Below, one piece after another: positions 1-64,000 of a stretch of DNA of 64,000 nt. The DNA is from Blattabacterium cuenoti (GTDB taxonomy: Bacteria; Bacteroidota; Bacteroidia; Flavobacteriales; Blattabacteriaceae), in assembly GCF_014251995.1 (NCBI RefSeq), contig NZ_CP059205.1:434001-498000 (forward strand), in the 5' to 3' direction. Position 1 is the stretch's first letter, and each line of letters begins with the position of its first letter. The position numbers were made by a program, and so were the translations under genes. Under the pieces are notes generated by a model. That model was not told where the DNA came from and searched no databases. It was given only the letters and a program-made list of their open reading frames with translations.

Positions 1-293
1 ATGCATATAGAAAATTACAAGATAATGTTCCACAAGAAGTGAAAAAAACAAGATTGAAAGAAATTATTGATTTACAAAGAAAACATTCGTTGCTCAGAAT
101 GAAAGAATATTTAGGAAAAATACAAGAAATTTTAATAGAAGGTGAATCTAAAAAAAACAATCAATATTGGTATGGAAGAAATACTCAAAATTTAGTTGCA
201 GTTTTTCCTAAAGGTTTCTATAAAATAGGAGATATTGCACATATAAAAATTATAGAAACTACTTCAGCTACTTTAATTGGAAAAACTATATAA
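1..293 (+). CDS. miaB: MiaB, tRNA-2-methylthio-N6-dimethylallyladenosine synthase (3' end only)
   Basis: The open frame runs in from the left edge (first full codon at base 3), so the 5' part is outside the window. The visible residues carry the end of the radical-SAM protein (DNVPQEVKKTRLKEIIDLQ, a conserved MiaB stretch) followed by a C-terminal TRAM RNA-binding domain that starts near EILIEGESK and ends with LIGKTI. MiaB adds the methylthio group to i6A37 of tRNAs, the base made by MiaA, which is also encoded in this window at 19.6 kb. The [4Fe-4S] cysteines are not visible here. The GTG at 39 is internal and not a start. The next gene begins 19 bases downstream, so the two are probably cotranscribed. 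Confidence 0.9.
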   Translation, partial: AYRKLQDNVPQEVKKTRLKEIIDLQRKHSLLRMKEYLGKIQEILIEGESKKNNQYWYGRNTQNLVAVFPKGFYKIGDIAHIKIIETTSATLIGKTI

Positions 294-312
294 AAATTGA
301 TATGTAAATAAC

Positions 313-1557
313 ATGGAATTTATCCAAAAAATAAAACAAAAATTTGGAATTGTTGGATCTGATTATGCCCTACATAGATCCTTAGAAAGAGCTATGCAAG
401 TAGCTCCTACAGACATATCTGTATTAGTACTTGGAGAAAGTGGAGTAGGAAAAGAATTCATTCCAAAAATTATTCATCAATTATCTTCTAGAAAACATCA
501 TTCTTATATTGCTGTAAATTGTGGGGCTATTCCTGAAGGAACTATTGACAGTGAACTTTTTGGGCATGAAAAAGGATCTTTCACGGGAGCTACAAGTATG
601 AGAAAAGGTTATTTTGAAGGAGCCAATGGTGGAACTATATTTTTAGATGAAATAGGAGAACTACCTTTAAGTACACAAGTACGTCTCCTCAGGATATTGG
701 AATCAGGAGAATTTATAAAAGTAGGATCTTCAAAAATTCAAAAAACTAATATACGAATTGTTTCTGCTACTAATTTGAATATGATAGAGTCTATACAAAA
801 AGGTAAATTTAGAGAAGATTTATACTATAGACTTAACACAGTTCAGATTAATGTTCCTCCTTTACGATTTCGTAAAAATGATATCAAATTTTTATTCAAA
901 AAATTTGCTAATGATTTCGCTGAAAAATATCATATGCCATCAGTGATCTTAACGGAAGAATCTTTAAAATATTTAGAAGATTACCCTTGGCCAGGAAATA
1001 TAAGACAATTAAAAAATCTTGTAGAACAAATTTCTGTAGTAGAAAAAAAACGTGAGATTTCTGTAGAAAAATTAAAAGAATACATTCCAGAAAATATTCC
1101 TTCAATATCACTTTCTAAAACATTTTTCCAAGATCTACCTAGGGAAAGAGATTTCCTTTACAAAATTCTTTTTGATATGAAAAAAAATTTAAACAATTTA
1201 AAAAACATAACATTTAAAATGATTAAAAATCATACTGATACAAGATTTATTAAAGAAAATCAACAACTTATGGAAAAAGTTTTCGGAAAAACAATTTATG
1301 ATAGAGATAATTCTATTTTTCAATTAAAGGATTCATCTAGATATAATAAAGATTCAAATCAACTTTATTATGAAGAAGTAGAAGAAGACCAATCTAAATC
1401 ATCGGATAAATTATCTTCTTTTTCTTTACAAACAAAAGAAATAGAATTTATTCAAAAAACTTTAAAAAAAAATAATGGGAAAAGAAGAAAAACTGCCAAA
1501 GAATTAGGAATTTCTGAAAGAACTCTTTATAGAAAAATAAAACAGTATGGTTTGTAA
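313..1557 (+). CDS. Sigma-54-dependent transcriptional activator (AAA+ domain plus Fis-type HTH, no receiver)
   Basis: A 414-residue bacterial enhancer-binding protein. Walker A is GESGVGKE (residues 41-48), the sigma-54 contact loop is GSFTGA (88-93, the usual form is GAFTGA), Walker B is GGTIFLDEIGE (106-116), the arginine-finger region is GKFREDLYYRLN (164-175), and sensor II is WPGNIRQL (226-233). A lysine/asparagine-rich linker of about 130 residues follows. A Fis-like helix-turn-helix (KTAKELGISERTLYRKIKQ) closes the protein. There is no N-terminal receiver, GAF or PAS domain, so activity is presumably controlled by amount or by a partner. In free-living flavobacteria a protein of this type sits between miaB and lptE-secG, as here. 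A -24/-12 promoter candidate lies about 0.8 kb downstream, before groES. The regulon is not known from this sequence. Confidence 0.92.
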   Translation: MEFIQKIKQKFGIVGSDYALHRSLERAMQVAPTDISVLVLGESGVGKEFIPKIIHQLSSRKHHSYIAVNCGAIPEGTIDSELFGHEKGSFTGATSMRKGYFEGANGGTIFLDEIGELPLSTQVRLLRILESGEFIKVGSSKIQKTNIRIVSATNLNMIESIQKGKFREDLYYRLNTVQINVPPLRFRKNDIKFLFKKFANDFAEKYHMPSVILTEESLKYLEDYPWPGNIRQLKNLVEQISVVEKKREISVEKLKEYIPENIPSISLSKTFFQDLPRERDFLYKILFDMKKNLNNLKNITFKMIKNHTDTRFIKENQQLMEKVFGKTIYDRDNSIFQLKDSSRYNKDSNQLYYEEVEEDQSKSSDKLSSFSLQTKEIEFIQKTLKKNNGKRRKTAKELGISERTLYRKIKQYGL

Positions 1558-1701
1558 TAACAATATTCAATATTTTTTTATTATAAAACTATCCAACATA
1601 AAAAACTACTATACATAAACTATAATATTACATAATATTATAATTAAATGTTACTAAATTCTAAATAAATAACCTGTATTTGAAAAATATTTTTAACAAA
1701 T

Positions 1702-1731
1702 AACAATAATTTTTTTGAGAAAATTATTGTT
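1702..1731 (+). terminator. Hairpin downstream of the sigma-54 activator, probable terminator
   Basis: A perfect 12-bp stem, AACAATAATTTT (1702-1713) with AAAATTATTGTT (1720-1731), closes a 6-base loop and is followed by TTC. It lies 145 bases after the activator gene and separates it from the decayed stretch before secG. A shorter A/T-only inverted repeat (10 bp arms, 2-base centre) is at 1621-1642. The U-run is short, so termination is inferred. Confidence 0.5.
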
Positions 1732-1792
1732 TTCATTAATCTAAATCAATCTCAAAAAAATATTATTTCCTCAGTTTTTTTGATAAACTAAA

Positions 1793-2044
1793 AAAGTTAA
1801 AAATATTGGTATATTATTGTACATATGTTTGGGAATTTTATAAACAAGGAATGCATACGTTAGAACTTTAAGAATAAAAAATATTCAATGAAAATTAAAA
1901 ACATATCCTGTAAAATTATTTCTGAAAATATATTTTTTTAATAAAAAATTGAATACAATATTTAAAGAATTAAATAATCTTAAAGTTTATATTAGATTTA
2001 ATAAATCTAGAATTAAACATCAAAAAAATATTTATTCAAATTAA
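1793..2044 (+). pseudogene. lptE: Possible relic of lptE (LPS-assembly lipoprotein)
   Basis: Bases 1558-2090 hold no intact gene. In flavobacteria lptE normally sits between the sigma-54 activator and secG. Pieces that could be its remains appear in order: KVKNIGILLYICLGI (from 1793, like a signal peptide with its cysteine), then in another frame YKQGMHTLEL (from 1839), then in a third KTYPVKLF and KKLNTIFKELNN (within 1892-2044). These recall the CGIYSF...KT.(S)V..F...(L)..F.E.L pattern at the start of Bacteroidota LptE. There are several frame changes and no usable start. The match is by eye and weak; the position is the stronger argument. Confidence 0.3.
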
Positions 2045-2090
2045 TGTTAATTAAACTAATTAAATAATAAACTTCGTAAAACATATAAAA

Positions 2091-2324
2091 ATGCCTCTTA
2101 TCACGACTATATTAGGATTTATTATTATAATAACATGTTTCTTTTTTATATTAATTGTTTTAATACAAACTCCTAAAAAAGAAAGTATTAATCAAAATTT
2201 TATAGAAAAAGATTTCAAATTTCTTGGAGTTAAAAAAACAAATATTTTTATAGAAAATATTACTTGGTTTTTATCTGTTACTATATTTTTTCTGACTTTA
2301 TTGTTTAACTATTTTTTGAAATAA
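2091..2324 (+). CDS. secG: SecG, preprotein translocase subunit
   Basis: A 77-residue protein with two membrane spans (about residues 3-27 and 54-76) joined by a polar loop. The first span ends with the SecG hallmark LIVLIQTPK, close to the usual VLLQ-x-P-K. The glycine-rich loop of free-living SecG has been lost, which makes it shorter than typical Bacteroidota SecG. It works with SecYE in the inner membrane; SecE and YajC are also in this window. Location just before groES-groEL is the usual flavobacterial arrangement. Identification rests on topology, the motif and context. Confidence 0.85.
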   Translation: MPLITTILGFIIIITCFFFILIVLIQTPKKESINQNFIEKDFKFLGVKKTNIFIENITWFLSVTIFFLTLLFNYFLK

Positions 2325-2383
2325 ATTATGTCATAATGACATTAAAAATTACTAAAATGAAAAAAAATCCAAAATTTTTTATT

Positions 2384-2399
2384 TGGCATGTTTTTGGCT
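2384..2399 (+). promoter_or_regulatory. Candidate sigma-54 (-24/-12) promoter of groES-groEL
   Basis: TGGCAT-N5-TGGCT at 2384-2399 fits the sigma-54 consensus TGGCAC-N5-TTGCW with two mismatches. It keeps the near-invariant GG (2385-2386) and GC (2397-2398) at the exact 12-base pitch. The predicted start near 2410 gives a leader of about 35 bases to groES. An overlapping housekeeping-type Bacteroidota promoter is also possible (TTTG at 2382-2385 and TAAATTAT at 2404-2411, spacer 18), so the assignment is not settled. Confidence 0.5.
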
Positions 2400-2446
2400 G
2401 TTGTAAATTATTAGTATCATAAACTTTAAAAATTATTTAAAATATG

Positions 2447-2722
2447 ATGGAAGTAAAGATTAAACCTTTATCAGATCGTGTGCTTGTACAACCTGATCCT
2501 GCTGAAACAAAAACATCTTCAGGTATTATTATTCCTGATACAGCAAAAGAAAAGCCTCAAAAGGGAACTATTGTAGCAGTGGGAAAAGGGAAAAAAGATG
2601 AACCTATGATTCTAAAAGAAGGAGATAGAATTTTATACGGTAAATATTCTGGAACAGAATTAAAATGGGAAGGCGAAGAATATCTTATTATGCGAGTATC
2701 TGACGTAATAGCTATTATATAA
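2447..2722 (+). CDS. groES: GroES co-chaperonin
   Basis: Ninety-one residues, full length for GroES (Cpn10). It starts [16 protein letters not shown], has the mobile-loop region [17 protein letters not shown] that docks on GroEL, and ends with the [14 protein letters not shown] beta strand. I chose the second of two consecutive ATGs (2444 and 2447) because MEVKIKPL matches the family. It caps the GroEL folding chamber in the cytoplasm and is followed by groEL after 62 bases. A good -24/-12 promoter candidate lies about 35 bases before the start. GroESL is usually very abundant in insect endosymbionts. Confidence 0.98.
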
Positions 2723-2772
2723 TGGATTATACTTAGATTTCATTGTATATAACTTTTTATAAATTTATTTAA

Positions 2773-4425
<1,653 letters not shown>

Positions 4426-4473
4426 CTTGTAATAAGTAATTTAATTTTACATTATTTTATTTTTTAGTTTTTT

Positions 4474-4512
4474 AAAAAAAATAGTGTCTTTGCCTAAAGA
4501 CACTATTTTTTT
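4474..4512. terminator. Bidirectional rho-independent terminator between groEL and the kdsC-like gene
   Basis: A perfect stem, TAGTGTCTTT (4482-4491) with AAAGACACTA (4496-4505), encloses a GCCT loop and is flanked by an A-run before and a T-run after. It can serve both convergent transcripts: groEL on plus, and the phosphatase on minus, whose stop lies 25 bases away. Confidence 0.85.
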
Positions 4513-4536
4513 AGCTTATATTAATTAATTTAAAAT

Positions 4537-5035
4537 TTAAAACCAGTTGTTTTGAACTCTTAAGGTTTTTTCAATAACATCTCTAACACATCCCCTCCCT
4601 CCTTTTTTTGGAGAAACATATTTAGATATATCCTTAACCTCTTGAACTGCATCCACTGGAGAACAAGGTAAAGCTACAGACTTCATAATTTCGATATCCG
4701 GAATATCATCTCCCATATAAAGAATTTTTTTTTTTAATCTTTAAAAGATTACAATATTCATCCAAACACTTTTTCTTATTACCCACACCTTGATAAATAT
4801 GTTTAATGTTTAAATTTCTTAGACGACGAAAAACCATTAAATCCGACCCTCTTGTAATAACACATAAATTGTACCCTTTTTTTTCCGCTATTTGAATAGC
4901 AAATCCGTCTTTAACGAACATTTGACGAACTAAATTTCCATTTGGAAAAAGATTTAAAGTACAATTTGTTAACACTCCATCAACGTCAAATACGAAAGTG
5001 TTAATGTCATTCATTATATTCATGTAATTTTTCAT
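4537..5035 (-). CDS. kdsC: KdsC-like HAD phosphatase (3-deoxy-D-manno-octulosonate 8-phosphate phosphatase), frameshifted in a poly(A) tract
   Basis: The gene is in two frames. The first part (5035 to about 4706) has HAD motif I DVDGVLT (residues 17-23) and motif II ITRGSD, and breaks at NSLYGR-stop. In the neighbouring frame the protein continues as LYMGDDIPDIEIMKS (HAD motif III) through SPKKGGRGCVRDVIEKTL to QNNWF-stop at 4537. The switch point is an 11-A tract on the coding strand (T-run 4725-4735); one A fewer would restore about 165 residues, normal for KdsC. The enzyme dephosphorylates KDO-8-P in LPS inner-core synthesis, but related HAD enzymes act on other sugars, so the substrate is inferred. 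Transcriptional slippage could yield some full-length protein; sequencing error or true decay are alternatives. Confidence 0.75.
4725..4735 (-). other. 11-A slippery tract interrupting the kdsC-like gene
   Basis: Eleven T on plus, read as eleven A in the message. The reading frame before the tract and the conserved frame after it differ by one base; ten A would join them. Confidence 0.85.
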
Positions 5036-5130
5036 AATCTAATCATTTCTTACATTAAAAAAATTTTTCATAAAAAGATTTTAAAAAATGAATACAATAT
5101 CAAGATCAATAATATAGAAAAAGTAAATAT

Positions 5131-5538
5131 TTAAATATCTTCAAAATTAATACTTGTGAAATCTTTTACTTTTGAAGTTTTTTTTTGCTCTTCTTTAGCA
5201 GTAGATTCTTGATTTTGATTATACATAGAAGAATGGTTTTTAAAATCTTTTTGGTGACGTTCCGAAATAACTTCTCTACCCTTTTCATTAATAATAAATC
5301 GAATCATGTCATCAAGTATACTCTGAAACTTAGAAAAATCTTCTTTATATAAATAAATTTTGTGTTTTTTATAAGTTACTTCTCCTGTTTCAGAAAAATT
5401 TTTTTTACTTTCGGTAATAGTTAAATAATAGTCACCAGCTCTTGTTTCTCGTGCATCAAAAAAATAAGTCCTACTACCAGTTTTTAGAGTCCGTGAACAA
5501 ATTTCATTTCTCTCTTTGAGATTTTCTTTTTCGTCCAT
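5131..5538 (-). CDS. PUR-domain (DUF3276) nucleic-acid-binding protein
   Basis: A 135-residue protein of the Bacteroidota DUF3276 family, related to the PUR-alpha fold. The conserved part is residues 13-90: SRTLKTGSRTYFFDARETRAGDYYLTITESK, then a basic strand and EDFSKFQSILDDMIRFI. A charged, low-complexity tail follows and ends FTSINFEDI. PUR proteins bind single-stranded DNA or RNA (for example BpuR in Borrelia); the role in Bacteroidota is not established. It lies between the phosphatase and the ABC exporter on the same strand, with spacers under 100 bases. No catalytic residues are expected. Confidence 0.85.
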   Translation of the reverse strand: MDEKENLKERNEICSRTLKTGSRTYFFDARETRAGDYYLTITESKKNFSETGEVTYKKHKIYLYKEDFSKFQSILDDMIRFIINEKGREVISERHQKDFKNHSSMYNQNQESTAKEEQKKTSKVKDFTSINFEDI

Positions 5539-5612
5539 TTCAAAAAATATTATAGTTTTAAAGCAAATCTAAATAAAAAATGTAGAATAACTATTCAAAT
5601 TTAATTTTTTTT

Positions 5613-7328
5613 TTAATTATGAGATTTATAATATTTAATCTTTGATATTTTTCCATTTTTTAACATAATAAATAAATCAAAATTGGACACATAAGAAAAA
5701 TCATGAGTAATAATAATAATAGTACTTTTTCTTAAACATTTTTTAACACAGTAAATAATTGATTTTCTAGTTTTTTGATCTATAGAAGAAAAACTATCAT
5801 CAAATATAAGAATTTTAGGATTCCTTATAAGAGCTCTTGCTATACATATCCTCTGTTTTTGTCCTCCGGATAAAGAAAATCCTTTTTCACCTATAATTGT
5901 TTTATATCCATTTTTGAAATTTAATATTTCTCCTGCTATCATTGCTTTTTTAGCAGCTTCATGAACTTTATGTGAAGTAACAAATTTTTCTGTACTTCCT
6001 ACAGCTATATTGTTATAAATTGAATCTGAAAAAATAAAGGATTCTTGAGGAACATAACCTATATTTTTCCTAAATTTGTATAAATTTAGTTTTTTTAAAG
6101 AATAGTTATCTATTAATACTTCTCCCTGATCTGGATCATATAAACGAGAAATTAATCTACCTATGGTAGTTTTTCCTGATCCTGTTTCTCCCGTTAATAC
6201 CAAAGTTTTTCCCTTCATTAAGGTAAATGATATTTTATTAATTGTTTTATTTTTATTATTATTTCCATAAATGAAACTAACATTTTTAAATTGTATTTTT
6301 CCAGAAATTTTTTTATCTATCAAATTTTCATTAAGAATTGTTGGTTTTTTTTTCAAAAATTCACAAATCCTCATTTGTGATACTTTAGCTCTTTCTGCAA
6401 TAGAAACTACCCAGCCAAATACAATGAAAGGAAAAATTAAAATATTAATATATGTAAACAATTCGGCAATAGTTCCTATTTCCTTTATTTCTCCTTTAAA
6501 ATATCCCATTCCTCCAAAAAAAAGAATTAAAAATTGACTAGTTCCTATAAAAAATATTATTATGGAAGACAAAATAGTATTTACTTTAATTAATTCTATA
6601 TTCTTTTTATGAAATTCAGATATAATTTTATTATGTTTTTTTTGAAAAAAAGATTCTGCAACAAATGATTTAATAATATGAATTCCAGAGAAAGTATCCT
6701 GAATAAAAGAACATATAAAAGATTGATGATCTTGAACATCTTTACTTTTTCTAGTAATGAAAATACTTACATTATAAACAAAAATAAAAAGAATCGGAAT
6801 AGGTAAAATTATGTAAAAAGTAAGAACTTTATCAAGTCTTAACATTTGTATAAAAACCATAAAGAAAAGAACAATAAGATTTACAAAATACATTATTCCA
6901 GGACCTATATACTGTCTTATAAAAGAAACATCTTCCGTTAGTCGATTCATTAAATCACCAGTAGAATTTTCTTTATAAAAAGATAAACTTAACTTCTGGT
7001 AATGTGAAAAAATATCATTTTTCATGTCAAATTCTATCATTCTGGAAGTTGTAATAATGCATTGTCTCATATAATATTTAACAAAACTTCCAACAACTGG
7101 AATTATTAAAATAATACTAGTATAAATGAAAATTTCTTTTAAAAAAAAAGGATTTGATGTACTTGAAAAATTAACAATCAAATCTTTGATTGCATTAATA
7201 GATTTTCCTATATAAGGAATAGGAAGAATGGTTAAAATATTTGATATTAATATTAGCAAGAAACCTAAACACAAACGTAATTTATACCGTAAATAATATT
7301 TTTTGCTAAAAGCAAATAAACTATTCAT
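5613..7328 (-). CDS. ABC exporter, fused permease and ATPase (MsbA/Mdl-like)
   Basis: A 571-residue half-transporter. The six-helix membrane domain covers residues 1-320 and the nucleotide-binding domain 345-571. Motifs seen: Walker A GETGSGKTT (380-388), Q-loop VPQES, signature LSGGQKQR (486-493), Walker B ILIFDD (506-511) and switch histidine ITHD. The residue after the Walker B aspartate is D, not the usual catalytic E (ILIFDDSFSSID), a pattern also seen in MdlA-like exporters and degenerate sites. The MsbA family flips lipid A-core; Mdl-type exporters have less certain substrates. It is divergent from nusB with an 89-base gap that should hold both promoters. The specific substrate is not shown by the sequence. 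Confidence 0.85.
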   Translation of the reverse strand: MNSLFAFSKKYYLRYKLRLCLGFLLILISNILTILPIPYIGKSINAIKDLIVNFSSTSNPFFLKEIFIYTSIILIIPVVGSFVKYYMRQCIITTSRMIEFDMKNDIFSHYQKLSLSFYKENSTGDLMNRLTEDVSFIRQYIGPGIMYFVNLIVLFFMVFIQMLRLDKVLTFYIILPIPILFIFVYNVSIFITRKSKDVQDHQSFICSFIQDTFSGIHIIKSFVAESFFQKKHNKIISEFHKKNIELIKVNTILSSIIIFFIGTSQFLILFFGGMGYFKGEIKEIGTIAELFTYINILIFPFIVFGWVVSIAERAKVSQMRICEFLKKKPTILNENLIDKKISGKIQFKNVSFIYGNNNKNKTINKISFTLMKGKTLVLTGETGSGKTTIGRLISRLYDPDQGEVLIDNYSLKKLNLYKFRKNIGYVPQESFIFSDSIYNNIAVGSTEKFVTSHKVHEAAKKAMIAGEILNFKNGYKTIIGEKGFSLSGGQKQRICIARALIRNPKILIFDDSFSSIDQKTRKSIIYCVKKCLRKSTIIIITHDFSYVSNFDLFIMLKNGKISKIKYYKSHN

Positions 7329-7417
7329 TAAAAATTCAAAATTTAAGTATTGATTTTTTGTTTATATAATTGTATATAAACATATTATTTTATGTATAAA
7401 TAAATTTTCTAACAAAA

Positions 7418-8377
7418 ATGTCAATAAGACGATATTTTAGAATAAGAAGCTTGCAATTTCTATATGCTCAACATTTATCTAAGATGGATTCAAATGAAGT
7501 AGAAAAAAATATGCTTCAAAACATTAAAGAATTACATAATTTATATATATCTCTTCTTTGTTTGATATTAAAAATCAAAGAAAATGCTTTGAATATAATA
7601 AACATAGTAAAAAAAAATCCAAATTTAAACAATAAAATAAACATAAATTCTATAAAAAAATTTGCTTCTAATTCTGTTATAAAAATATTGTCTAACAATA
7701 ATTATTTGATAACTGAATACAGTTCTATAAATGAAAATTCTGGAAAAATCTCATGGAAAAAACAAGATAAATATATTCTTTTTCTTTTACAAGAAATGCA
7801 TAAATCTATTCTAGATAAAAAATATTTTGACAAACCTTGTTCTTCTTTTGAAGAAGAAAAAAATAGTCTTGTAAAATATTATAAAAATATTATAATTCCT
7901 AATAAAAAATTAGTGGAATATATAGAAGATTTATACCTTATCAATGGAAAAGAAAATTTACGTATAGCTCACAATATGGTATGTAAAACATTACAGTTTA
8001 TAAAATATTCTACTCCTTCAAATTTTGAATTATATAATGTTTATAAGAACAATGAGAATAAAAAATTCATCATTAATTTATATAGGAATACAATTTCTCA
8101 TAAAAAAGAATTTAATAAATTGATAAGCTCTACATCAAATAATTGGGATATTAAAAGAATATCAATAATAGATTTAATTATATTGCAAATGGCTATTTGT
8201 GAATTTTTATATTTCCCAAATATACCTCCAAAAGCTACCATAAATGAGTATATAGAAATTACAAAAATTTTTTGTATGAAAAAAAGTAAAATTTTTATCA
8301 ATGGAATATTAGATCAAATATTTAAATTTCTAAAAAAAAAGAATAAAATATTTAAAATTGGAGAAGGTCTTTTATAA
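7418..8377 (+). CDS. nusB: NusB, transcription antitermination factor (long Bacteroidota form)
   Basis: A 319-residue protein. The N-terminus SIRRYFRIRSLQFLYAQ is the typical NusB opening (R-x-x-A/S-L-Q-x-L-Y) and the C-terminal 110 residues form the NusB fold, with WDIKRISIIDLIILQMAICEF and PPKATINEYIEITKIF. The long lysine/asparagine-rich middle is normal for Bacteroidota NusB (about 300 residues versus about 140 in E. coli). NusB with NusE binds boxA in rRNA leaders. It heads a plus-strand run nusB-yajC-coaE-bTHX with short or overlapping junctions. Confidence 0.92.
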   Translation: MSIRRYFRIRSLQFLYAQHLSKMDSNEVEKNMLQNIKELHNLYISLLCLILKIKENALNIINIVKKNPNLNNKININSIKKFASNSVIKILSNNNYLITEYSSINENSGKISWKKQDKYILFLLQEMHKSILDKKYFDKPCSSFEEEKNSLVKYYKNIIIPNKKLVEYIEDLYLINGKENLRIAHNMVCKTLQFIKYSTPSNFELYNVYKNNENKKFIINLYRNTISHKKEFNKLISSTSNNWDIKRISIIDLIILQMAICEFLYFPNIPPKATINEYIEITKIFCMKKSKIFINGILDQIFKFLKKKNKIFKIGEGLL

Positions 8378-8425
8378 GAAATATTTTTAATGAAAATTGA
8401 AATTAATTTTATAAATTACTAATCT

Positions 8426-8791
8426 ATGTGTTTTTCATCTTTATTACATTTATTTTTTTTATCACAACAAAATTCTATTGTAAGCACTATTTGGATGTTT
8501 GCATTAATTTTAATTATATTTTATTTTTTTATAATACGTCCTCAAATAAAAAAACAAAAAATTGAAAAAAAATTTCAGGAAAATCTAAAAATAGGAAATT
8601 ATATAGTGACAAATTCAGGAATACATGGGAAAATTGTAAAAATTATAAATGTTTTTTTTATTATAGAAACTATTTCAGGAAAAATTAAACTTGAAAAAAA
8701 TACAATCTCAAGAGATTTAACACAATTACGTTATAATAGTGAAAATGAGAATACTATCAATTGCAAAAACGATAAAAAAGAAAAAAAATGA
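8426..8791 (+). CDS. yajC: YajC, Sec translocon accessory subunit
   Basis: A 121-residue membrane protein with one span (about residues 19-38) running into the YajC signature FYFFIIRPQIKKQK, then a cytoplasmic beta-rich domain (ENLKIGNYIVTNSGIHGKIVKI). YajC associates with SecDF in the inner membrane. Its last four bases overlap the start of coaE, a sign of translational coupling. The tail is lysine/asparagine-rich, as in other proteins of this genome. The nusB-yajC-coaE order is the common flavobacterial one. Confidence 0.93.
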   Translation: MCFSSLLHLFFLSQQNSIVSTIWMFALILIIFYFFIIRPQIKKQKIEKKFQENLKIGNYIVTNSGIHGKIVKIINVFFIIETISGKIKLEKNTISRDLTQLRYNSENENTINCKNDKKEKK

Positions 8792-9441
8792 AGTTTTTAC
8801 TAGTAGGTATTACAGGAAAAATGGGAACTGGAAAAAGTTTATTTTCTTCTTTTTTAAGGAAAAGAGGAATCCCTGTTTATTCATCAGATAAAAGAGGAAC
8901 AATATTAATGAATACAATAAATGTTATAAAAAAAAATATCATTAAATATTTTGGAGAAAATTCTTATTACAAAAAAGAAAAAGAAGGAGAAAAAAAAATA
9001 AATAAATATTACCTTTCAAAAATTGTTTTCAATGATCCTAATGCATTAAAATTATTATGTTCTATTATTCATCCATGGATTTCAATTGATTTTAAAAAAT
9101 GGATATTCTCTATTATTCAACAAAATAAAATTCTTCCATTTCTTTTTATAAAAGAATCAGCATTATTATTTGAAAGTGGAAGTTATAAAGAATGTAATTT
9201 TATTATTAATATAATTTCTCCTAAAAAAAAAATGATTAAAAGAATTATTAAAAGAGATAACTTAAAAGAATATCAAATTATAAATCGATTAAAAAATCAA
9301 ATATCCAATAAAAAAAGAAAAGAAAAATCTAATATTATAATTAGAAATTATTCATCTATAGATTATTTACAAAACCAAGAAAATAAAATTTTTAAATTTC
9401 TGGAAAAATTATATACTAATCAATATGGGAAAAGGAGATAA
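8788..9441 (+). CDS. coaE: CoaE, dephospho-CoA kinase
   Basis: A 217-residue P-loop kinase catalysing the last step of coenzyme A synthesis. It opens FLLVGITGKMGTGKS, where GKMGTGKS is the Walker A motif, followed by VYSSDKRG (the conserved D after the P-loop) and ESALLFESGSY (family motif xPLLFE). It overlaps yajC by four bases at its start and the bTHX gene by 17 bases at its end. Length and motifs are complete, with no sign of decay. Confidence 0.93.
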   Translation: MKFLLVGITGKMGTGKSLFSSFLRKRGIPVYSSDKRGTILMNTINVIKKNIIKYFGENSYYKKEKEGEKKINKYYLSKIVFNDPNALKLLCSIIHPWISIDFKKWIFSIIQQNKILPFLFIKESALLFESGSYKECNFIINIISPKKKMIKRIIKRDNLKEYQIINRLKNQISNKKRKEKSNIIIRNYSSIDYLQNQENKIFKFLEKLYTNQYGKRR

Positions 9442-9532
9442 AAAAACTAAAAGAGGAAAAATCAGGAAAAAAACTTACGGAAATCTTCGTCCCAATCCAA
9501 GAAATGCAAGAAAAAAGAAGAAACAAAATTGA
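9425..9532 (+). CDS. 30S ribosomal protein bTHX
   Basis: A 35-residue, very basic peptide beginning MGKGDKKTKRGKI and ending GNLRPNPRNARKKKKQN, the Bacteroidota bTHX (Thx/S31e-like) pattern of GKGDKKTxRGKI...GxLRP. bTHX sits at the top of the 30S head and stabilises its RNA. The ATG lies inside the last codons of coaE in another frame, overlapping by 17 bases, so it is probably translated by coupling. Small size makes it easy to miss. Confidence 0.88.
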   Translation: MGKGDKKTKRGKIRKKTYGNLRPNPRNARKKKKQN

Positions 9533-9541
9533 AAATATTAT

Positions 9542-10252
9542 TTATTTATGCTTCATTATTATTGTCTCATCATTAAAAAATGATAAAAAATACACCAGTT
9601 GAACTATTCTTCCTAAAGCTGAAACCATATAAGTCATAGCAGCCCAATGAAGAGATTCTTTTGCTTTATCATATTCTTGAAAATTCACTATATTCTTATT
9701 TCTCATCCAATTTAAAGCCCTATAACTAGCATCAAATTCTATAGGTAAATTTATTAAATAAAAAGCAATAACTACTAAAAATAGTATTATTCCTAATTTT
9801 AGAATGAAAAAACTTTTTCCTTCTGATTTATAAAAAATTGTTAATCCAGACATAACAAAAAAGTTTGTAAATCTTGAACTAAACTTCAAAATAAACATCA
9901 GTTCATTTCGTAATTTCAAAAAATTATAACCTAATTTATGTTGCAAAACATGTCCGCATTCATGAGCAGCTACTGAAACAGAAGCTGCATCTTTTCCATG
10001 ATAAACTATTTCACTTAAATTTATTGTTTTGTTCATAGGATTATAATGGTCTGTTAATTCTCCTTCAACAGAAAGAACACTTACATCATTAATTCCATTA
10101 TCTCTTAACATTTTTTCCGCTACCTCTTTTCCACTCATACAAGAGTGTAAATTAAATTTTGAAAATTCTCTAAATTTTTTCCTAAAAATTATATTAACTA
10201 TAACACTTATCAAAAAAGTAGTACCTATAATGAGGTAATAATTCATGCTCAA
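9542..10252 (-). CDS. YugP-family membrane zinc metallopeptidase
   Basis: A 236-residue protein with an N-terminal membrane span (residues 4-22), a zinc site HECGH in SVAAHECGHVLQHKLGY (HExxH variant), and two or three further spans in the C-terminal half (about 120-137, 152-168, 215-230). It matches the neutral zinc metallopeptidase YugP/DUF2268-like family found widely in Bacteroidota. The substrate is unknown. It converges with the bTHX gene, leaving a 9-base gap, and is divergent from ndh. A fully kept peptidase in such a small genome suggests a housekeeping role. Confidence 0.85.
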   Translation of the reverse strand: MSMNYYLIIGTTFLISVIVNIIFRKKFREFSKFNLHSCMSGKEVAEKMLRDNGINDVSVLSVEGELTDHYNPMNKTINLSEIVYHGKDAASVSVAAHECGHVLQHKLGYNFLKLRNELMFILKFSSRFTNFFVMSGLTIFYKSEGKSFFILKLGIILFLVVIAFYLINLPIEFDASYRALNWMRNKNIVNFQEYDKAKESLHWAAMTYMVSALGRIVQLVYFLSFFNDETIIMKHK

Positions 10253-10341
10253 TGAACCTTTTTTCGAACAAAAATATTAATTTATCAATTAAAATGAAAA
10301 TATATATTTATAAATTAGCTAATATGTCAAATTTTTGACTG

Positions 10342-11628
10342 ATGAATATTCCAACAAAAAATAATCTAAAAAGAATCGTCATTATTGGAGCTGGATTTGC
10401 TGGATTGCAAGTAGCAAAAAAATTAAGAAGAGATAAGTTTCAAGTTGTTCTTATAGACAAAAATAATTATCATACTTTTCAACCATTATTATATCAAGTA
10501 GCTACAGCTGGATTAGAACCAGATTCTATAGCTCATTCTATCAGAAATATTTTTAAAAAAACAAAAAACTTTTTTTTTAGACTAGCCTATGTTCATTACA
10601 TTAATACTGATAAACAAAAAATATATACTAATGTTGGAAATCTAAATTATGATTATTTAATTGTAGCTACAGGTTCCGTAACTAATTATTTTGGTAATAA
10701 AAACATCGAATCTTTTTCATTACCAATGAAATCGATTCCAGAAGCTTTAAATATAAGAAGTCTTATTTTACAAGATTTTGAATCTGCTCTACTAACAAAA
10801 GATATTAAAGAAAAAGAAAGATTGATGACTTTCGTTATTGTAGGGGGGGGGCCAACTGGAGTAGAACTTGCTGGATCTTTAGCTGAAATGAAAAAGTATA
10901 TTCTTCCACATGATTACCCTGATTTAGACATTCAGTCTATGAATATTTATTTATTGCAAGCAACATCAAGATTATTAGATGGTATGTCTAAAAAGTCTGC
11001 AAATGAAGCCTATAAAAATCTAAAAGAATTAGGAGTTATTATTTGGTTAAATTGTTTAGTTAAAGATTATGATGGGAAAATAGTTTTTTTAGAAAAAAAT
11101 TTAAAAATAGAATCTTCTAATGTAATATGGGCAGCTGGAGTAAAAGGAGCTATTATTAAGGGATTTTTGAAAGAAGATTTAATGAAAAATAGAATTTTAG
11201 TAGACGATTATTTAAAAACTATAAAATATGAAAACGTTTTCGCTATTGGAGATGTTGCTTATATGAAATCCTATCCAAATGGACATCCTATGACTGCACA
11301 ACCTGCTATTCAAGAAGGAAATTATTTAGCTAAAAATTTTAATCAAGATTTAAATAACCGAAAAGATATTAAACCTTTTGTTTACAAAAATCTAGGTTCT
11401 ATGGCAACCATTGGTAGAAACAAAGCTGTATGTGACTTTCCTTACTTTAAATTAAAAGGTTTTTTAGCATGGATTATTTGGATGTTTGTTCATTTAGTTA
11501 GTTTAAACGGAGTTAGAAACAGAGTGATAGCCTTGACAAATTGGATTATTCAATATTTGAATTATAACAAAAGTGTTCGTTTAATAATACGACCATTTTA
11601 TAGAAAAAATCATTTAAAAAAAAGTTGA
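10342..11628 (+). CDS. ndh: Type II NADH:quinone oxidoreductase (NDH-2)
   Basis: A 428-residue FAD enzyme that passes electrons from NADH to quinone without pumping protons. The FAD-binding fold starts IVIIGAGFAGLQVAKKL (about residue 12), the NADH fold is VIVGGGPTGVELAGSLAEM (about 166-184), the second FAD motif is VFAIGDVAYM, and the C-terminus has an aromatic, amphipathic stretch (FLAWIIWMFVHLVSL) that would seat it on the membrane. The VGGGP codons form a run of nine G (10843-10851), striking in this genome. The 3' end overlaps the convergent menF gene by 19 bases. The neighbouring menaquinone genes suggest menaquinone as acceptor. Confidence 0.93.
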   Translation: MNIPTKNNLKRIVIIGAGFAGLQVAKKLRRDKFQVVLIDKNNYHTFQPLLYQVATAGLEPDSIAHSIRNIFKKTKNFFFRLAYVHYINTDKQKIYTNVGNLNYDYLIVATGSVTNYFGNKNIESFSLPMKSIPEALNIRSLILQDFESALLTKDIKEKERLMTFVIVGGGPTGVELAGSLAEMKKYILPHDYPDLDIQSMNIYLLQATSRLLDGMSKKSANEAYKNLKELGVIIWLNCLVKDYDGKIVFLEKNLKIESSNVIWAAGVKGAIIKGFLKEDLMKNRILVDDYLKTIKYENVFAIGDVAYMKSYPNGHPMTAQPAIQEGNYLAKNFNQDLNNRKDIKPFVYKNLGSMATIGRNKAVCDFPYFKLKGFLAWIIWMFVHLVSLNGVRNRVIALTNWIIQYLNYNKSVRLIIRPFYRKNHLKKS

Positions 11629-12656
11629 GAAAGAATATTTTTTACTTTATTTTCTGTTTCCATATATTCTTGATTTATATCACTGTCTATTGTTACTCCA
11701 CTTCCAGAATATAAAGTGATTTTTTTTTTTTCTTCCTGAATTTTTGCACATCTTAAATGAAGATATAGTTCCATATTATCTTGATTCACAAGACCAATAT
11801 ATCCTGTATAGAAATCTCTTTTATATCCTTCATATTTCTGAATAAAATTCAAAGATTCTTTTTTTGGATATCCACAAATAGAAGGTGTGGGATGTAATTG
11901 ATTTAGTATTTCATAATAATTAGGTTTTTCTAAAAAATGAAAGGATATTTCAGTTTCTAAATGCTTTAAATGTCCTATTTTTATAGTTTTAGTATTCTTT
12001 AAATAAATAAATCCTTTATAAGATTCTAATAAATGAACAATATATTTTATTACAATATTATGTTCCATTATTTCTTTTTTCGTCCATTTTTTTCTGTTCC
12101 CCCAAATAGTTCCTGCTAAAGGAATAATCTTAAGTTTTCTTTTACAAGATTTCATTAATAATTCAGGAGAACATCCTATCCAAATTCCATGATTAATATC
12201 ATACCAAAGACTAACTAAAGAATTTGGATAAGAATAAATTAGGTTTTGAAAAGTTTTTCTAAAATAGAAATTATGAAAAGAAATTTCTATAGATCTAGAT
12301 ACAACAACTTTTTTAAAAAATCCTTCTTTTATTTTTTCTATTGCTTTTTTAATCAATTTTTCATATTCAAAAGAATAAGTTAAAAAAGAAGAATTATTTT
12401 CAGAATAAGTTTCTACAAAAAATTTTTGTATATCTGAAAAATATATTTTTTTTGGAATTATTTTTACGGTATAATTATCATCAAAATCTTTAATTAAAAA
12501 GAACTTTTTTTTATAACTACAATTGGAATTGGAATGGGAATAAAAAAATATTTTATTTTCATAAGGTTTTTTAAAAACAACGAATTTATTTTTATTCCAA
12601 AAATTTTTTATAATTTTTTTATATAAAGAAAAAATACTAATTTTTTTCACTTGCAA
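11610..12656 (-). CDS. menF: Isochorismate synthase (chorismate-binding enzyme, MenF-type)
   Basis: A 348-residue chorismate-utilising enzyme. The catalytic half shows KKVVVSRS, WIGCSPELLMK, IPLAGTIWG, LHPTPSICGYPK and the closing YTGYIGL and LHLRCAKI, as in isochorismate synthases. It would convert chorismate (AroC is also in this window) to isochorismate for menaquinone. A 12-A tract (11720-11731 on plus as T) lies in frame near the C-terminus. The gene overlaps the thioesterase gene upstream by 10 bases. The alternative, salicylate or anthranilate synthesis, is less likely given the menI-like neighbour. Confidence 0.87.
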   Translation of the reverse strand: MQVKKISIFSLYKKIIKNFWNKNKFVVFKKPYENKIFFYSHSNSNCSYKKKFFLIKDFDDNYTVKIIPKKIYFSDIQKFFVETYSENNSSFLTYSFEYEKLIKKAIEKIKEGFFKKVVVSRSIEISFHNFYFRKTFQNLIYSYPNSLVSLWYDINHGIWIGCSPELLMKSCKRKLKIIPLAGTIWGNRKKWTKKEIMEHNIVIKYIVHLLESYKGFIYLKNTKTIKIGHLKHLETEISFHFLEKPNYYEILNQLHPTPSICGYPKKESLNFIQKYEGYKRDFYTGYIGLVNQDNMELYLHLRCAKIQEEKKKITLYSGSGVTIDSDINQEYMETENKVKNILSQLFFK

Positions 12657-13072
12657 ATTACAATGTTAGTCATCTTACAGAAACTGATATTTTTTTTTTC
12701 ATTATAAATATCAATTTTAATTAAATGTAAACTTTTTCCTTTATGAATAATTTTTGCTTTAGCAAATAAAATTCCTTTTTTAATAGATTGAATATGATTT
12801 ACAGATATTTCAATATTAAAAACTAGTTCATTTTTTTTCTTATTTCGGTTAATAAAAGATAAACAACTACCAACACTTTCGGCAAAAACCATTGTAGCTC
12901 CACCATGTAAATATCCAAAAGGTTGAAGAATTTTATTGTTTATTGGCATTTTTGCTATCAAAGAATCTAATTTTGTAGATATATAAATAAATTGAATACA
13001 CAATATATTCATTAGTGTATTTTTTTTAAAATTGTTTAATTCATTCAGTAAATTTTGGATTTTTTCATTCAT
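12647..13072 (-). CDS. Hotdog-fold acyl-CoA thioesterase, likely 1,4-dihydroxy-2-naphthoyl-CoA thioesterase (MenI-like)
   Basis: A 141-residue PaaI/YdiI-type thioesterase. The family motif PFGYLHGGATMVFAESVGS carries the catalytic HGG and the glutamate of the hotdog helix; NHIQSIKKGILFAKAKIIHKGKS is the second conserved block. Its 3' end overlaps menF by 10 bases, so they form an operon, which supports a role in menaquinone synthesis (hydrolysis of DHNA-CoA). Other acyl-CoA substrates cannot be excluded from sequence. It is divergent from idi. Confidence 0.82.
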   Translation of the reverse strand: MNEKIQNLLNELNNFKKNTLMNILCIQFIYISTKLDSLIAKMPINNKILQPFGYLHGGATMVFAESVGSCLSFINRNKKKNELVFNIEISVNHIQSIKKGILFAKAKIIHKGKSLHLIKIDIYNEKKNISFCKMTNIVICK

Positions 13073-13164
13073 TTCTTACTTATTACAAATAAATTTATTA
13101 AGATAATTTATTTAATCTTTTAAATTTTTTTAACGTTAATTTTATAATAAAATAATTTTTAATT

Positions 13165-13695
13165 ATGGAAAAAATATCAAATAATGATTTTATTCCTTTA
13201 ATAGGGGAAAAAAATAAAATTATTGGATTCGAAAAAAAAGAAAAAATTCATTCAGAAGGACTTTTTCATAGTGCTGTTTCTGTATTTGTTTTTGATACAA
13301 AAAATAATTTAATGTTGCAAAAAAGATCTTCAATGAAATATCATTCTTCTTTATTATGGACTAACACATGTTGTACTCATCCTAAAAAGGATGAATCTAT
13401 TTTAAAAGCGGCACATCGTTGTTTAATGGAAGAAATGGGATTTGATTGTTTTTTAAAACAAATATTTTCTTTTTCTTATAATGAATTTTTGAGTAATGGA
13501 TTAATAGAATACGAATTAGATCATGTTTTTATGGGTAATTATGAAAAACCTCCAATCATTAATCATAAAGAAGTTGAATGTTGGAAATGGATTTCATTGA
13601 ATGAATTAATAAAAAATATTCGTATTAATCCAAATTCCTATACAATTTGGTTAAAAATAATTCTTGATAATTATGTCAATTATTTCTATAACTAA
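13165..13695 (+). CDS. idi: Isopentenyl-diphosphate delta-isomerase, type 1
   Basis: A 176-residue Nudix-fold enzyme interconverting IPP and DMAPP. Seen: HSEGLFHSAVSVFVFD, then SLLWTNTCCTHPKKDE with the active-site cysteine and metal-binding histidine, and the Nudix-like AHRCLMEEMGF. The DMAPP made feeds MiaA (tRNA prenylation) and polyprenyl chains for menaquinone and the cell wall. Length is normal for bacterial type 1 Idi. queD-like follows after 11 bases. Confidence 0.94.
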   Translation: MEKISNNDFIPLIGEKNKIIGFEKKEKIHSEGLFHSAVSVFVFDTKNNLMLQKRSSMKYHSSLLWTNTCCTHPKKDESILKAAHRCLMEEMGFDCFLKQIFSFSYNEFLSNGLIEYELDHVFMGNYEKPPIINHKEVECWKWISLNELIKNIRINPNSYTIWLKIILDNYVNYFYN

Positions 13696-13706
13696 AAATT
13701 TTTTTA

Positions 13707-14114
13707 ATGAAAATCGTAACAATAAATAAAAAAAGTCATTTTAGCGCAGCTCATAAACTTTATAATAATCATTGGGATTATCAAAAAAATATAGAATTTT
13801 TTGGAAAATGCGCGCATTACCATGGTCATAATTATAGTTATATAGTTAGCGTAACTGGAAAAGTTGATCCAAAAACAGGATTTGTACTTAATTTACAAAA
13901 ATTGGGAGATCTTCTTTATGAAGAAATAGATAAATTTTTTGACCATAAAAATATTAATTTAGATTTGAAAGAATTTTCTTCTATAAATCCTACTGCAGAA
14001 AACATTGTTATTTTTATGTGGAATAGAATAAATAAAAAAATATCATCCAATTTAGATTTAAAAATAACTTTGTACGAAACAGAAAATAATTTTGTTGAAT
14101 ATGATGGAAAATAA
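13707..14114 (+). CDS. queD: 6-pyruvoyl-tetrahydropterin synthase / QueD family enzyme
   Basis: A 135-residue T-fold enzyme. Zinc ligands are visible in HFSAAHKL and HYHGHNY, and the nucleophile cysteine in FGKCAHYHGH (C-x3-HGH). The C-terminal ITLYETENNFVEYDG holds the substrate-anchoring glutamate. The retained cysteine argues for QueD/PTPS rather than PTPS-III. It would make 6-carboxytetrahydropterin for queuosine, or a pterin for other uses; no other queuosine gene is in the window. The last codons overlap the start of gcvT, so the two are coupled. Confidence 0.85.
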   Translation: MKIVTINKKSHFSAAHKLYNNHWDYQKNIEFFGKCAHYHGHNYSYIVSVTGKVDPKTGFVLNLQKLGDLLYEEIDKFFDHKNINLDLKEFSSINPTAENIVIFMWNRINKKISSNLDLKITLYETENNFVEYDGK

Positions 14115-15216
14115 TAATTTAGAAAAAACAATTTTATATAAAAATCACATATGTTTAAATGCAAAAATGGTAAATTTTTGTGGATTTTATATGCCACTTC
14201 AATATACCTCATCTTTAGAGGAACATATGGCAGTAAGAAAAAAATCCGGTATTTTTGACGTAAGTCATATGGGAAAATTCATTTTATGCGGAAAAAATAC
14301 AATAAAATTAATGCAATATTTAACTACAAACGATTTACTAAAAATAAAAATAGGACAAGCCCAATATAATTGTTTAATTAACAATAATGGAGGAATTATA
14401 GATGATTTAGTAATTTATAAAATATCTGAAGAAAAATTATTACTCATAGTTAACGCTATTAATATTGAAAAAAATAAAAACTGGATAAATTATTATATTA
14501 ATAAATATCATTATGATGATATAAATCTTATAGATCTATCTAAAAAATATTCTCTGTTAGCAATTCAAGGTCCACTTTCATTATCTTATGTTCAGAATTT
14601 GACTAACATTTCATTAGATAAAATTCCTTTTTACCATTTTAAAATAGGTAAATTTTCAGGATTCGAAAAAATATTTATTTCTTGTACTGGATACACAGGA
14701 TCTAAAGGATTAGAAATTTATGTTCCTAATGAAAAAACAGAAAAAATATGGAATGATATTTTGGAAATAGGAAAAAATAAAATAATTCCTTGTGGAATAG
14801 CAAGTAGAAATTCATTAAGATTAGAAATGGGATATCGTTTGTATGGACAGGATATTTGTGAAGATACAACTCCAATAGAAGCTGGGTTATCTTGGATTAC
14901 AAAATTTGAAAAAGAATTCATTGGAAAAAAAATATTACAAGAACAAAAGAAAAAAATAAGAAAACATAAAAAATTTATATCTTTTATTATAGATGAAAAA
15001 GGAAAAATTCCAAGAAAAGGATATCCATTAATGGATGATAATGATAATGTTATTGGAAATGTGACTTCTGGAAGTTTCTCTCCAGTTTTAAAGAAAGGAA
15101 TAGGATTAGGGTATTTATGGAATAATTATAAAGTGAATTCCGTTTTTCTTTCAATAAGAAATAAAGTAATACCCGTTAAATTGGTAAAATTACCTTTTAT
15201 TAAACTAAATAATTAA
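14101..15216 (+). CDS. gcvT: GcvT, aminomethyltransferase (glycine cleavage T protein)
   Basis: A protein of about 371 residues that moves the aminomethyl carbon from the H protein to tetrahydrofolate. Typical blocks: GFYMPLQYTS, GIFDVSHMGKF, NNNGGIIDDLVIYK, LAIQGPLS, CTGYTGSKGLEIYVP, RLEMGYRLYGQD and IGNVTSGSFSP. I start it at ATG 14101 (a second ATG follows directly); an in-frame TTG at 14092 is unlikely. It overlaps queD by 14 bases. LpdA, the L protein shared by several complexes, is encoded at 59.5 kb; the P and H proteins are not in this window. Confidence 0.94.
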   Translation: MMENNNLEKTILYKNHICLNAKMVNFCGFYMPLQYTSSLEEHMAVRKKSGIFDVSHMGKFILCGKNTIKLMQYLTTNDLLKIKIGQAQYNCLINNNGGIIDDLVIYKISEEKLLLIVNAINIEKNKNWINYYINKYHYDDINLIDLSKKYSLLAIQGPLSLSYVQNLTNISLDKIPFYHFKIGKFSGFEKIFISCTGYTGSKGLEIYVPNEKTEKIWNDILEIGKNKIIPCGIASRNSLRLEMGYRLYGQDICEDTTPIEAGLSWITKFEKEFIGKKILQEQKKKIRKHKKFISFIIDEKGKIPRKGYPLMDDNDNVIGNVTSGSFSPVLKKGIGLGYLWNNYKVNSVFLSIRNKVIPVKLVKLPFIKLNN

Positions 15217-15285
15217 ATAACTAATTTTTATTATTTTATTATTAGGCTAATTGATATAATATTATTATAAAGTCATTACAATAAA

Positions 15286-15307
15286 TAACATTATATATAT
15301 AATGTTA
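15286..15307. repeat. 22-bp perfect palindrome between gcvT and the MATE exporter gene
   Basis: An uninterrupted palindrome with 11-base arms beginning TAACATTATAT, lying 70 bases after gcvT and about 70 before the exporter's ribosome-binding site. It could be an operator or a weak terminator for gcvT. All but two base pairs are A/T, so chance is a real alternative. Confidence 0.6.
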
Positions 15308-15368
15308 AATATTATTTACTCAATAATAACTGGGGGTTAATTAAAATAATTTTTTCACTTTTTAAAAT

Positions 15369-15374
15369 AAGGAG
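15369..15374 (+). promoter_or_regulatory. Ribosome-binding site AAGGAG of the MATE exporter gene
   Basis: AAGGAG is a near-perfect Shine-Dalgarno sequence, unusual in this genome, where most genes show none. It precedes an in-frame ATT at 15378 by only three bases, and there is no ATG. It marks where translation must begin. Confidence 0.55.
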
Positions 15375-15377
15375 TTT

Positions 15378-16730
15378 ATTAAAAAAAATAAAACATATTT
15401 TCAACATATTAAAGAAAATTTTTTGTTAGCAACTCCTGTATTTTTTACCCAATTGGGTGTTATATTTGTAGGAATTTCTGACAATATAATGGTTGGTTAT
15501 TTGGGGAAAAAAGCTTTATCTTCTGTTTCATTAGCAAATTCAATTTTTTTTATTGTAATTATTTTCGGATTAGGAGTATCAACTTCTATTTCTTCCATAA
15601 TATCATCCATAAATGCTAAAAACAATTATAAAAAAGGAGCTATTATTTTCTATCATGGATTAATCATTAATTTTTTCTTATCCATAATTATGTATGGGTT
15701 AACACATGTATTTTTAATAATAATGCCTTATTTAGGACAACCTCCAGAAATATTAGATGATACTGTATCTTTTTTAAAGATAATATCTATTTCTTTTATT
15801 CCATGGATGATGTTTGAAGCTTTTAGAAAATTTTCGGAAGGCTTATCTTTAATTTTACCTGGGCTTTTAATTACATGGATCTCAGCTATTATTAATATAA
15901 TATTAAACTTCCTTTTTATTAAAGGAATTTGGATTTTTCCAAAATTAGGAATTATTGGTATTGCTTTTTCCACATTAATATCTCGTATTGTAATGTTAAT
16001 AGGAATTCCATTTTTATTATATAGATATAAAAAAGTGCGTTGTTATTATAATCATTTTAAATATTTTTTTTTGAAAAAAAAATATTTAAAAAAAATACTA
16101 AAAATAGGCGTTCCTTCTGGATTTCATATGTTATTTGAAATGAGTGTTTTTTCTATTTCTTCTTTCATATCAGGAAAATGTGGAGTAACAGTACTTGCTG
16201 CTCACCAAATAGTTATCAATTTAGTTTCTTCCACATTTTTGCTTAGTACTGGACTTTCCGTAGCAGCAACAGTAAGAATAGGAAATCGATTTTCCTTAAA
16301 AAAATACTCTGAATTAAGAATGATAGGAAAATCTATTCTTTTAATGGGATTCATTTTTATGTTCACTTGCAGTCTTTTCTTTTTTTTCTTTAGGAATTAT
16401 ATTCCATATATATTCATATATAATGAAAATGATAGTGAAGTTGTAATAATTGCAAAAAAAATGATTTTAGTTGCTAGTTTATTTCAATTATCTGATGGAT
16501 TACAAGGAATTATACTTGGATTATTAAGAGGATTGCAAGACACTCATATTCCTATGTGGATTAGTTTTTTTTCTTATTGGATTATAGCTTTACCTACTGC
16601 ATGGTTTCTATCTATTAAAATAGGAGGAATAGGAATTTGGATAGGTTTGGGATTAGGATTATCTATCTCGGCTATTCTACTTTTTATAAGATATGAAATG
16701 ATAACTAAAAAACTTATTAATTATAAGTAA
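15378..16730 (+). CDS. MATE-family multidrug/Na+ antiporter, probable ATT start
   Basis: About 450 residues with 12 hydrophobic spans. The opening KENFLLATPVFFTQLGVIFVGISDNIMVGYLG is split across the first span and contains the MATE features P-x-x-x-x-Q-L and D-N-I-M-V-G. The second half repeats the pattern (GVPSGFHMLFEMSVFSISSF). The first TTG in frame (15423) would cut off the N-terminal helix that MATE proteins have (KTYFQHIKENF), so I place the start at ATT 15378 after AAGGAG. MATE proteins export drugs or metabolites in exchange for Na+ or H+; the substrate here is unknown. The ancestral ATG appears lost. Confidence 0.85.
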   Translation: MKKNKTYFQHIKENFLLATPVFFTQLGVIFVGISDNIMVGYLGKKALSSVSLANSIFFIVIIFGLGVSTSISSIISSINAKNNYKKGAIIFYHGLIINFFLSIIMYGLTHVFLIIMPYLGQPPEILDDTVSFLKIISISFIPWMMFEAFRKFSEGLSLILPGLLITWISAIINIILNFLFIKGIWIFPKLGIIGIAFSTLISRIVMLIGIPFLLYRYKKVRCYYNHFKYFFLKKKYLKKILKIGVPSGFHMLFEMSVFSISSFISGKCGVTVLAAHQIVINLVSSTFLLSTGLSVAATVRIGNRFSLKKYSELRMIGKSILLMGFIFMFTCSLFFFFFRNYIPYIFIYNENDSEVVIIAKKMILVASLFQLSDGLQGIILGLLRGLQDTHIPMWISFFSYWIIALPTAWFLSIKIGGIGIWIGLGLGLSISAILLFIRYEMITKKLINYK

Positions 16731-16844
16731 TTAATAATCAATTAGTTATTTATAGTTAATAATAATTATCTATATTTGTTAATACAGCATATTAACTTAT
16801 ATTATATAATATGAAATGTCATTTTTAAACATTCTTTTCTTCTT

Positions 16845-18506
16845 ATGAAAAAAACATTTAAAGAATATAACTTTTTTAATGAAAATATTATTAAAGCTCT
16901 AGAAGCTATTGGATTTCAGTATCCTACCCCTATACAGGAGAAAATTATTCCATTTTTACTTTCTTCAGAAAGAGATGTCATCGCATTAGCTCAAACAGGA
17001 ACAGGAAAAACAGCTGCTTTTGGATTACCAATTATTCAAAAAATAAATTATCACATAAATGATCCACAAGCCTTCATTTTATGTCCCACAAGAGAGCTTT
17101 GTATACAAATTACTCGTGATTTTTGTTTATTTTCCAGATTTTTATTGAAAATAAAAATTATCTCCTTATATGGAGGAGTAAGTATAGATTCTCAAATTAA
17201 ATCGTTAAGAAATAAAACTCACATAATAATAGGAACACCCGGAAGAATTATTGATTTAATTAAAAGAAAAAAATTGAATCTTGAAAAAATAAAATACTTA
17301 ATTCTTGATGAAGCAGATGAAATGTTAAATATGGGATTTAAAGAAGAGTTAGATTACATAATAAAAATTCTTCCAAAAAAAAGACAAAGCCTCCTTTTTT
17401 CAGCAACAATGTCTAAGTACATAAGTGTTATTGCACACAATTATTTAATAAATCCTTTGGAAATAACTTCAGGTCCAAAAAATGTTGGATCTGACGATAT
17501 TAAACATATTTATTACGTAGTTAATCACTTAAGCAAAAAATATTTAGCTTTAAGAAGAATTGTTGACGTTAATCCTGGAATTTATGGAATTATATTTTGT
17601 AGTACAAAAAAAGAAACTAAAGAAATATCTGAATATCTTATAAAAGATGGATATAACGCTGATTCTCTATACGGAGATCTTTCACAAGCACAACGTGAAT
17701 TTGTTATGAATAAATTTAGAAACAAAAGTTTACAATTTTTGGTTGCGACAGATGTTGCTGCTCGTGGACTTGATGTTCATAATATAACCCATGTTATTAA
17801 TTATAGTCTTCCGAAAGAAAGCGAAATATACGTTCATAGAAGTGGACGAACAGGTAGGGCTGGGAAATCTGGAATTTCCGTTTGTATTATACAAAATAAA
17901 GAATTAAGAAATTTAAAAGAAGTTGAAAAAAAAATTGGAAAAAAATTCGAACGCTTTATGGTTCCTAATGGAAAAGAAATATGTGAAAAACAATTAATTT
18001 TTTTTATAGAAAAAGTTAAAAAAGTTGTTGTTAATGAACAATTAATGAACAAATTCGTTCCTGAAATACAAAAAAAATTAGAACTGTTTGATAAAAGTGA
18101 ACTAATTAAACGTTTTTCTTGGATTGAATTTAAACGTTTCATTGACTATTATAAAAGTTCTAAAGATATAAATTATGTTTATAACACTTCTTATAATAAG
18201 AAAAATTTTTTAAACAATAAATTTAAATTTAGAAAAAAAATTCAATCAAAATCTAGAAAATTAAAAAAAGAATCTTTATCTAAATTGTTTCTAAATAGAG
18301 GATTTAAAGATAAATTAACAAAATTAGGATTAATTAATTTAATTAATCAAGCAGTTAAAAATTCTCATATTCATATCGGACATATAAAAATTTTGTCGAA
18401 TTCTTCATTATTTGAAGTTGAAAAACGTTATAGAAACAAAATACTTGTTGGGATGAGTAGAATAAACCATTTGGGAAGACCTATTTCTATAGAAATAAAA
18501 AACTAA
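16845..18506 (+). CDS. deaD: DEAD-box RNA helicase (DeaD/CsdA-like)
   Basis: A 553-residue helicase with all core motifs: Q motif GFQYPTPIQEKIIP (about residues 24-37), I AQTGTGKT, Ia PTRELCIQI, Ib TPGRIIDL, II DEAD, III SAT, IV IIFCSTKKE, V ATDVAARGLDV, VI HRSGRTGRAGKSG. A basic segment (roughly 430-480) and a C-terminal DbpA-type RNA-binding domain (about 480-553) follow. It unwinds structured RNA in ribosome assembly or mRNA turnover. The ATG at 16845 precedes the Q motif by the normal distance. aroC starts six bases after its stop. Confidence 0.93.
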   Translation: MKKTFKEYNFFNENIIKALEAIGFQYPTPIQEKIIPFLLSSERDVIALAQTGTGKTAAFGLPIIQKINYHINDPQAFILCPTRELCIQITRDFCLFSRFLLKIKIISLYGGVSIDSQIKSLRNKTHIIIGTPGRIIDLIKRKKLNLEKIKYLILDEADEMLNMGFKEELDYIIKILPKKRQSLLFSATMSKYISVIAHNYLINPLEITSGPKNVGSDDIKHIYYVVNHLSKKYLALRRIVDVNPGIYGIIFCSTKKETKEISEYLIKDGYNADSLYGDLSQAQREFVMNKFRNKSLQFLVATDVAARGLDVHNITHVINYSLPKESEIYVHRSGRTGRAGKSGISVCIIQNKELRNLKEVEKKIGKKFERFMVPNGKEICEKQLIFFIEKVKKVVVNEQLMNKFVPEIQKKLELFDKSELIKRFSWIEFKRFIDYYKSSKDINYVYNTSYNKKNFLNNKFKFRKKIQSKSRKLKKESLSKLFLNRGFKDKLTKLGLINLINQAVKNSHIHIGHIKILSNSSLFEVEKRYRNKILVGMSRINHLGRPISIEIKN

Positions 18507-18512
18507 TTATGT

Positions 18513-19595
18513 ATGGCAGGAAATATTTTTGGTAATTTGTTCAGAGTTAGTACTTTTGGAGAGAGTCATGGAATGGCTTTAGGAGGGATTATAGATGGGT
18601 GTCCTGCTGGTTTAGAACTAAATTTAGAAGAAATTCAATATGAATTGAATCGTAGAAAACCAGGTCAATCATCTATAGTTACTTCTAGAAACGAACCTGA
18701 CAGAGTTAATTTTTTATCAGGAATTTTTGAAAATAAAACAACAGGAACTCCAATAGGTTTTATTATTTATAATAAAGACCATAAATCAGATGATTACAAA
18801 CATATAAAAAATACTTATCGTCCATCTCATTCAGATTTTACATATGAAAATAAATATGGAATTAGAGATTATAGAGGTGGAGGACGTTCTTCTGCTAGAG
18901 AAACAATATGCAGAGTAGTAGCTGGATCCGTTGCTAAGCAATTAATAAAAGGTATAAAAATTATATCTTATGTTTCATCTGTAGGAAATATATCAATTAA
19001 TAAATCTTATCAAGAGTTAGATTTATCAAGAGAATCTATAGAAAAATATCCTATAAGGTGTCCTGATTCATTAGTTGCGGAAAAAATGATATCTAAAATT
19101 AAGGAAATAAAAAATAAAGGAGATACAATAGGAGGAACTATTACTTGTGTAGTAAAAAATGCACCCGTAGGCATAGGAGAACCTGTTTTCGATAAGTTAC
19201 ATGCTGAACTTGGAAAAGCAATGCTTTCAATCAATGCAGTTAAAGGATTTGAATACGGAAGTGGTTTTTATGGAACTAAATTAACTGGAACTCAACACAA
19301 TGATTTATTTAATAAAGATGGTAAAACTAAAACAAATTTTTCTGGAGGAATACAAGGAGGAATCTCAAATGGAATGGATATTTATTTTAAAATAGCTTTT
19401 AAACCTGTAGCTACAATAATGAAAAAACAAAAAACTATAGATAAATGTGGAAATTCTATTCTTTTAGAAGGAAAAGGAAGACATGATCCCTGTGTTTTAC
19501 CACGTGCAATTCCTATAGTAGAGTCAATGACTGCTTTAGTTTTAGCTGATTTTTGGATGTATAAAAATCTTTCCAAAATAAAAAATATGTTATAA
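18513..19595 (+). CDS. aroC: Chorismate synthase
   Basis: A 360-residue enzyme that makes chorismate from EPSP using reduced FMN. It has the three family signatures: [19 protein letters not shown] near the start, the [11 protein letters not shown] stretch around residue 127, and [16 protein letters not shown] near residue 325. Chorismate supplies aromatic amino acids, folate and, through menF in this window, menaquinone. It is read just after deaD and before miaA with short gaps, so the three are probably one transcript. Confidence 0.97.
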
Positions 19596-19614
19596 AAATT
19601 TACAAAGTATAAAA

Positions 19615-20565
19615 TTGAATCAAAAGTTTATTGTTTTTATTTTAGGACCAACATGTGTTGGAAAAACTTATATATCTCTGTATTTAGCTGAAAAACTAAA
19701 AACTGAAATTTTGTCTTCTGATTCCAGACAATTTTATAAAGAATTAAAAATAGGAACTTCTATGCCTACAGAATTAGATCTTTCTAAGATACAACATCAT
19801 TTTATAGGACATATTAGTATTCACGATATTTATAATGCTAAACTTTTTGAGAAAGATTGTCTGAAAAAAATTAATGAATTATTCGTAAAGTACCCCATTT
19901 TAATTATGGTTGGAGGATCTGGATTATATGAAAAAGCTATAACAGAAGGATTAGACAATTTTCCAGAAATAGATTTAAATATTAGAAATAACTTAATTTT
20001 TAATTTTAAAAAAAGAGGAATATCTTTTCTTCAAGAAGAATTCAAAAAGTTAAAAGTTAATAATAAAAATAAATCTATAATAGACATTAATAATCCAAGA
20101 CGTTTACTACGATACTTAGAAATTGTAAAATCTACAGGATATACTCCTTCAGTTTTTTTCAAAAAAGAATCAAAGAAAAGAAATTTCTCAATTTTTAAAA
20201 TTGGATTAATTCTCCCTAGATATGAAATCTATTCTAGAATAAATAACAGAGTAAATAATATGATTAATAAAGGATTAATAGATGAAGCAAAACTATATTA
20301 TCCTTACAGAAATTTAAATAGTTTACAAACTATAGGTTATAAGGAGATCTTTGAATCTATTTTTCATAAAAAAGATTGTTTAAACGAAACCATAGAAAAA
20401 ATAAAGATAAATACCAGGAGATACGCAAAAAAACAATTAACTTGGTATAGAAAAGATTCTTCTGTAAAATGGTTTAATCCAAATGAAAAAGAAAAAATTT
20501 TAAGTTTTATTTTAATGAAAACTGTGGGCAATACTGGATTTGAACCAGTGACCTCCTGCTTGTAA
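19615..20565 (+). CDS. miaA: MiaA, tRNA dimethylallyltransferase (TTG start; 3' end runs into antisense tRNA-Val)
   Basis: A 316-residue enzyme that prenylates A37 of tRNAs. P-loop GPTCVGKT (about residues 11-18), then SSDSRQFYKELKIGTS, IMVGGSGLYEKAI, NPRRLLRYLEI and the C-terminal RRYAKKQLTWYRKD. There is no ATG; TTG 19615 or the ATA six bases before it must serve. The native C-terminus should end soon after KWFNP, but no stop occurs until inside the oppositely oriented tRNA-Val gene, adding a tail that ends GFEPVTSCL, a well-known antisense-tRNA peptide. MiaB acts next in the same modification. Confidence 0.92.
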   Translation: MNQKFIVFILGPTCVGKTYISLYLAEKLKTEILSSDSRQFYKELKIGTSMPTELDLSKIQHHFIGHISIHDIYNAKLFEKDCLKKINELFVKYPILIMVGGSGLYEKAITEGLDNFPEIDLNIRNNLIFNFKKRGISFLQEEFKKLKVNNKNKSIIDINNPRRLLRYLEIVKSTGYTPSVFFKKESKKRNFSIFKIGLILPRYEIYSRINNRVNNMINKGLIDEAKLYYPYRNLNSLQTIGYKEIFESIFHKKDCLNETIEKIKINTRRYAKKQLTWYRKDSSVKWFNPNEKEKILSFILMKTVGNTGFEPVTSCL

Positions 20566-20600
20566 AACAGATGCTCTAAACCAAACTGAGCTAATTGCCC
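20525..20600 (-). tRNA. tRNA-Val (TAC)
   Basis: On the minus strand this folds as a 76-base cloverleaf: acceptor GGGCAAT with ATTGCCC plus A73, D arm with AGCTCAG, anticodon loop TTTACAA (anticodon TAC, valine) and T arm GGTTCAAATCC. CCA is not encoded. The last 41 bases of miaA overlap it on the other strand. Confidence 0.95.
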
Positions 20601-20652
20601 TTATTTAATTTATTATAATAATAAAATCATTCATCAAATGTAATAAAAATAT

Positions 20653-21936
20653 TTATAATATTAGAATTTCAGAGACGATAAATGTGCTTCCACTTACTAA
20701 TATTAAATCATCTTTTTTAGCTTTTTTTTTAGCACATAAAAAAGCATTTTTTGCAGAATGAAAAAATTTTATTTTATTACGATCTTGATATTGACATGTT
20801 TTATTAACTAATATTTTTAAATCATAAATAGATAGTTTTCTATCAATTTTAGGTTGACAAAAATAATAAAAAGATTCAGTAGGAAAGTGTTTTAATAAAT
20901 TATCCACCTTTTTATCTTTAACAAATCCCAAAATTAAATGTAATTCATTATAAAATTCTTTTTTTAACTGATGATTAATCATAAGTACTCCTTCTTCATT
21001 ATGAGCTATATCACAAATAATTTTTGGACAATTTTTTTGTAATATTTGCCAACGTCCCTTAAAATTTGTATTTCTTACTACATTTTTTAATCCTTTTTTT
21101 ATAGACTGATTAGATATAGTTATGTTTTTTCTATAATGTAAAATATTTACAATTCTTAATACAAGACTTCGATTTAAATTTTGATAACTGACTTTTTCAA
21201 AAGGAATTTTATATTCTACATTTTCTTCTTTTTTTAAAGAGAAATAAATTGGAGAGTTTTTTTTCAAAGCTTTCTGTATAAAAATAAATTGTACACTTTT
21301 CGGAATTTTTCTTCCTATTATTACTGATACGTTTTTTTTAATTATTCCTGCTTTTTCTGAAGCAATTTCTAATTCGCTTTCTCCAAGCAATTGTGTATGA
21401 TCTATACTAACATTTGTTATTACAGATATTTCTGGAAAAATTAAATTTGTCGAATCCAATCTTCCTCCCATTCCAACTTCAATAATTGCTATATCAACTT
21501 TTATTTCTTTAAAATATTGAAAAGCTAAAGCTGTATTCATTTCGAAAAATGAAATTTTTTCTTTTTCTATAAATTCTTTATTCTTTTTGATAAAAGAAAC
21601 AATAAAATCTTTTTCTATCAAATTACCATTGCAAGTTATTCTTTCTCTAAAATCTATTAAATGAGGAGAAGTAAATAGTCCAATTTTATATTTTTCTTCT
21701 TGCAAAATAGAAGATAACATATGAACTGTAGATCCTTTTCCATTGGTGCCGCCTACATGTATACTTTTAAAAAAAATCTGAGGATTCCCTAAACGGGAAC
21801 AAAAGTTTTTTATTCTTTTTAAACCTGGTTTGTATGATTTTATTCCTGATGTTTGATAAACTGGAATACGATTTAAAATCCATCTAACGGTTTCTAAATA
21901 ATTCAAATTACAATTATTAAAATAACATAAAAACAA
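20653..21936 (-). CDS. folC: FolC, folylpolyglutamate synthase / dihydrofolate synthase
   Basis: A 427-residue Mur-ligase-family enzyme. The ATP site is VGGTNGKGSTVHMLSSIL, the second conserved block EVGMGGRLDSTN, and then ISIDHTQLLG and CDIAHNEEG, all diagnostic for FolC. It adds glutamate to dihydropteroate or folates. It is divergent from glnS, with a gap of only about 64 bases. Folate links it to gcvT in this window. Confidence 0.94.
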   Translation of the reverse strand: MFLCYFNNCNLNYLETVRWILNRIPVYQTSGIKSYKPGLKRIKNFCSRLGNPQIFFKSIHVGGTNGKGSTVHMLSSILQEEKYKIGLFTSPHLIDFRERITCNGNLIEKDFIVSFIKKNKEFIEKEKISFFEMNTALAFQYFKEIKVDIAIIEVGMGGRLDSTNLIFPEISVITNVSIDHTQLLGESELEIASEKAGIIKKNVSVIIGRKIPKSVQFIFIQKALKKNSPIYFSLKKEENVEYKIPFEKVSYQNLNRSLVLRIVNILHYRKNITISNQSIKKGLKNVVRNTNFKGRWQILQKNCPKIICDIAHNEEGVLMINHQLKKEFYNELHLILGFVKDKKVDNLLKHFPTESFYYFCQPKIDRKLSIYDLKILVNKTCQYQDRNKIKFFHSAKNAFLCAKKKAKKDDLILVSGSTFIVSEILIL

Positions 21937-22000
21937 AAGTATATTTTTTTAAAAAATTAATTATATTCGCATTATAATTGATCTTTAATTATTATTTAAA

Positions 22001-23665
22001 ATAAAATCAAATTTACATTTTATTGAAAGAATTATAGAAAAGGATATAGAAAATGGATTTCCTATTGAAAAAATTAAATTTCGTTTTCCTCCTGAACCAA
22101 ATGGTTACCTCCATATTGGACATGTAAAAGCTATTTTTCTAAATTTCGAATTAGGTAAAAAATATAAATCCCCAGTTTATCTAAGATTTGATGATACTAA
22201 TCCTATAGGAGAAAGTAAAACATATATAGAATCCATAAAAAAAGATATCCTTTTTCTAGGATTTAAATGGGATATAGAAAGTTATGCATCGGATTATTTT
22301 CAAAAACTTTATGAATGGTCTTTAAAATTAATTAAAGAAAATAAAGCTTATGTTGATGAGCAATCTCAAGAAATCATACAATTCCAAAGAAAAAATCCTT
22401 TTGAATCTGGAATTAATAGTTTTTATAGAAATAGACCTGTAGATGAAAATCTATATCTCTTTGAAAGAATGAAAAATGGTTTTCTTGAAGAAGGATCTTG
22501 TGTATTAAGAGCTAAAATTAATATGAGTTCATCCAATATGAACATGAGGGATCCTATTATGTATAGAATTTTGAAAAGAAAACATCACAGATGTGGACTA
22601 CAATGGTGCATATATCCAACTTATGATTGGACACATGGACAATGTGATTACATTGAGCAAATATCACATTCTTTATGTTCATTGGAATTTGAAAACAAAC
22701 GTCCATTATATAATTGGTATATAAATCAAATTCACAAATCAAAAAAAATATCAAAAAAAATAATTCCCAAACAAATAGAATTTTCGAGGCTAAATTTAAG
22801 TCATACTATAACTAGTAAAAGGAAAATTCAATGTTTAATTGAAAAAAAAATTATCCAATCGTGGGATGATCCACGTATATTAACTATATCTGGATTACGT
22901 CGCAAAGGATACACTTCAACTTCTTTAAAAAATTTTGTTCATAACGTAGGAATTACAAAAAGAAATAATATTATTGATATATCTTTTCTAGAATTTTGGA
23001 TTAGAAATCATTTAAATAAAATAGCACCTAGAGTTATGGTAGTACTTAATCCAGTAAAATTAGTAATTGATAATTATTCAATGAACACTACTGAATGGGT
23101 TGAATCCGAAAATAATCCAGAAAATATAAATTTTGGAAAAAGAAAAATCCCATTTTCAAAATATATCTATATTGAAAAAGATGATTTTTTAGAAAAAGAA
23201 GAAAGAAATTTTTTTCGACTTAGTATTGGAAAAGAAGTAAGACTTAAAAATGCTTATATCATAAAAGCTCACTCAGTTATCAAAAATTGCAAAGGAGAAA
23301 TTAAAGAGATTCATTGCACTTATGATTCAAAAAGTAAGTCCGGAAAAAATAAAAAAACAGAAACAAAAAAAAGGATAAAAAGTACTTTACACTGGGTTTC
23401 TGTAAAACATTCTTTTCCTGTAGAAATTAATTTATATAATTATCTTTTTTTGAAAAGAAATCCAAACTTGGATTTTTCTACATGTATAAATGTAAAATCA
23501 AAAAATAAAATTATAGGTTATGCGGAACCTTATTTAAAAAGAGCAAAAGAAGGAGAACATTTTCAATTCCAAAGAATTGGATATTTTTATACAGAAAAAA
23601 TTTCTTTCGAAAAAATAATTTTTAATCAAACAGTTTCAATAAAGAATAAATGGAAAAATAAATAA
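22001..23665 (+). CDS. glnS: Glutaminyl-tRNA synthetase, no ATG/GTG/TTG at the N-terminus (probable ATA start)
   Basis: About 554 residues, the normal GlnRS length, if read from 22001. The class I signature PPEPNGYLHIGH (from 22083), LRFDDTNP and the KMSKS-like TSKRK are all present in one frame. The first ATG in that frame is at 22469, far inside the catalytic domain, so it cannot be the start. Upstream of 22025 the frame is open back to a stop at 21986-21988 and contains ATAAAATCAAATTTACAT; the encoded KSNLHFIERIIEKD aligns with the usual GlnRS N-terminus, which makes ATA 22001 the best candidate. It charges tRNA-Gln in the cytoplasm. It converges with rpoC, 18 bases apart. Confidence 0.9.
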   Translation: MKSNLHFIERIIEKDIENGFPIEKIKFRFPPEPNGYLHIGHVKAIFLNFELGKKYKSPVYLRFDDTNPIGESKTYIESIKKDILFLGFKWDIESYASDYFQKLYEWSLKLIKENKAYVDEQSQEIIQFQRKNPFESGINSFYRNRPVDENLYLFERMKNGFLEEGSCVLRAKINMSSSNMNMRDPIMYRILKRKHHRCGLQWCIYPTYDWTHGQCDYIEQISHSLCSLEFENKRPLYNWYINQIHKSKKISKKIIPKQIEFSRLNLSHTITSKRKIQCLIEKKIIQSWDDPRILTISGLRRKGYTSTSLKNFVHNVGITKRNNIIDISFLEFWIRNHLNKIAPRVMVVLNPVKLVIDNYSMNTTEWVESENNPENINFGKRKIPFSKYIYIEKDDFLEKEERNFFRLSIGKEVRLKNAYIIKAHSVIKNCKGEIKEIHCTYDSKSKSGKNKKTETKKRIKSTLHWVSVKHSFPVEINLYNYLFLKRNPNLDFSTCINVKSKNKIIGYAEPYLKRAKEGEHFQFQRIGYFYTEKISFEKIIFNQTVSIKNKWKNK

Positions 23666-23683
23666 ATTAAATTAATTATAATT

Positions 23684-26600
23684 TCATTTCATGATTTTTG
23701 GTTTTTGAATTTTTTCATATTCTCTTAATCCAGTTCCTGCAGGAATTTTATGACCTACTATTACATTTTCTTTTAATCCGTACAAATAATCTGTTTTACT
23801 ACTTATTGCAGCTTCACTTAAAACTTTTGTTGTTTCCTGAAATGAAGCTGCAGATATGAAAGATTTCGTTTGTAAAGCCGCTCTTGTTATTCCTTGCAAT
23901 ATAGGTCTAGCTGTAGCCGGAATTGCATTTCTAGTTTTTATTAATTTTTTATTCTTATATTTTAAGATAGCATTTTCATTCCTTAAATCTCTACAACTAA
24001 TTACATCCCCATTTTTAAAATTATCGGATTCTCCAAAATCTTCAACTACTTTCATTGTATATATTCTATCATTTTCTTCTATAAAATCATCTTTATACTC
24101 TATACTTCCTTCCAAAAATTTGGTATCTCCTACGTCTATAACTTCTACTTTTCTCATCATCTGTAAAACAATAACTTCAAAATGTTTATCATTAATTTTT
24201 ACTCCTTGTAAACGATAAACTTCTTGTATCTCTTTAACTAAATATTCTTGAACAGCTCTAGGACCTTTAATATTTAAAATATCATTAGGAGTTACAGCTC
24301 CATCTGATAAAGGCATTCCTGCTTTTACATAATCATTTTCCTGAACAAGAATTTGATTAGATAATTTTACAAGATATTTTCTAATTTCTCCTGTTTTAGA
24401 TTCCACAATAATTTCTCTGTTTCCTCTTTTAATTTTTCCATGACTAACTATTCCATCCATTTCAGAAACTACGGCTGGATTAGAAGGATTTCGTGCTTCA
24501 AACAATTCAGATAATCGAGGTAAACCTCCTGTAATATCTCCAGACTTAGCGGATTTTCTAGGAACTTTTACTAAAATTTTTCCTATATCAATTTTTTCTT
24601 CATCTTCTACCATTAAATGGGCTCCTACTGGAAGATTATATACTTTTAATTCTTTCTTTTGGTCGTCCAATATTTTTAATGCTGGAACTAAATTTTTATT
24701 TCTTACTTCTGTAATTACTTTTTCTTGAAATCCAGTTTGTTCATCTATTTCTATTTGAAAAGTGATTCCTTCTTCTAAATGCTGATAAGATATAATTCCT
24801 GAAAATTCCGCAATAATAACTGCATTATATAAATCCCATTTACAAATTACATCACCTACTTTCAACATATCTCCATGTTTAACATATAAAGATGATCCAT
24901 AAGGTATATTGTTTACCATTAGAACAGATGATTTTTTCTCATCAAAAAGTTTCATTTCTGTAGATCTAGAAACTACTATTCCTATTTCTTTAGAATCTTT
25001 TTTTACCTTTACAAATTTTAAATCTTCTAATTCTATAATTCCATTATATTTAGATACTATTTGTGAGGATTCAGTTACATTTCCTGCCGTTCCTCCAACG
25101 TGAAAAGTACGTAATGTTAATTGAGTACCAGGTTCTCCAATAGATTGTGCCGCGATAACCCCAACAGCTTCACCTTTTTGTACTATTTTTCCTGTAGATA
25201 AATTACGTCCATAACATTTAGAACAAATCCCCATTTTTGCTTCACAAGTCAGAGGAGATCTAACTTCCACTGTTTTTATTCCAGATTCATCAATGGTTTT
25301 TGCAAATCTTTCATCAATCATTTCACCAGAAGATATTATTAATTGATTATTTTTTGGATTATAAACATTGTTTAATGATACACGACCTAATATTTTATCA
25401 AATAAAGTTTCTACTATTTCTTCATTTTTTTTCAATGCCGATACTTCTAATCCTCTTAAAGTGTTACAATCTTCCATTCTTATTATTACGTCTTGAGCTG
25501 CATCAACTAAACGTCTTGTTAAATATCCGGCATCTGCTGTTTTTAATGCAGTGTCAGCTAATCCTTTACGCGCTCCATGAGTAGATATAAAATATTCTAA
25601 AATAGACAATCCTTCTCTAAAATTAGATAAAATTGGATTTTCAATAATTTCTCCTCCAGAAGAACCAGCTTTTTGGGGTTTTGCCATTAATCCACGCATT
25701 CCAGAAAGCTGTCTTATTTGTTCTTTAGATCCTCTTGCTCCAGAATCTAACATCATATAAACAGGATTGAATCCTTGCCTATCTTCTCTCATATACTTCA
25801 TTACTTTTTCTGTTAACATAGAATTAGTATTTGTCCATATATCAATAATTTGATTATAACGTTCATTATTCGTAATTAATCCCATGTTATAGTTTGTTTT
25901 AACATTATCTACCTGTTGAATAGCATTATTTACCATATCTTTCTTATTATTAGGAATTATAATATCTCCTAATCCAAAAGATAATCCTCCTTTAAATGCG
26001 TTGTAAAAACCTAATTCTTTAATATCATCTAAAAAGTTAGAAGTAGTTGGAACATCTGTAAGATGTAGTATTTTACTGATAATTTCTCTTAATGATTTTT
26101 TTGTAAGAGATTCATTAATAAATCCTACTTTTTTTGGAACTACTTGATTAAATAAAACTCTTCCTACAGTAGTTTCTACTATTTTTTTAACAAGTTTATT
26201 GTTTTCTTCACAACGAATATCTACTTTAACTTTAATTAAAGCATGTAAATCAACTGCTTTTTGATTATAAGCTATTTCTACTTCTTCTGGTGAATAAAAA
26301 ATAAATCCTTCCCCTTTAACTTTATTATTAATATTTGATAACAAAGGTTTTGTCATATAATATAATCCTAATACCATATCTTGAGAAGGAACTGTAATCG
26401 GAGATCCATTAGCAGGATTTAATATATTTTGAGAAGCCAACATTAAAATTTGAGCCTCCAAAATAGCTCCATACGATAATGGTAAATGAACAGCCATTTG
26501 GTCTCCATCAAAATCAGCGTTAAAAGCAGCACAAACTAAAGGATGCAATTGAATAGCTTTTCCCTCTATTAATTTTGGTTGAAAAGCTTGAATCCCTAAT

Positions 26601-27940
26601 CTATGTAAAGTGGGAGCTCTATTTAATAATACAGGATGTCCTCTTAAAACATTTTCTAAAATGTCCCAAATCATAGGATCCCTTTTGTCAATAATTTTTT
26701 TAGATGATTTTACTGTTTTTACTATTCCTCTTTCAATTAACTTACGAATTATAAATGGTTTGTAAAGTTCTGCTGCCATGTCTTTAGGGAGTCCACATTC
26801 ATGTAATTTTAAATGAGGACCAACTACAATAACCGATCTAGCTGAATAATCCACTCTTTTTCCAAGGAGATTTTGTCTAAAACGACCCTGTTTTCCTTTT
26901 AAAGCGTCTGATAAAGATTTCAAAGGACGGTTTGCTTCTGATTTTACAGCGGATATTTTTCTTGAATTATCAAATAAAGAATCTACTGCTTCTTGAAGCA
27001 TTCTTTTTTCATTTCTTAAAATTACTTCAGGAGCTTTAATTTCTATAAGTCTTTTCAAACGGTTATTTCTGATAAGTACGCGACGATATAAGTCTGTCAT
27101 GTCCGAAGCAGCATAACGCCCCCCATCTAAAGGAACTAATGGTCTCAGCTCAGGAGGAATAACGGATAATACATGGATAATCATCCAAGACGGAGATCCA
27201 CCATTTTTCTTTCCTTCTCTGAAAGATTCTACCACTTGTAAACGTTTTAAGGCTTCAATTCTTCTTTGTTTAGAAGTTTCATTATTAGCTTGATTTCTCA
27301 ATTCAAGTGATAAAGTATCTAAATTAATACGGTTTAAAAGGTCTTCTATACATTCTGCTCCCATTTTAGCAATAAATTTGTTGGGATTAGAATCTTCTAA
27401 TTGTTGATTTCCTTTTGGAAGGCTGCTTAAAACATTTAAATATTCTTCTTCTGTTAAAAAATCTCCTTTTTGGAAAGAAGTTCCATCTGGACGAAAAGAT
27501 GATCCTCCTTGAATAACAACATATCTTTCATAATAAATCATCATTTCAAGCTTCTTAGATGATAGCCCTAATAAGGATCCAATTTTATTTGGAGAAGAAC
27601 GAAAACACCAAATATGAACAACAGGAACTACAAGACTAATATGCCCCATACGTTCTCTTCTTACTTTTTTTTCTGTTACTTCAACTCCACATCGGTCACA
27701 TATGATACCCTTATAACGAATTCTTTTATATTTTCCACATGCACACTCATAATCTTTTACCGGTCCAAATATTCTTTCACAGAAAAGACCATCTCTTTCT
27801 GGTTTATGAGTACGATAGTTTATAGTTTCTGGTTTCAAAACTTCTCCATGAGATTCTTTTAATATAACTTCTGGAGAAGCTAACCTAATAGTTATTTTAT
27901 TAAATTTTTTATTTTTTTTTCTATTTATTATTGTTGACAT
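23684..27940 (-). CDS. rpoC: RNA polymerase beta' subunit
   Basis: A full-length 1418-residue beta' subunit. Seen in order: N-terminal zinc site ([22 protein letters not shown], cysteines C-x-C...C-x2-C), active-site [15 protein letters not shown], trigger-loop region, and the second zinc cysteines ([16 protein letters not shown]). It forms the catalytic centre with RpoB, whose gene ends 15 bases upstream. Its codon-sense strand is rich in A. This polymerase would be the agent of any poly(A) slippage proposed elsewhere in the window. Confidence 0.99.
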
Positions 27941-27955
27941 ATGATAATAATAAAA

Positions 27956-30900
27956 TCACTCTTCTAAACGAATATCTAATCCTAATCCCTTTAATTCATA
28001 ACAAAGAACATTAAAAGATTCTGGATTGTTAGGTTCAGGCATTAACTCTCCTTTTACTATTGATTCATAGGTTTTAGCCCTTCCTACTACATCATCTGAT
28101 TTAACAGTTAGTATTTCACGTAAAATATTGGATGCTCCAAATGCTTCCAAAGCCCATACTTCCATCTCTCCAAAACGTTGTCCTCCAAATTGGGCTTTAC
28201 CACCTAAAGGTTGTTGCGTAATTAAAGAGTATGGCCCTATTGAACGAGAATGCATTTTGTCATCAACCATATGACCTAATTTCAACATATATATAACTCC
28301 AACAGTAGCTGGTTGATCAAATCTTTCTCCAGTTCCTCCATCAAATAAATAAGTAGTTCCAAAACGAGGAATATTTGCTTTATCTGTATATTCACAAATT
28401 TGATCTATAGTAGCTCCATCAAATATAGGTGTTGAAAATTTTACATTTAATTTTTGTCCAGCCCATCCCAAAACGGTTTCATATATTTGTCCTATGTTCA
28501 TTCTAGATGGAACTCCTAATGGATTCAATACAATATCAACTGGGCTCCCATCTTCTAAAAATGGCATATCTTCTTCTCTAAGTATACGAGCGACCACTCC
28601 TTTATTTCCATGTCTTCCTGCCATTTTATCTCCTACTTTCAATTTTCTTTTTTTAGCAATATATACTTTTGCCATTTTTATAATTCCTGAAGGAAGTTCA
28701 TCTCCAACTGTAATAGAAAATTTTTTATGTTTTAAAGAACTAGTCAAATTTCCAATTGCTATTTTATAATTATGAAAAATTTCAGAAACTAAATTATTAG
28801 TCAAAGAATCTTCAGTCCAATTATCAGAACGAATTCCTAAATAATCCGGTATATTATTAAGAACATCTATAGTAAATTTACTTCCTTTCTCTATTATTTT
28901 TTTATTTTTTTCATCAAAAATAGAGTTACAACATGATTTACCATTCAATACAAATAATAATTTTTTTAATAAAAAATTTTTCATATCTAAAAATTTTTTA
29001 TCATATTCTTTCTCCAAAGAATCTATTTTTATTTTATCTTGAAGCCTTGTCTTTCTATCTTTTATACTTCTTGTGAAAAGTTTAGTATCTATAACTATGC
29101 CAAATAAAGATGGCTCAGCCCTTAAAGAAGCATCTTTCACATTTCCTGCTTTATCCCCAAAGATAGCTTTTAATAACTTCTCTTCTGGAGTAGGATCTGA
29201 TTCTCCTTTTGGAGTTATTTTTCCGATTAAAATATCACCAGGTTTTACTTCCGCTCCAACTCTTATAATTCCATTTTCATCTAAATCTTTAGTAGCGTCT
29301 TCACTTACATTAGGAATATCATTGGTTAATTCTTCCATTCCTAATTTTGTATCACGAACTTCTAAAGAATATTCGTCTATATGTATGGAGGTGAACCAAT
29401 CCTTACTGACTACCTTCTCGGAAATTAAAACAGCATCTTCAAAATTATATCCATTACACGGAATAAAAGCTGCTTTTAAATTTCTTCCTAAAGCTAATTC
29501 TCCATTTTCTGTAGCATAACCTTCACATAATATTTGCCCTTTCATAATTCTCATACCTTTTTTAACAATAGGTTTTAAATTTATACATGTATTTTGATTA
29601 GTTTTTCTAAATTTTATTAAATCATAAACTACAATATTAGAATTAAAATTGACTAAAATTTCTTTATCTGTTTGATCATATTTAATAACAATTTTTTTTG
29701 CGTCAATATATTCCACAATACCATCTTTTTTTGCATTAATTAAAATTCTAGAATCTCTTGAAACTTGTTGTTCTAATCCTGTTCCAACAATGGGAGATTC
29801 TGGTTTTAATAATGGAACAGCTTGACGCATCATATTAGAGCCCATTAATGCTCTATTAGCATCATCATGTTCTAAAAAAGGTATCAAAGAAGCAGAAATA
29901 GAAGCAATTTGATTAGGTGCTACATCAATATAATCAACCTGATCTGATTTCACTATTGGAAAATCTCCATCTTCACGTGCTATTATTCTATCTGATAAAA
30001 AATTTCCATTATTATCAATAGCATTAGATTGTGCAATAATTTTCCCTTCTTCTTCTTCTGCACTTAGATATTTTATCTTGGATTTAAAATTTACTTTTTT
30101 ATTAAAAACCGTTCTATAAGGAGTTTCTACAAATCCCATTTTATTTATTTTTGCAAATACAGAAAGAGAAGATATCAGTCCTATATTTGGACCTTCTGGT
30201 GTTTCAATTGGGCATAATCTACCATAATGAGAATAATTAACATCTCTTACCTCAAAACCAGCTCTCTCCCTGGATAACCCACCAGGTCCTAAAGCAGAAA
30301 GTCTTCTTTTATGAGTTATTTCAGATAAAGGATTAGTTTGATCCATAAATTGAGATAACTGATTAGTTCCAAAAAAAGTATTTATTACAGAAGACAATGT
30401 TTTAGCGTTTATAAGATCTACAGGCATAAAAACCTCATTATCACGAACATTCATCCTTTCTCTTATAGTCCTGGACATTCTTGCCAATCCAATACTAAAT
30501 TGAGTATAAAGTTGTTCCCCTACAGTTCTAACTCGTCTATTAGATAAATGATCTATGTCATCTACTTCTTTTTTAGAATTAAATAAAGCGTTCAGATGAT
30601 TTATAATTGCAATAATATCTTCTTTTGTTAAGACTAGATGATTCGGATCTATTTTTAATCCCAGACGTTTGTTAAGCCTATATCTTCCTACAGGACCTAA
30701 ACTGTATCTAGTATCAGAAAAAAATAGTTTATCTATTACATTCCTAGCAGTTTCTTCATCCGGAGGTTCTGTATTCCTAAGTTGTCTATAAATATATTCT
30801 ACAGCTTCTTTTTCCGAATTTGTAGGATCTTTATGTAAAGTATTATAGATAATTGAATAATCCTTCTTTCTTCCTTCTTCTTTATGTAATAAAACAGTTT

Positions 30901-31771
30901 TTATTTCATGATTTTTAATTAAATCAACATGTTCTTGTTGTAAAAAAACATCTCTATCTATAAGAACTTCGTTCTTTTCTATAGAAACTACTTCTCCTGT
31001 ATCTTCATCTACAAAATCTTCATGCCATATTTTCAAAATTCTAGCTGCTAGTGTTCTATTTAAAATATTACTTCCATCATCTAGAATTTCCACTTCTTCT
31101 GCTAAATCAAAAATTTCCAATATATCTTTATCTCTTTCATACCCTATAACACGTAATAGAGTTGTCATTGGTAATTTTTTTTTTCTATCAATATACGCAT
31201 ACATAACGTTGTTGATATCTGTAGCAAATTCTATCCAAGATCCTTTAAATGGAATAATTCTAGCAGAATAAAGTTTAGTTCCATTAGCATGATGAGATTG
31301 TCCAAAAAAAACACCTGGAGAACGATGTAATTGAGAAACAATAACTCTTTCTGCTCCATTGAAAATAAAAGATCCAGAAGGAGTCATATAAGGGTATGTT
31401 CCTAAATATACATCTTGATATACTGTTTCAAAATCCTCATGTTCAGGATCCGTACAATATAATTTTAATTTAGCTTTCAAAGGAACGCTATAAGTTAATC
31501 CTCTTTCAATACATTCTTCTATAGAATATCTAGGGGAATCTATAGAATAACCTTTGAATTCTAAAACAAAAGAATTCCTTGCATCAGAAATAGGGAAATT
31601 TTCCATAAAAGCTTTAAATAAACCTTCATTTTTCCTATTCTCAGGTTTTGTATCTAATTGAAAAAAATCTTTAAATGATTTTATTTGAATATCTAAAAAA
31701 TCAGGATATTCAACTTTCTTTGCTACCGAAGCAAAAGTTATTCTTTCTGACGTTTTTTTTGTATTCACCAA
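27956..31771 (-). CDS. rpoB: RNA polymerase beta subunit
   Basis: A full-length 1271-residue beta subunit. Markers include the rifampicin-pocket region [25 protein letters not shown], where Q, D, H and R contact residues are kept, [38 protein letters not shown], and the C-terminal [18 protein letters not shown]. It lies between rplL and rpoC in the universal ribosomal protein-polymerase cluster. No frame disruption despite many A-runs. Confidence 0.99.
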
Positions 31772-31837
31772 TTTTAATTTAATGTACTTAACTATGTATG
31801 CTTGTAATACTTTTTTTCTAAAATGATATTATTTTAT

Positions 31838-32209
31838 TTATTTCAGTTCTATTTCAGCACCTATTTCTTGAAATTTATTTCTCAAATCTTCTGCTTCCTT
31901 CTTATTTACAGATTCTTTAAGTACACTAGGAATATTATCTACTAATCCCTTAGATTCCTTAAGTCCTTTTCCTGTTATCTCTTTTACTAACTTAACCACA
32001 GATAATTTAGAATTTCCAGATGATTTTAAAATTATATTAAAAATATTTTTTTCTTCTTTTTGAGATATATTTTCTTCTTGAGAAATAACATTTTCCGATT
32101 TTACTAAGTTAGATGGTTCTATATCGTATTTTTCTTTTAAAATTAAAGCTAATTCGTTAACTTGTTTAACGGTTAAGTTTACTAATTGTTCTGCTAATTT
32201 TTCTATCAT
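31838..32209 (-). CDS. rplL: 50S ribosomal protein L7/L12
   Basis: A 123-residue stalk protein. The N-terminal dimerisation helix (EKLAEQLVNLTVKQVNELA) is followed by a flexible, glutamate-rich hinge and the C-terminal factor-binding domain (KLSVVKLVKEITGKGLKES...GAEIELK). It forms the stalk with L10 and recruits EF-Tu and EF-G. Position between rplJ and rpoB is standard. The usual alanine-rich hinge is replaced by E/N/K residues, in line with the AT bias. Confidence 0.97.
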   Translation of the reverse strand: MIEKLAEQLVNLTVKQVNELALILKEKYDIEPSNLVKSENVISQEENISQKEEKNIFNIILKSSGNSKLSVVKLVKEITGKGLKESKGLVDNIPSVLKESVNKKEAEDLRNKFQEIGAEIELK

Positions 32210-32268
32210 ATTATTTTATTATTGTTTTATTGAAATATTTAAAACTGAATTCATATTTTTTTATTTCA

Positions 32269-32865
32269 TTAAATTTGGAAATTAGAATTCTTTTTATTAG
32301 AAGATAAAGATTCTAATATTCCAAATATTTTATATTTTGTTAAATTAGAAAAACATGAAATAATATTTTTCATTGGAAATTGGAGCATACATAATATGTC
32401 AGCAATAAGATCTTCTTTAGATTTAATTTTAATTAACAGATTCAAATCTTTATTTCCAAAATAGAAAGATTCTTGAACATAAGCTCCTTTTAAATAGGGT
32501 TTTTCAATTTTTTCTTGAATATGGAATTTTTTTATAATTTTTGGAATTATGTTTCCATTTTTAGTAAGTTTAGAAAATAAAATAGTAGTATTTCCATTTA
32601 GAACGGGAAAAAATGAATTAAAATTTTTATTTTTTATTTTTTCTAATGACTTTTTCAATAAAGTATTCTTTACTACTCTCATTATAATATTAAACCGTTT
32701 AAAATTTTTCCTAAGGACAGATATTTGATTAGAACTTAGATTAAATATATCAACGATATATATTATGTCATTATTTGAAAATATAGAAATTAATTCCAAA
32801 ATTTCTTCTTCTTTTTTTTCTTTTTTCTTATTTTCTTTTTTTTTATTATTCATCATAATGTTCAA
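32269..32865 (-). CDS. rplJ: 50S ribosomal protein L10
   Basis: A 198-residue L10, somewhat longer than the usual 165-175 because of a lysine-rich N-terminal extension (KKKENKKKEKKEEE). The L10 core shows the IYIVDIFNLSSNQISVLRKNF block and VVKNTLLKKSLE. It anchors L7/L12 to the ribosome. Its start overlaps the end of rplA by four bases, giving translational coupling. It is weakly conserved compared with its neighbours and is identified mostly by position plus those blocks. Confidence 0.93.
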   Translation of the reverse strand: MNIMMNNKKKENKKKEKKEEEILELISIFSNNDIIYIVDIFNLSSNQISVLRKNFKRFNIIMRVVKNTLLKKSLEKIKNKNFNSFFPVLNGNTTILFSKLTKNGNIIPKIIKKFHIQEKIEKPYLKGAYVQESFYFGNKDLNLLIKIKSKEDLIADILCMLQFPMKNIISCFSNLTKYKIFGILESLSSNKKNSNFQI

Positions 32866-33554
32866 AAAATTTTTGAATCCAGTGAAATGCTAAACCCCAT
32901 GGTAGTAGATAAATGAATATTTTTAATATAATTTCCTTTAGAAGTAGAAGGTTTGTTTCGAATAATTATTTTCATAAATTCCTTTATATTATCTAATAAA
33001 TATTTCTTCGAAAAAGAAACTCTTCCAATTGAAGAATGAACAATTCCATAACGATCAGACTTGAAAAAAATTTTTCCAGATTTAATTTCTTTAATAGATT
33101 TTTCTGGATTTGAAGAAACAGTATCCATCTTAGGATTTGGCATTAGTCCTTTTGGACCTAGTATTTTTCCTATCACTCCCAATTGGTTCATAATAGAAGG
33201 AGTTACCACAATAACGTCAATTTTGTTAGTTTTCCATCCGGATTTAATTTTTTCAATATAATCTAATCCTATATAATCTGCTCCGGCATTTTTAGCTTTT
33301 AATTCTTTATCTTTATCAACTAAAGCTAAAATTCGAACATTTTTACCCTTTCCATAAGGCAATTTAACTGTTCCTCTAATCATTTGATTGGGGGAACGTA
33401 CATCAACACCAAGATTGACAGAAATATCAACAGATGCATCAAATTTAACAAAATTTATTTTTTTTAAAAGAATAATACCTTCTTCTAAAGAATATTTCTT
33501 TTTAGAAATTTCTTTTATAATCTTACTTCTGTTTCTAGTTAATTTTCTTGACAT
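32862..33554 (-). CDS. rplA: 50S ribosomal protein L1
   Basis: About 230 residues. Typical L1 blocks: KFDASVDISVNLGVDVRSPNQMIRGTVKLPYGKGK, then GKILGPKGLMPNPKMDTVS. L1 binds 23S rRNA at the E-site stalk and can repress its own operon. I prefer the internal ATG at 33554 (MSRKLTRNR) over 33566. It overlaps rplJ by four bases and follows rplK after a short gap. Confidence 0.97.
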   Translation of the reverse strand: MSRKLTRNRSKIIKEISKKKYSLEEGIILLKKINFVKFDASVDISVNLGVDVRSPNQMIRGTVKLPYGKGKNVRILALVDKDKELKAKNAGADYIGLDYIEKIKSGWKTNKIDVIVVTPSIMNQLGVIGKILGPKGLMPNPKMDTVSSNPEKSIKEIKSGKIFFKSDRYGIVHSSIGRVSFSKKYLLDNIKEFMKIIIRNKPSTSKGNYIKNIHLSTTMGFSISLDSKIF

Positions 33555-33591
33555 ACTATATACCAATAATAAAAAAATGAATGAAATATTT

Positions 33592-34038
33592 TTATTTTAA
33601 TTCTTTCTCTATTTCTATCCCCATAGACCTTGCAGTTCCTGAAACCATAGAAATTGCAGATTTAATTGATAAACAATTTAAATCTTCCATTTTATTTTTT
33701 GCAATTATCTCAATTTCTTTTGAACTTATCATTCCAATTTTAATACGATTGGATTCTTTAGAACCTTTTTTTATTTTTATCATATTCAATAATTGAATAG
33801 AAACTGGAGGTTTTTTGATTACAAAATCAAAAGATTTATCTTCATATACAGTTATTACAACAGGACACACTTCTCCTACTCTTTCTTGAGTACGAGAATT
33901 ATATTGTTTACAAAATTCCATTATGTTAATTCCAGAGCTTCCTAAAATGGGACCAACAGGTGGAGCTGGACTCGCCTTACCTCCATTTATTTTTTGAATT
34001 TTAATTTTTTTTATTACTCTTTTTGTTTTTTTAATCAT
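33592..34038 (-). CDS. rplK: 50S ribosomal protein L11
   Basis: A 148-residue L11. The N-terminal domain has GGKASPAPPVGPILGSSGINIMEFCKQYN and the C-terminal RNA-binding domain SVSGTARSMGIE-like ending (AISMVSGTARSMGIEIE). It shapes the GTPase-associated centre of 23S rRNA. It follows nusG by two bases, so the two are in one transcript. Confidence 0.98.
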   Translation of the reverse strand: MIKKTKRVIKKIKIQKINGGKASPAPPVGPILGSSGINIMEFCKQYNSRTQERVGEVCPVVITVYEDKSFDFVIKKPPVSIQLLNMIKIKKGSKESNRIKIGMISSKEIEIIAKNKMEDLNCLSIKSAISMVSGTARSMGIEIEKELK

Positions 34039-34040
34039 GA

Positions 34041-34601
34041 TTAAATTTTTTCTATTTGTGTAAAATTCAATTCCAATGGAGTTTTTCTTCCAAAAATTAA
34101 AACAGATAATTCCAATTTTCTTTTTTCTTCATTAATTTTCTCAATTGTTCCATTGAAACCAGTAAAGGGCCCATCCGTAACTTTAATTGTTTCTCCAACA
34201 ATAAAAGGAATATTAATAGTTTCATAACTTTCAGCAGATAATTCATTTATTTTACCCAACATTTTGTTTACTTCCTCTTTTCTCATAGGAATAGGAATAG
34301 CACCTCCTCCTTTTCCTTCACTTAAAAAATTAATAACTCCAGGAACATTTTTAATTGCGTGGACAGCTTCTCCTTCTAAATTCGCTTCTACCATAACATA
34401 TCCAGGATAATGAACTTTTTCTCTATGAATTCTTTTACCTTTCCTCATTTGAATAATTTTTTCAATAGGGACCAATACTTTTCCAATAGATTCTTGAAAT
34501 CCATTATCTCTAACTTCATCTTCAATATATGATTTTACTTTACTTTCTTGTCCACTAATAGCTTTAATGACATACCATTTTTTTTTCAAATTATCACTCA
34601 T
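34041..34601 (-). CDS. nusG: NusG, transcription elongation/antitermination factor
   Basis: A 186-residue NusG. The NGN domain begins KKWYVIKAISGQESKVKSYIE and contains HYPGYVMVEANL; the C-terminal KOW domain is VGETIKVTDGPFTGFNGTIEKIN. It binds RpoB/RpoC and links transcription with translation. The order secE-nusG-rplK is the universal one. Confidence 0.98.
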   Translation of the reverse strand: MSDNLKKKWYVIKAISGQESKVKSYIEDEVRDNGFQESIGKVLVPIEKIIQMRKGKRIHREKVHYPGYVMVEANLEGEAVHAIKNVPGVINFLSEGKGGGAIPIPMRKEEVNKMLGKINELSAESYETINIPFIVGETIKVTDGPFTGFNGTIEKINEEKRKLELSVLIFGRKTPLELNFTQIEKI

Positions 34602-34609
34602 ATAATTTT

Positions 34610-34795
34610 TTATAAAGAAAACAATTTTTTAACTAAAAAAATAAAAAAAGTATCTACACCATATAAAAATATAGATAGAAATATAGAAAAAAAGGATACC
34701 ATTATTGTTGTTAATTGCAAATCAATCCATTTAGACCATGTAATAGAATGAAAAAATTCATTATAAATTTCTAAAAAAAAATTATTATTTTTCAT
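34610..34795 (-). CDS. secE: SecE, preprotein translocase subunit
   Basis: A 61-residue minimal SecE: an amphipathic N-terminal helix with the conserved FFHSITWSKWIDLQ region (family E-x-x-K-V-x-W-P) and one membrane span (about residues 31-54). Lies between tRNA-Trp and nusG as in nearly all bacteria. The weak sequence conservation is usual for SecE; the position makes the call firm. Confidence 0.92.
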   Translation of the reverse strand: MKNNNFFLEIYNEFFHSITWSKWIDLQLTTIMVSFFSIFLSIFLYGVDTFFIFLVKKLFSL

Positions 34796-34823
34796 AATAT
34801 TTATACCAAAAAAAATAACGTAG

Positions 34824-34896
34824 CACGGACGGTAAGAATCGAACTTACGACCTTCGGTTTTGGAGACCGATGCTCTACCAATTGAGCTACGTCCGT
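34824..34896 (-). tRNA. tRNA-Trp (CCA)
   Basis: A 73-base cloverleaf on minus: acceptor ACGGACG with CGTCCGT and discriminator G73, anticodon loop CTCCAAA (anticodon CCA) and T arm AGTTCGATTCT. Sits between tuf and secE, the standard place for tRNA-Trp in Bacteroidota. Confidence 0.96.
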
Positions 34897-34938
34897 ATCG
34901 GAAATAAATAACGGATATTGGTATTAATTATTTATTAA

Positions 34939-36126
34939 TTAATCCATTATATGAACAACTTGTCCTGCTCCTACAGTTTTTCCTCCTTCACGAATAGCAA
35001 AACGTAAATTTTCACTTAATGCGACAGGTTGATGTAATTCAACCTCCATAGAAACATTATCTCCAGGCATAACCATTTCTATTCCCTTAGGGAGATGGAT
35101 TTCTCCTGTAACATCTGTAGTTCTTAGGTAAAATTGAGGACGATATTTGTTATGAAAAGGAGTATGTCTACCTCCTTCTTCCTTAGTAAGAATATACACT
35201 TCAGATTTAAATTTTTTATGAGGATTGATTGATCCCGGTTTTCCAATTACCATTCCTCGACGAATATCTTTTTTTTCTATACCACGCAATAAAAGACCTA
35301 CATTATCTCCAGCTTGACCTCTATCTAATATTTTTCTAAACATTTCAACTCCTGTAACAGTAGAGGATATTTTTTTTTCTCCCATTCCTATAATATCAAC
35401 TAAATCTCCTGTATTAACAACTCCACTTTCTATACGACCTGTTGCCACAGTTCCTCTTCCTGTTATAGTAAACACATCCTCAACAGGCATCAAAAATGGT
35501 TTATCCATTTCACGAATAGGTTCGGGAATATAATCATCTAACACTTTCATAAGATCCTCAATTTTTGTAGTCCATTTTTTTTCTCCATTTAAAGCACCTA
35601 AAGCTGATCCACGAATTATAGGAATATTTTCTCCATCAAATTCATACTTAGTAAGTAGTTCCCTAATTTCCATTTCTACCAATTCTAATAATTCAGGATC
35701 ATCCACTTGATCTACCTTATTCATGAATACTACAATTTTAGGGACTCCTACTTGACGGGACAGCAAAATATGCTCTCTAGTTTGAGGCATTGGTCCATCT
35801 GTAGCTGCCACAACTAAAATAGCTCCATCCATTTGAGCAGCTCCAGTAATCATATTTTTTACATAATCTGCATGTCCAGGGCAATCTACATGAGCGTAAT
35901 GTCGTTTTACCGTTTCATATTCTACATGAGAAGTATTAATAGTGATTCCTCTAGCTTTTTCTTCAGGAGCATTATCTATAGCATCAAAACTTTTTTCTTC
36001 TGCCAATCCTATATTCGATAATACTTTTGTAATAGCAGCAGTTAAAGTTGTTTTTCCATGATCAACATGACCAGTTGTTCCTATATTTAAATGTGGTTTA
36101 TTTCGTTTAAATTTTTCTTTTGCCAT
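34939..36126 (-). CDS. tuf: Elongation factor Tu
   Basis: A 395-residue EF-Tu. G1 GHVDHGKT, G3 [13 protein letters not shown]4 NKVDQ; domain II and III blocks [12 protein letters not shown] and [16 protein letters not shown]-terminal [10 protein letters not shown]. The frame stays open upstream to 36201 through tRNA-Thr, but [16 protein letters not shown] from 36126 is the true start. EF-Tu carries aminoacyl-tRNA to the ribosome. It appears to be cotranscribed with four upstream tRNAs and tRNA-Trp downstream. Confidence 0.99.
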
Positions 36127-36159
36127 GATAAAATTGTTATATAAAATTCGGTTCAAAAA

Positions 36160-36232
<73 letters not shown>

Positions 36233-36275
36233 TATTATATACATATACATATACATATTATTTATACAATGATAG

Positions 36276-36348
36276 AGCGGAAGACGGGATTCGAACCCGC
36301 GACATTCAACTTGGAAGGCTGATGCTCTACCAACTGAGCTACTTCCGC
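36276..36348 (-). tRNA. tRNA-Gly (TCC)
   Basis: A 73-base cloverleaf on minus: acceptor GCGGAAG with CTTCCGC, discriminator T73, anticodon loop CTTCCAA (anticodon TCC), T arm GGGTTCGAATCCC. Together with tRNA-Gly (GCC) at 43.8 kb it covers all glycine codons. Confidence 0.95.
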
Positions 36349-36381
36349 TTATTTTTTTATTTATTATATCTAAAAATTAAA

Positions 36382-36465
36382 TGGGGAGAGCAGGATTCGA
36401 ACCTGCGAAGGAAAAACCAACAGATTTACAGTCTGTCCTCGTTAACCAAGCTTGAGTATCTCCCC
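36382..36465 (-). tRNA. tRNA-Tyr (GTA)
   Basis: An 84-base class II tRNA on minus: acceptor GGGGAGA with TCTCCCC-type pairing, A73, anticodon loop CTGTAAA (anticodon GTA), a long variable arm, and T arm AGGTTCGAATCCT. A tRNA with A36-A37 context like this is a substrate for MiaA/MiaB. Confidence 0.95.
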
Positions 36466-36503
36466 TATATTTTTTTAAAATCATTAATCACTATTACTAA
36501 AAA

Positions 36504-36577
36504 AGCCGGCAGAGGGATTCGAACCCACGCCCCCGAGATTACAAATCACGTGCTCTGACCAACTGAGCTACACCGGC
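36504..36577 (-). tRNA. tRNA-Thr (TGT)
   Basis: A 74-base cloverleaf on minus: acceptor GCCGGTG with the complementary CTGCCGGC end, discriminator T73, anticodon loop TTTGTAA (anticodon TGT), T arm GGGTTCGAATCCC. It is the first gene of the tRNA-tuf cluster. Confidence 0.95.
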
Positions 36578-36628
36578 AAACCAAACTTACATTCGTAACA
36601 ATGAAAATCAGAGTAGTACAAATCTATA

Positions 36629-36646
36629 GAGATTTTTATAAATCTC
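36629..36646. terminator. Hairpin between lspA and tRNA-Thr (TGT), possible terminator
   Basis: GAGATTT (36629-36635) and AAATCTC (36640-36646) form a 7-bp stem with a TTAT loop just after the lspA stop. There is no U-run after it in the lspA direction, so it may be a weak terminator or an mRNA-stabilising end. Confidence 0.4.
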
Positions 36647-36662
36647 AAAAAAATAATAGAAA

Positions 36663-37316
36663 TCACAATATTTTTACATTTCCGATTCTATTTTGAAATA
36701 GAAAAAATAAAATAAATCCAGTAAATATAGATATGTCAGAAACATTAAAAATTGGTTTGAAAAATTGAAAGTGAAAATTACCAAAAAAAGGAATCCAATT
36801 AGGAAAGTGAATATCTATTATAGGAAGGTAAAATATATCAACTACACATCCTTTCATAAACGATGAATATCCTCTTCCTCCAGAATTACTAAAAAACTGA
36901 TTTATTTTAGAAATTCCTCTATAAGAAATCCAATCATGATACTTCTCACAATAGATTGTTCCTGTATCAAATAAAAATCCATAAAAAGCACTGTCAAAAA
37001 AATTACCCATGGCTCCTGAAAAAATAAAACTAATAGGAATTGTTAAATAATTGGAAGATCCTCTTTTTACATTCTTATAAAGAAAAAAAAATATCAATAA
37101 AACTAAAAAAAAACGAAAAATACTTAGTAACACCTTTCCATGATATCCTGTTCCAATACGAATTCCATAAGCCATTCCAGGATTTTCAACAAATAAAATC
37201 CAAAAAAAAGGAAATACAGGAACTCCACTCCCTAATTCAAAATGAGTTTTAATATAAATTTTTGAAATTTGATCTATTAATAAAATAGAAAAAATAATTA
37301 AAAAAATTTTTTTCAA
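36663..37316 (-). CDS. lspA: LspA, lipoprotein signal peptidase (signal peptidase II)
   Basis: A 217-residue integral membrane aspartyl protease. Four spans; catalytic motifs GAMGNFFDS (first Asp) and NVSDISI (second Asp), and the conserved FVENPGMAYGI region near residue 45. The inserted stretch between (CEKYHDWISYRG...RGYSSFMKG) is typical of Bacteroidota LspA. It cleaves prolipoproteins at the lipobox cysteine; a candidate substrate is the lipoprotein at 45.7 kb. Upstream on the same strand is the dksA relic, then ileS. Confidence 0.94.
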   Translation of the reverse strand: MKKIFLIIFSILLIDQISKIYIKTHFELGSGVPVFPFFWILFVENPGMAYGIRIGTGYHGKVLLSIFRFFLVLLIFFFLYKNVKRGSSNYLTIPISFIFSGAMGNFFDSAFYGFLFDTGTIYCEKYHDWISYRGISKINQFFSNSGGRGYSSFMKGCVVDIFYLPIIDIHFPNWIPFFGNFHFQFFKPIFNVSDISIFTGFILFFLFQNRIGNVKIL

Positions 37317-37380
37317 AAAAAACTTAAATCGTTTCTTATTTCTAAAAGTTTTCTTTTTTTCCCTTCATTTCATAATGTTA

Positions 37381-37660
37381 TAATATCCAATATAAATAAT
37401 AGAGGTACTCAATAAAAACATGTTTCAGAAATTAATTTTTTGTAATATAATAAATTCTATAGAATTCTAAATTCATATTTTCAATAATATTTCCGAAAAT
37501 TTTGATTTGATTTAAGTTATTAAGTTAATCAAAATATATTAATGACTAATATAATGACTAATTATAAATATTTCTTTAATATTATAATCTTTGTTATTTT
37601 TGAATTTAATTTAAAATCCTTTAATCTTTGAAAAGGAATCTTTAAGTAAGATGTTCTAAA
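37381..37660 (-). pseudogene. dksA: Relic of dksA (DksA/TraR zinc-finger transcription factor)
   Basis: The stretch 37317-37798 has no intact gene, but lies between ileS and lspA where flavobacteria keep dksA on the same strand. Minus-strand frames give IIENMNLEFYRIYYITK (from about 37489 down to 37441), then one base out of frame LISETCFY-stop-VPLLFILD (from 37435). Joined, this follows the DksA C-terminal pattern IEN..YGICRVTGKLIPKERLKLVP residue for residue in spacing, including T-x-K-L-I and V-P. The zinc-binding cysteine of GIC is lost. A weaker N-terminal piece, RTSYLKIPFQRLKDFK, starts near 37657. Non-functional. Confidence 0.55.
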
Positions 37661-37798
37661 AAAAAATTTTTCGAAATACGAAAATAAATATTCTTATTAA
37701 TGTTTTTATGATATTAGTAGAAAGAAATATGTAACATAGAAAAAATTTAAAATAATTTTAAATTTTACAAAATTTTTTACAAAAAAACATTTTTTCTA

Positions 37799-40700
37799 TT
37801 ATTCATTTTCTATATTTTTATATTTCTTAATATAAATATATAGCATTGATTTTTCCTCAAAATTTTTTACAAAAAAACATTCCATTTTTTTGTTCTTTAA
37901 AGTGTTTTTTTCTTGAAAAAGAATATCAAAAGAAAGGGTTTCTCGACAAATAAAATCCTTATTCTTTTCTATAATTAATTGTATGTCTTTAATTGTATTA
38001 ACATGCAAAGATATTTTTTCGATAATATTGCAATTATATTTTTTTCTTAATCTTTGTACATATCTAATAAATTCTCTTATAAACCCTTCTTCTCGAAGAG
38101 AATCTGTTATACGTAAATCCAATGCTATTGTTAACTCATTATCAGATAAAACAGACCAATTCTTAATATATTCTGTAGTAATCTTTACGTCCTCTTCCAG
38201 AAGACGTATTTTTTCTTTTTTAAAAAAAATTATACATTGTTTATTTATTTCTATTTCTCTAATTTCTTCTTGCGAAAATCCTTCTATTATCTTTGAAAGA
38301 ATTTTAGTTTTACTTCCAAATTTAGGTCCTAAAGATTTATAATTTGGTTTAACATATTTAACTAATTCAAGATTTTTGTAAGATCCAGATAACTTTACTT
38401 CCTTTATATTAGCTTCTTTTAAAAAAATTTTATACGATTGTTTCAACTGAAAACGAGTTTTTTCATCGGGTATTAAAATAAGAACTCTTTGTAAAGGTTG
38501 ACGAATTTTAATTCCATTTTTTTTTCTAAGAGAAAAAATCATATTGATAATTTTCTGAATCAAAAACATTTTTATCTCTAATCCTTCGTTAATTAAATTT
38601 AAATCATAGCTAGGAAAACTTGTTAAATGAACACTTTTACAAGTTTCTTTATTTGTAACAGAATTCAAATCTAAATATAATCTTTCAGAAAAAAATGGAA
38701 TAATAGGAGAAGTCATTTTTGCTAAACTGATCAAACATTTATAAAGTATTTGATATGCAGATACTTTATTTTTTGTATATTCTTCTTTCCAAAATCTTCT
38801 TCTACATAATCTTATATACCAGTTACTCAATTTTTCTAAAACAAAAGATGAAATTAAACGTGTGACTTTAGTTGGATTATAGTTAGAATAATTATCATCT
38901 ACTTTTTTAATTAAAGTGTTCAATTCAGAAATAATCCAAAAATCTAATTCTGTATAGTTAGAAGATACTTCTTCTTCCTCTTTATAAGAAAATCCATCAA
39001 TATTAGCATATAAAACAAAAAAAGAATAAATGTTGAACAACGTTCCAAAAAATTTATTAATTACAGTACGAATCTCTTCTGAATCAAATTTAATATTATC
39101 CCAAGGTTCAGAATTGAACATAATGTACCAACGTATTGCATCAGAACTATAATAGTTAATTAACTCAAAAGGATCTATAGTATTTCCTCTACTTTTAGAC
39201 ATTTTATTTCCATACTTATCTAAAATTAACCCTGTTGATAAGACGTTTTTATATGCTATAGAATTAAATACCATAGCACTAATAGTATGAAGAGTAAAAA
39301 ACCATCCTCTTGTTTGATCTACTCCTTCAGAAATAAAATTAGAAGGAAATAATAAATTTTTATCTATATATTTTTTATTTTCAAAAGGATAATGAAATTG
39401 AGCATACGGCATAGCTCCAGAATCAAACCATACATCTACTAAATCGGATTCTCTTTTCATAGGTTTTTTTCCTTTTGGAGAAACTAAAATTATTTTATCT
39501 AAAACATGTTTATGTAAATCTAATTTTTTATAATTATCAACACTCATATCATCTAATATAAAATCTTCAAATACGTTATTAGACATAAATCCATATTGAA
39601 TAGACTTTTTAATTTCCAAAATTAATTCTTTAATTGATCCAATAACTATTTCTTCATCACCTTTTTCTGTTCTCCAAATAGGAATAGGTGTCCCCCAATA
39701 TCTAGATCGTGATAAATTCCAATCTTTTATATTCTTTAACCAAGAACTAAAACGTTTTTTTCCTATGAATTTAGGATACCATTTTATTTTTTGATTCAAA
39801 TTAATCATTTGATCCTTTTTTTTCGTAGTTTTAATAAACCATGAATTTAAAGGATAATAAAGTATTGGTTTTCCTGTTCTCCAACAATGTGGATAAAAAT
39901 GAGTATGCTTTTCTGTTTTAAATATTTTTTTTTCTTTTATTAATAATGAAATAATTTTTTGATCTATTGAAATTGAATTTTTTATTTTTTTTGTATTAAA
40001 ATCATTTTTTACATATTCCCCTCCAAATCCACAAGGAAGAATATCAATATATTTACCTTGTAAATCAACCAGAGGAACAGCCACTTTTTTATTATTTAAA
40101 ACTAATATTGAAGGTATTTTATATTTTTTAGCTATTAAAAAATCATCTATTCCAAATGTAGGAGATATATGGACAATTCCCGTACCTTCATCTACATTAA
40201 CAAAATCTCCCGATACAACTTGAAATGCATTTTTTTCATTATGAAAAGGTTTTACCCAAGATAATAATTGTTCATATTTACTGTATACTAATTTTTTCCC
40301 TATAATTTTCTTTACTATTAAATAGGGAATCTTTTTACCTTTTTTGATATTTAATCCATCTAATTCTAGATGATTAGAAACAGGATAAAATTCATTTAAT
40401 AATAATGTTTTTTGAATCGATTTCTCAGAAATAATAATATTTTCTTTGCAAAAAGTATAAGTATTATATGTACTTATTAAAACATATTCTACATCAGATC
40501 TTATAGCTAATGCAGTATTTGAAGGAATTGTCCATGGTGAAGTAGTCCATGATAAAAAATAAATATTTCCTGATATATTTTTTAGTTCTTCAGGAAGACT
40601 ATTTTTTATAGCTTTAAATTTTAAAAATGGAGATATTTGTTCTACTTTTTTATAAGTTCCTGGCATATTCAATTCATGGTGACTTAATCCTGTTCCTGCA

Positions 40701-41281
40701 GAAGGAGAATAAGGTTGAATTGTAATTCCTTTATAAATAAGATTTTTACAATAAAGTTTTTTGATTAACCACCATACAGTTTCTGTATATTTCGAATCAT
40801 GAGTCATGAATGAATTATCTAAATCTATCCAATAACCTATTTTTCTTGTAAACAATAGCCATTTTTTTAGAGATTTTTCAACAAAATCTTTACAAGACTG
40901 ATTATATTTTTTTACACTAATTTTTTTTCCTATATCATTTTTAATAATTCCCAATTGTTTTTCAACATTTAATTCAATAGGAAGTCCATGTGTATCCCAT
41001 CCAGCTTTTCTAAATACTTTTTTCCCTTTTAAAGTATGAAACCTACAAAAAATATCTTTTACAGTTCTAGATAATACATGATGTATTCCAGGTTCTCCAT
41101 TTAAAGATGGAGGACCTTCATATAATACATATGAAAAATTTTCTTTTTGATTATTATTGCCGTCGTTATTAGAAATATTAAATATATTTTGAAGAATATT
41201 ATTTTTTTTCCAATATTCAGATACTTCTTTAGCTATCTTGTTAAGATCTAATATTTTATATTTTCTAAATATTCTTTTCAT
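37799..41281 (-). CDS. ileS: Isoleucyl-tRNA synthetase
   Basis: A full-length 1160-residue class I synthetase. HIGH-type motif GEPGIHHVLSRTVKD (about residue 65), editing domain with AWTTTPWT-like SWTTSPWTIPSNTALA, and KMSKS motif NKMSKSRGNTIDPFE. The C-terminal zinc-ribbon of some IleRS is not evident; this fits the long Bacteroidota/eukaryote-like type. Divergent from mutS with a 73-base gap. In frame throughout despite many A-runs. Confidence 0.97.
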   Translation of the reverse strand: MKRIFRKYKILDLNKIAKEVSEYWKKNNILQNIFNISNNDGNNNQKENFSYVLYEGPPSLNGEPGIHHVLSRTVKDIFCRFHTLKGKKVFRKAGWDTHGLPIELNVEKQLGIIKNDIGKKISVKKYNQSCKDFVEKSLKKWLLFTRKIGYWIDLDNSFMTHDSKYTETVWWLIKKLYCKNLIYKGITIQPYSPSAGTGLSHHELNMPGTYKKVEQISPFLKFKAIKNSLPEELKNISGNIYFLSWTTSPWTIPSNTALAIRSDVEYVLISTYNTYTFCKENIIISEKSIQKTLLLNEFYPVSNHLELDGLNIKKGKKIPYLIVKKIIGKKLVYSKYEQLLSWVKPFHNEKNAFQVVSGDFVNVDEGTGIVHISPTFGIDDFLIAKKYKIPSILVLNNKKVAVPLVDLQGKYIDILPCGFGGEYVKNDFNTKKIKNSISIDQKIISLLIKEKKIFKTEKHTHFYPHCWRTGKPILYYPLNSWFIKTTKKKDQMINLNQKIKWYPKFIGKKRFSSWLKNIKDWNLSRSRYWGTPIPIWRTEKGDEEIVIGSIKELILEIKKSIQYGFMSNNVFEDFILDDMSVDNYKKLDLHKHVLDKIILVSPKGKKPMKRESDLVDVWFDSGAMPYAQFHYPFENKKYIDKNLLFPSNFISEGVDQTRGWFFTLHTISAMVFNSIAYKNVLSTGLILDKYGNKMSKSRGNTIDPFELINYYSSDAIRWYIMFNSEPWDNIKFDSEEIRTVINKFFGTLFNIYSFFVLYANIDGFSYKEEEEVSSNYTELDFWIISELNTLIKKVDDNYSNYNPTKVTRLISSFVLEKLSNWYIRLCRRRFWKEEYTKNKVSAYQILYKCLISLAKMTSPIIPFFSERLYLDLNSVTNKETCKSVHLTSFPSYDLNLINEGLEIKMFLIQKIINMIFSLRKKNGIKIRQPLQRVLILIPDEKTRFQLKQSYKIFLKEANIKEVKLSGSYKNLELVKYVKPNYKSLGPKFGSKTKILSKIIEGFSQEEIREIEINKQCIIFFKKEKIRLLEEDVKITTEYIKNWSVLSDNELTIALDLRITDSLREEGFIREFIRYVQRLRKKYNCNIIEKISLHVNTIKDIQLIIEKNKDFICRETLSFDILFQEKNTLKNKKMECFFVKNFEEKSMLYIYIKKYKNIENE

Positions 41282-41354
41282 AATTTTTTTATTGTGATAA
41301 TAAATTAAAAATCCTCTATTTTATTATCAAAACGTAAAATAATTTATTTTTGTC

Positions 41355-43793
41355 ATGAATAAAAACAGTAAATCTTGTCATAAAAAAAAAGAAGTAACTC
41401 CATTAATCAAACAATATAATAATATAAAAAATAAATATCCAAATACAATTTTATTATTTCAAGTTGGAGATTTTTATGAAATTTTTGGAAAAGATGCTGT
41501 CAAATGTTCTAAAATATTGAATATTGTTTTAACTAAACGATCTTCTCTTCATTTAGCTGGATTTCCTTGTCATTCATTGAATAACTATTTACCAAAATTA
41601 ATACAATCAGGATTACGAGTAGCAATTTGTGATCAACTAGAAGAATCTAAAATAGGAAATAAAAATCTTGTTAAAAGAGGAGTTACGGAATTAATAACTC
41701 CAGGAATAGCTATTAATGAAAATATTCTAACTCCTCAATCAAACAATTTTTTAGCTTCAATTTATATAGAAAAAGAAAAATTAGGGTTAAGTTTTTTGGA
41801 TATTTCTACAGGTGAATTTTTAATAACAGAAGATAAAAAAAATAATATTTTACAATATTTAAACCTTTTTAATCCAAGTGAAGTTATTTTTCAAAAAAAG
41901 GATAAAAAATTTTTTGATCAATTTTTTAAAAAAAAATATTATACATTTATTGTGGAAGATTGGATGTTCAATTATGAATTTGCATATGAAAAATTAATAT
42001 CACATTTTCAAACCAATTCTCTAAAAGGATTTGGAATTGATAATTTAAAATTAGGAATTATTTCTTCCGGAGTGATTCTATCATATTTACACAATACTCA
42101 ACACTTAAATATAAAACATATTTCAAGTATACGGAAAATAAAAAAAGAAGATCACATGTGGATTGATGATTTTACTTTTAAAAATTTAGAAATTTTTCAT
42201 TCTATAAATAAAGAAGGCGTTCCTTTAATAAATATTTTAGATCAAACAATAACTCCTATGGGAGGAAGATTATTAAAAAACTGGGTCCTTTTCCCACTAA
42301 TAAATGTTTTTCATATAAAAAAACGCCATGAAATAGTTCAAGAACTTTATTCTAAAAATATTATACGAAATTTTATAAAAAAAAAATTAAAAAATATTTA
42401 TGATATAGAAAGAATAATTTCAAAAATGGTTGTTGGTAAAATAACACCTCGAGAGGTATACTCATTACATAAATCTTTATTTTCCATTATGGAAATAAAA
42501 AAAAAACTTTCATCTCAAAATGAAAAAATATTTTTAAGTTTATCAAATTCTTTTCAAGATTGCGATACTATATATAAAATAATTGCTAATACCATACAAG
42601 ATAACCCTCCTCATCAAATTGAAAAAGGAAAAGGAAATGTAATAATGGAAGGAGTTTCAAAAGAATTAGACGAAATTCGTATTTTATATTTTTCGCAAAA
42701 AGAATATTTAGAAAAACTTTGCAAAACACAACAACTCAATACAGGAATAAATAACTTGAAAATTGGATATAATAATATTTTTGGTTACTTTTTTGAAGTA
42801 AGAAAGTCAAAAAATAATAAAGTTCCATCTTATTGGATTCCAAAACAAACATTGTCTAATTCTGTCAGATACATAACCCAAGAACTAAAAAATTATGAAT
42901 CAAAAATTTTAAGTGCTGAACTAAGAATGTTCTCCTTAGAAAAAGAAATATTTAATAAATTAGTAAATAAAATTTTAGAAAATTTAAAAAAATTGCAAAA
43001 AAATGCAAAAAATATTGCAAAACTAGATGTTCTATGTTCTTTTTCTAACATAGCATTAGAGAATAACTATACAAAACCGAAAATTGATCATTCTTTAAAA
43101 ATATGCATTGTAAATGGAAGACATCCAGTTATTGAAAAACAATTTATTTCCAAAACTTCTTATATTCCTAACGATATTATCTTAAATAAGTCAAAACAAC
43201 AAATTTTAATTATTACGGGACCAAATATGTCAGGAAAGTCTGCCGTTTTACGTCAAACAGCTATTATTATATTAATGGCTCATATTGGAAGTTTTGTTCC
43301 AGCTCAAAAAGCAAATATAGGAGTCATAGAAAAAATATTTAGCAGAGTAGGAGCTTCTGATAATATTTCTTTAGGAGAATCTACTTTTATGGTAGAAATG
43401 AATGAAACTGCAAATATACTCAATAATATTTCTGATAGAAGTTTTCTTATATTAGACGAGATAGGTCGAGGAACAAGTACTTATGATGGAATTTCAATAG
43501 CTAAATCTATTGTTGAATTTTTACATGAAAATAACTCACGACCTTTAACATTATTTGCTACACATTATCACGAATTAAATGAAATGAATAATTCTTTCAA
43601 GCGAATAAAAAATTTTCATTTTCCTGTAAAAAAAATTGATGAAAACATCGTTTTCATTCGAAAATTAATAACTGGCGGAAGCGAAAATAGTTTCGGAATT
43701 CATATTGCAAAAATATCAGGAATGCCTAAAAAAATAATTAATAGAGCAAAAGAAATATTAAAAACGTTTAAGATAAAAAAAAATCATATATAA
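41355..43793 (+). CDS. mutS: MutS, DNA mismatch recognition ATPase
   Basis: An 812-residue MutS. The N-terminal mismatch-binding domain has the conserved FQVGDFYEIFGKDA (F-x-E wedge motif), and the ATPase domain GPNMSGKSAVLRQTA (Walker A), DEIGRGTSTYDGISIA (Walker B) and TLFATHYHEL. The C-terminal end is short but covers the dimer region. Retention of MutS matters here because strand slippage in homopolymers is a main target of mismatch repair; MutL is not in this window. Confidence 0.97.
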   Translation: MNKNSKSCHKKKEVTPLIKQYNNIKNKYPNTILLFQVGDFYEIFGKDAVKCSKILNIVLTKRSSLHLAGFPCHSLNNYLPKLIQSGLRVAICDQLEESKIGNKNLVKRGVTELITPGIAINENILTPQSNNFLASIYIEKEKLGLSFLDISTGEFLITEDKKNNILQYLNLFNPSEVIFQKKDKKFFDQFFKKKYYTFIVEDWMFNYEFAYEKLISHFQTNSLKGFGIDNLKLGIISSGVILSYLHNTQHLNIKHISSIRKIKKEDHMWIDDFTFKNLEIFHSINKEGVPLINILDQTITPMGGRLLKNWVLFPLINVFHIKKRHEIVQELYSKNIIRNFIKKKLKNIYDIERIISKMVVGKITPREVYSLHKSLFSIMEIKKKLSSQNEKIFLSLSNSFQDCDTIYKIIANTIQDNPPHQIEKGKGNVIMEGVSKELDEIRILYFSQKEYLEKLCKTQQLNTGINNLKIGYNNIFGYFFEVRKSKNNKVPSYWIPKQTLSNSVRYITQELKNYESKILSAELRMFSLEKEIFNKLVNKILENLKKLQKNAKNIAKLDVLCSFSNIALENNYTKPKIDHSLKICIVNGRHPVIEKQFISKTSYIPNDIILNKSKQQILIITGPNMSGKSAVLRQTAIIILMAHIGSFVPAQKANIGVIEKIFSRVGASDNISLGESTFMVEMNETANILNNISDRSFLILDEIGRGTSTYDGISIAKSIVEFLHENNSRPLTLFATHYHELNEMNNSFKRIKNFHFPVKKIDENIVFIRKLITGGSENSFGIHIAKISGMPKKIINRAKEILKTFKIKKNHI

Positions 43794-43844
43794 AATAAAA
43801 TAATTTGCTACATATCAAAAGTGTTTTTAAATTAGGTGTTCATG

Positions 43845-43917
43845 GCGAGAATAGCTCAATTGGTAGAGCGCAACCTTGCCAAGGTTGAGGCCACGGGTTC
43901 AATTCCCGTTTCTCGCT
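43845..43917 (+). tRNA. tRNA-Gly (GCC)
   Basis: A 73-base cloverleaf on plus: acceptor GCGAGAA with TTCTCGC, T73, anticodon loop TTGCCAA (anticodon GCC), T arm GGGTTCAATTCCC. It lies 51 bases after mutS and 16 before tRNA-Leu. Confidence 0.95.
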
Positions 43918-43933
43918 TTTTTGAAAAAATAAA

Positions 43934-44018
43934 ACCTGGGTGGTGGAACTGGTAGACACACAGGACTTAAAATCCTGTGATCATTGTGATCGTACGGGTT
44001 CAAATCCCGTCCCGGGTA
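43934..44018 (+). tRNA. tRNA-Leu (TAA)
   Basis: An 85-base class II tRNA on plus: acceptor ACCTGGG with CCCGGGT, A73, anticodon loop CTTAAAA (anticodon TAA), a variable arm around TGATCATTGTGATCG, T arm GGGTTCAAATCCC. The last 19 bases overlap the 3' end of guaB on the opposite strand. Confidence 0.95.
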
Positions 44019-45481
44019 TTATTGTTGGTATAATTCGGAGATTCCTTTGTTATATTAACACTATGGGGGTGATTCTCTTTTAATCCTGATTTTGTTATTT
44101 TCACAAATTGACCTTTTTTTATTAACTCTGGGATAGATGATACTCCACAATATCCCATACCAGAACGTAATCCACCGCAAATTTGATAAATTGTATCTTT
44201 CATTTTCCCCTTATATGGAACTATAGCTTCAATTCCTTCTGGAACAAGTTTTTCTTTAAATTGAAAATAACGATCTCTACTTCCTCTTTTCATAGCAATT
44301 AAAGACCCCATACCAACATAAGTTTTAAACTTTCTTCCTTGAAAAATAACTTCTTCTCCAGGAGCTTCATCTGTTCCTGCTAATAAACTTCCAATCATAA
44401 CAGAACTAGCTCCTGCAGCAATTGCTTTTACAACATCTCCTGAATATCTAATCCCCCCATCAGAAATTATTCTGACATTTCTTTTTTTAGCATATTCATA
44501 TACATCATTAATAGCAGTAACTTGAGGCATTCCTACTCCAGCTATCACTCTTGTTGTACAAATAGATCCGGATCCTATACCTACTTTTAGTACAGTTGCT
44601 CCAGCATCTATTAAATCTTTAGCTCCTTTTTTTGTTACTATATTTCCAGCTAACAAGGAAATTTTCGGAAAAGAATGGCGAATCGATTTAATAACTTTTA
44701 ATACTTCTGAGGAATGACCGTGAGATGAATCTATAGTTATAATATCTACCCCTATTTTTACCAGAAAATCTACTCTCTCTAGAGCAGACTTATCTATTCC
44801 TATAGCAGCTCCAACACGAAGACGTCCTTTAGAATCTTTACACGCATTAGGATGTTCAATTAAATTATCTATATCTCTTATTGTAATTAATCCTACAAGT
44901 TTATTATGATCATCTACAATAGGTAATTTTTCTATTCTTTCTTTTAACAAAATATCTTTTGCTTTTTCTAAAGTAATGTTATTTTTTTTAGAAACAATTA
45001 AATTTTCTTTTGTCATTACTTCTTCAACTAAAGAATCTAAGTTTGTTCGATATTTGATATCTCTTCTAGTAATAATTCCTACTAATAAATTATTTTTTTC
45101 TATAACTGGCAATCCCGATATCTTATATTTTCTCATAAGATATTGAGCATGTTTTAATGTTGAATTTCTAGATAAAGTAATAGGATCATCAATCATTCCA
45201 CTTTCACTTCTTTTTACCTTATAAACTTCTTCTGATTGATTTTTTATACTCATATTTTTATGAATAATTCCTATTCCTCCTTCTCTAGCCATAGAAATAG
45301 CTAAAGAGGATTCAGTAACTGTATCCATAGCTGCGCTTAATATAGGAATATTCAAAGATATATTAGGGGTTATATAAGTTTTAAGAGAAACTTCTGATGG
45401 AAGAATTGAAGAATAAGAAGGAACAAGTAAAACATCGTCAAAAGTTAGAGCTTCTTTTAAAATCTTTTTATTTAAAGACAT
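44000..45481 (-). CDS. guaB: GuaB, inosine-5'-monophosphate dehydrogenase (stop codon lies inside antisense tRNA-Leu)
   Basis: A 493-residue IMPDH oxidising IMP to XMP for GTP synthesis. Domains: barrel with [13 protein letters not shown] near the start; two CBS repeats (about residues 95-205); active-site loop [11 protein letters not shown] with the catalytic cysteine; and [21 protein letters not shown]. The conserved protein ends near [12 protein letters not shown]; the final residues NNTRDGI and the TGA are read through the antisense of tRNA-Leu's T arm. Convergent with the tRNA pair. Confidence 0.96.
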
Positions 45482-45655
45482 ATATAAAACAAAATTTTTA
45501 CTTTATAAAAATATGTAATTTTGTTAATTTTTATCAATTTAATAAAAAAACTTAGTATCCTTTTTTCAAAATAAAAAAAACTTAGTTATAATAATTTTAT
45601 CATGTTAAAAAAACAATACAAATAATGATATATTTTTTCATTTAAAATTTTTATA

Positions 45656-45663
45656 TAAATTTG
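45656..45663 (+). promoter_or_regulatory. Candidate -7 element (TAAATTTG) of the small lipoprotein gene
   Basis: TAAATTTG matches the Bacteroidota sigma-A -7 consensus TANNTTTG exactly and would start transcription about 30 bases before the ATG at 45701. No clean TTTG -33 box is seen at the right distance. A near-repeat AATAAAAAAACTTAGT occurs twice upstream (45541 and about 45570). Confidence 0.35.
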
Positions 45664-45700
45664 CCCAGAATATGTAATATTTGAAAAAATACTATCGATT

Positions 45701-45991
45701 ATGATGAAAAAATTAAGAATTACTGTTACCACAATCCTATTAGCGATATTTTTGTTTGCTACAAGTTGTAATAATAAGAACAAAAATGAAAATACCCCTC
45801 CGCAAACAGAAGAGGAGAAAACGTCTAATAATAATGAAAATCAAACAGATAACACTAATACTACAAATAATTCTACTGAAAATTCTAGTGGAGAATCCTC
45901 AAAAAATAATAATGAGGGAAGTGGTAGTGGATCTACATCTGAAAAAGAAAAAGTAACTTCTGAAGAAAACGAGAAAAGCAATAATAAATAA
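45701..45991 (+). CDS. Small asparagine/serine/glutamate-rich lipoprotein of unknown function
   Basis: A 96-residue protein. Residues 1-23 are a lipoprotein signal peptide (MMKKLRI, hydrophobic VTTILLAIFLF, lipobox FATSC with C23). Everything after is low-complexity and polar, rich in N, S, T, E and K, with GSGSGS-like runs and no predicted fold. The second ATG (45704) could equally be used. A terminator follows directly, so it is an independent transcription unit between guaB and rplS. After lipidation it would sit in the outer or inner membrane, with LspA available in this genome. I do not recognise it; it may be a fast-evolving surface protein or a relic of a larger lipoprotein. Confidence 0.75.
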   Translation: MMKKLRITVTTILLAIFLFATSCNNKNKNENTPPQTEEEKTSNNNENQTDNTNTTNNSTENSSGESSKNNNEGSGSGSTSEKEKVTSEENEKSNNK

Positions 45992-46003
45992 TTAGGATTA
46001 AAA

Positions 46004-46051
46004 AAAAGCAAAAAAGAGGGGGTATTTTATTTAAATCTCTTTTTTGCTTTT
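46004..46051. terminator. Terminator hairpin between the lipoprotein gene and rplS
   Basis: AAAAGCAAAAAAGAG (46004-46018) pairs perfectly with CTCTTTTTTGCTTTT (46037-46051) around an 18-base loop. The A/T-rich stem flanks let it work for both convergent genes. Confidence 0.75.
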
Positions 46052-46096
46052 ATATTATTTATATTATTAAAATAAAATAAGTTAGTTATGTAATTA

Positions 46097-46444
46097 CTAA
46101 CTTTTAATTCTTGCTTTTTTTCCTTTAAGAAATCTAAAATAATAGATTTTGGATCTTCGAACTTTTCCTTTTTTATTAATTTCTATTTTTTTTATATTTG
46201 GTTGATTGAAAATAAAAATTCGTTCTATTCCTATTCCTCCCATACTTATTTTCCTAATCGTAAATGTTTTAGTTAATCCTTTTCCTTGTTTTTTTATAAC
46301 TATTCCTTTGAAAGATTGAATTCTCTTTTTTTCTCCTTCTTTAATTTCAAAAAAAACAGTAATTGTATCTCCAGAATTGAATTCTGGAAATTTGTTTTTA
46401 ATAATAAATTTTTCTTCCGTATATTTGATAACATTATATAACAT
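46097..46444 (-). CDS. rplS: 50S ribosomal protein L19
   Basis: A 115-residue L19. Characteristic blocks: FNSGDTITVFFEIKEGEKKRIQSFKGIVIKKQGKG and TFTIRKISMGGIGIERIFIFN, ending KKGKVRRSKIYYFRFLKGKKARI. It sits at the 30S-50S interface. It follows glmM by nine bases on the same strand. Confidence 0.98.
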   Translation of the reverse strand: MLYNVIKYTEEKFIIKNKFPEFNSGDTITVFFEIKEGEKKRIQSFKGIVIKKQGKGLTKTFTIRKISMGGIGIERIFIFNQPNIKKIEINKKGKVRRSKIYYFRFLKGKKARIKS

Positions 46445-46453
46445 AATTAAATT

Positions 46454-47842
46454 TTATAATTTTTTTGCTTCACATATAATTTCTTTTGCTAATAAATCAG
46501 ATCTTTTTTTAGAGAAACTTTCTGTATGTATTCTAATAATATTTTCAGTATTAGATTTTCTAATATGAATCCATTCATTATTTGATAAATAAATTTTTAT
46601 TCCATCAATAAAATTCATTTTTTTTCCTTTATGCTTTTTTTTAATTATCCTTAATAAATCATTAGTTTTATTATTAGAGGAAAATCGGATTTTTTTTTTC
46701 GACATAAAATATGTGGAATACTTTTTTTTTAATTTTGATAATGGAATATTAGAAAGTTTAGCTATTTTCGTTAAAAATAAAACAATTCCCATTAAAGCAT
46801 CTCTTCCATAACGGAGTTCAGGATAAACAACACCTCCATTTCCTTCTCCTCCAACTACAGCATCAACTTCTTTCATTTTTTTAATAACATTTACTTCTCC
46901 CACAGGAGTAGGATAATAAGAAACTCCTTTTCTTAATGCAAGATCCTTTAATGCATGAGAAGAAGATATAGTAGAAACAACAGGACCTAATTTATTCTCC
47001 AATACATAATCTGCTACGGATACTATAGTATTTTCTTCTCCAAAAAAATTACCATTTTCACAGATAAATACAACGCGATCAACATCTGGATCTACAGAAA
47101 TTCCTAAATTTGCTTGAATTTTTGGAACTTTATTACATATTTCCCTTAAATTTTTTTGAATAGGTTCAGGACTATGAATGAAATCTCCATGTGGATCGCA
47201 ATTCATTTCAATAACATTAACTCCTAAATGTTTTAAAAGAAGAGGGACTGCTATACCTCCTGTAGAATTAATTCCGTCTATTACAATTTTCAGTTTCGCT
47301 TTTTTAATTGTATCTATTTCTACAATAGGTAAAGATAAAATCTTGTCTATATGTTTTTGAATATAATTTTTCATATTAAAAACATTTCCCAATTTTTTTC
47401 CTGTGAAAAATTCAAAGTTTTCTTTTTCTGTTATATCAAATAATTTTTTGAAATCTTCTTCAGAAAGAAATTCTCCACAAGAATTAAACATTTTTAATCC
47501 ATTCCAACTCTTAGGATTATGACTGGCTGTTAACATAACGCCTCCATCCGCTTTTTCATTTACTACAGCTATTCCAACAGTAGGAGTTGTAGATAAACCA
47601 AGATTTATAACATCTACTCCTAGAGTTCTAAAAGTAATTATTAAAAATTCTTGAAATAAAGAAGAAGTAACTCTTCCATCTCTTCCTAAGATAATAACAT
47701 ATTTTTTCTTTTTTTTATACTTCCTTTTCATCCAGGAAATATACCCAGCAGAAAATTTAATAACATCTATAGGAGAAAAACCCTTTCCTACTTTTCCTCC
47801 CAACGTACCTCTTATTCCAGATGAAGATTTTAAAAGTGTCAA
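46454..47842 (-). CDS. glmM: Phosphoglucosamine mutase-type phosphohexomutase
   Basis: A 462-residue alpha-D-phosphohexomutase. Active-site serine in TASHNPKSWNGLKMF, metal-binding loop DPDVDRV, sugar-binding loop GGEGNGGVV, and phosphate-binding RKSNTENIIRIHTE near the end. The N-terminal SSSGIRGTLGG is also typical. GlmM makes glucosamine-1-phosphate for peptidoglycan and LPS; some Bacteroidota relatives act on other hexose phosphates, so substrate specificity is inferred. Confidence 0.9.
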   Translation of the reverse strand: MTLLKSSSGIRGTLGGKVGKGFSPIDVIKFSAGYISWMKRKYKKKKKYVIILGRDGRVTSSLFQEFLIITFRTLGVDVINLGLSTTPTVGIAVVNEKADGGVMLTASHNPKSWNGLKMFNSCGEFLSEEDFKKLFDITEKENFEFFTGKKLGNVFNMKNYIQKHIDKILSLPIVEIDTIKKAKLKIVIDGINSTGGIAVPLLLKHLGVNVIEMNCDPHGDFIHSPEPIQKNLREICNKVPKIQANLGISVDPDVDRVVFICENGNFFGEENTIVSVADYVLENKLGPVVSTISSSHALKDLALRKGVSYYPTPVGEVNVIKKMKEVDAVVGGEGNGGVVYPELRYGRDALMGIVLFLTKIAKLSNIPLSKLKKKYSTYFMSKKKIRFSSNNKTNDLLRIIKKKHKGKKMNFIDGIKIYLSNNEWIHIRKSNTENIIRIHTESFSKKRSDLLAKEIICEAKKL

Positions 47843-47900
47843 AACTTGGTTGATTTTTCTTTATTTAAATAAACAAAAATACAAAATTAAATTTTGAGAT

Positions 47901-49133
47901 TTACTTCAATTCCACAACTTTGATAGTGGAAATTCTGTTAATAAAGAAAATAGGAAAAGATATTGCTCCTAAACAAATTAAAAAAATAGAAAAATTTATA
48001 ATTATAATATGGATTATATTGATATATACTGGAACAAAATCTATAAAATATTGCATTTTATTAAGTGAAATTAAATGGAATTCATTTTGTATTATTAATA
48101 AAATAATTCCTATTAGATTTCCTGTAATTAGTGATGGAACAAATATTTGCAATATATAAAATATAAATATTTTGTATATAACTTTATTTTTAGCTCCCAA
48201 AGTTTTTAGAATTCCGATAGTTTTGATTCTTTCTAAAAGAAGTATTAAGATAAATACAACCATGTTTATGGTTAATGAAACAAAAACTATAGAACTAATA
48301 ATGATGATATTTATATCAAACATATTCAACCATTCTAAAATAGAATGATTTTTTTCGTCATAAAAAGTTTCAAACAAAAAATTATTAGGATATTTTTTTA
48401 AAATTGCTTTTTTAATATTTTCTTTCCGTAAGAAAGAAAATAAAAAAATTTCCAATTTTTCTTGGAAATTTTCTTTCCATTTATAAATTTTTTTAATAGA
48501 TTCTATATTTCCAATAATATATAAATCATCAAATTCTGTAACACCTGTTTCATATAAACCAGAAACTATAAAATGTTTTGATATAACAAAAGGTAATCCT
48601 CTTTTTTTAAAAATAAGAAAATCTATTTTTATGTTAGATCCAATATCTAATCCTAATAAAAGGGCTATTTTTTTGGATAAAATAACATTTTCTTTATGAC
48701 AAGAATTTATTTTTTTTTTCAAACTTCCTTTGATTAAAAAATTTTTAAAAAAAATAGGATTATAATCATTATATAATCCTTTATATATAAATCTTCCTAT
48801 TTTATTATAATCTGTTCCAATAATCACATTCTTCTCAATAATATTATGGATCTGTTTAACATAATTATAATTAATATTTTTTTTAAAAAAATTTATCCTT
48901 TCATTTATAGTAGAAAATGAATTGTTATCATCAATTATAATTTGACCTCTAATATTTAGAAATTTATCTTTTATGGATTTTTTGAATCCGATTCCTATAG
49001 AAAAAGCTAAAATTATAATAATTAATCCGGAAGCAATTGTTGTTTGTGTTATAAAAACTATTGTTCTAAGAGTTTTATTTTTACTACAATCATCCCAAAT
49101 TGTTTTTTTAGAAAAGAACCATTCGAAATTCAA
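47901..49133 (-). CDS. FtsX/LolC-E-type ABC transporter permease
   Basis: A 410-residue protein with one N-terminal span (about 28-50), a large periplasmic domain (about 50-270) and three C-terminal spans ending FFINRISTIKVVELK. The tail with ERIKTIGILKTLGAKNKVIYKIF is the MacB/FtsX hallmark. In Bacteroidota this gene is annotated as lipoprotein-releasing system permease (LolC/E), which moves lipoproteins out of the inner membrane with a LolD ATPase, not found in the window. It lies 9 bases after dnaB and before glmM. A 10-A tract (48710-48719) is in frame. Confidence 0.82.
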   Translation of the reverse strand: MNFEWFFSKKTIWDDCSKNKTLRTIVFITQTTIASGLIIIILAFSIGIGFKKSIKDKFLNIRGQIIIDDNNSFSTINERINFFKKNINYNYVKQIHNIIEKNVIIGTDYNKIGRFIYKGLYNDYNPIFFKNFLIKGSLKKKINSCHKENVILSKKIALLLGLDIGSNIKIDFLIFKKRGLPFVISKHFIVSGLYETGVTEFDDLYIIGNIESIKKIYKWKENFQEKLEIFLFSFLRKENIKKAILKKYPNNFLFETFYDEKNHSILEWLNMFDINIIIISSIVFVSLTINMVVFILILLLERIKTIGILKTLGAKNKVIYKIFIFYILQIFVPSLITGNLIGIILLIIQNEFHLISLNKMQYFIDFVPVYINIIHIIIINFSIFLICLGAISFPIFFINRISTIKVVELK

Positions 49134-49142
49134 TATTATTTT

Positions 49143-50687
49143 CTATAATAGATTTTCATCAAAATTATTATTAGATCCATATTTTGAATAATTTTTATCA
49201 AAATCTTCATAAGGTGATAATTTTTTTTTATCAATGAAATTATTTTTATAATCCTCTTCCCAACTAAATAATGAAGTATGTTTTTTTTCTTCTAAGTTAG
49301 AAAATTTAGCTTGATCACTTATAAATTTTAATCGAAATTTATTTAATCCCCCATTTCTATGTTTTGCTATTATAATTTCTGCTTGTCCAATACAAGAATC
49401 ATTACCTTCATCAGAATCCCAAATTTTAAATCCATAATATTCAGGTCTATAAATAAATAAAACTATGTCTGCATCTTGTTCTATCGCTCCTGATTCACGT
49501 AAATCGGATAATAAAGGACGTTTACTCCCTCCTCTAGTTTCAACCGCTCTAGAAAGTTGTGATAAGGCTATAACAGGAATATCGAGTTCTTTAGCTATAG
49601 ATTTTAAATTTCTAGAAATAACTGATATTTCTTGTTCTCTATTTTGAAATTTATATCCATAATCATTGATTACCATTAATTGGAGATAATCTATTAATAT
49701 TAATTTCACCCCATAATGAGATATAAAACGACGACATTTTGCACGCAATCCAAATATTGATAAAGAAGGGCTATCATCTATAAATAAAGGAGCTTCTTTT
49801 AATTTTTTAGTTTTATCAGTGAGGCATTTCCAATCTAAATTAGATAAATTAGCTCTTTTTATTTTTTCCGAAGAAATTCCTGTTTCTGATGAAATTAATC
49901 TTGTTATTAATTGAATAGAAGACATTTCCAATGAAAAAATTAAAACCGGAATTTTTTGTTCTAAAATAATATTCCTTACCATGGATAACATAAATGTTGT
50001 TTTCCCCATTCCAGGTCTAGAAGCTAATATAATTAAATCAGAATTTTGCCATCCAGAAGTTATTTGATCCATTTTATGAAATCCTGAAGGAATTCCACTT
50101 AAACCTTCTTGTTCCACTTTTTTTATTTTATTAATAGCTTTTGCTATCAAGGATTGAGTTGTTTCATATTTTTTGGTTATCAAATACTTTTGGTTTATTT
50201 CAAAAAATTTTGATTCTGCATGATCCAAAATATCAAAAACATCTGCACTTTCTTCATAAGATTTTTGAATAATATTAGAAGATATATCAATTAATTTTCT
50301 TAAAAGAAATTTTTGAAGAACAATTCTACTATGATATTCTATATGAGCAGAAGAAATAACTTTTTGTGTTAATTCTATTAAAAAAGATTCTCCTCCTACA
50401 AGTTCTAATTTTCCATTTTTTAAAAGTTCGTTTGAAATAGTATACAAATCAATAGGTTTAGAATCAAAATATAATCTCTGTATTACTTTAAAAATTTCTT
50501 GATGTGCTATTTTATAAAAAATTTCAGGAAAAAGAATATCAATGATCTCATCAACTCCTCTTCTGTCTATCATGATGGCTCCTATAATAGCTTCTTCTAA
50601 ATCTAATGCTTGAGGAGGAATTTTTCCTTTTTTATAAAAAGAATTATTTCCTTCTTTTTCTTGATTAATCCAATTCATATTACTCAT
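49143..50687 (-). CDS. dnaB: DnaB, replicative DNA helicase
   Basis: A 514-residue hexameric helicase. N-terminal domain starts with PPQALDLEEAIIGAIM, RecA-like domain has Walker A ASRPGMGKTTFML, Walker B LILIDYLQLM, and the arginine-finger region KRPLLSDLRESGAIEQDAD. The C-terminal AKHRNGGLNKFRLKF is conserved too. It moves on the lagging strand at the fork. Upstream (toward accA) is a 174-base spacer with an 11-bp inverted repeat. Confidence 0.97.
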   Translation of the reverse strand: MSNMNWINQEKEGNNSFYKKGKIPPQALDLEEAIIGAIMIDRRGVDEIIDILFPEIFYKIAHQEIFKVIQRLYFDSKPIDLYTISNELLKNGKLELVGGESFLIELTQKVISSAHIEYHSRIVLQKFLLRKLIDISSNIIQKSYEESADVFDILDHAESKFFEINQKYLITKKYETTQSLIAKAINKIKKVEQEGLSGIPSGFHKMDQITSGWQNSDLIILASRPGMGKTTFMLSMVRNIILEQKIPVLIFSLEMSSIQLITRLISSETGISSEKIKRANLSNLDWKCLTDKTKKLKEAPLFIDDSPSLSIFGLRAKCRRFISHYGVKLILIDYLQLMVINDYGYKFQNREQEISVISRNLKSIAKELDIPVIALSQLSRAVETRGGSKRPLLSDLRESGAIEQDADIVLFIYRPEYYGFKIWDSDEGNDSCIGQAEIIIAKHRNGGLNKFRLKFISDQAKFSNLEEKKHTSLFSWEEDYKNNFIDKKKLSPYEDFDKNYSKYGSNNNFDENLL

Positions 50688-50733
50688 AAAATCATTTTTA
50701 TTAAATTAAAAATAAAACATCATAATTTATATG

Positions 50734-50793
50734 ATATTAACTATATGATAGTGAAAATTATACTGTTTCTATCTTAGACAAGATAGTTAATAT
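50734..50793. repeat. Inverted repeat with nested hairpin between accA and dnaB
   Basis: ATATTAACTAT (50734-50744) is the exact complement of ATAGTTAATAT (50783-50793). Inside it lies a second stem, CTATCTT (50769-50775) with AAGATAG (50780-50786), loop AGAC. The two stems share bases 50783-50786, so they exclude one another. It could be an attenuator-like element in the dnaB leader; no function is shown. Confidence 0.6.
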
Positions 50794-50861
50794 TGTTGTG
50801 TATGTAATAACTAAATAGTAGTTGATTATTTTAATAAAAAAAACAAACAATTAATTATTTG

Positions 50862-51821
50862 TTACTGTTCATTAAAACATCCTATAGATATATACTTATT
50901 CTTTCTCTTTTTAATAAGAGTTTTCATATCATAAAGGGATAATTGTTTATGATACTTTAAAATTTGTTTTTTTATTATTTTGTAAGTTTTTTTTGGAGAA
51001 AAATGAGCCCCCCCTAAAGGTTCTTTAATAATCTCATCTATAAGATTAAATTTATACATATCTTCCGCAGTTAATTTCAATGCTTCTGCTGATTTTTCTT
51101 TTTTATCCCATTTTCCCCAAAGTATTGTAGAACAACTTTCTGGAGAAATAACGGAAAACCACGAATTTTCCATCATAGATATTATGTCTCCTATTCCAAT
51201 ACCCAATGCACCTCCGCTAGCTCCTTCTCCTATAATCAAAACAATTATAGGAACTGTTAAACACATCATTTCATAAATATTTTTTCCAATAGCTTCCCCT
51301 TGTCCTCTCATTTCCGCTTCAATTCCAGGAAAAGCACCTGGTGTATCAATAAAAGTAACAATAGGTTTATGAAATTTTTCTGCTAATTTCATTAGACGTA
51401 AAGCTTTTCTATACCCTTCTGGATTAGGCATTCCAAATCTTCTATATTGTCTTTCTTTAGTATTTCTTCCTTTTTGTGTTCCTATCAACATAAAAGTATT
51501 ATCTTCTATTTTTCCAAATCCTCCTACTATAGCTTTATCATCTCCAAAAAAACGATCCCCATGTAATTCTACAAAAGAATCTTTTTTTGTTATAGAAAGT
51601 ATATAATCTAAAGTATAAGGTCTATTTGGATGTCTAGATAATTGAACCCTTTGCCAAGGAGTTAAATTACCATGTAATTTTTTAATTGTTCTTTCCAATT
51701 TTGATTTTAATTGAATACAGACTTCTCTCATATTTACTCCACTTTTCTCTTCTATGGAAAGACAATTAAGATATTGATTTTTAATTTCTTGTATTTCTTT
51801 TTCGAAATCTAAATATTCCAT
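50862..51821 (-). CDS. accA: Acetyl-CoA carboxylase carboxyltransferase subunit alpha
   Basis: A 319-residue AccA. Conserved blocks: [68 protein letters not shown] and [12 protein letters not shown]. With AccD it moves carboxyl from biotin to acetyl-CoA for fatty acid synthesis. A run of seven C on plus (51008-51014) reads as GG codons near the C-terminus. It follows sdhB on the same strand. Confidence 0.97.
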
Positions 51822-51845
51822 ATTTATTTACTATCTTTTGTATTA

Positions 51846-52613
51846 CTAAATAGTAAATGAACGAATATATTCTTTATTCATAAAAGAAATATATTCTGTA
51901 GATATCCCTTTTGGACATTCTGCTTCACAAGCTTTTGTATTGGTACAAGAACCGAAACCTTCTTCATCCATTTTATTTACCATATTCAATACTCTTCTTT
52001 TCCTTTCTATTTTTCCTTGAGGCAATAAAGAAAATTGGGAAACTTTCGCAGAAACAAATAACATTGCCGATCTATTCTTACATGCGACGACACAAGCTCC
52101 ACAACCAATACATATAGAAGCATCAAAAGCTTTATCCGCTATATCTTTTGATATAGGAATCATATTTCCATCTATCGGATTTCCTGATGTATTTACGGAA
52201 ATATAACCTCCTGATATCATAATTCTATCGAAAGAAGATCTATCTACAATAAGATCTTTAATTATAGGAAAAGGTTTTGCTCTCCAAGGTTCAACATATA
52301 TAGTTTCACCATCTCGAAAATTACGCATGTGCAGTTGACAGGTAGTAATTAAGTTATCGGGTCCATGAGGTCTTCCATTTATATATAGAGAACACATTCC
52401 ACAAATACCTTCACGACAATCATGATCAAAAGCTATAGGAGAAGATTCTTTTTTAATCTCATTACATATAATTTGATTATTTAAAAAATCCAATGTTTCT
52501 AAAAAAGAACTATTAGGAGATATATTATTGACATGATAAGTTTTAAAAAAACCTTTTTCTTTGTTGTTTCTTTGTCTCCATATTTTCAATTTTAAACTCA
52601 ATAACTTTCCCAT
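51846..52613 (-). CDS. sdhB: Succinate dehydrogenase iron-sulfur subunit
   Basis: A 255-residue iron-sulfur protein. [2Fe-2S] cysteines in [18 protein letters not shown] with a later C, and the ferredoxin-like part with [13 protein letters not shown] and [15 protein letters not shown] for the [4Fe-4S] and [3Fe-4S] clusters. It passes electrons from SdhA to the haem subunit. It follows sdhA by 16 bases. Confidence 0.96.
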
Positions 52614-52629
52614 TATTATTTATATTAAT

Positions 52630-54663
52630 TTATTTATAAGATCGTGATTGTACTTTAACAAAAGTAAAATTTAAATTTTCTTTATGCATAATTTCATCAG
52701 AAATAGATTTATTTTCTTCTTTTTCCCATACAGATACATACTTATAATTAACATCGTCTCGAAGTGTCTCTCCTTCTTCAGTTTGATATTCTTCTCTAAA
52801 ATGACTTCCACAAGATTCTTTTCTTTGTAAAGCATCCATAGCCATTAGCTCTCCTAATTCTAGAAAGTCTGCAACACGTCCAGCCTTTTCCAATTCATAA
52901 TTTAATCCATCTTCAATTTTTCCAGGTACAAAAACATTTTCCCAAAAATTATTACGAAGTTCTTGTATTTTTTTTATAGCTTTAGATAATTTAACGTGGT
53001 TTCTACTCATTCCTACATATTCCCACATGATACTTCCTAATTTTTTATGAAAAAAATCAACAGGAATTTTCCCTTTATTTACAAAAAATTTTTTTATTCT
53101 ATTTTTTACATTTATTTCTGATTTTTCAAACTCTTCATGAGTTATAGATATTTTTTTTGGATCTTTTACATATCTAGATAAATAATCAGGAATGGTATAT
53201 GGCAAAATAAAATATCCATCAGCTAATCCTTGCATTAATGCAGAAGCACCAAGTCTATTAGCTCCGTGATCAGAAAAATTGGCTTCTCCTATTACATAAC
53301 ATCCAGGTATAGAAGACATTAAGTTATAATCAACCCATAATCCTCCCATAGTATAATGAACTGCTGGATAAATTTTCATAGGAGTTTTATAAGGATTTTT
53401 ATTAGTTATTTTTTCATACATATGAAATAAATTTCCATATTTAGATTCCATTATTTTTTCTCCTAGATTAACAATATCTATATCATTATATTTTTTAATT
53501 CCAATTTCATTTGCTTTTTCTTGTCCATATTTATATATAGCAGAAGAAAAATCTAAAAATACACCTTCTTTCGTTTCATTATTTTCTATTCCAAATCCTT
53601 TATCGCAACGTTCCTTTGCTGCTCTAGAAGCTACATCTCTTGGAACGAGGTTTCCAAATGAAGGATAACGTCTTTCTAAATAAAAATCTCTATCTTCATC
53701 ATTAATCTCTTCAGGTTTTTTTGTTTCCTTACGTATAAGAAAAGCATCTTCTAATTTTTTAGGTACCCATATTCTTCCATCATTTCTTAATGATTCAGAC
53801 ATCAATGTTAATTTAGATTGATAATCTCCTTGTAAAGGAATACATGTAGGATGTATTTGAGTAAAACAAGGATTAGCAAAGAATCCTCCTTTATTATGAA
53901 CTTTCCATATAGCACTTGCATTTGATCCCATAGCATTAGTAGATAAAAAAAATACATTTCCATAACCTCCTGATGCTATTATTACAGCATGTGCCGCATG
54001 TCTTTCTATCTCTCCCGAAATCAAATTTCTAGCAATAATGCCTCTAGCTACACCTTCTATAACCACTAAATCAAGCATTTCATGACGGTTATACATTTTT
54101 ATCCGACCTTTACCTATTTGTCTGGACATAGCAGAATAACAAGATAATAAAAGTTGTTGTCCTGTTTGTCCTTTAGCATAAAAAGTTCTGGAAACTTTTG
54201 TTCCTCCAAAAGACCTAGTTTCTAAATATCCAGCATAATCACGAGCGAATGGAACTCCTTGAGCAACACATTGATCAATAATATTGGAAGAAATCTCTGA
54301 TAATCGATAAACATTAGCTTCTCTAGATCTATAATCTCCGCCTTTAATTGTATCATAAAAAAGTTGATAAACGGAATCATTATCTCCTTTATAATTTTTA
54401 GAAGCATTAATTCCTCCTTGTGCTGCTACAGAATGCGCTCTTCTAGGAGAATCTTGGTAACAAAAGGCTTTAACATTATATCCAAGTTCAGATAAAGAAG
54501 CACAAGCAGAACCACCAGATAATCCTGTTCCAACAACGATAATCTCTATATTAGATCTATTATTAGGAGAAACTAATTTTAAAGTAGATTTATAATTTTC
54601 CCATTTATCTTTGATAGACCCTTGCGGAATTTTTGAATTTAATTTTAAATAATTATGACTCAT
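52630..54663 (-). CDS. sdhA: Succinate dehydrogenase flavoprotein subunit
   Basis: About 677 residues. FAD fold [20 protein letters not shown]; histidine-linked FAD region [14 protein letters not shown]; the substrate region with TQIHPTCIP, and [12 protein letters not shown]; then [15 protein letters not shown] start it at MSHNYLKLN (54663); 54675 is also possible and would overlap sdhC by one base. The order sdhC-sdhA-sdhB without sdhD matches the type B enzyme used with menaquinone. Confidence 0.96.
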
Positions 54664-54674
54664 TAAATAAAACA

Positions 54675-55328
54675 TTAGTTATTACTAAAAAAAAACCAGA
54701 TAGCAATAATAGAAAATCCAAAGCAAATAATCCAGAAATAAAAATAACCAAATCTCTGTATCCAAATTAATCTATTCTTATTAGATAATCCTAGGGATTG
54801 GAAAGAAGATTGAAATCCATGACTTAAATGAATTCCTAAAATAAAAAAAGAAAATATATATATGAGCGTATAGAAAGGATTTTTAAATAAAGAAATAACT
54901 ATATTATAATCCGAATTTAAATGTTGATGATAATATTTCATAGGAATCATAAAATTCATAAGATGCAAAATCAAAAAACATAAGATCAAAATCCCTGTAT
55001 ATATCATAGTCCTACTACTAAATAAAGTGGTCTTATGACAAGAATTTATAACATAATTTACTCCTTCCATCTTTTTTTTATTTTGTAAATGTAATTTAAT
55101 TCCAAACACCATATGAATTAAAAATCCTGTAAAAAGAACATATTCCATTATACGAATAAAGAAGTTATTTCTCATGAAAAAAACAGCATTATTAAAAGGT
55201 TTTTCCCCTAAAAAAAGAAAAAGATTAACACTTAAATGTAAGAGCAAAAAAATCATAAGAAATATACCAGTAGTTGCCATAACTACTTTTTTACCGATGG
55301 AAGATTGAAAAAAATTATATTGGTTCAC
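54675..55328 (-). CDS. sdhC: Succinate dehydrogenase cytochrome b subunit (type B, five-helix)
   Basis: A 217-residue membrane protein with about five spans. It opens [28 protein letters not shown], where the lysine/histidine pattern is that of Bacteroidota cytochrome b558 subunits, and the histidines in [14 protein letters not shown] and [14 protein letters not shown] are likely haem ligands. It anchors SdhAB and reduces menaquinone. There is no separate sdhD, consistent with type B. Confidence 0.93.
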
Positions 55329-55395
55329 TAAAATAATAAAAACTTGATTATACTAGTAAGTCTAGTAAATATAATTAAGATATTTCAAACTATAA

Positions 55396-56568
55396 CTATA
55401 ATAATTTCTTTCCTTTAATTTTTTTCACAACTTTAATCAATAAATCTATATCTTTTTTTTCATTAAAAATTCCAAAAGAAATTCTAATAGGCATTGTTCG
55501 ACTTAATATATTTTTATTTGTTATAGCATCAATTACATGAGATACTTTTTTTGCATCATTATTACAAGAACTACCATGAGAAATAGCTACTCCCATTAAA
55601 TCAAAATGAAAATATAATAAATAATTTTTTTTTTTTATTGGAAATAAGAAATTTAATATAGAAGGAATGCTTTTTTTAATATCAGATGATAATCCATTAA
55701 AAAAAACATTTGGAATAACACTATTTAATTGTGAAATGCAATAAAGTTTTAATTTTTTTATTTTTTCTATATGGTTGGAAAAATTGGAATAAGAAAACTG
55801 TAAAGCTTCTGAAAGACCTGCTATTCCATGAACATTTTCTGTTCCAGAACGAATTCCATGTTCTTGGGATCCTCCTGTTATTATTACACTTCTCATCTTT
55901 TTTATAAGGTAATTCCTTATAAAAACAAATCCTATTCCTTTTGGACCATAAAATTTATGAGCACTTGCCGTTACAAAATCAAAAGGTAATTTATCCATAT
56001 TAATAGGAATATTACCAATCATTTGAATTGTATCTGAATGAAAATAAGCATTATATTTTTTACATAAAAAAAAAACTTTATCCACCTCTAATAAATTTCC
56101 AATTTCATTGTTCGCATACATTAAACTTACAAGTACTCTTTTAGGAAAATTTTTTTTTAAAATATCTTCCATATAATTAAAATCAATTACTCCTTTTTCT
56201 TTAATTTTAATAAAACTAACACATGTTTTATGTTTTTGGGAAATATCTAAAACAGTCTTTAAAACAGAATAATGTTCTAATTGAGAAGTTATAATACATT
56301 GAATTCCTAAATTTAATATAGAAGATCTTAATACAAGATTATTAGCTTCAGTACCTCCAGAAGTAAAAATGATTTCATTAGGAGAAGCCATTATATTTTT
56401 TGCTATACGAATTCTAGATTCTTCTATTATAGAACGAGCCTCTCTTCCATAACTGTGATGTATAGAGGATGGATTTCCAAATGAATATTTTAATGTATTT
56501 TTCATAACTTTAATAACTTCTTTTCTTATAGGAGTTGTAGCGGCATTATCTAAATATGCTCTTTTCAT
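55396..56568 (-). CDS. Cysteine desulfurase (IscS/NifS family)
   Basis: About 390 residues, PLP-dependent. It opens MKRAYLDNAATTPIR, then FTSGGTEANNLVLR, the PLP lysine in SAHKFYGPKGIGF, and the catalytic cysteine in SHGSSCNNDAKKVSHV. It supplies sulfur for iron-sulfur clusters and tRNA thiolation. I start at 56568 rather than 56586. A 12-A tract lies in frame (T-run 55625-55636, coding IKKKN), the same kind of tract that breaks three other genes in the window. Divergent from rny. Confidence 0.93.
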   Translation of the reverse strand: MKRAYLDNAATTPIRKEVIKVMKNTLKYSFGNPSSIHHSYGREARSIIEESRIRIAKNIMASPNEIIFTSGGTEANNLVLRSSILNLGIQCIITSQLEHYSVLKTVLDISQKHKTCVSFIKIKEKGVIDFNYMEDILKKNFPKRVLVSLMYANNEIGNLLEVDKVFFLCKKYNAYFHSDTIQMIGNIPINMDKLPFDFVTASAHKFYGPKGIGFVFIRNYLIKKMRSVIITGGSQEHGIRSGTENVHGIAGLSEALQFSYSNFSNHIEKIKKLKLYCISQLNSVIPNVFFNGLSSDIKKSIPSILNFLFPIKKKNYLLYFHFDLMGVAISHGSSCNNDAKKVSHVIDAITNKNILSRTMPIRISFGIFNEKKDIDLLIKVVKKIKGKKLL

Positions 56569-56833
56569 TTTCAAAAAAAAATTCAAATTATCATATTACG
56601 AAAATACATAATGCATTCAAATTCTGTTTATTAAAAATTTACTTTTTAAAAGTCTCATCTTTAATATTGTATATTTAATAACTTTGATAATCCTAAACAT
56701 ATATAAGAATATTCTCTTTGAGATTAAAATTTTTTTAAAAATTTCAGACTTTCTATTAAGTATTTTTTTGTTTTAAAAAATAAAAATGTTATTAAAATGT
56801 CTATTTTATTTTTATTTAAATTGAGTAAATATT

Positions 56834-58405
56834 ATGAAAATAAATGTTGGATTTTCGGTACTCATGGGGTTCTTAATTGGAATTATCACATCTTATTTTT
56901 TTGGTAGAAAAACCATTTTAAGGAAATATATTCAATTATTAGAGAAAGCAAATTTTCAGGCTAAAAAAATTATAAAAAATGCAGAAAAAGAAGGAGAATC
57001 CATAAAAAAAAAGAAGATGCTTCAGGCAAAAGAAAAATTTATAGAACTTAAATCAATACATGAAAAAGATATTAACCTTAGAGAAAGAAAAATTATTGAT
57101 ACAGAAAACAAAACAAGAGAAAAAGAAAATAGATTATCTAAAGAAATAGAAATATACTTTAAAAGAAACAATCGTTTAGAAATTCAAATCCATGACTATG
57201 AAAATAAATATAAAATTCTTAAAAAGAAACAAGAAGAATTTAGAAATCTTCATGTAAAAAAAATAGAATTGCTTGAGAAGATATCTAACTACTCTTCCGA
57301 AGAAGCTAAGAATGAATTAATCGAAATTCTTAAAAATGAAGCAAAAACAAAAGCTCAATCTTATATACAAAGTATAATAGAAGAATCACATTTAACTGCA
57401 AAAATGGAAGCGAAAAAAATCGTTATTCAAGCTATTCAAAGAATAGGAACAGAACAAGCGATGGAGAATGCTGTATCTGTTTTTAATATAGAATCAGATG
57501 ATGTAAAGGGACGTATTATTGGAAGAGAAGGAAGAAATATAAGAGCTTTAGAAAAAGCAACTGGAGTAGAAATTATTGTAGATGATACTCCAGAAGCTAT
57601 TCTTTTATCTTGTTTTAACCCCATACGAAGAGAAGTCGCTAGACTTTCTCTTCATAAATTGATAATTGATGGTCGTATACATCCTGCAAGGATTGAAGAA
57701 ATAGTAGAAAAAACAGAAAAACAAATAGAAGAAGAAATAATTGAGATAGGGAAAAAAAATATAATTGATCTAGGAATCCATGGAATTCACCCAGAATTAA
57801 TTAGGATGGTAGGAAGAATGAAATATCGTTCTTCTTATGGACAAAATTTATTACAACATTCTAGAGAAGTAGCACATTTATCAGGAATATTAGCTTCTGA
57901 ATTAGGATTAAATGCAAAATTAGCAAAACGTGCAGGATTTTTGCACGATATAGGAAAAGTTCCTGAAAGTGAATCAGAACTACCTCACGCTGTTTTAGGA
58001 ATGCAATGGGCAGAAAAATATGGAGAAAATATAGAAGTTTGTAATGCTATAGGATCACACCATGACGAAATTGAAATGAAGGTTCTAATATCTCCTATTG
58101 TACAAATTTCGGATTCGATTAGTGGAGCTCGTCCAGGGGCAAGAAGAAATTCTTTTGAATCATACTCAAAAAGATTAAAAAATTTAGAAGATATCGCATT
58201 GAGCTTTAATGGAGTAAATAAAGCATTTGCAATACAAGCTGGAAGAGAATTACGTGTTTTAGTAGAAAGCGATAAAATAGATGATAAAAAAGCTTTTCAA
58301 TTATCTTGTGAAATAACAGAAAAAATAAAAAATGAAATGACTTATCCTGGTCAAATAAAAGTAACAGTGATTAGAGAAACTAGAGCTGTTCAAATTGCTA
58401 GATAA
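56834..58405 (+). CDS. rny: Ribonuclease Y
   Basis: A 523-residue membrane-anchored endoribonuclease. N-terminal span (about 6-24), a long charged coiled coil (25-190), KH domain with [21 protein letters not shown] (about 228-250), and HD domain with [12 protein letters not shown] and the catalytic FLHDIGKV. It starts mRNA decay. The 247 bases before it are gene-free and shared with the divergent desulfurase gene. Confidence 0.97.
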
Positions 58406-58418
58406 AAAAAATAAAATT

Positions 58419-59393
58419 ATGAAAGAATCTTTGATTACCTCTTTTATTGAAAAATATTTTCTTCATTTTAATGCTTTAACTTTGTCAGAATCTGCAAAAG
58501 CATATAAAAATCATATTAAAAATAATGGAAAAATGATGATTACTTTAGCAGGAGCTATGAGTACTGCTGAATTAGGAAAATTATTAGCTGAAATGATCCG
58601 AAAAGATCAAATTCACATTATTTCTTGTACTGGAGCTAATTTAGAAGAAGATATATTAAACTTAATAGCTCACTCTTATTATAAAAAAGTTTCTAATTAT
58701 AGAGATTTAACTCCAGATCACGAAAAAAATTTTTTAAAACAAGGTTATTATAGGGTAACAGATACTTGTATTCCGGATAAAGAAGCTTTTAGAAAATTAC
58801 AAAAATGTATTTTTCAAGTATGGGATAAAGCAAAAAAAGAGTCCAAACGTTATTTTCCTCATGAATATATCTATCAACTGTTATTAGAAAATATTTTAAA
58901 ACCATATTATAATATTAATCCAGAAGAAAGTTGGGTATTAGCTGCTGCAAAAAAAAATTTACCAATAGTAGTTCCAGGATGGGAAGATAGTGCTATAGGA
59001 AATATTTTTGCTTCATATTGCATGAAAAACATATTTCAAACTTTTCTTGTAAAAAATGGAATTGAATACATGATGTATTTGGCTAAATGGTATCAGAAAG
59101 AATCGATGAATCACAAAATAGGATTTTTTCAAATTGGAGGAGGAATATCTGGAGATTTTCCTATTTGCGTAGTTCCTATGTTATCTCAAGATATAGGATT
59201 TTTTTCTACTCCTTTTTGGTCTTATTTTTGCCAAATATCAGATTCCACCACAAGTTATGGATCTTATTCAGGAGCTATTCCAAATGAAAAAATAAGTTGG
59301 GGAAAACTAGATAAAAATACTCCAAAATTCATTATAGAATCAGATGCAACAATAGTTGCTCCACTTATTTTTGCATATGTACTAAATATGTAA
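58419..59393 (+). CDS. Deoxyhypusine synthase-like protein
   Basis: About 324 residues of the deoxyhypusine synthase fold. Seen: LAGAMSTAELGKLLAEMIR, ISCTGANLEEDIL, PIVVPGWEDSAIGN, FFQIGGGISGDFPI, and GAIPNEKISWGKLD, where the lysine of WGK corresponds to the imine-forming lysine of the eukaryotic enzyme. Bacteria lack eIF5A, so bacterial homologues are thought to act on polyamines (for example homospermidine formation); the true substrate here is not shown. I start at ATG 58419, 13 bases after rny; the earlier TTG at 58395 is in the rny tail. No other polyamine gene is in the window. Confidence 0.9.
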   Translation: MKESLITSFIEKYFLHFNALTLSESAKAYKNHIKNNGKMMITLAGAMSTAELGKLLAEMIRKDQIHIISCTGANLEEDILNLIAHSYYKKVSNYRDLTPDHEKNFLKQGYYRVTDTCIPDKEAFRKLQKCIFQVWDKAKKESKRYFPHEYIYQLLLENILKPYYNINPEESWVLAAAKKNLPIVVPGWEDSAIGNIFASYCMKNIFQTFLVKNGIEYMMYLAKWYQKESMNHKIGFFQIGGGISGDFPICVVPMLSQDIGFFSTPFWSYFCQISDSTTSYGSYSGAIPNEKISWGKLDKNTPKFIIESDATIVAPLIFAYVLNM

Positions 59394-59481
59394 ATGGTAA
59401 ATATTAGATAATTATATCATTATGTTATTATATAGTGATATATGCTGCTATAAAATTTAAATTCATAAAACAAACATAATT

Positions 59482-60906
59482 ATGAATCAATATATACAAA
59501 AAAAATACGATCTTGTTATTATTGGATCTGGACCAGGTGGGTATATTTCCGCCATCAGAGCGAGTCAATTAGGGCTTAAAACTGCAATCATAGAAAAATA
59601 TAAGAAATTAGGAGGAACATGTTTAAATGTTGGATGTATTCCTTCTAAATCTCTTTTAGATTCTTCTAAATATTTCTCATTAGCTAAAAATAATTATTCT
59701 GAGCATGGAATATTCTTTGAAAAATTATTTTTTAATTTTCAGAAAATAATGGAAAGAAAAAATGATATAATCAAAAATATTAATAATGGAATAAAATATT
59801 TAATGAAAAAAAATAAAATTGATTTATATGAAGGAATTGGATCCTTTAAAACAAAGGATATCATTTCTATAAAAGAAAGAATATCATTAAAAACAAAACA
59901 AAACATACAATTTAAATATTGTATAATATCCACAGGATCAAAACCTCTATGTTTACCTAATTTAAATTTTAGAAATAGAATTATTTCTTCTACAGAACTT
60001 CTCTCTTTAAAAGAGATACCTAAAAAAATAATAATCATTGGTGGAGGTATTATTGGATTAGAATTAGGTACTTTTTTAAATAGACTGGGAAGTAAAGTGA
60101 CTATTATAGAATTTATGGACCAAATTGTATCAAATATGGATAATTCCTTAAGTATAGGAATTAGAAAAATATTGGAAAAATCTTCAATAAGAATCGAAAC
60201 TTCTTTATCTATTAATAATATTGAAGAAAAAAATACTGAAATATCGGTATTTACGAAATGTAAAAATGGAAAAGTAATGAAATTTACCGGAGACTACTGT
60301 TTGGTATCAATAGGTAGAATTCCATATACAAAAAATCTAAAATTGGAAAACATAGGAATAATAAAAAATGAAAAAGGATTTATACCGGTAAATGATTCTT
60401 TGCAAAGTGTAGTAAAAAATATATACGCAATTGGAGATGTTATAGGAGGAAAAATGTTAGCACATAAAGCAGAAGATGAAGGATTATATGTAGTAGAAAA
60501 CATAGTTGGTCAAAAACCTAATAAACTAAATTACAATTTAATTCCGTCAATAATTTATACATATCCTGAAGTAGCTAGTATAGGCTACACAGAAAATCAA
60601 ATTAAAGAAAAAGGAATAAAATATAATATAGGAATTTTTCCTATGAAATCCTTAGGAAGAGCTATAACGAGTGGATGTACAGACGGATTTTTAAAAATGA
60701 TTTCCAATAAAAAAACAGATGAAATATTAGGAGTTCACATTATTTCAAATCATGCCGCAGATATGATAATGGAAGCATCCGTAGCCATGGAATTCCGTGC
60801 TTCTTCAGAAGATATATACAGAATTTGCCATCCTCATCCTACTTTTAGCGAATCTTTTAAAGAAGCAGCTTTACTAAACTTCGAAAATCGTGCTATACAT
60901 ATGTAA
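59482..60906 (+). CDS. lpdA: Dihydrolipoyl dehydrogenase (E3)
   Basis: A 474-residue FAD enzyme. FAD fold VIIGSGPGGYISAIRASQLG, redox disulfide GGTCLNVGCIPSKSLL, NAD fold IIIGGGIIGLELGTFL, second FAD motif IYAIGDV, and the C-terminal HPHPTFSE with the catalytic His-Glu pair. It reoxidises lipoamide in pyruvate and 2-oxoglutarate dehydrogenases and the glycine cleavage system (GcvT at 14 kb). It is followed convergently by ung. Confidence 0.97.
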   Translation: MNQYIQKKYDLVIIGSGPGGYISAIRASQLGLKTAIIEKYKKLGGTCLNVGCIPSKSLLDSSKYFSLAKNNYSEHGIFFEKLFFNFQKIMERKNDIIKNINNGIKYLMKKNKIDLYEGIGSFKTKDIISIKERISLKTKQNIQFKYCIISTGSKPLCLPNLNFRNRIISSTELLSLKEIPKKIIIIGGGIIGLELGTFLNRLGSKVTIIEFMDQIVSNMDNSLSIGIRKILEKSSIRIETSLSINNIEEKNTEISVFTKCKNGKVMKFTGDYCLVSIGRIPYTKNLKLENIGIIKNEKGFIPVNDSLQSVVKNIYAIGDVIGGKMLAHKAEDEGLYVVENIVGQKPNKLNYNLIPSIIYTYPEVASIGYTENQIKEKGIKYNIGIFPMKSLGRAITSGCTDGFLKMISNKKTDEILGVHIISNHAADMIMEASVAMEFRASSEDIYRICHPHPTFSESFKEAALLNFENRAIHM

Positions 60907-60921
60907 AATATAAATTTTATT

Positions 60922-61580
60922 TTACCAAATAATAGGAGATATTCCTTTTTTATTTAAAAAATCATTAGTTTTTAAAAAATGTTTAGACCCAAAAAAACCA
61001 AGATGAGCAGAAAAAGGGGACGGATGAGAAGTTGTTAAAATATAATGATTGTTGAAAGAGTTAATTAAAAACATTTTTTTCTTTGCATAATTTCCCCATA
61101 AGAGAAAAACAATATTTTTTTTTTATTGGAAATAGTTTTTATAATCTTATCTGTAAAATATTCCCATCCTATATTTTTATGAGATCCTGGAATTCCTTTT
61201 CTAACTGTTAGTATAGAATTTAATAACAAAACTCCTTGTTTAGCCCAAGGAATTAAACATCCACTTTTTCTGTGAAGAAGTGATTTATTAAAACAATTAT
61301 TTATTTCTATAAATATATTTTTTAATGAAGGTGGGAAAGGAGTTCCATTTTTAACAGAAAAACAAAGGCCATCAGCTTGATGATCTCTATAATAAGGATC
61401 TTGTCCTAAAAGGACAACTTTTAATTTTTGGAAAGAACAATACTTTAAAGAAGAGAATATATTTTCTTTTTTTGGAAAACAAATAAAATTTTCATATTCA
61501 ATTCGAACTGATTTCATTAGCTTTATAAAATAAGGTTTTTTGTATTCTTCCTTTAAAAAAGTTTTCCAATCATAATTCAT
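60922..61580 (-). CDS. ung: Uracil-DNA glycosylase, frameshifted in a poly(A) tract
   Basis: The first 160 residues (from 61580) contain the water-activating motif GQDPYYRDHQADGLCFSV, PPSLKNIF and WAKQGVLLLNSILTV, then go out of frame at SNKKK. In the neighbouring frame the rest follows: FLLWGNYAKKK and the DNA-intercalating motif HPSPFSAHLGFFGSKHF, ending PIIW-stop at 60922. The break is a run of ten A on the coding strand (T-run 61115-61124); eleven would restore a protein of about 219 residues, normal for family 1 UNG. Without the second part the enzyme lacks its essential HPSP loop. It removes uracil from DNA. Slippage by RNA polymerase could restore some activity. Confidence 0.85.
61115..61124 (-). 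other. 10-A slippery tract interrupting ung
   Basis: Ten T on plus, ten A in the message. Conserved residues on both sides are in frames that differ by one base; eleven A would join them. Confidence 0.85.
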
Positions 61581-61655
61581 AATTAATTAAATTAATGATG
61601 ATTTTTATTCAAAAAATACTTTATATTCAATTTTAACCTATTAAAATTGACATAA

Positions 61656-62006
61656 TCAAAAATGATGTAAAAAGTTTTTTTTATTAATCAATTGTTGTTT
61701 AGTTTCTATATGTTCTTTATCTGGAATACAACAACCGACTGGACATATTAGAACACATTGTGGTTGATCATAAAACCCTACACATTCTGTACATTTTTCT
61801 GAAACAATAAAATAAATATCCTTTTCTTTTGGCTCATGTTCATGATCCACAATCAAATTTGAACCACTTTCTTTTTCTTTTCTTTTCAAAAAGGAAGTTC
61901 CATCTGACATTTTCCATTTTTTATTTCCTTCATAAATCGCATTATTAGGACACTCAGGCTCACAAGCTCCACAATTAATACATTCTTTTGTAATTTTTAT
62001 GGACAT
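61656..62006 (-). CDS. 2[4Fe-4S] ferredoxin (Alvin type)
   Basis: A 116-residue ferredoxin. First cluster motif CINCGACEPECPNNAI, second CTECVGFYDQPQCVLICPVGC, in which the eight residues between the second and third cysteines are the Alvin-type insertion. A loop of about 40 residues separates the two and the C-terminus has a basic tail. In flavobacteria it is encoded beside the acyl-CoA reductase, as here (17 bases apart, divergent). It is a low-potential electron carrier; the partner is not known. Confidence 0.9.
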   Translation of the reverse strand: MSIKITKECINCGACEPECPNNAIYEGNKKWKMSDGTSFLKRKEKESGSNLIVDHEHEPKEKDIYFIVSEKCTECVGFYDQPQCVLICPVGCCIPDKEHIETKQQLINKKNFLHHF

Positions 62007-62023
62007 ATTATAAATTAGAGATA

Positions 62024-63076
62024 ATGATTAAAATTTTTGATGAATTAGGTTCCTTTTTAAGAACATTTCAAACATATTATAACAAACATAATAAAAATAA
62101 ATATATTTCTAAAGATTATAAAATAATTTTTTCTAATCTAAAAAAAATCGTTAAAAAAATAACACTTACAAATAGTTGGTTTAGAGAAGAAGATTTATTA
62201 ATAACTATTAATCAATGGGGAAACTCTTTAAAAAAAGAAAAATTAGAATATTGGATTAATAAATATTCATTAAAAATGAATAGAAAATCTATGAAAGTTC
62301 TTGTTATTATGGCTGGAAATATACCAATGGTAGGATTTCATGACTTACTATGTGTTCTAATATCAGGACATAAAATCATAATTAAACTATCTGAAGAAGA
62401 TAACTTATTGATTCCTTTTTTATGCAAAGTATTAATTTACAAAAAACCAAGTTTAAGAAATAAAATAAAGTTTACAAAAAATATCTTCCAAGAAGAATTC
62501 GATTATGTTATAGCTAGTGGAAATAATAATACAGCTCGTTATTTTGAATATTATTTTAGGAAATTTCCTCTATTACTTAGAAAAGGAAAAACTTCCATTG
62601 CAGTTTTACAAGGAAACGAAAGTGAAGAAGAACTATTTAATCTAAATAAGGATATACTTACTTATTCTGGAAAAGGTTGCAGAAATGTAGGAAAAATATT
62701 TATCCCTCATAACTATGATATTAATTTAATCTTAGAAAAATCATATATTTCTAAATATATAATGAAAAATTATAAATATATAAACAATTATAAGTATTAT
62801 TTATCTATTTACATTATGCAAAAAATTCCTTTTCACAAAAATAATTTTCTTCTTTTCAAAGAAGAAAAAAATTTTCATAGTCCAATATCTGTGGTATATT
62901 ATGAATTTTACAATAATTTAAATCAATTAAGAAGGATTATTAAAAACAATAATCAACACATACAATGTGTAGTATCTAAAAATTTTTTAAAAGAAGAAAT
63001 ATGCTTTGGAAAAACACAATATCCAAAATTAGAAGAATATTCAGATGGAATTGATACAATTCGATTTTTGAATTGA
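62024..63076 (+). CDS. Acyl-CoA reductase (LuxC family)
   Basis: A 350-residue protein of the LuxC/acyl-CoA reductase family found throughout Bacteroidota. The recognisable parts are MAGNIPMVGFHDLLCVLISGH (about residues 91-111), which lies in the NAD(P)-binding fold, and YSGKGCRNVGKIFIP (about 218-232) with the candidate nucleophile cysteine in GKGC. LuxC makes fatty aldehydes in luminous bacteria; the role of the Bacteroidota version is uncertain. It is divergent from the ferredoxin gene and convergent with ribD. Confidence 0.82.
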   Translation: MIKIFDELGSFLRTFQTYYNKHNKNKYISKDYKIIFSNLKKIVKKITLTNSWFREEDLLITINQWGNSLKKEKLEYWINKYSLKMNRKSMKVLVIMAGNIPMVGFHDLLCVLISGHKIIIKLSEEDNLLIPFLCKVLIYKKPSLRNKIKFTKNIFQEEFDYVIASGNNNTARYFEYYFRKFPLLLRKGKTSIAVLQGNESEEELFNLNKDILTYSGKGCRNVGKIFIPHNYDINLILEKSYISKYIMKNYKYINNYKYYLSIYIMQKIPFHKNNFLLFKEEKNFHSPISVVYYEFYNNLNQLRRIIKNNNQHIQCVVSKNFLKEEICFGKTQYPKLEEYSDGIDTIRFLN

Positions 63077-63086
63077 TAAATTTTGA

Positions 63087-64000
63087 TCAAAAATTCCTTT
63101 TTATAAAAAGATAATCTTTTCCTATACTTATTTTTTTCATAATTTTTCCCCCTATTTTAGGGGCTTTTAATCCATTTTTTAATACAACATCGCATATGAA
63201 AATCCTACATTCATCCCATATATTATTTTTGATAAAACTTTCTAAAGTTTTTTTCCCTCCTTCTATTATTAAAGATAATATCTTTTTTTTGTATAAAAAA
63301 TTCAATATATTATTGATTATTTTTTCATTAAAAATAATTTGAACATATTCTATATTCTTTTCTTTTTTTTTTTTTCTTCTGTAAAAACAATTGTTTTTTG
63401 TGACCCGTCTAAAATAAAATAGTAAGAAGGTACTTTTAGTTTTCTATCGATAAAAATTCTAATGGGATTATTTCCAAACCATTTTCTTGCGTTTAATTTT
63501 GGATTATCATTTAAAACAGTTTTTTTCCCTACTAAAATGCTGTCTTCTTCCGCTCTCCATTTGTGACTAAATTGTCTGGAATATTTACCACTGATCCAAA
63601 ATTTTTTATTGTTTTTTGAATCTATAAAACCATCATAACTTTGAGCCCATTTTAAAATAATGTAAGGCCGATTTTTTTCATGAAAAGTGAAAAAACGTTT
63701 ATTTAAAATACGACATTCATTTTCTAAAACGTTTTCTATAACCTCTATACCAGACTCTTTTAATTTTAGGATCCCTAGCCCTCTAACTTTATCACATGTA
63801 TCCTGTGTTCCTATAACTACTCTTGGTATATTCTTTTTAATTATCAAATCAACACAAGGTGGGGTCATTCCTAAATGAACACATGGCTCTAATGTTACAT
63901 AAAGAGTTGAATCCAAAAATAGATCTTTATTTTTCACTCCATTGATAGCGTTTACTTCTGCATGATTCATTCCTTTTTTATAGTGCCATCCTTCCGAAAG
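63087..64000 (-). CDS. ribD: RibD, riboflavin deaminase/reductase, frameshifted in a poly(A) tract, 5' end outside the window
   Basis: The frame enters from the right edge (LSEGWHYKKGMNHAEVNAI). The deaminase part has zinc ligands in HAEVNAI and LEPCVHLGMTPPC. The reductase part begins RPYIILKWAQSYDGFID and runs through LVGKKTVLNDNPKLNAR to FTEEKKKKKRI-stop. In the next frame it continues NIEYVQIIFNEK, LSLIIEGGKKTLESFI and ends IKRNF at 63087. The switch point is 13 A on the coding strand (T-run 63363-63375); fourteen would restore the frame. RibD carries out the second and third steps of riboflavin synthesis. Without the last part (including the IEGG loop) the reductase should fail, so slippage, sequencing error or decay must be weighed. 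Confidence 0.85.
63363..63375 (-). other. 13-A slippery tract interrupting ribD
   Basis: Thirteen T on plus, thirteen A in the message. The conserved RibD frame resumes one base out of register right after it; fourteen A would join the two parts. Confidence 0.85.

Follow-up and report, generated by a model that had tools for sequence, protein, structure and literature searches.

The window, a stretch of 64,000 nucleotides of the Blattabacterium cuenoti genome, carries a gene for a sigma-54 activator followed in the same orientation by secG, groES and groEL (Table 1). The second ATG of groES, at 2447, is the start favoured by many relatives. The 119-bp gap between secG and groES contains the palindrome TGTCATAATGACA and the element TGGCATGTTTTTGGCT, which are the subject of this analysis. 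An earlier note had described the neighbourhood as an activator gene, an lptE relic and secG. Pfam bears out the activator and secG, but the relic is a matter of position only: the interval between them (1558-2090) has no open reading frame of at least 50 amino acids, and tblastn with the proteins found at the LptE position in four free-living Flavobacteriia gave nothing significant there. In these four organisms the matching gap is occupied by an extra gene of about 300 amino acids.

Table 1. Features of the groES-groEL locus (positions in the window)
Feature	Position	Strand	Basis or remark
Sigma-54 activator (enhancer-binding protein)	313-1557	+	Pfam PF00158 (E 9e-66), PF25601, PF02954
secG	2091-2324	+	PF03840, E 2e-10
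Palindrome TGTCATAATGACA, candidate activator site	2329-2341	+	Perfect palindrome, secG-groES gap
Predicted -24/-12 promoter element TGGCATG-TTTT-TGGCT	2384-2399	+	GG 2385-2386, GC 2397-2398
Predicted transcription start	2410	+	12 bases after the C of GC; sigma-54 promoter geometry
groES	2444-2722	+	PF00166; first ATG at 2444
groEL	2785-4425	+	546-aa ORF; identity by sequence inspection

The element reads TGGCAT-GTTTT-TGGCT from T2384 to T2399, with GG and GC at a pitch of 12 bases, exactly as first described. The sigma-54 consensus is TGGCACG-N4-TTGCW (also given as TGGCAYRN4TTGCW), with GG and GC 10 bases apart. The element fits it at all but two positions, having T for C at consensus position 6 and G for T in the -12 box (TGGC for TTGC). 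It lies 44 bases from the first ATG of groES, not about 35 as had been estimated; it is the predicted start that is about 34 bases from this ATG. TGGCATGTTTTTGGCT is the only exact match to TGGCAYN5TKGCW in the 628,453-bp genome, the same pattern read backwards has none, and the full pattern does not occur in 4 Mb of Markov sequence. Since chance would yield 0.04 bare GG-N10-GC pairs in the 119-bp gap, these single-genome statistics were judged too weak, and relatives were therefore brought in.

Around or just after the predicted start, at 2411-2436, there is also an inverted repeat of the type AACGATTAGTATCGTT, which is found in the same place, at a variable distance, in most congeners (e.g. 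at loci L032, L042 and L060). None was seen at dnaK or grpE. This repeat may be an operator or a leader hairpin.

Within the genus, groES was located in all 49 genomes, and the element stands upstream of it in every one, with identical spacing. It has the form TGGCATGTTTTTGGC[TA] in 46 of them and diverged forms in the other three (G010, TGGCACATTTTTGGCA; G018, TGGCATATTTTTAGCT; G014, TGGTATGTTATTAGCT); in G008 the element is exact and lies 196 bp from groES. When the sequences are aligned on the element, the commonest base accounts on average for 98.9% of the element, versus 61% of the upstream and 55% of the downstream flank. Loss of the GG/GC pair in related strains, which the earlier note had named as evidence against a sigma-54 promoter, does not occur within the genus. 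The groES site is the sole exact match in most of the 49 genomes. It is nevertheless conservation, rather than the lone match, that places the element far beyond chance. The motif TGNCANNNTGNCA precedes the element in 45 of the 49 congeners.

The proteins that such a promoter calls for are there as well. The rpoN gene, whose presence had been proposed as a check, is an open frame matching all three sigma-54 families (PF00309, PF04963 and PF04552, the activator, core and DNA-binding domains), and rpoN is present in 49/49 congeners. Each of these genomes has one strong match to PF00158, always about 1.5 kb upstream of groES. The activator begins with its AAA+ domain at residue 13, without an N-terminal sensor domain, and ends in a Fis-type helix-turn-helix. 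Its loop reads GSFTGA instead of GAFTGA, at a position that varies among orthologues. The recognition helix LGISERTLYRKIK is identical in the window's activator and in 28 free-living orthologues, and ISERTLYRKI is found in the activators of all 49 congeners. With its AAA+ domain joined to a helix-turn-helix and no sensor domain, the protein resembles PspF of E. coli, to the solved structure of which its AAA+ parts align (E ~1e-55). PspF is the phage-shock activator; it is held by PspA and regulates the psp genes, unlike the chaperone targets proposed here.

The arrangement extends well beyond the symbionts. In a comparison set of 80 named Bacteroidota groES loci, TGGCAY-N7-G[ACT] occurs on the coding strand no more than 130 bp upstream of groES in 75. 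The opposite strand gives 2 such loci, the 130 bp further upstream none, and shuffled sequence 0.2. Twenty-eight of the 80 also have, 1.7-2.3 kb before groES, an orthologue of the activator that likewise lacks a sensor domain. Upstream of the element, a TGTCA box is present in 60 of the 75 loci (8 expected), some of these boxes sitting in the loop of a secG terminator hairpin. The box starts cluster at 17, 27-28, 38, 48-49, ~59, 70, 80 and 90 bp before the element, that is, they are phased to the -24 element with a 10.5-bp period (R 0.80 for 98 boxes; R 0.76 for the 48 boxes outside Flavobacteriia). No such phasing was reached in 5000 random sets, with the reservation that related genomes are not independent.

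Further sites were looked for in the Blattabacterium genome by pattern searches, with TGGCAYN7GM and a list of one-mismatch sites. Two have the location expected of a promoter: TGGCATAATGATTGAA, 68 bp upstream of the dnaK ATG, and TGGCAAATATTTTGCT, 55 bp upstream of the grpE ATG, both genes being identified by sequence inspection and tblastn. The dnaK site, of the TGGCATAATGATTG (TGGCAT) type, is kept in 20/20 sampled genomes, always as TGGCATAAT[GC]ATTG, and GG-N10-G[AG] in 19 of them. In these genomes it is preceded by an ATGAC-N5-GTCAT repeat, by TGTCA boxes, or by both. The Blattabacterium dnaK boxes fit the period and the phase derived from the free-living loci; counting distinct distances only, 8 of 10,000 random sets did equally well. 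As for grpE, its TGTCANNNTGACA palindrome has just one other copy in the genome, the one before groES. Of 19 genomes, 12 have kept the grpE site together with its palindrome, one shows the two in degraded form, and six have neither. Control of groESL by the activator and RpoN, as the earlier note proposed, finds support, but groESL does not appear to be the only target, since dnaK and grpE have matching sites. Of the 14 matches to TGGCAYN7GM in the genome, all but four lie inside coding, rRNA or tRNA sequence. These four are the groES and dnaK sites and two that were discarded, one of them within a short ORF on the minus strand, the other (G000:186413) on the wrong strand between two genes for ribosomal proteins. 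None of the 14 matches precedes lon, htpG, clpB or skp, genes that the genome may or may not have. G032 (L243, G032:79000-98000; 8562-9240) has two copies of the region that carries the grpE palindrome and promoter site, 633 bp apart, suggesting that the 5' end of grpE has been duplicated in tandem.

In the rest of the family, presence and loss go together. Among 19 members outside the genus, six have rpoN, and the same six have an activator orthologue; in G052, a fragment of 35% identity interrupted by a stop was left out of the count. groES could be read in 11 of the genomes without rpoN, and in none of them does the element or a TGTCA/TGACA box occur within 150 bp before it. Of the rpoN-positive genomes, G053 has an exact -24/-12 site before groES, and G049, G050 and G065 keep TGGCATATTTTT with a palindrome but have lost the C of the -12 GC. 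In G066 and G067, which have kept rpoN and the activator, the groES element is degenerate or unrecognisable; the two proteins may be held there by another target, perhaps dnaK. Both (L071 and L074, respectively) are very small symbiont genomes.

That 2384-2399 is a sigma-54 -24/-12 promoter of groES-groEL appears nearly certain on these comparative grounds. The obvious competitor is an ordinary sigma-A promoter (-33 TTG, -7 TAnnTTTG), the -24/-12 likeness being coincidental or secondary. A candidate exists, since TTTG (2382-2385) and TAAATTAT (2404-2411), which overlap the element, are 18 bases apart in this genome. However, TAAATTAT, singled out in the earlier note as the alternative, is not kept in relatives, the best matches of this kind upstream of the 49 groES genes do not surpass those in shuffled sequence, and the conserved block coincides exactly with -24/-12. 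A second promoter of that kind could coexist with the sigma-54 promoter, but that groESL is transcribed from it instead strikes us as improbable. Still less credible is the idea that the sites descend from an ancestral promoter and have fallen out of use. Decaying regulatory DNA is common in reduced genomes, and the grpE sites are indeed gone in six of 19 sampled genomes; yet the groES element is 99% identical while its flanks are randomised, and all 49 genomes have an intact rpoN and an intact activator gene.

A more serious objection accepts the promoter and questions the box: the TGTCA palindrome could be the operator of another regulator, the neighbouring activator acting from solution or from other sites. 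At grpE, no more than about 20 bp separate the palindrome from the -24 GG, less than for classical enhancers, and the free-living boxes at 17 bp are likewise close. Moreover, the link between activator and box is circumstantial. Against this, boxes, element, rpoN and activator vanish together, taxa that are far apart share the helical phasing of the boxes to the -24 element, and the recognition helix of the activator is invariant across the phylum, as is the box. We hold this objection to be unlikely, though clearly less so than the other two, and binding of the activator to the palindrome and the TGTCA boxes, as candidate sites, to be likely from their co-occurrence.

The explanation that we consider highly probable as a whole combines the promoter, the neighbouring activator acting at the palindrome and a regulon shared with dnaK and grpE. 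The observations behind it are a conserved element, boxes shared between loci, the presence of both proteins and a pattern of joint loss. Sigma-54 RNA polymerase would wait at the element as a closed complex; the activator would bind TGTCATAATGACA, about 50 bp upstream and on the same face of the DNA, build its AAA+ ring, touch sigma-54 through the GSFTGA loop and open the DNA with ATP, transcription starting from near 2410, as the geometry of sigma-54 promoters predicts. The same activator and sigma-54 would also serve dnaK and grpE. The degenerate elements of G066 and G067, the lost C in G049, G050 and G065, the closeness of the grpE palindrome and the distance in G008 count against it.

The arrangement is not peculiar to the endosymbiont for which the earlier note described it. 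It appears to be an old sigma-54 chaperone regulon of Bacteroidota, known from Flavobacterium psychrophilum, where mapping of 5' ends placed sigma-54-type (SM4) promoters at groES-groEL, dnaK, grpE-dnaJ, htpG, lon, clpB and skp (PMC9723704). The -24/-12 promoters at groES-groEL, dnaK and grpE are thus common to both organisms, start-mapped in F. psychrophilum and sequence-based here. There too, to judge from locus tags, a sigma-54 activator gene followed by lptE lies a few genes from groES (PMC9723704). The F. psychrophilum regulon adds lon, htpG, clpB, skp and gliding genes to the three chaperone loci found in Blattabacterium, and three activators are predicted there versus one found here (PMC9723704). 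Its main text on SM4 promoters gives no description of activator sites. A position-weight-matrix survey of Bacteroidota predicted sigma-54 promoters at GroEL, GroES, GrpE, DnaK and DnaJ, most strongly in Flavobacteriia (PMC12316311). This survey, whose reference 80 (Sabree 2009) is cited for sigma-54 dependence of groES, consists of genome-wide COG statistics and, in its available text, treats no endosymbiont, specific activator or upstream boxes. In view of these two studies, neither the promoter type nor its target is new. The retention of rpoN, together with its activator, was found unusual for insect endosymbionts by the authors of the Walczuchella monophlebidarum genome, who tentatively suggested a role connected with nitrogen (PMC3971599). 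The literature searched contained, as far as it was available, no paper describing a sigma-54 chaperone promoter in Blattabacterium, and none on phased TGTCA boxes. What is new is that the regulon has survived in a reduced symbiont, that a function unrelated to nitrogen would explain why rpoN is kept, and that the candidate activator boxes are phased.

Insect endosymbionts rely on chaperonin at very high levels and, as a rule, have hardly any regulators. The groESL, dnaK and grpE set suggests a shrunken regulon inherited from free-living ancestors, and by analogy with F. psychrophilum it may be induced by protein-folding stress. If rpoN and the activator are indeed kept for chaperone control, a symbiont of about 600 genes could still regulate its folding capacity. 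We are inclined, with less assurance, to a wider proposal: that throughout Bacteroidota a single sensor-less activator with an unchanged helix, binding whole-turn TGTCA arrays, would govern chaperones through sigma-54, that in cockroach symbionts and some relatives this system has shrunk to groESL, dnaK and grpE, and that rpoN persists in these tiny genomes chiefly on its account. Bacteroidota would then control chaperones by a route other than sigma-32 or CIRCE, one in which activator, box and spacing rule are defined and can be tested in a cultivable Flavobacterium.

Directly after groEL, at 4470-4515, a strong hairpin followed by a T run (TAGTGTCTTTGCCTAAAGACACTATTTTTTT) is likely an intrinsic terminator. 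On the minus strand beyond it (4537-5035), a KdsC-like phosphatase gene is present as two overlapping frames, split at a poly-A/T tract near 4716-4732, which may reflect a frameshift, a slippage site or a sequencing error.
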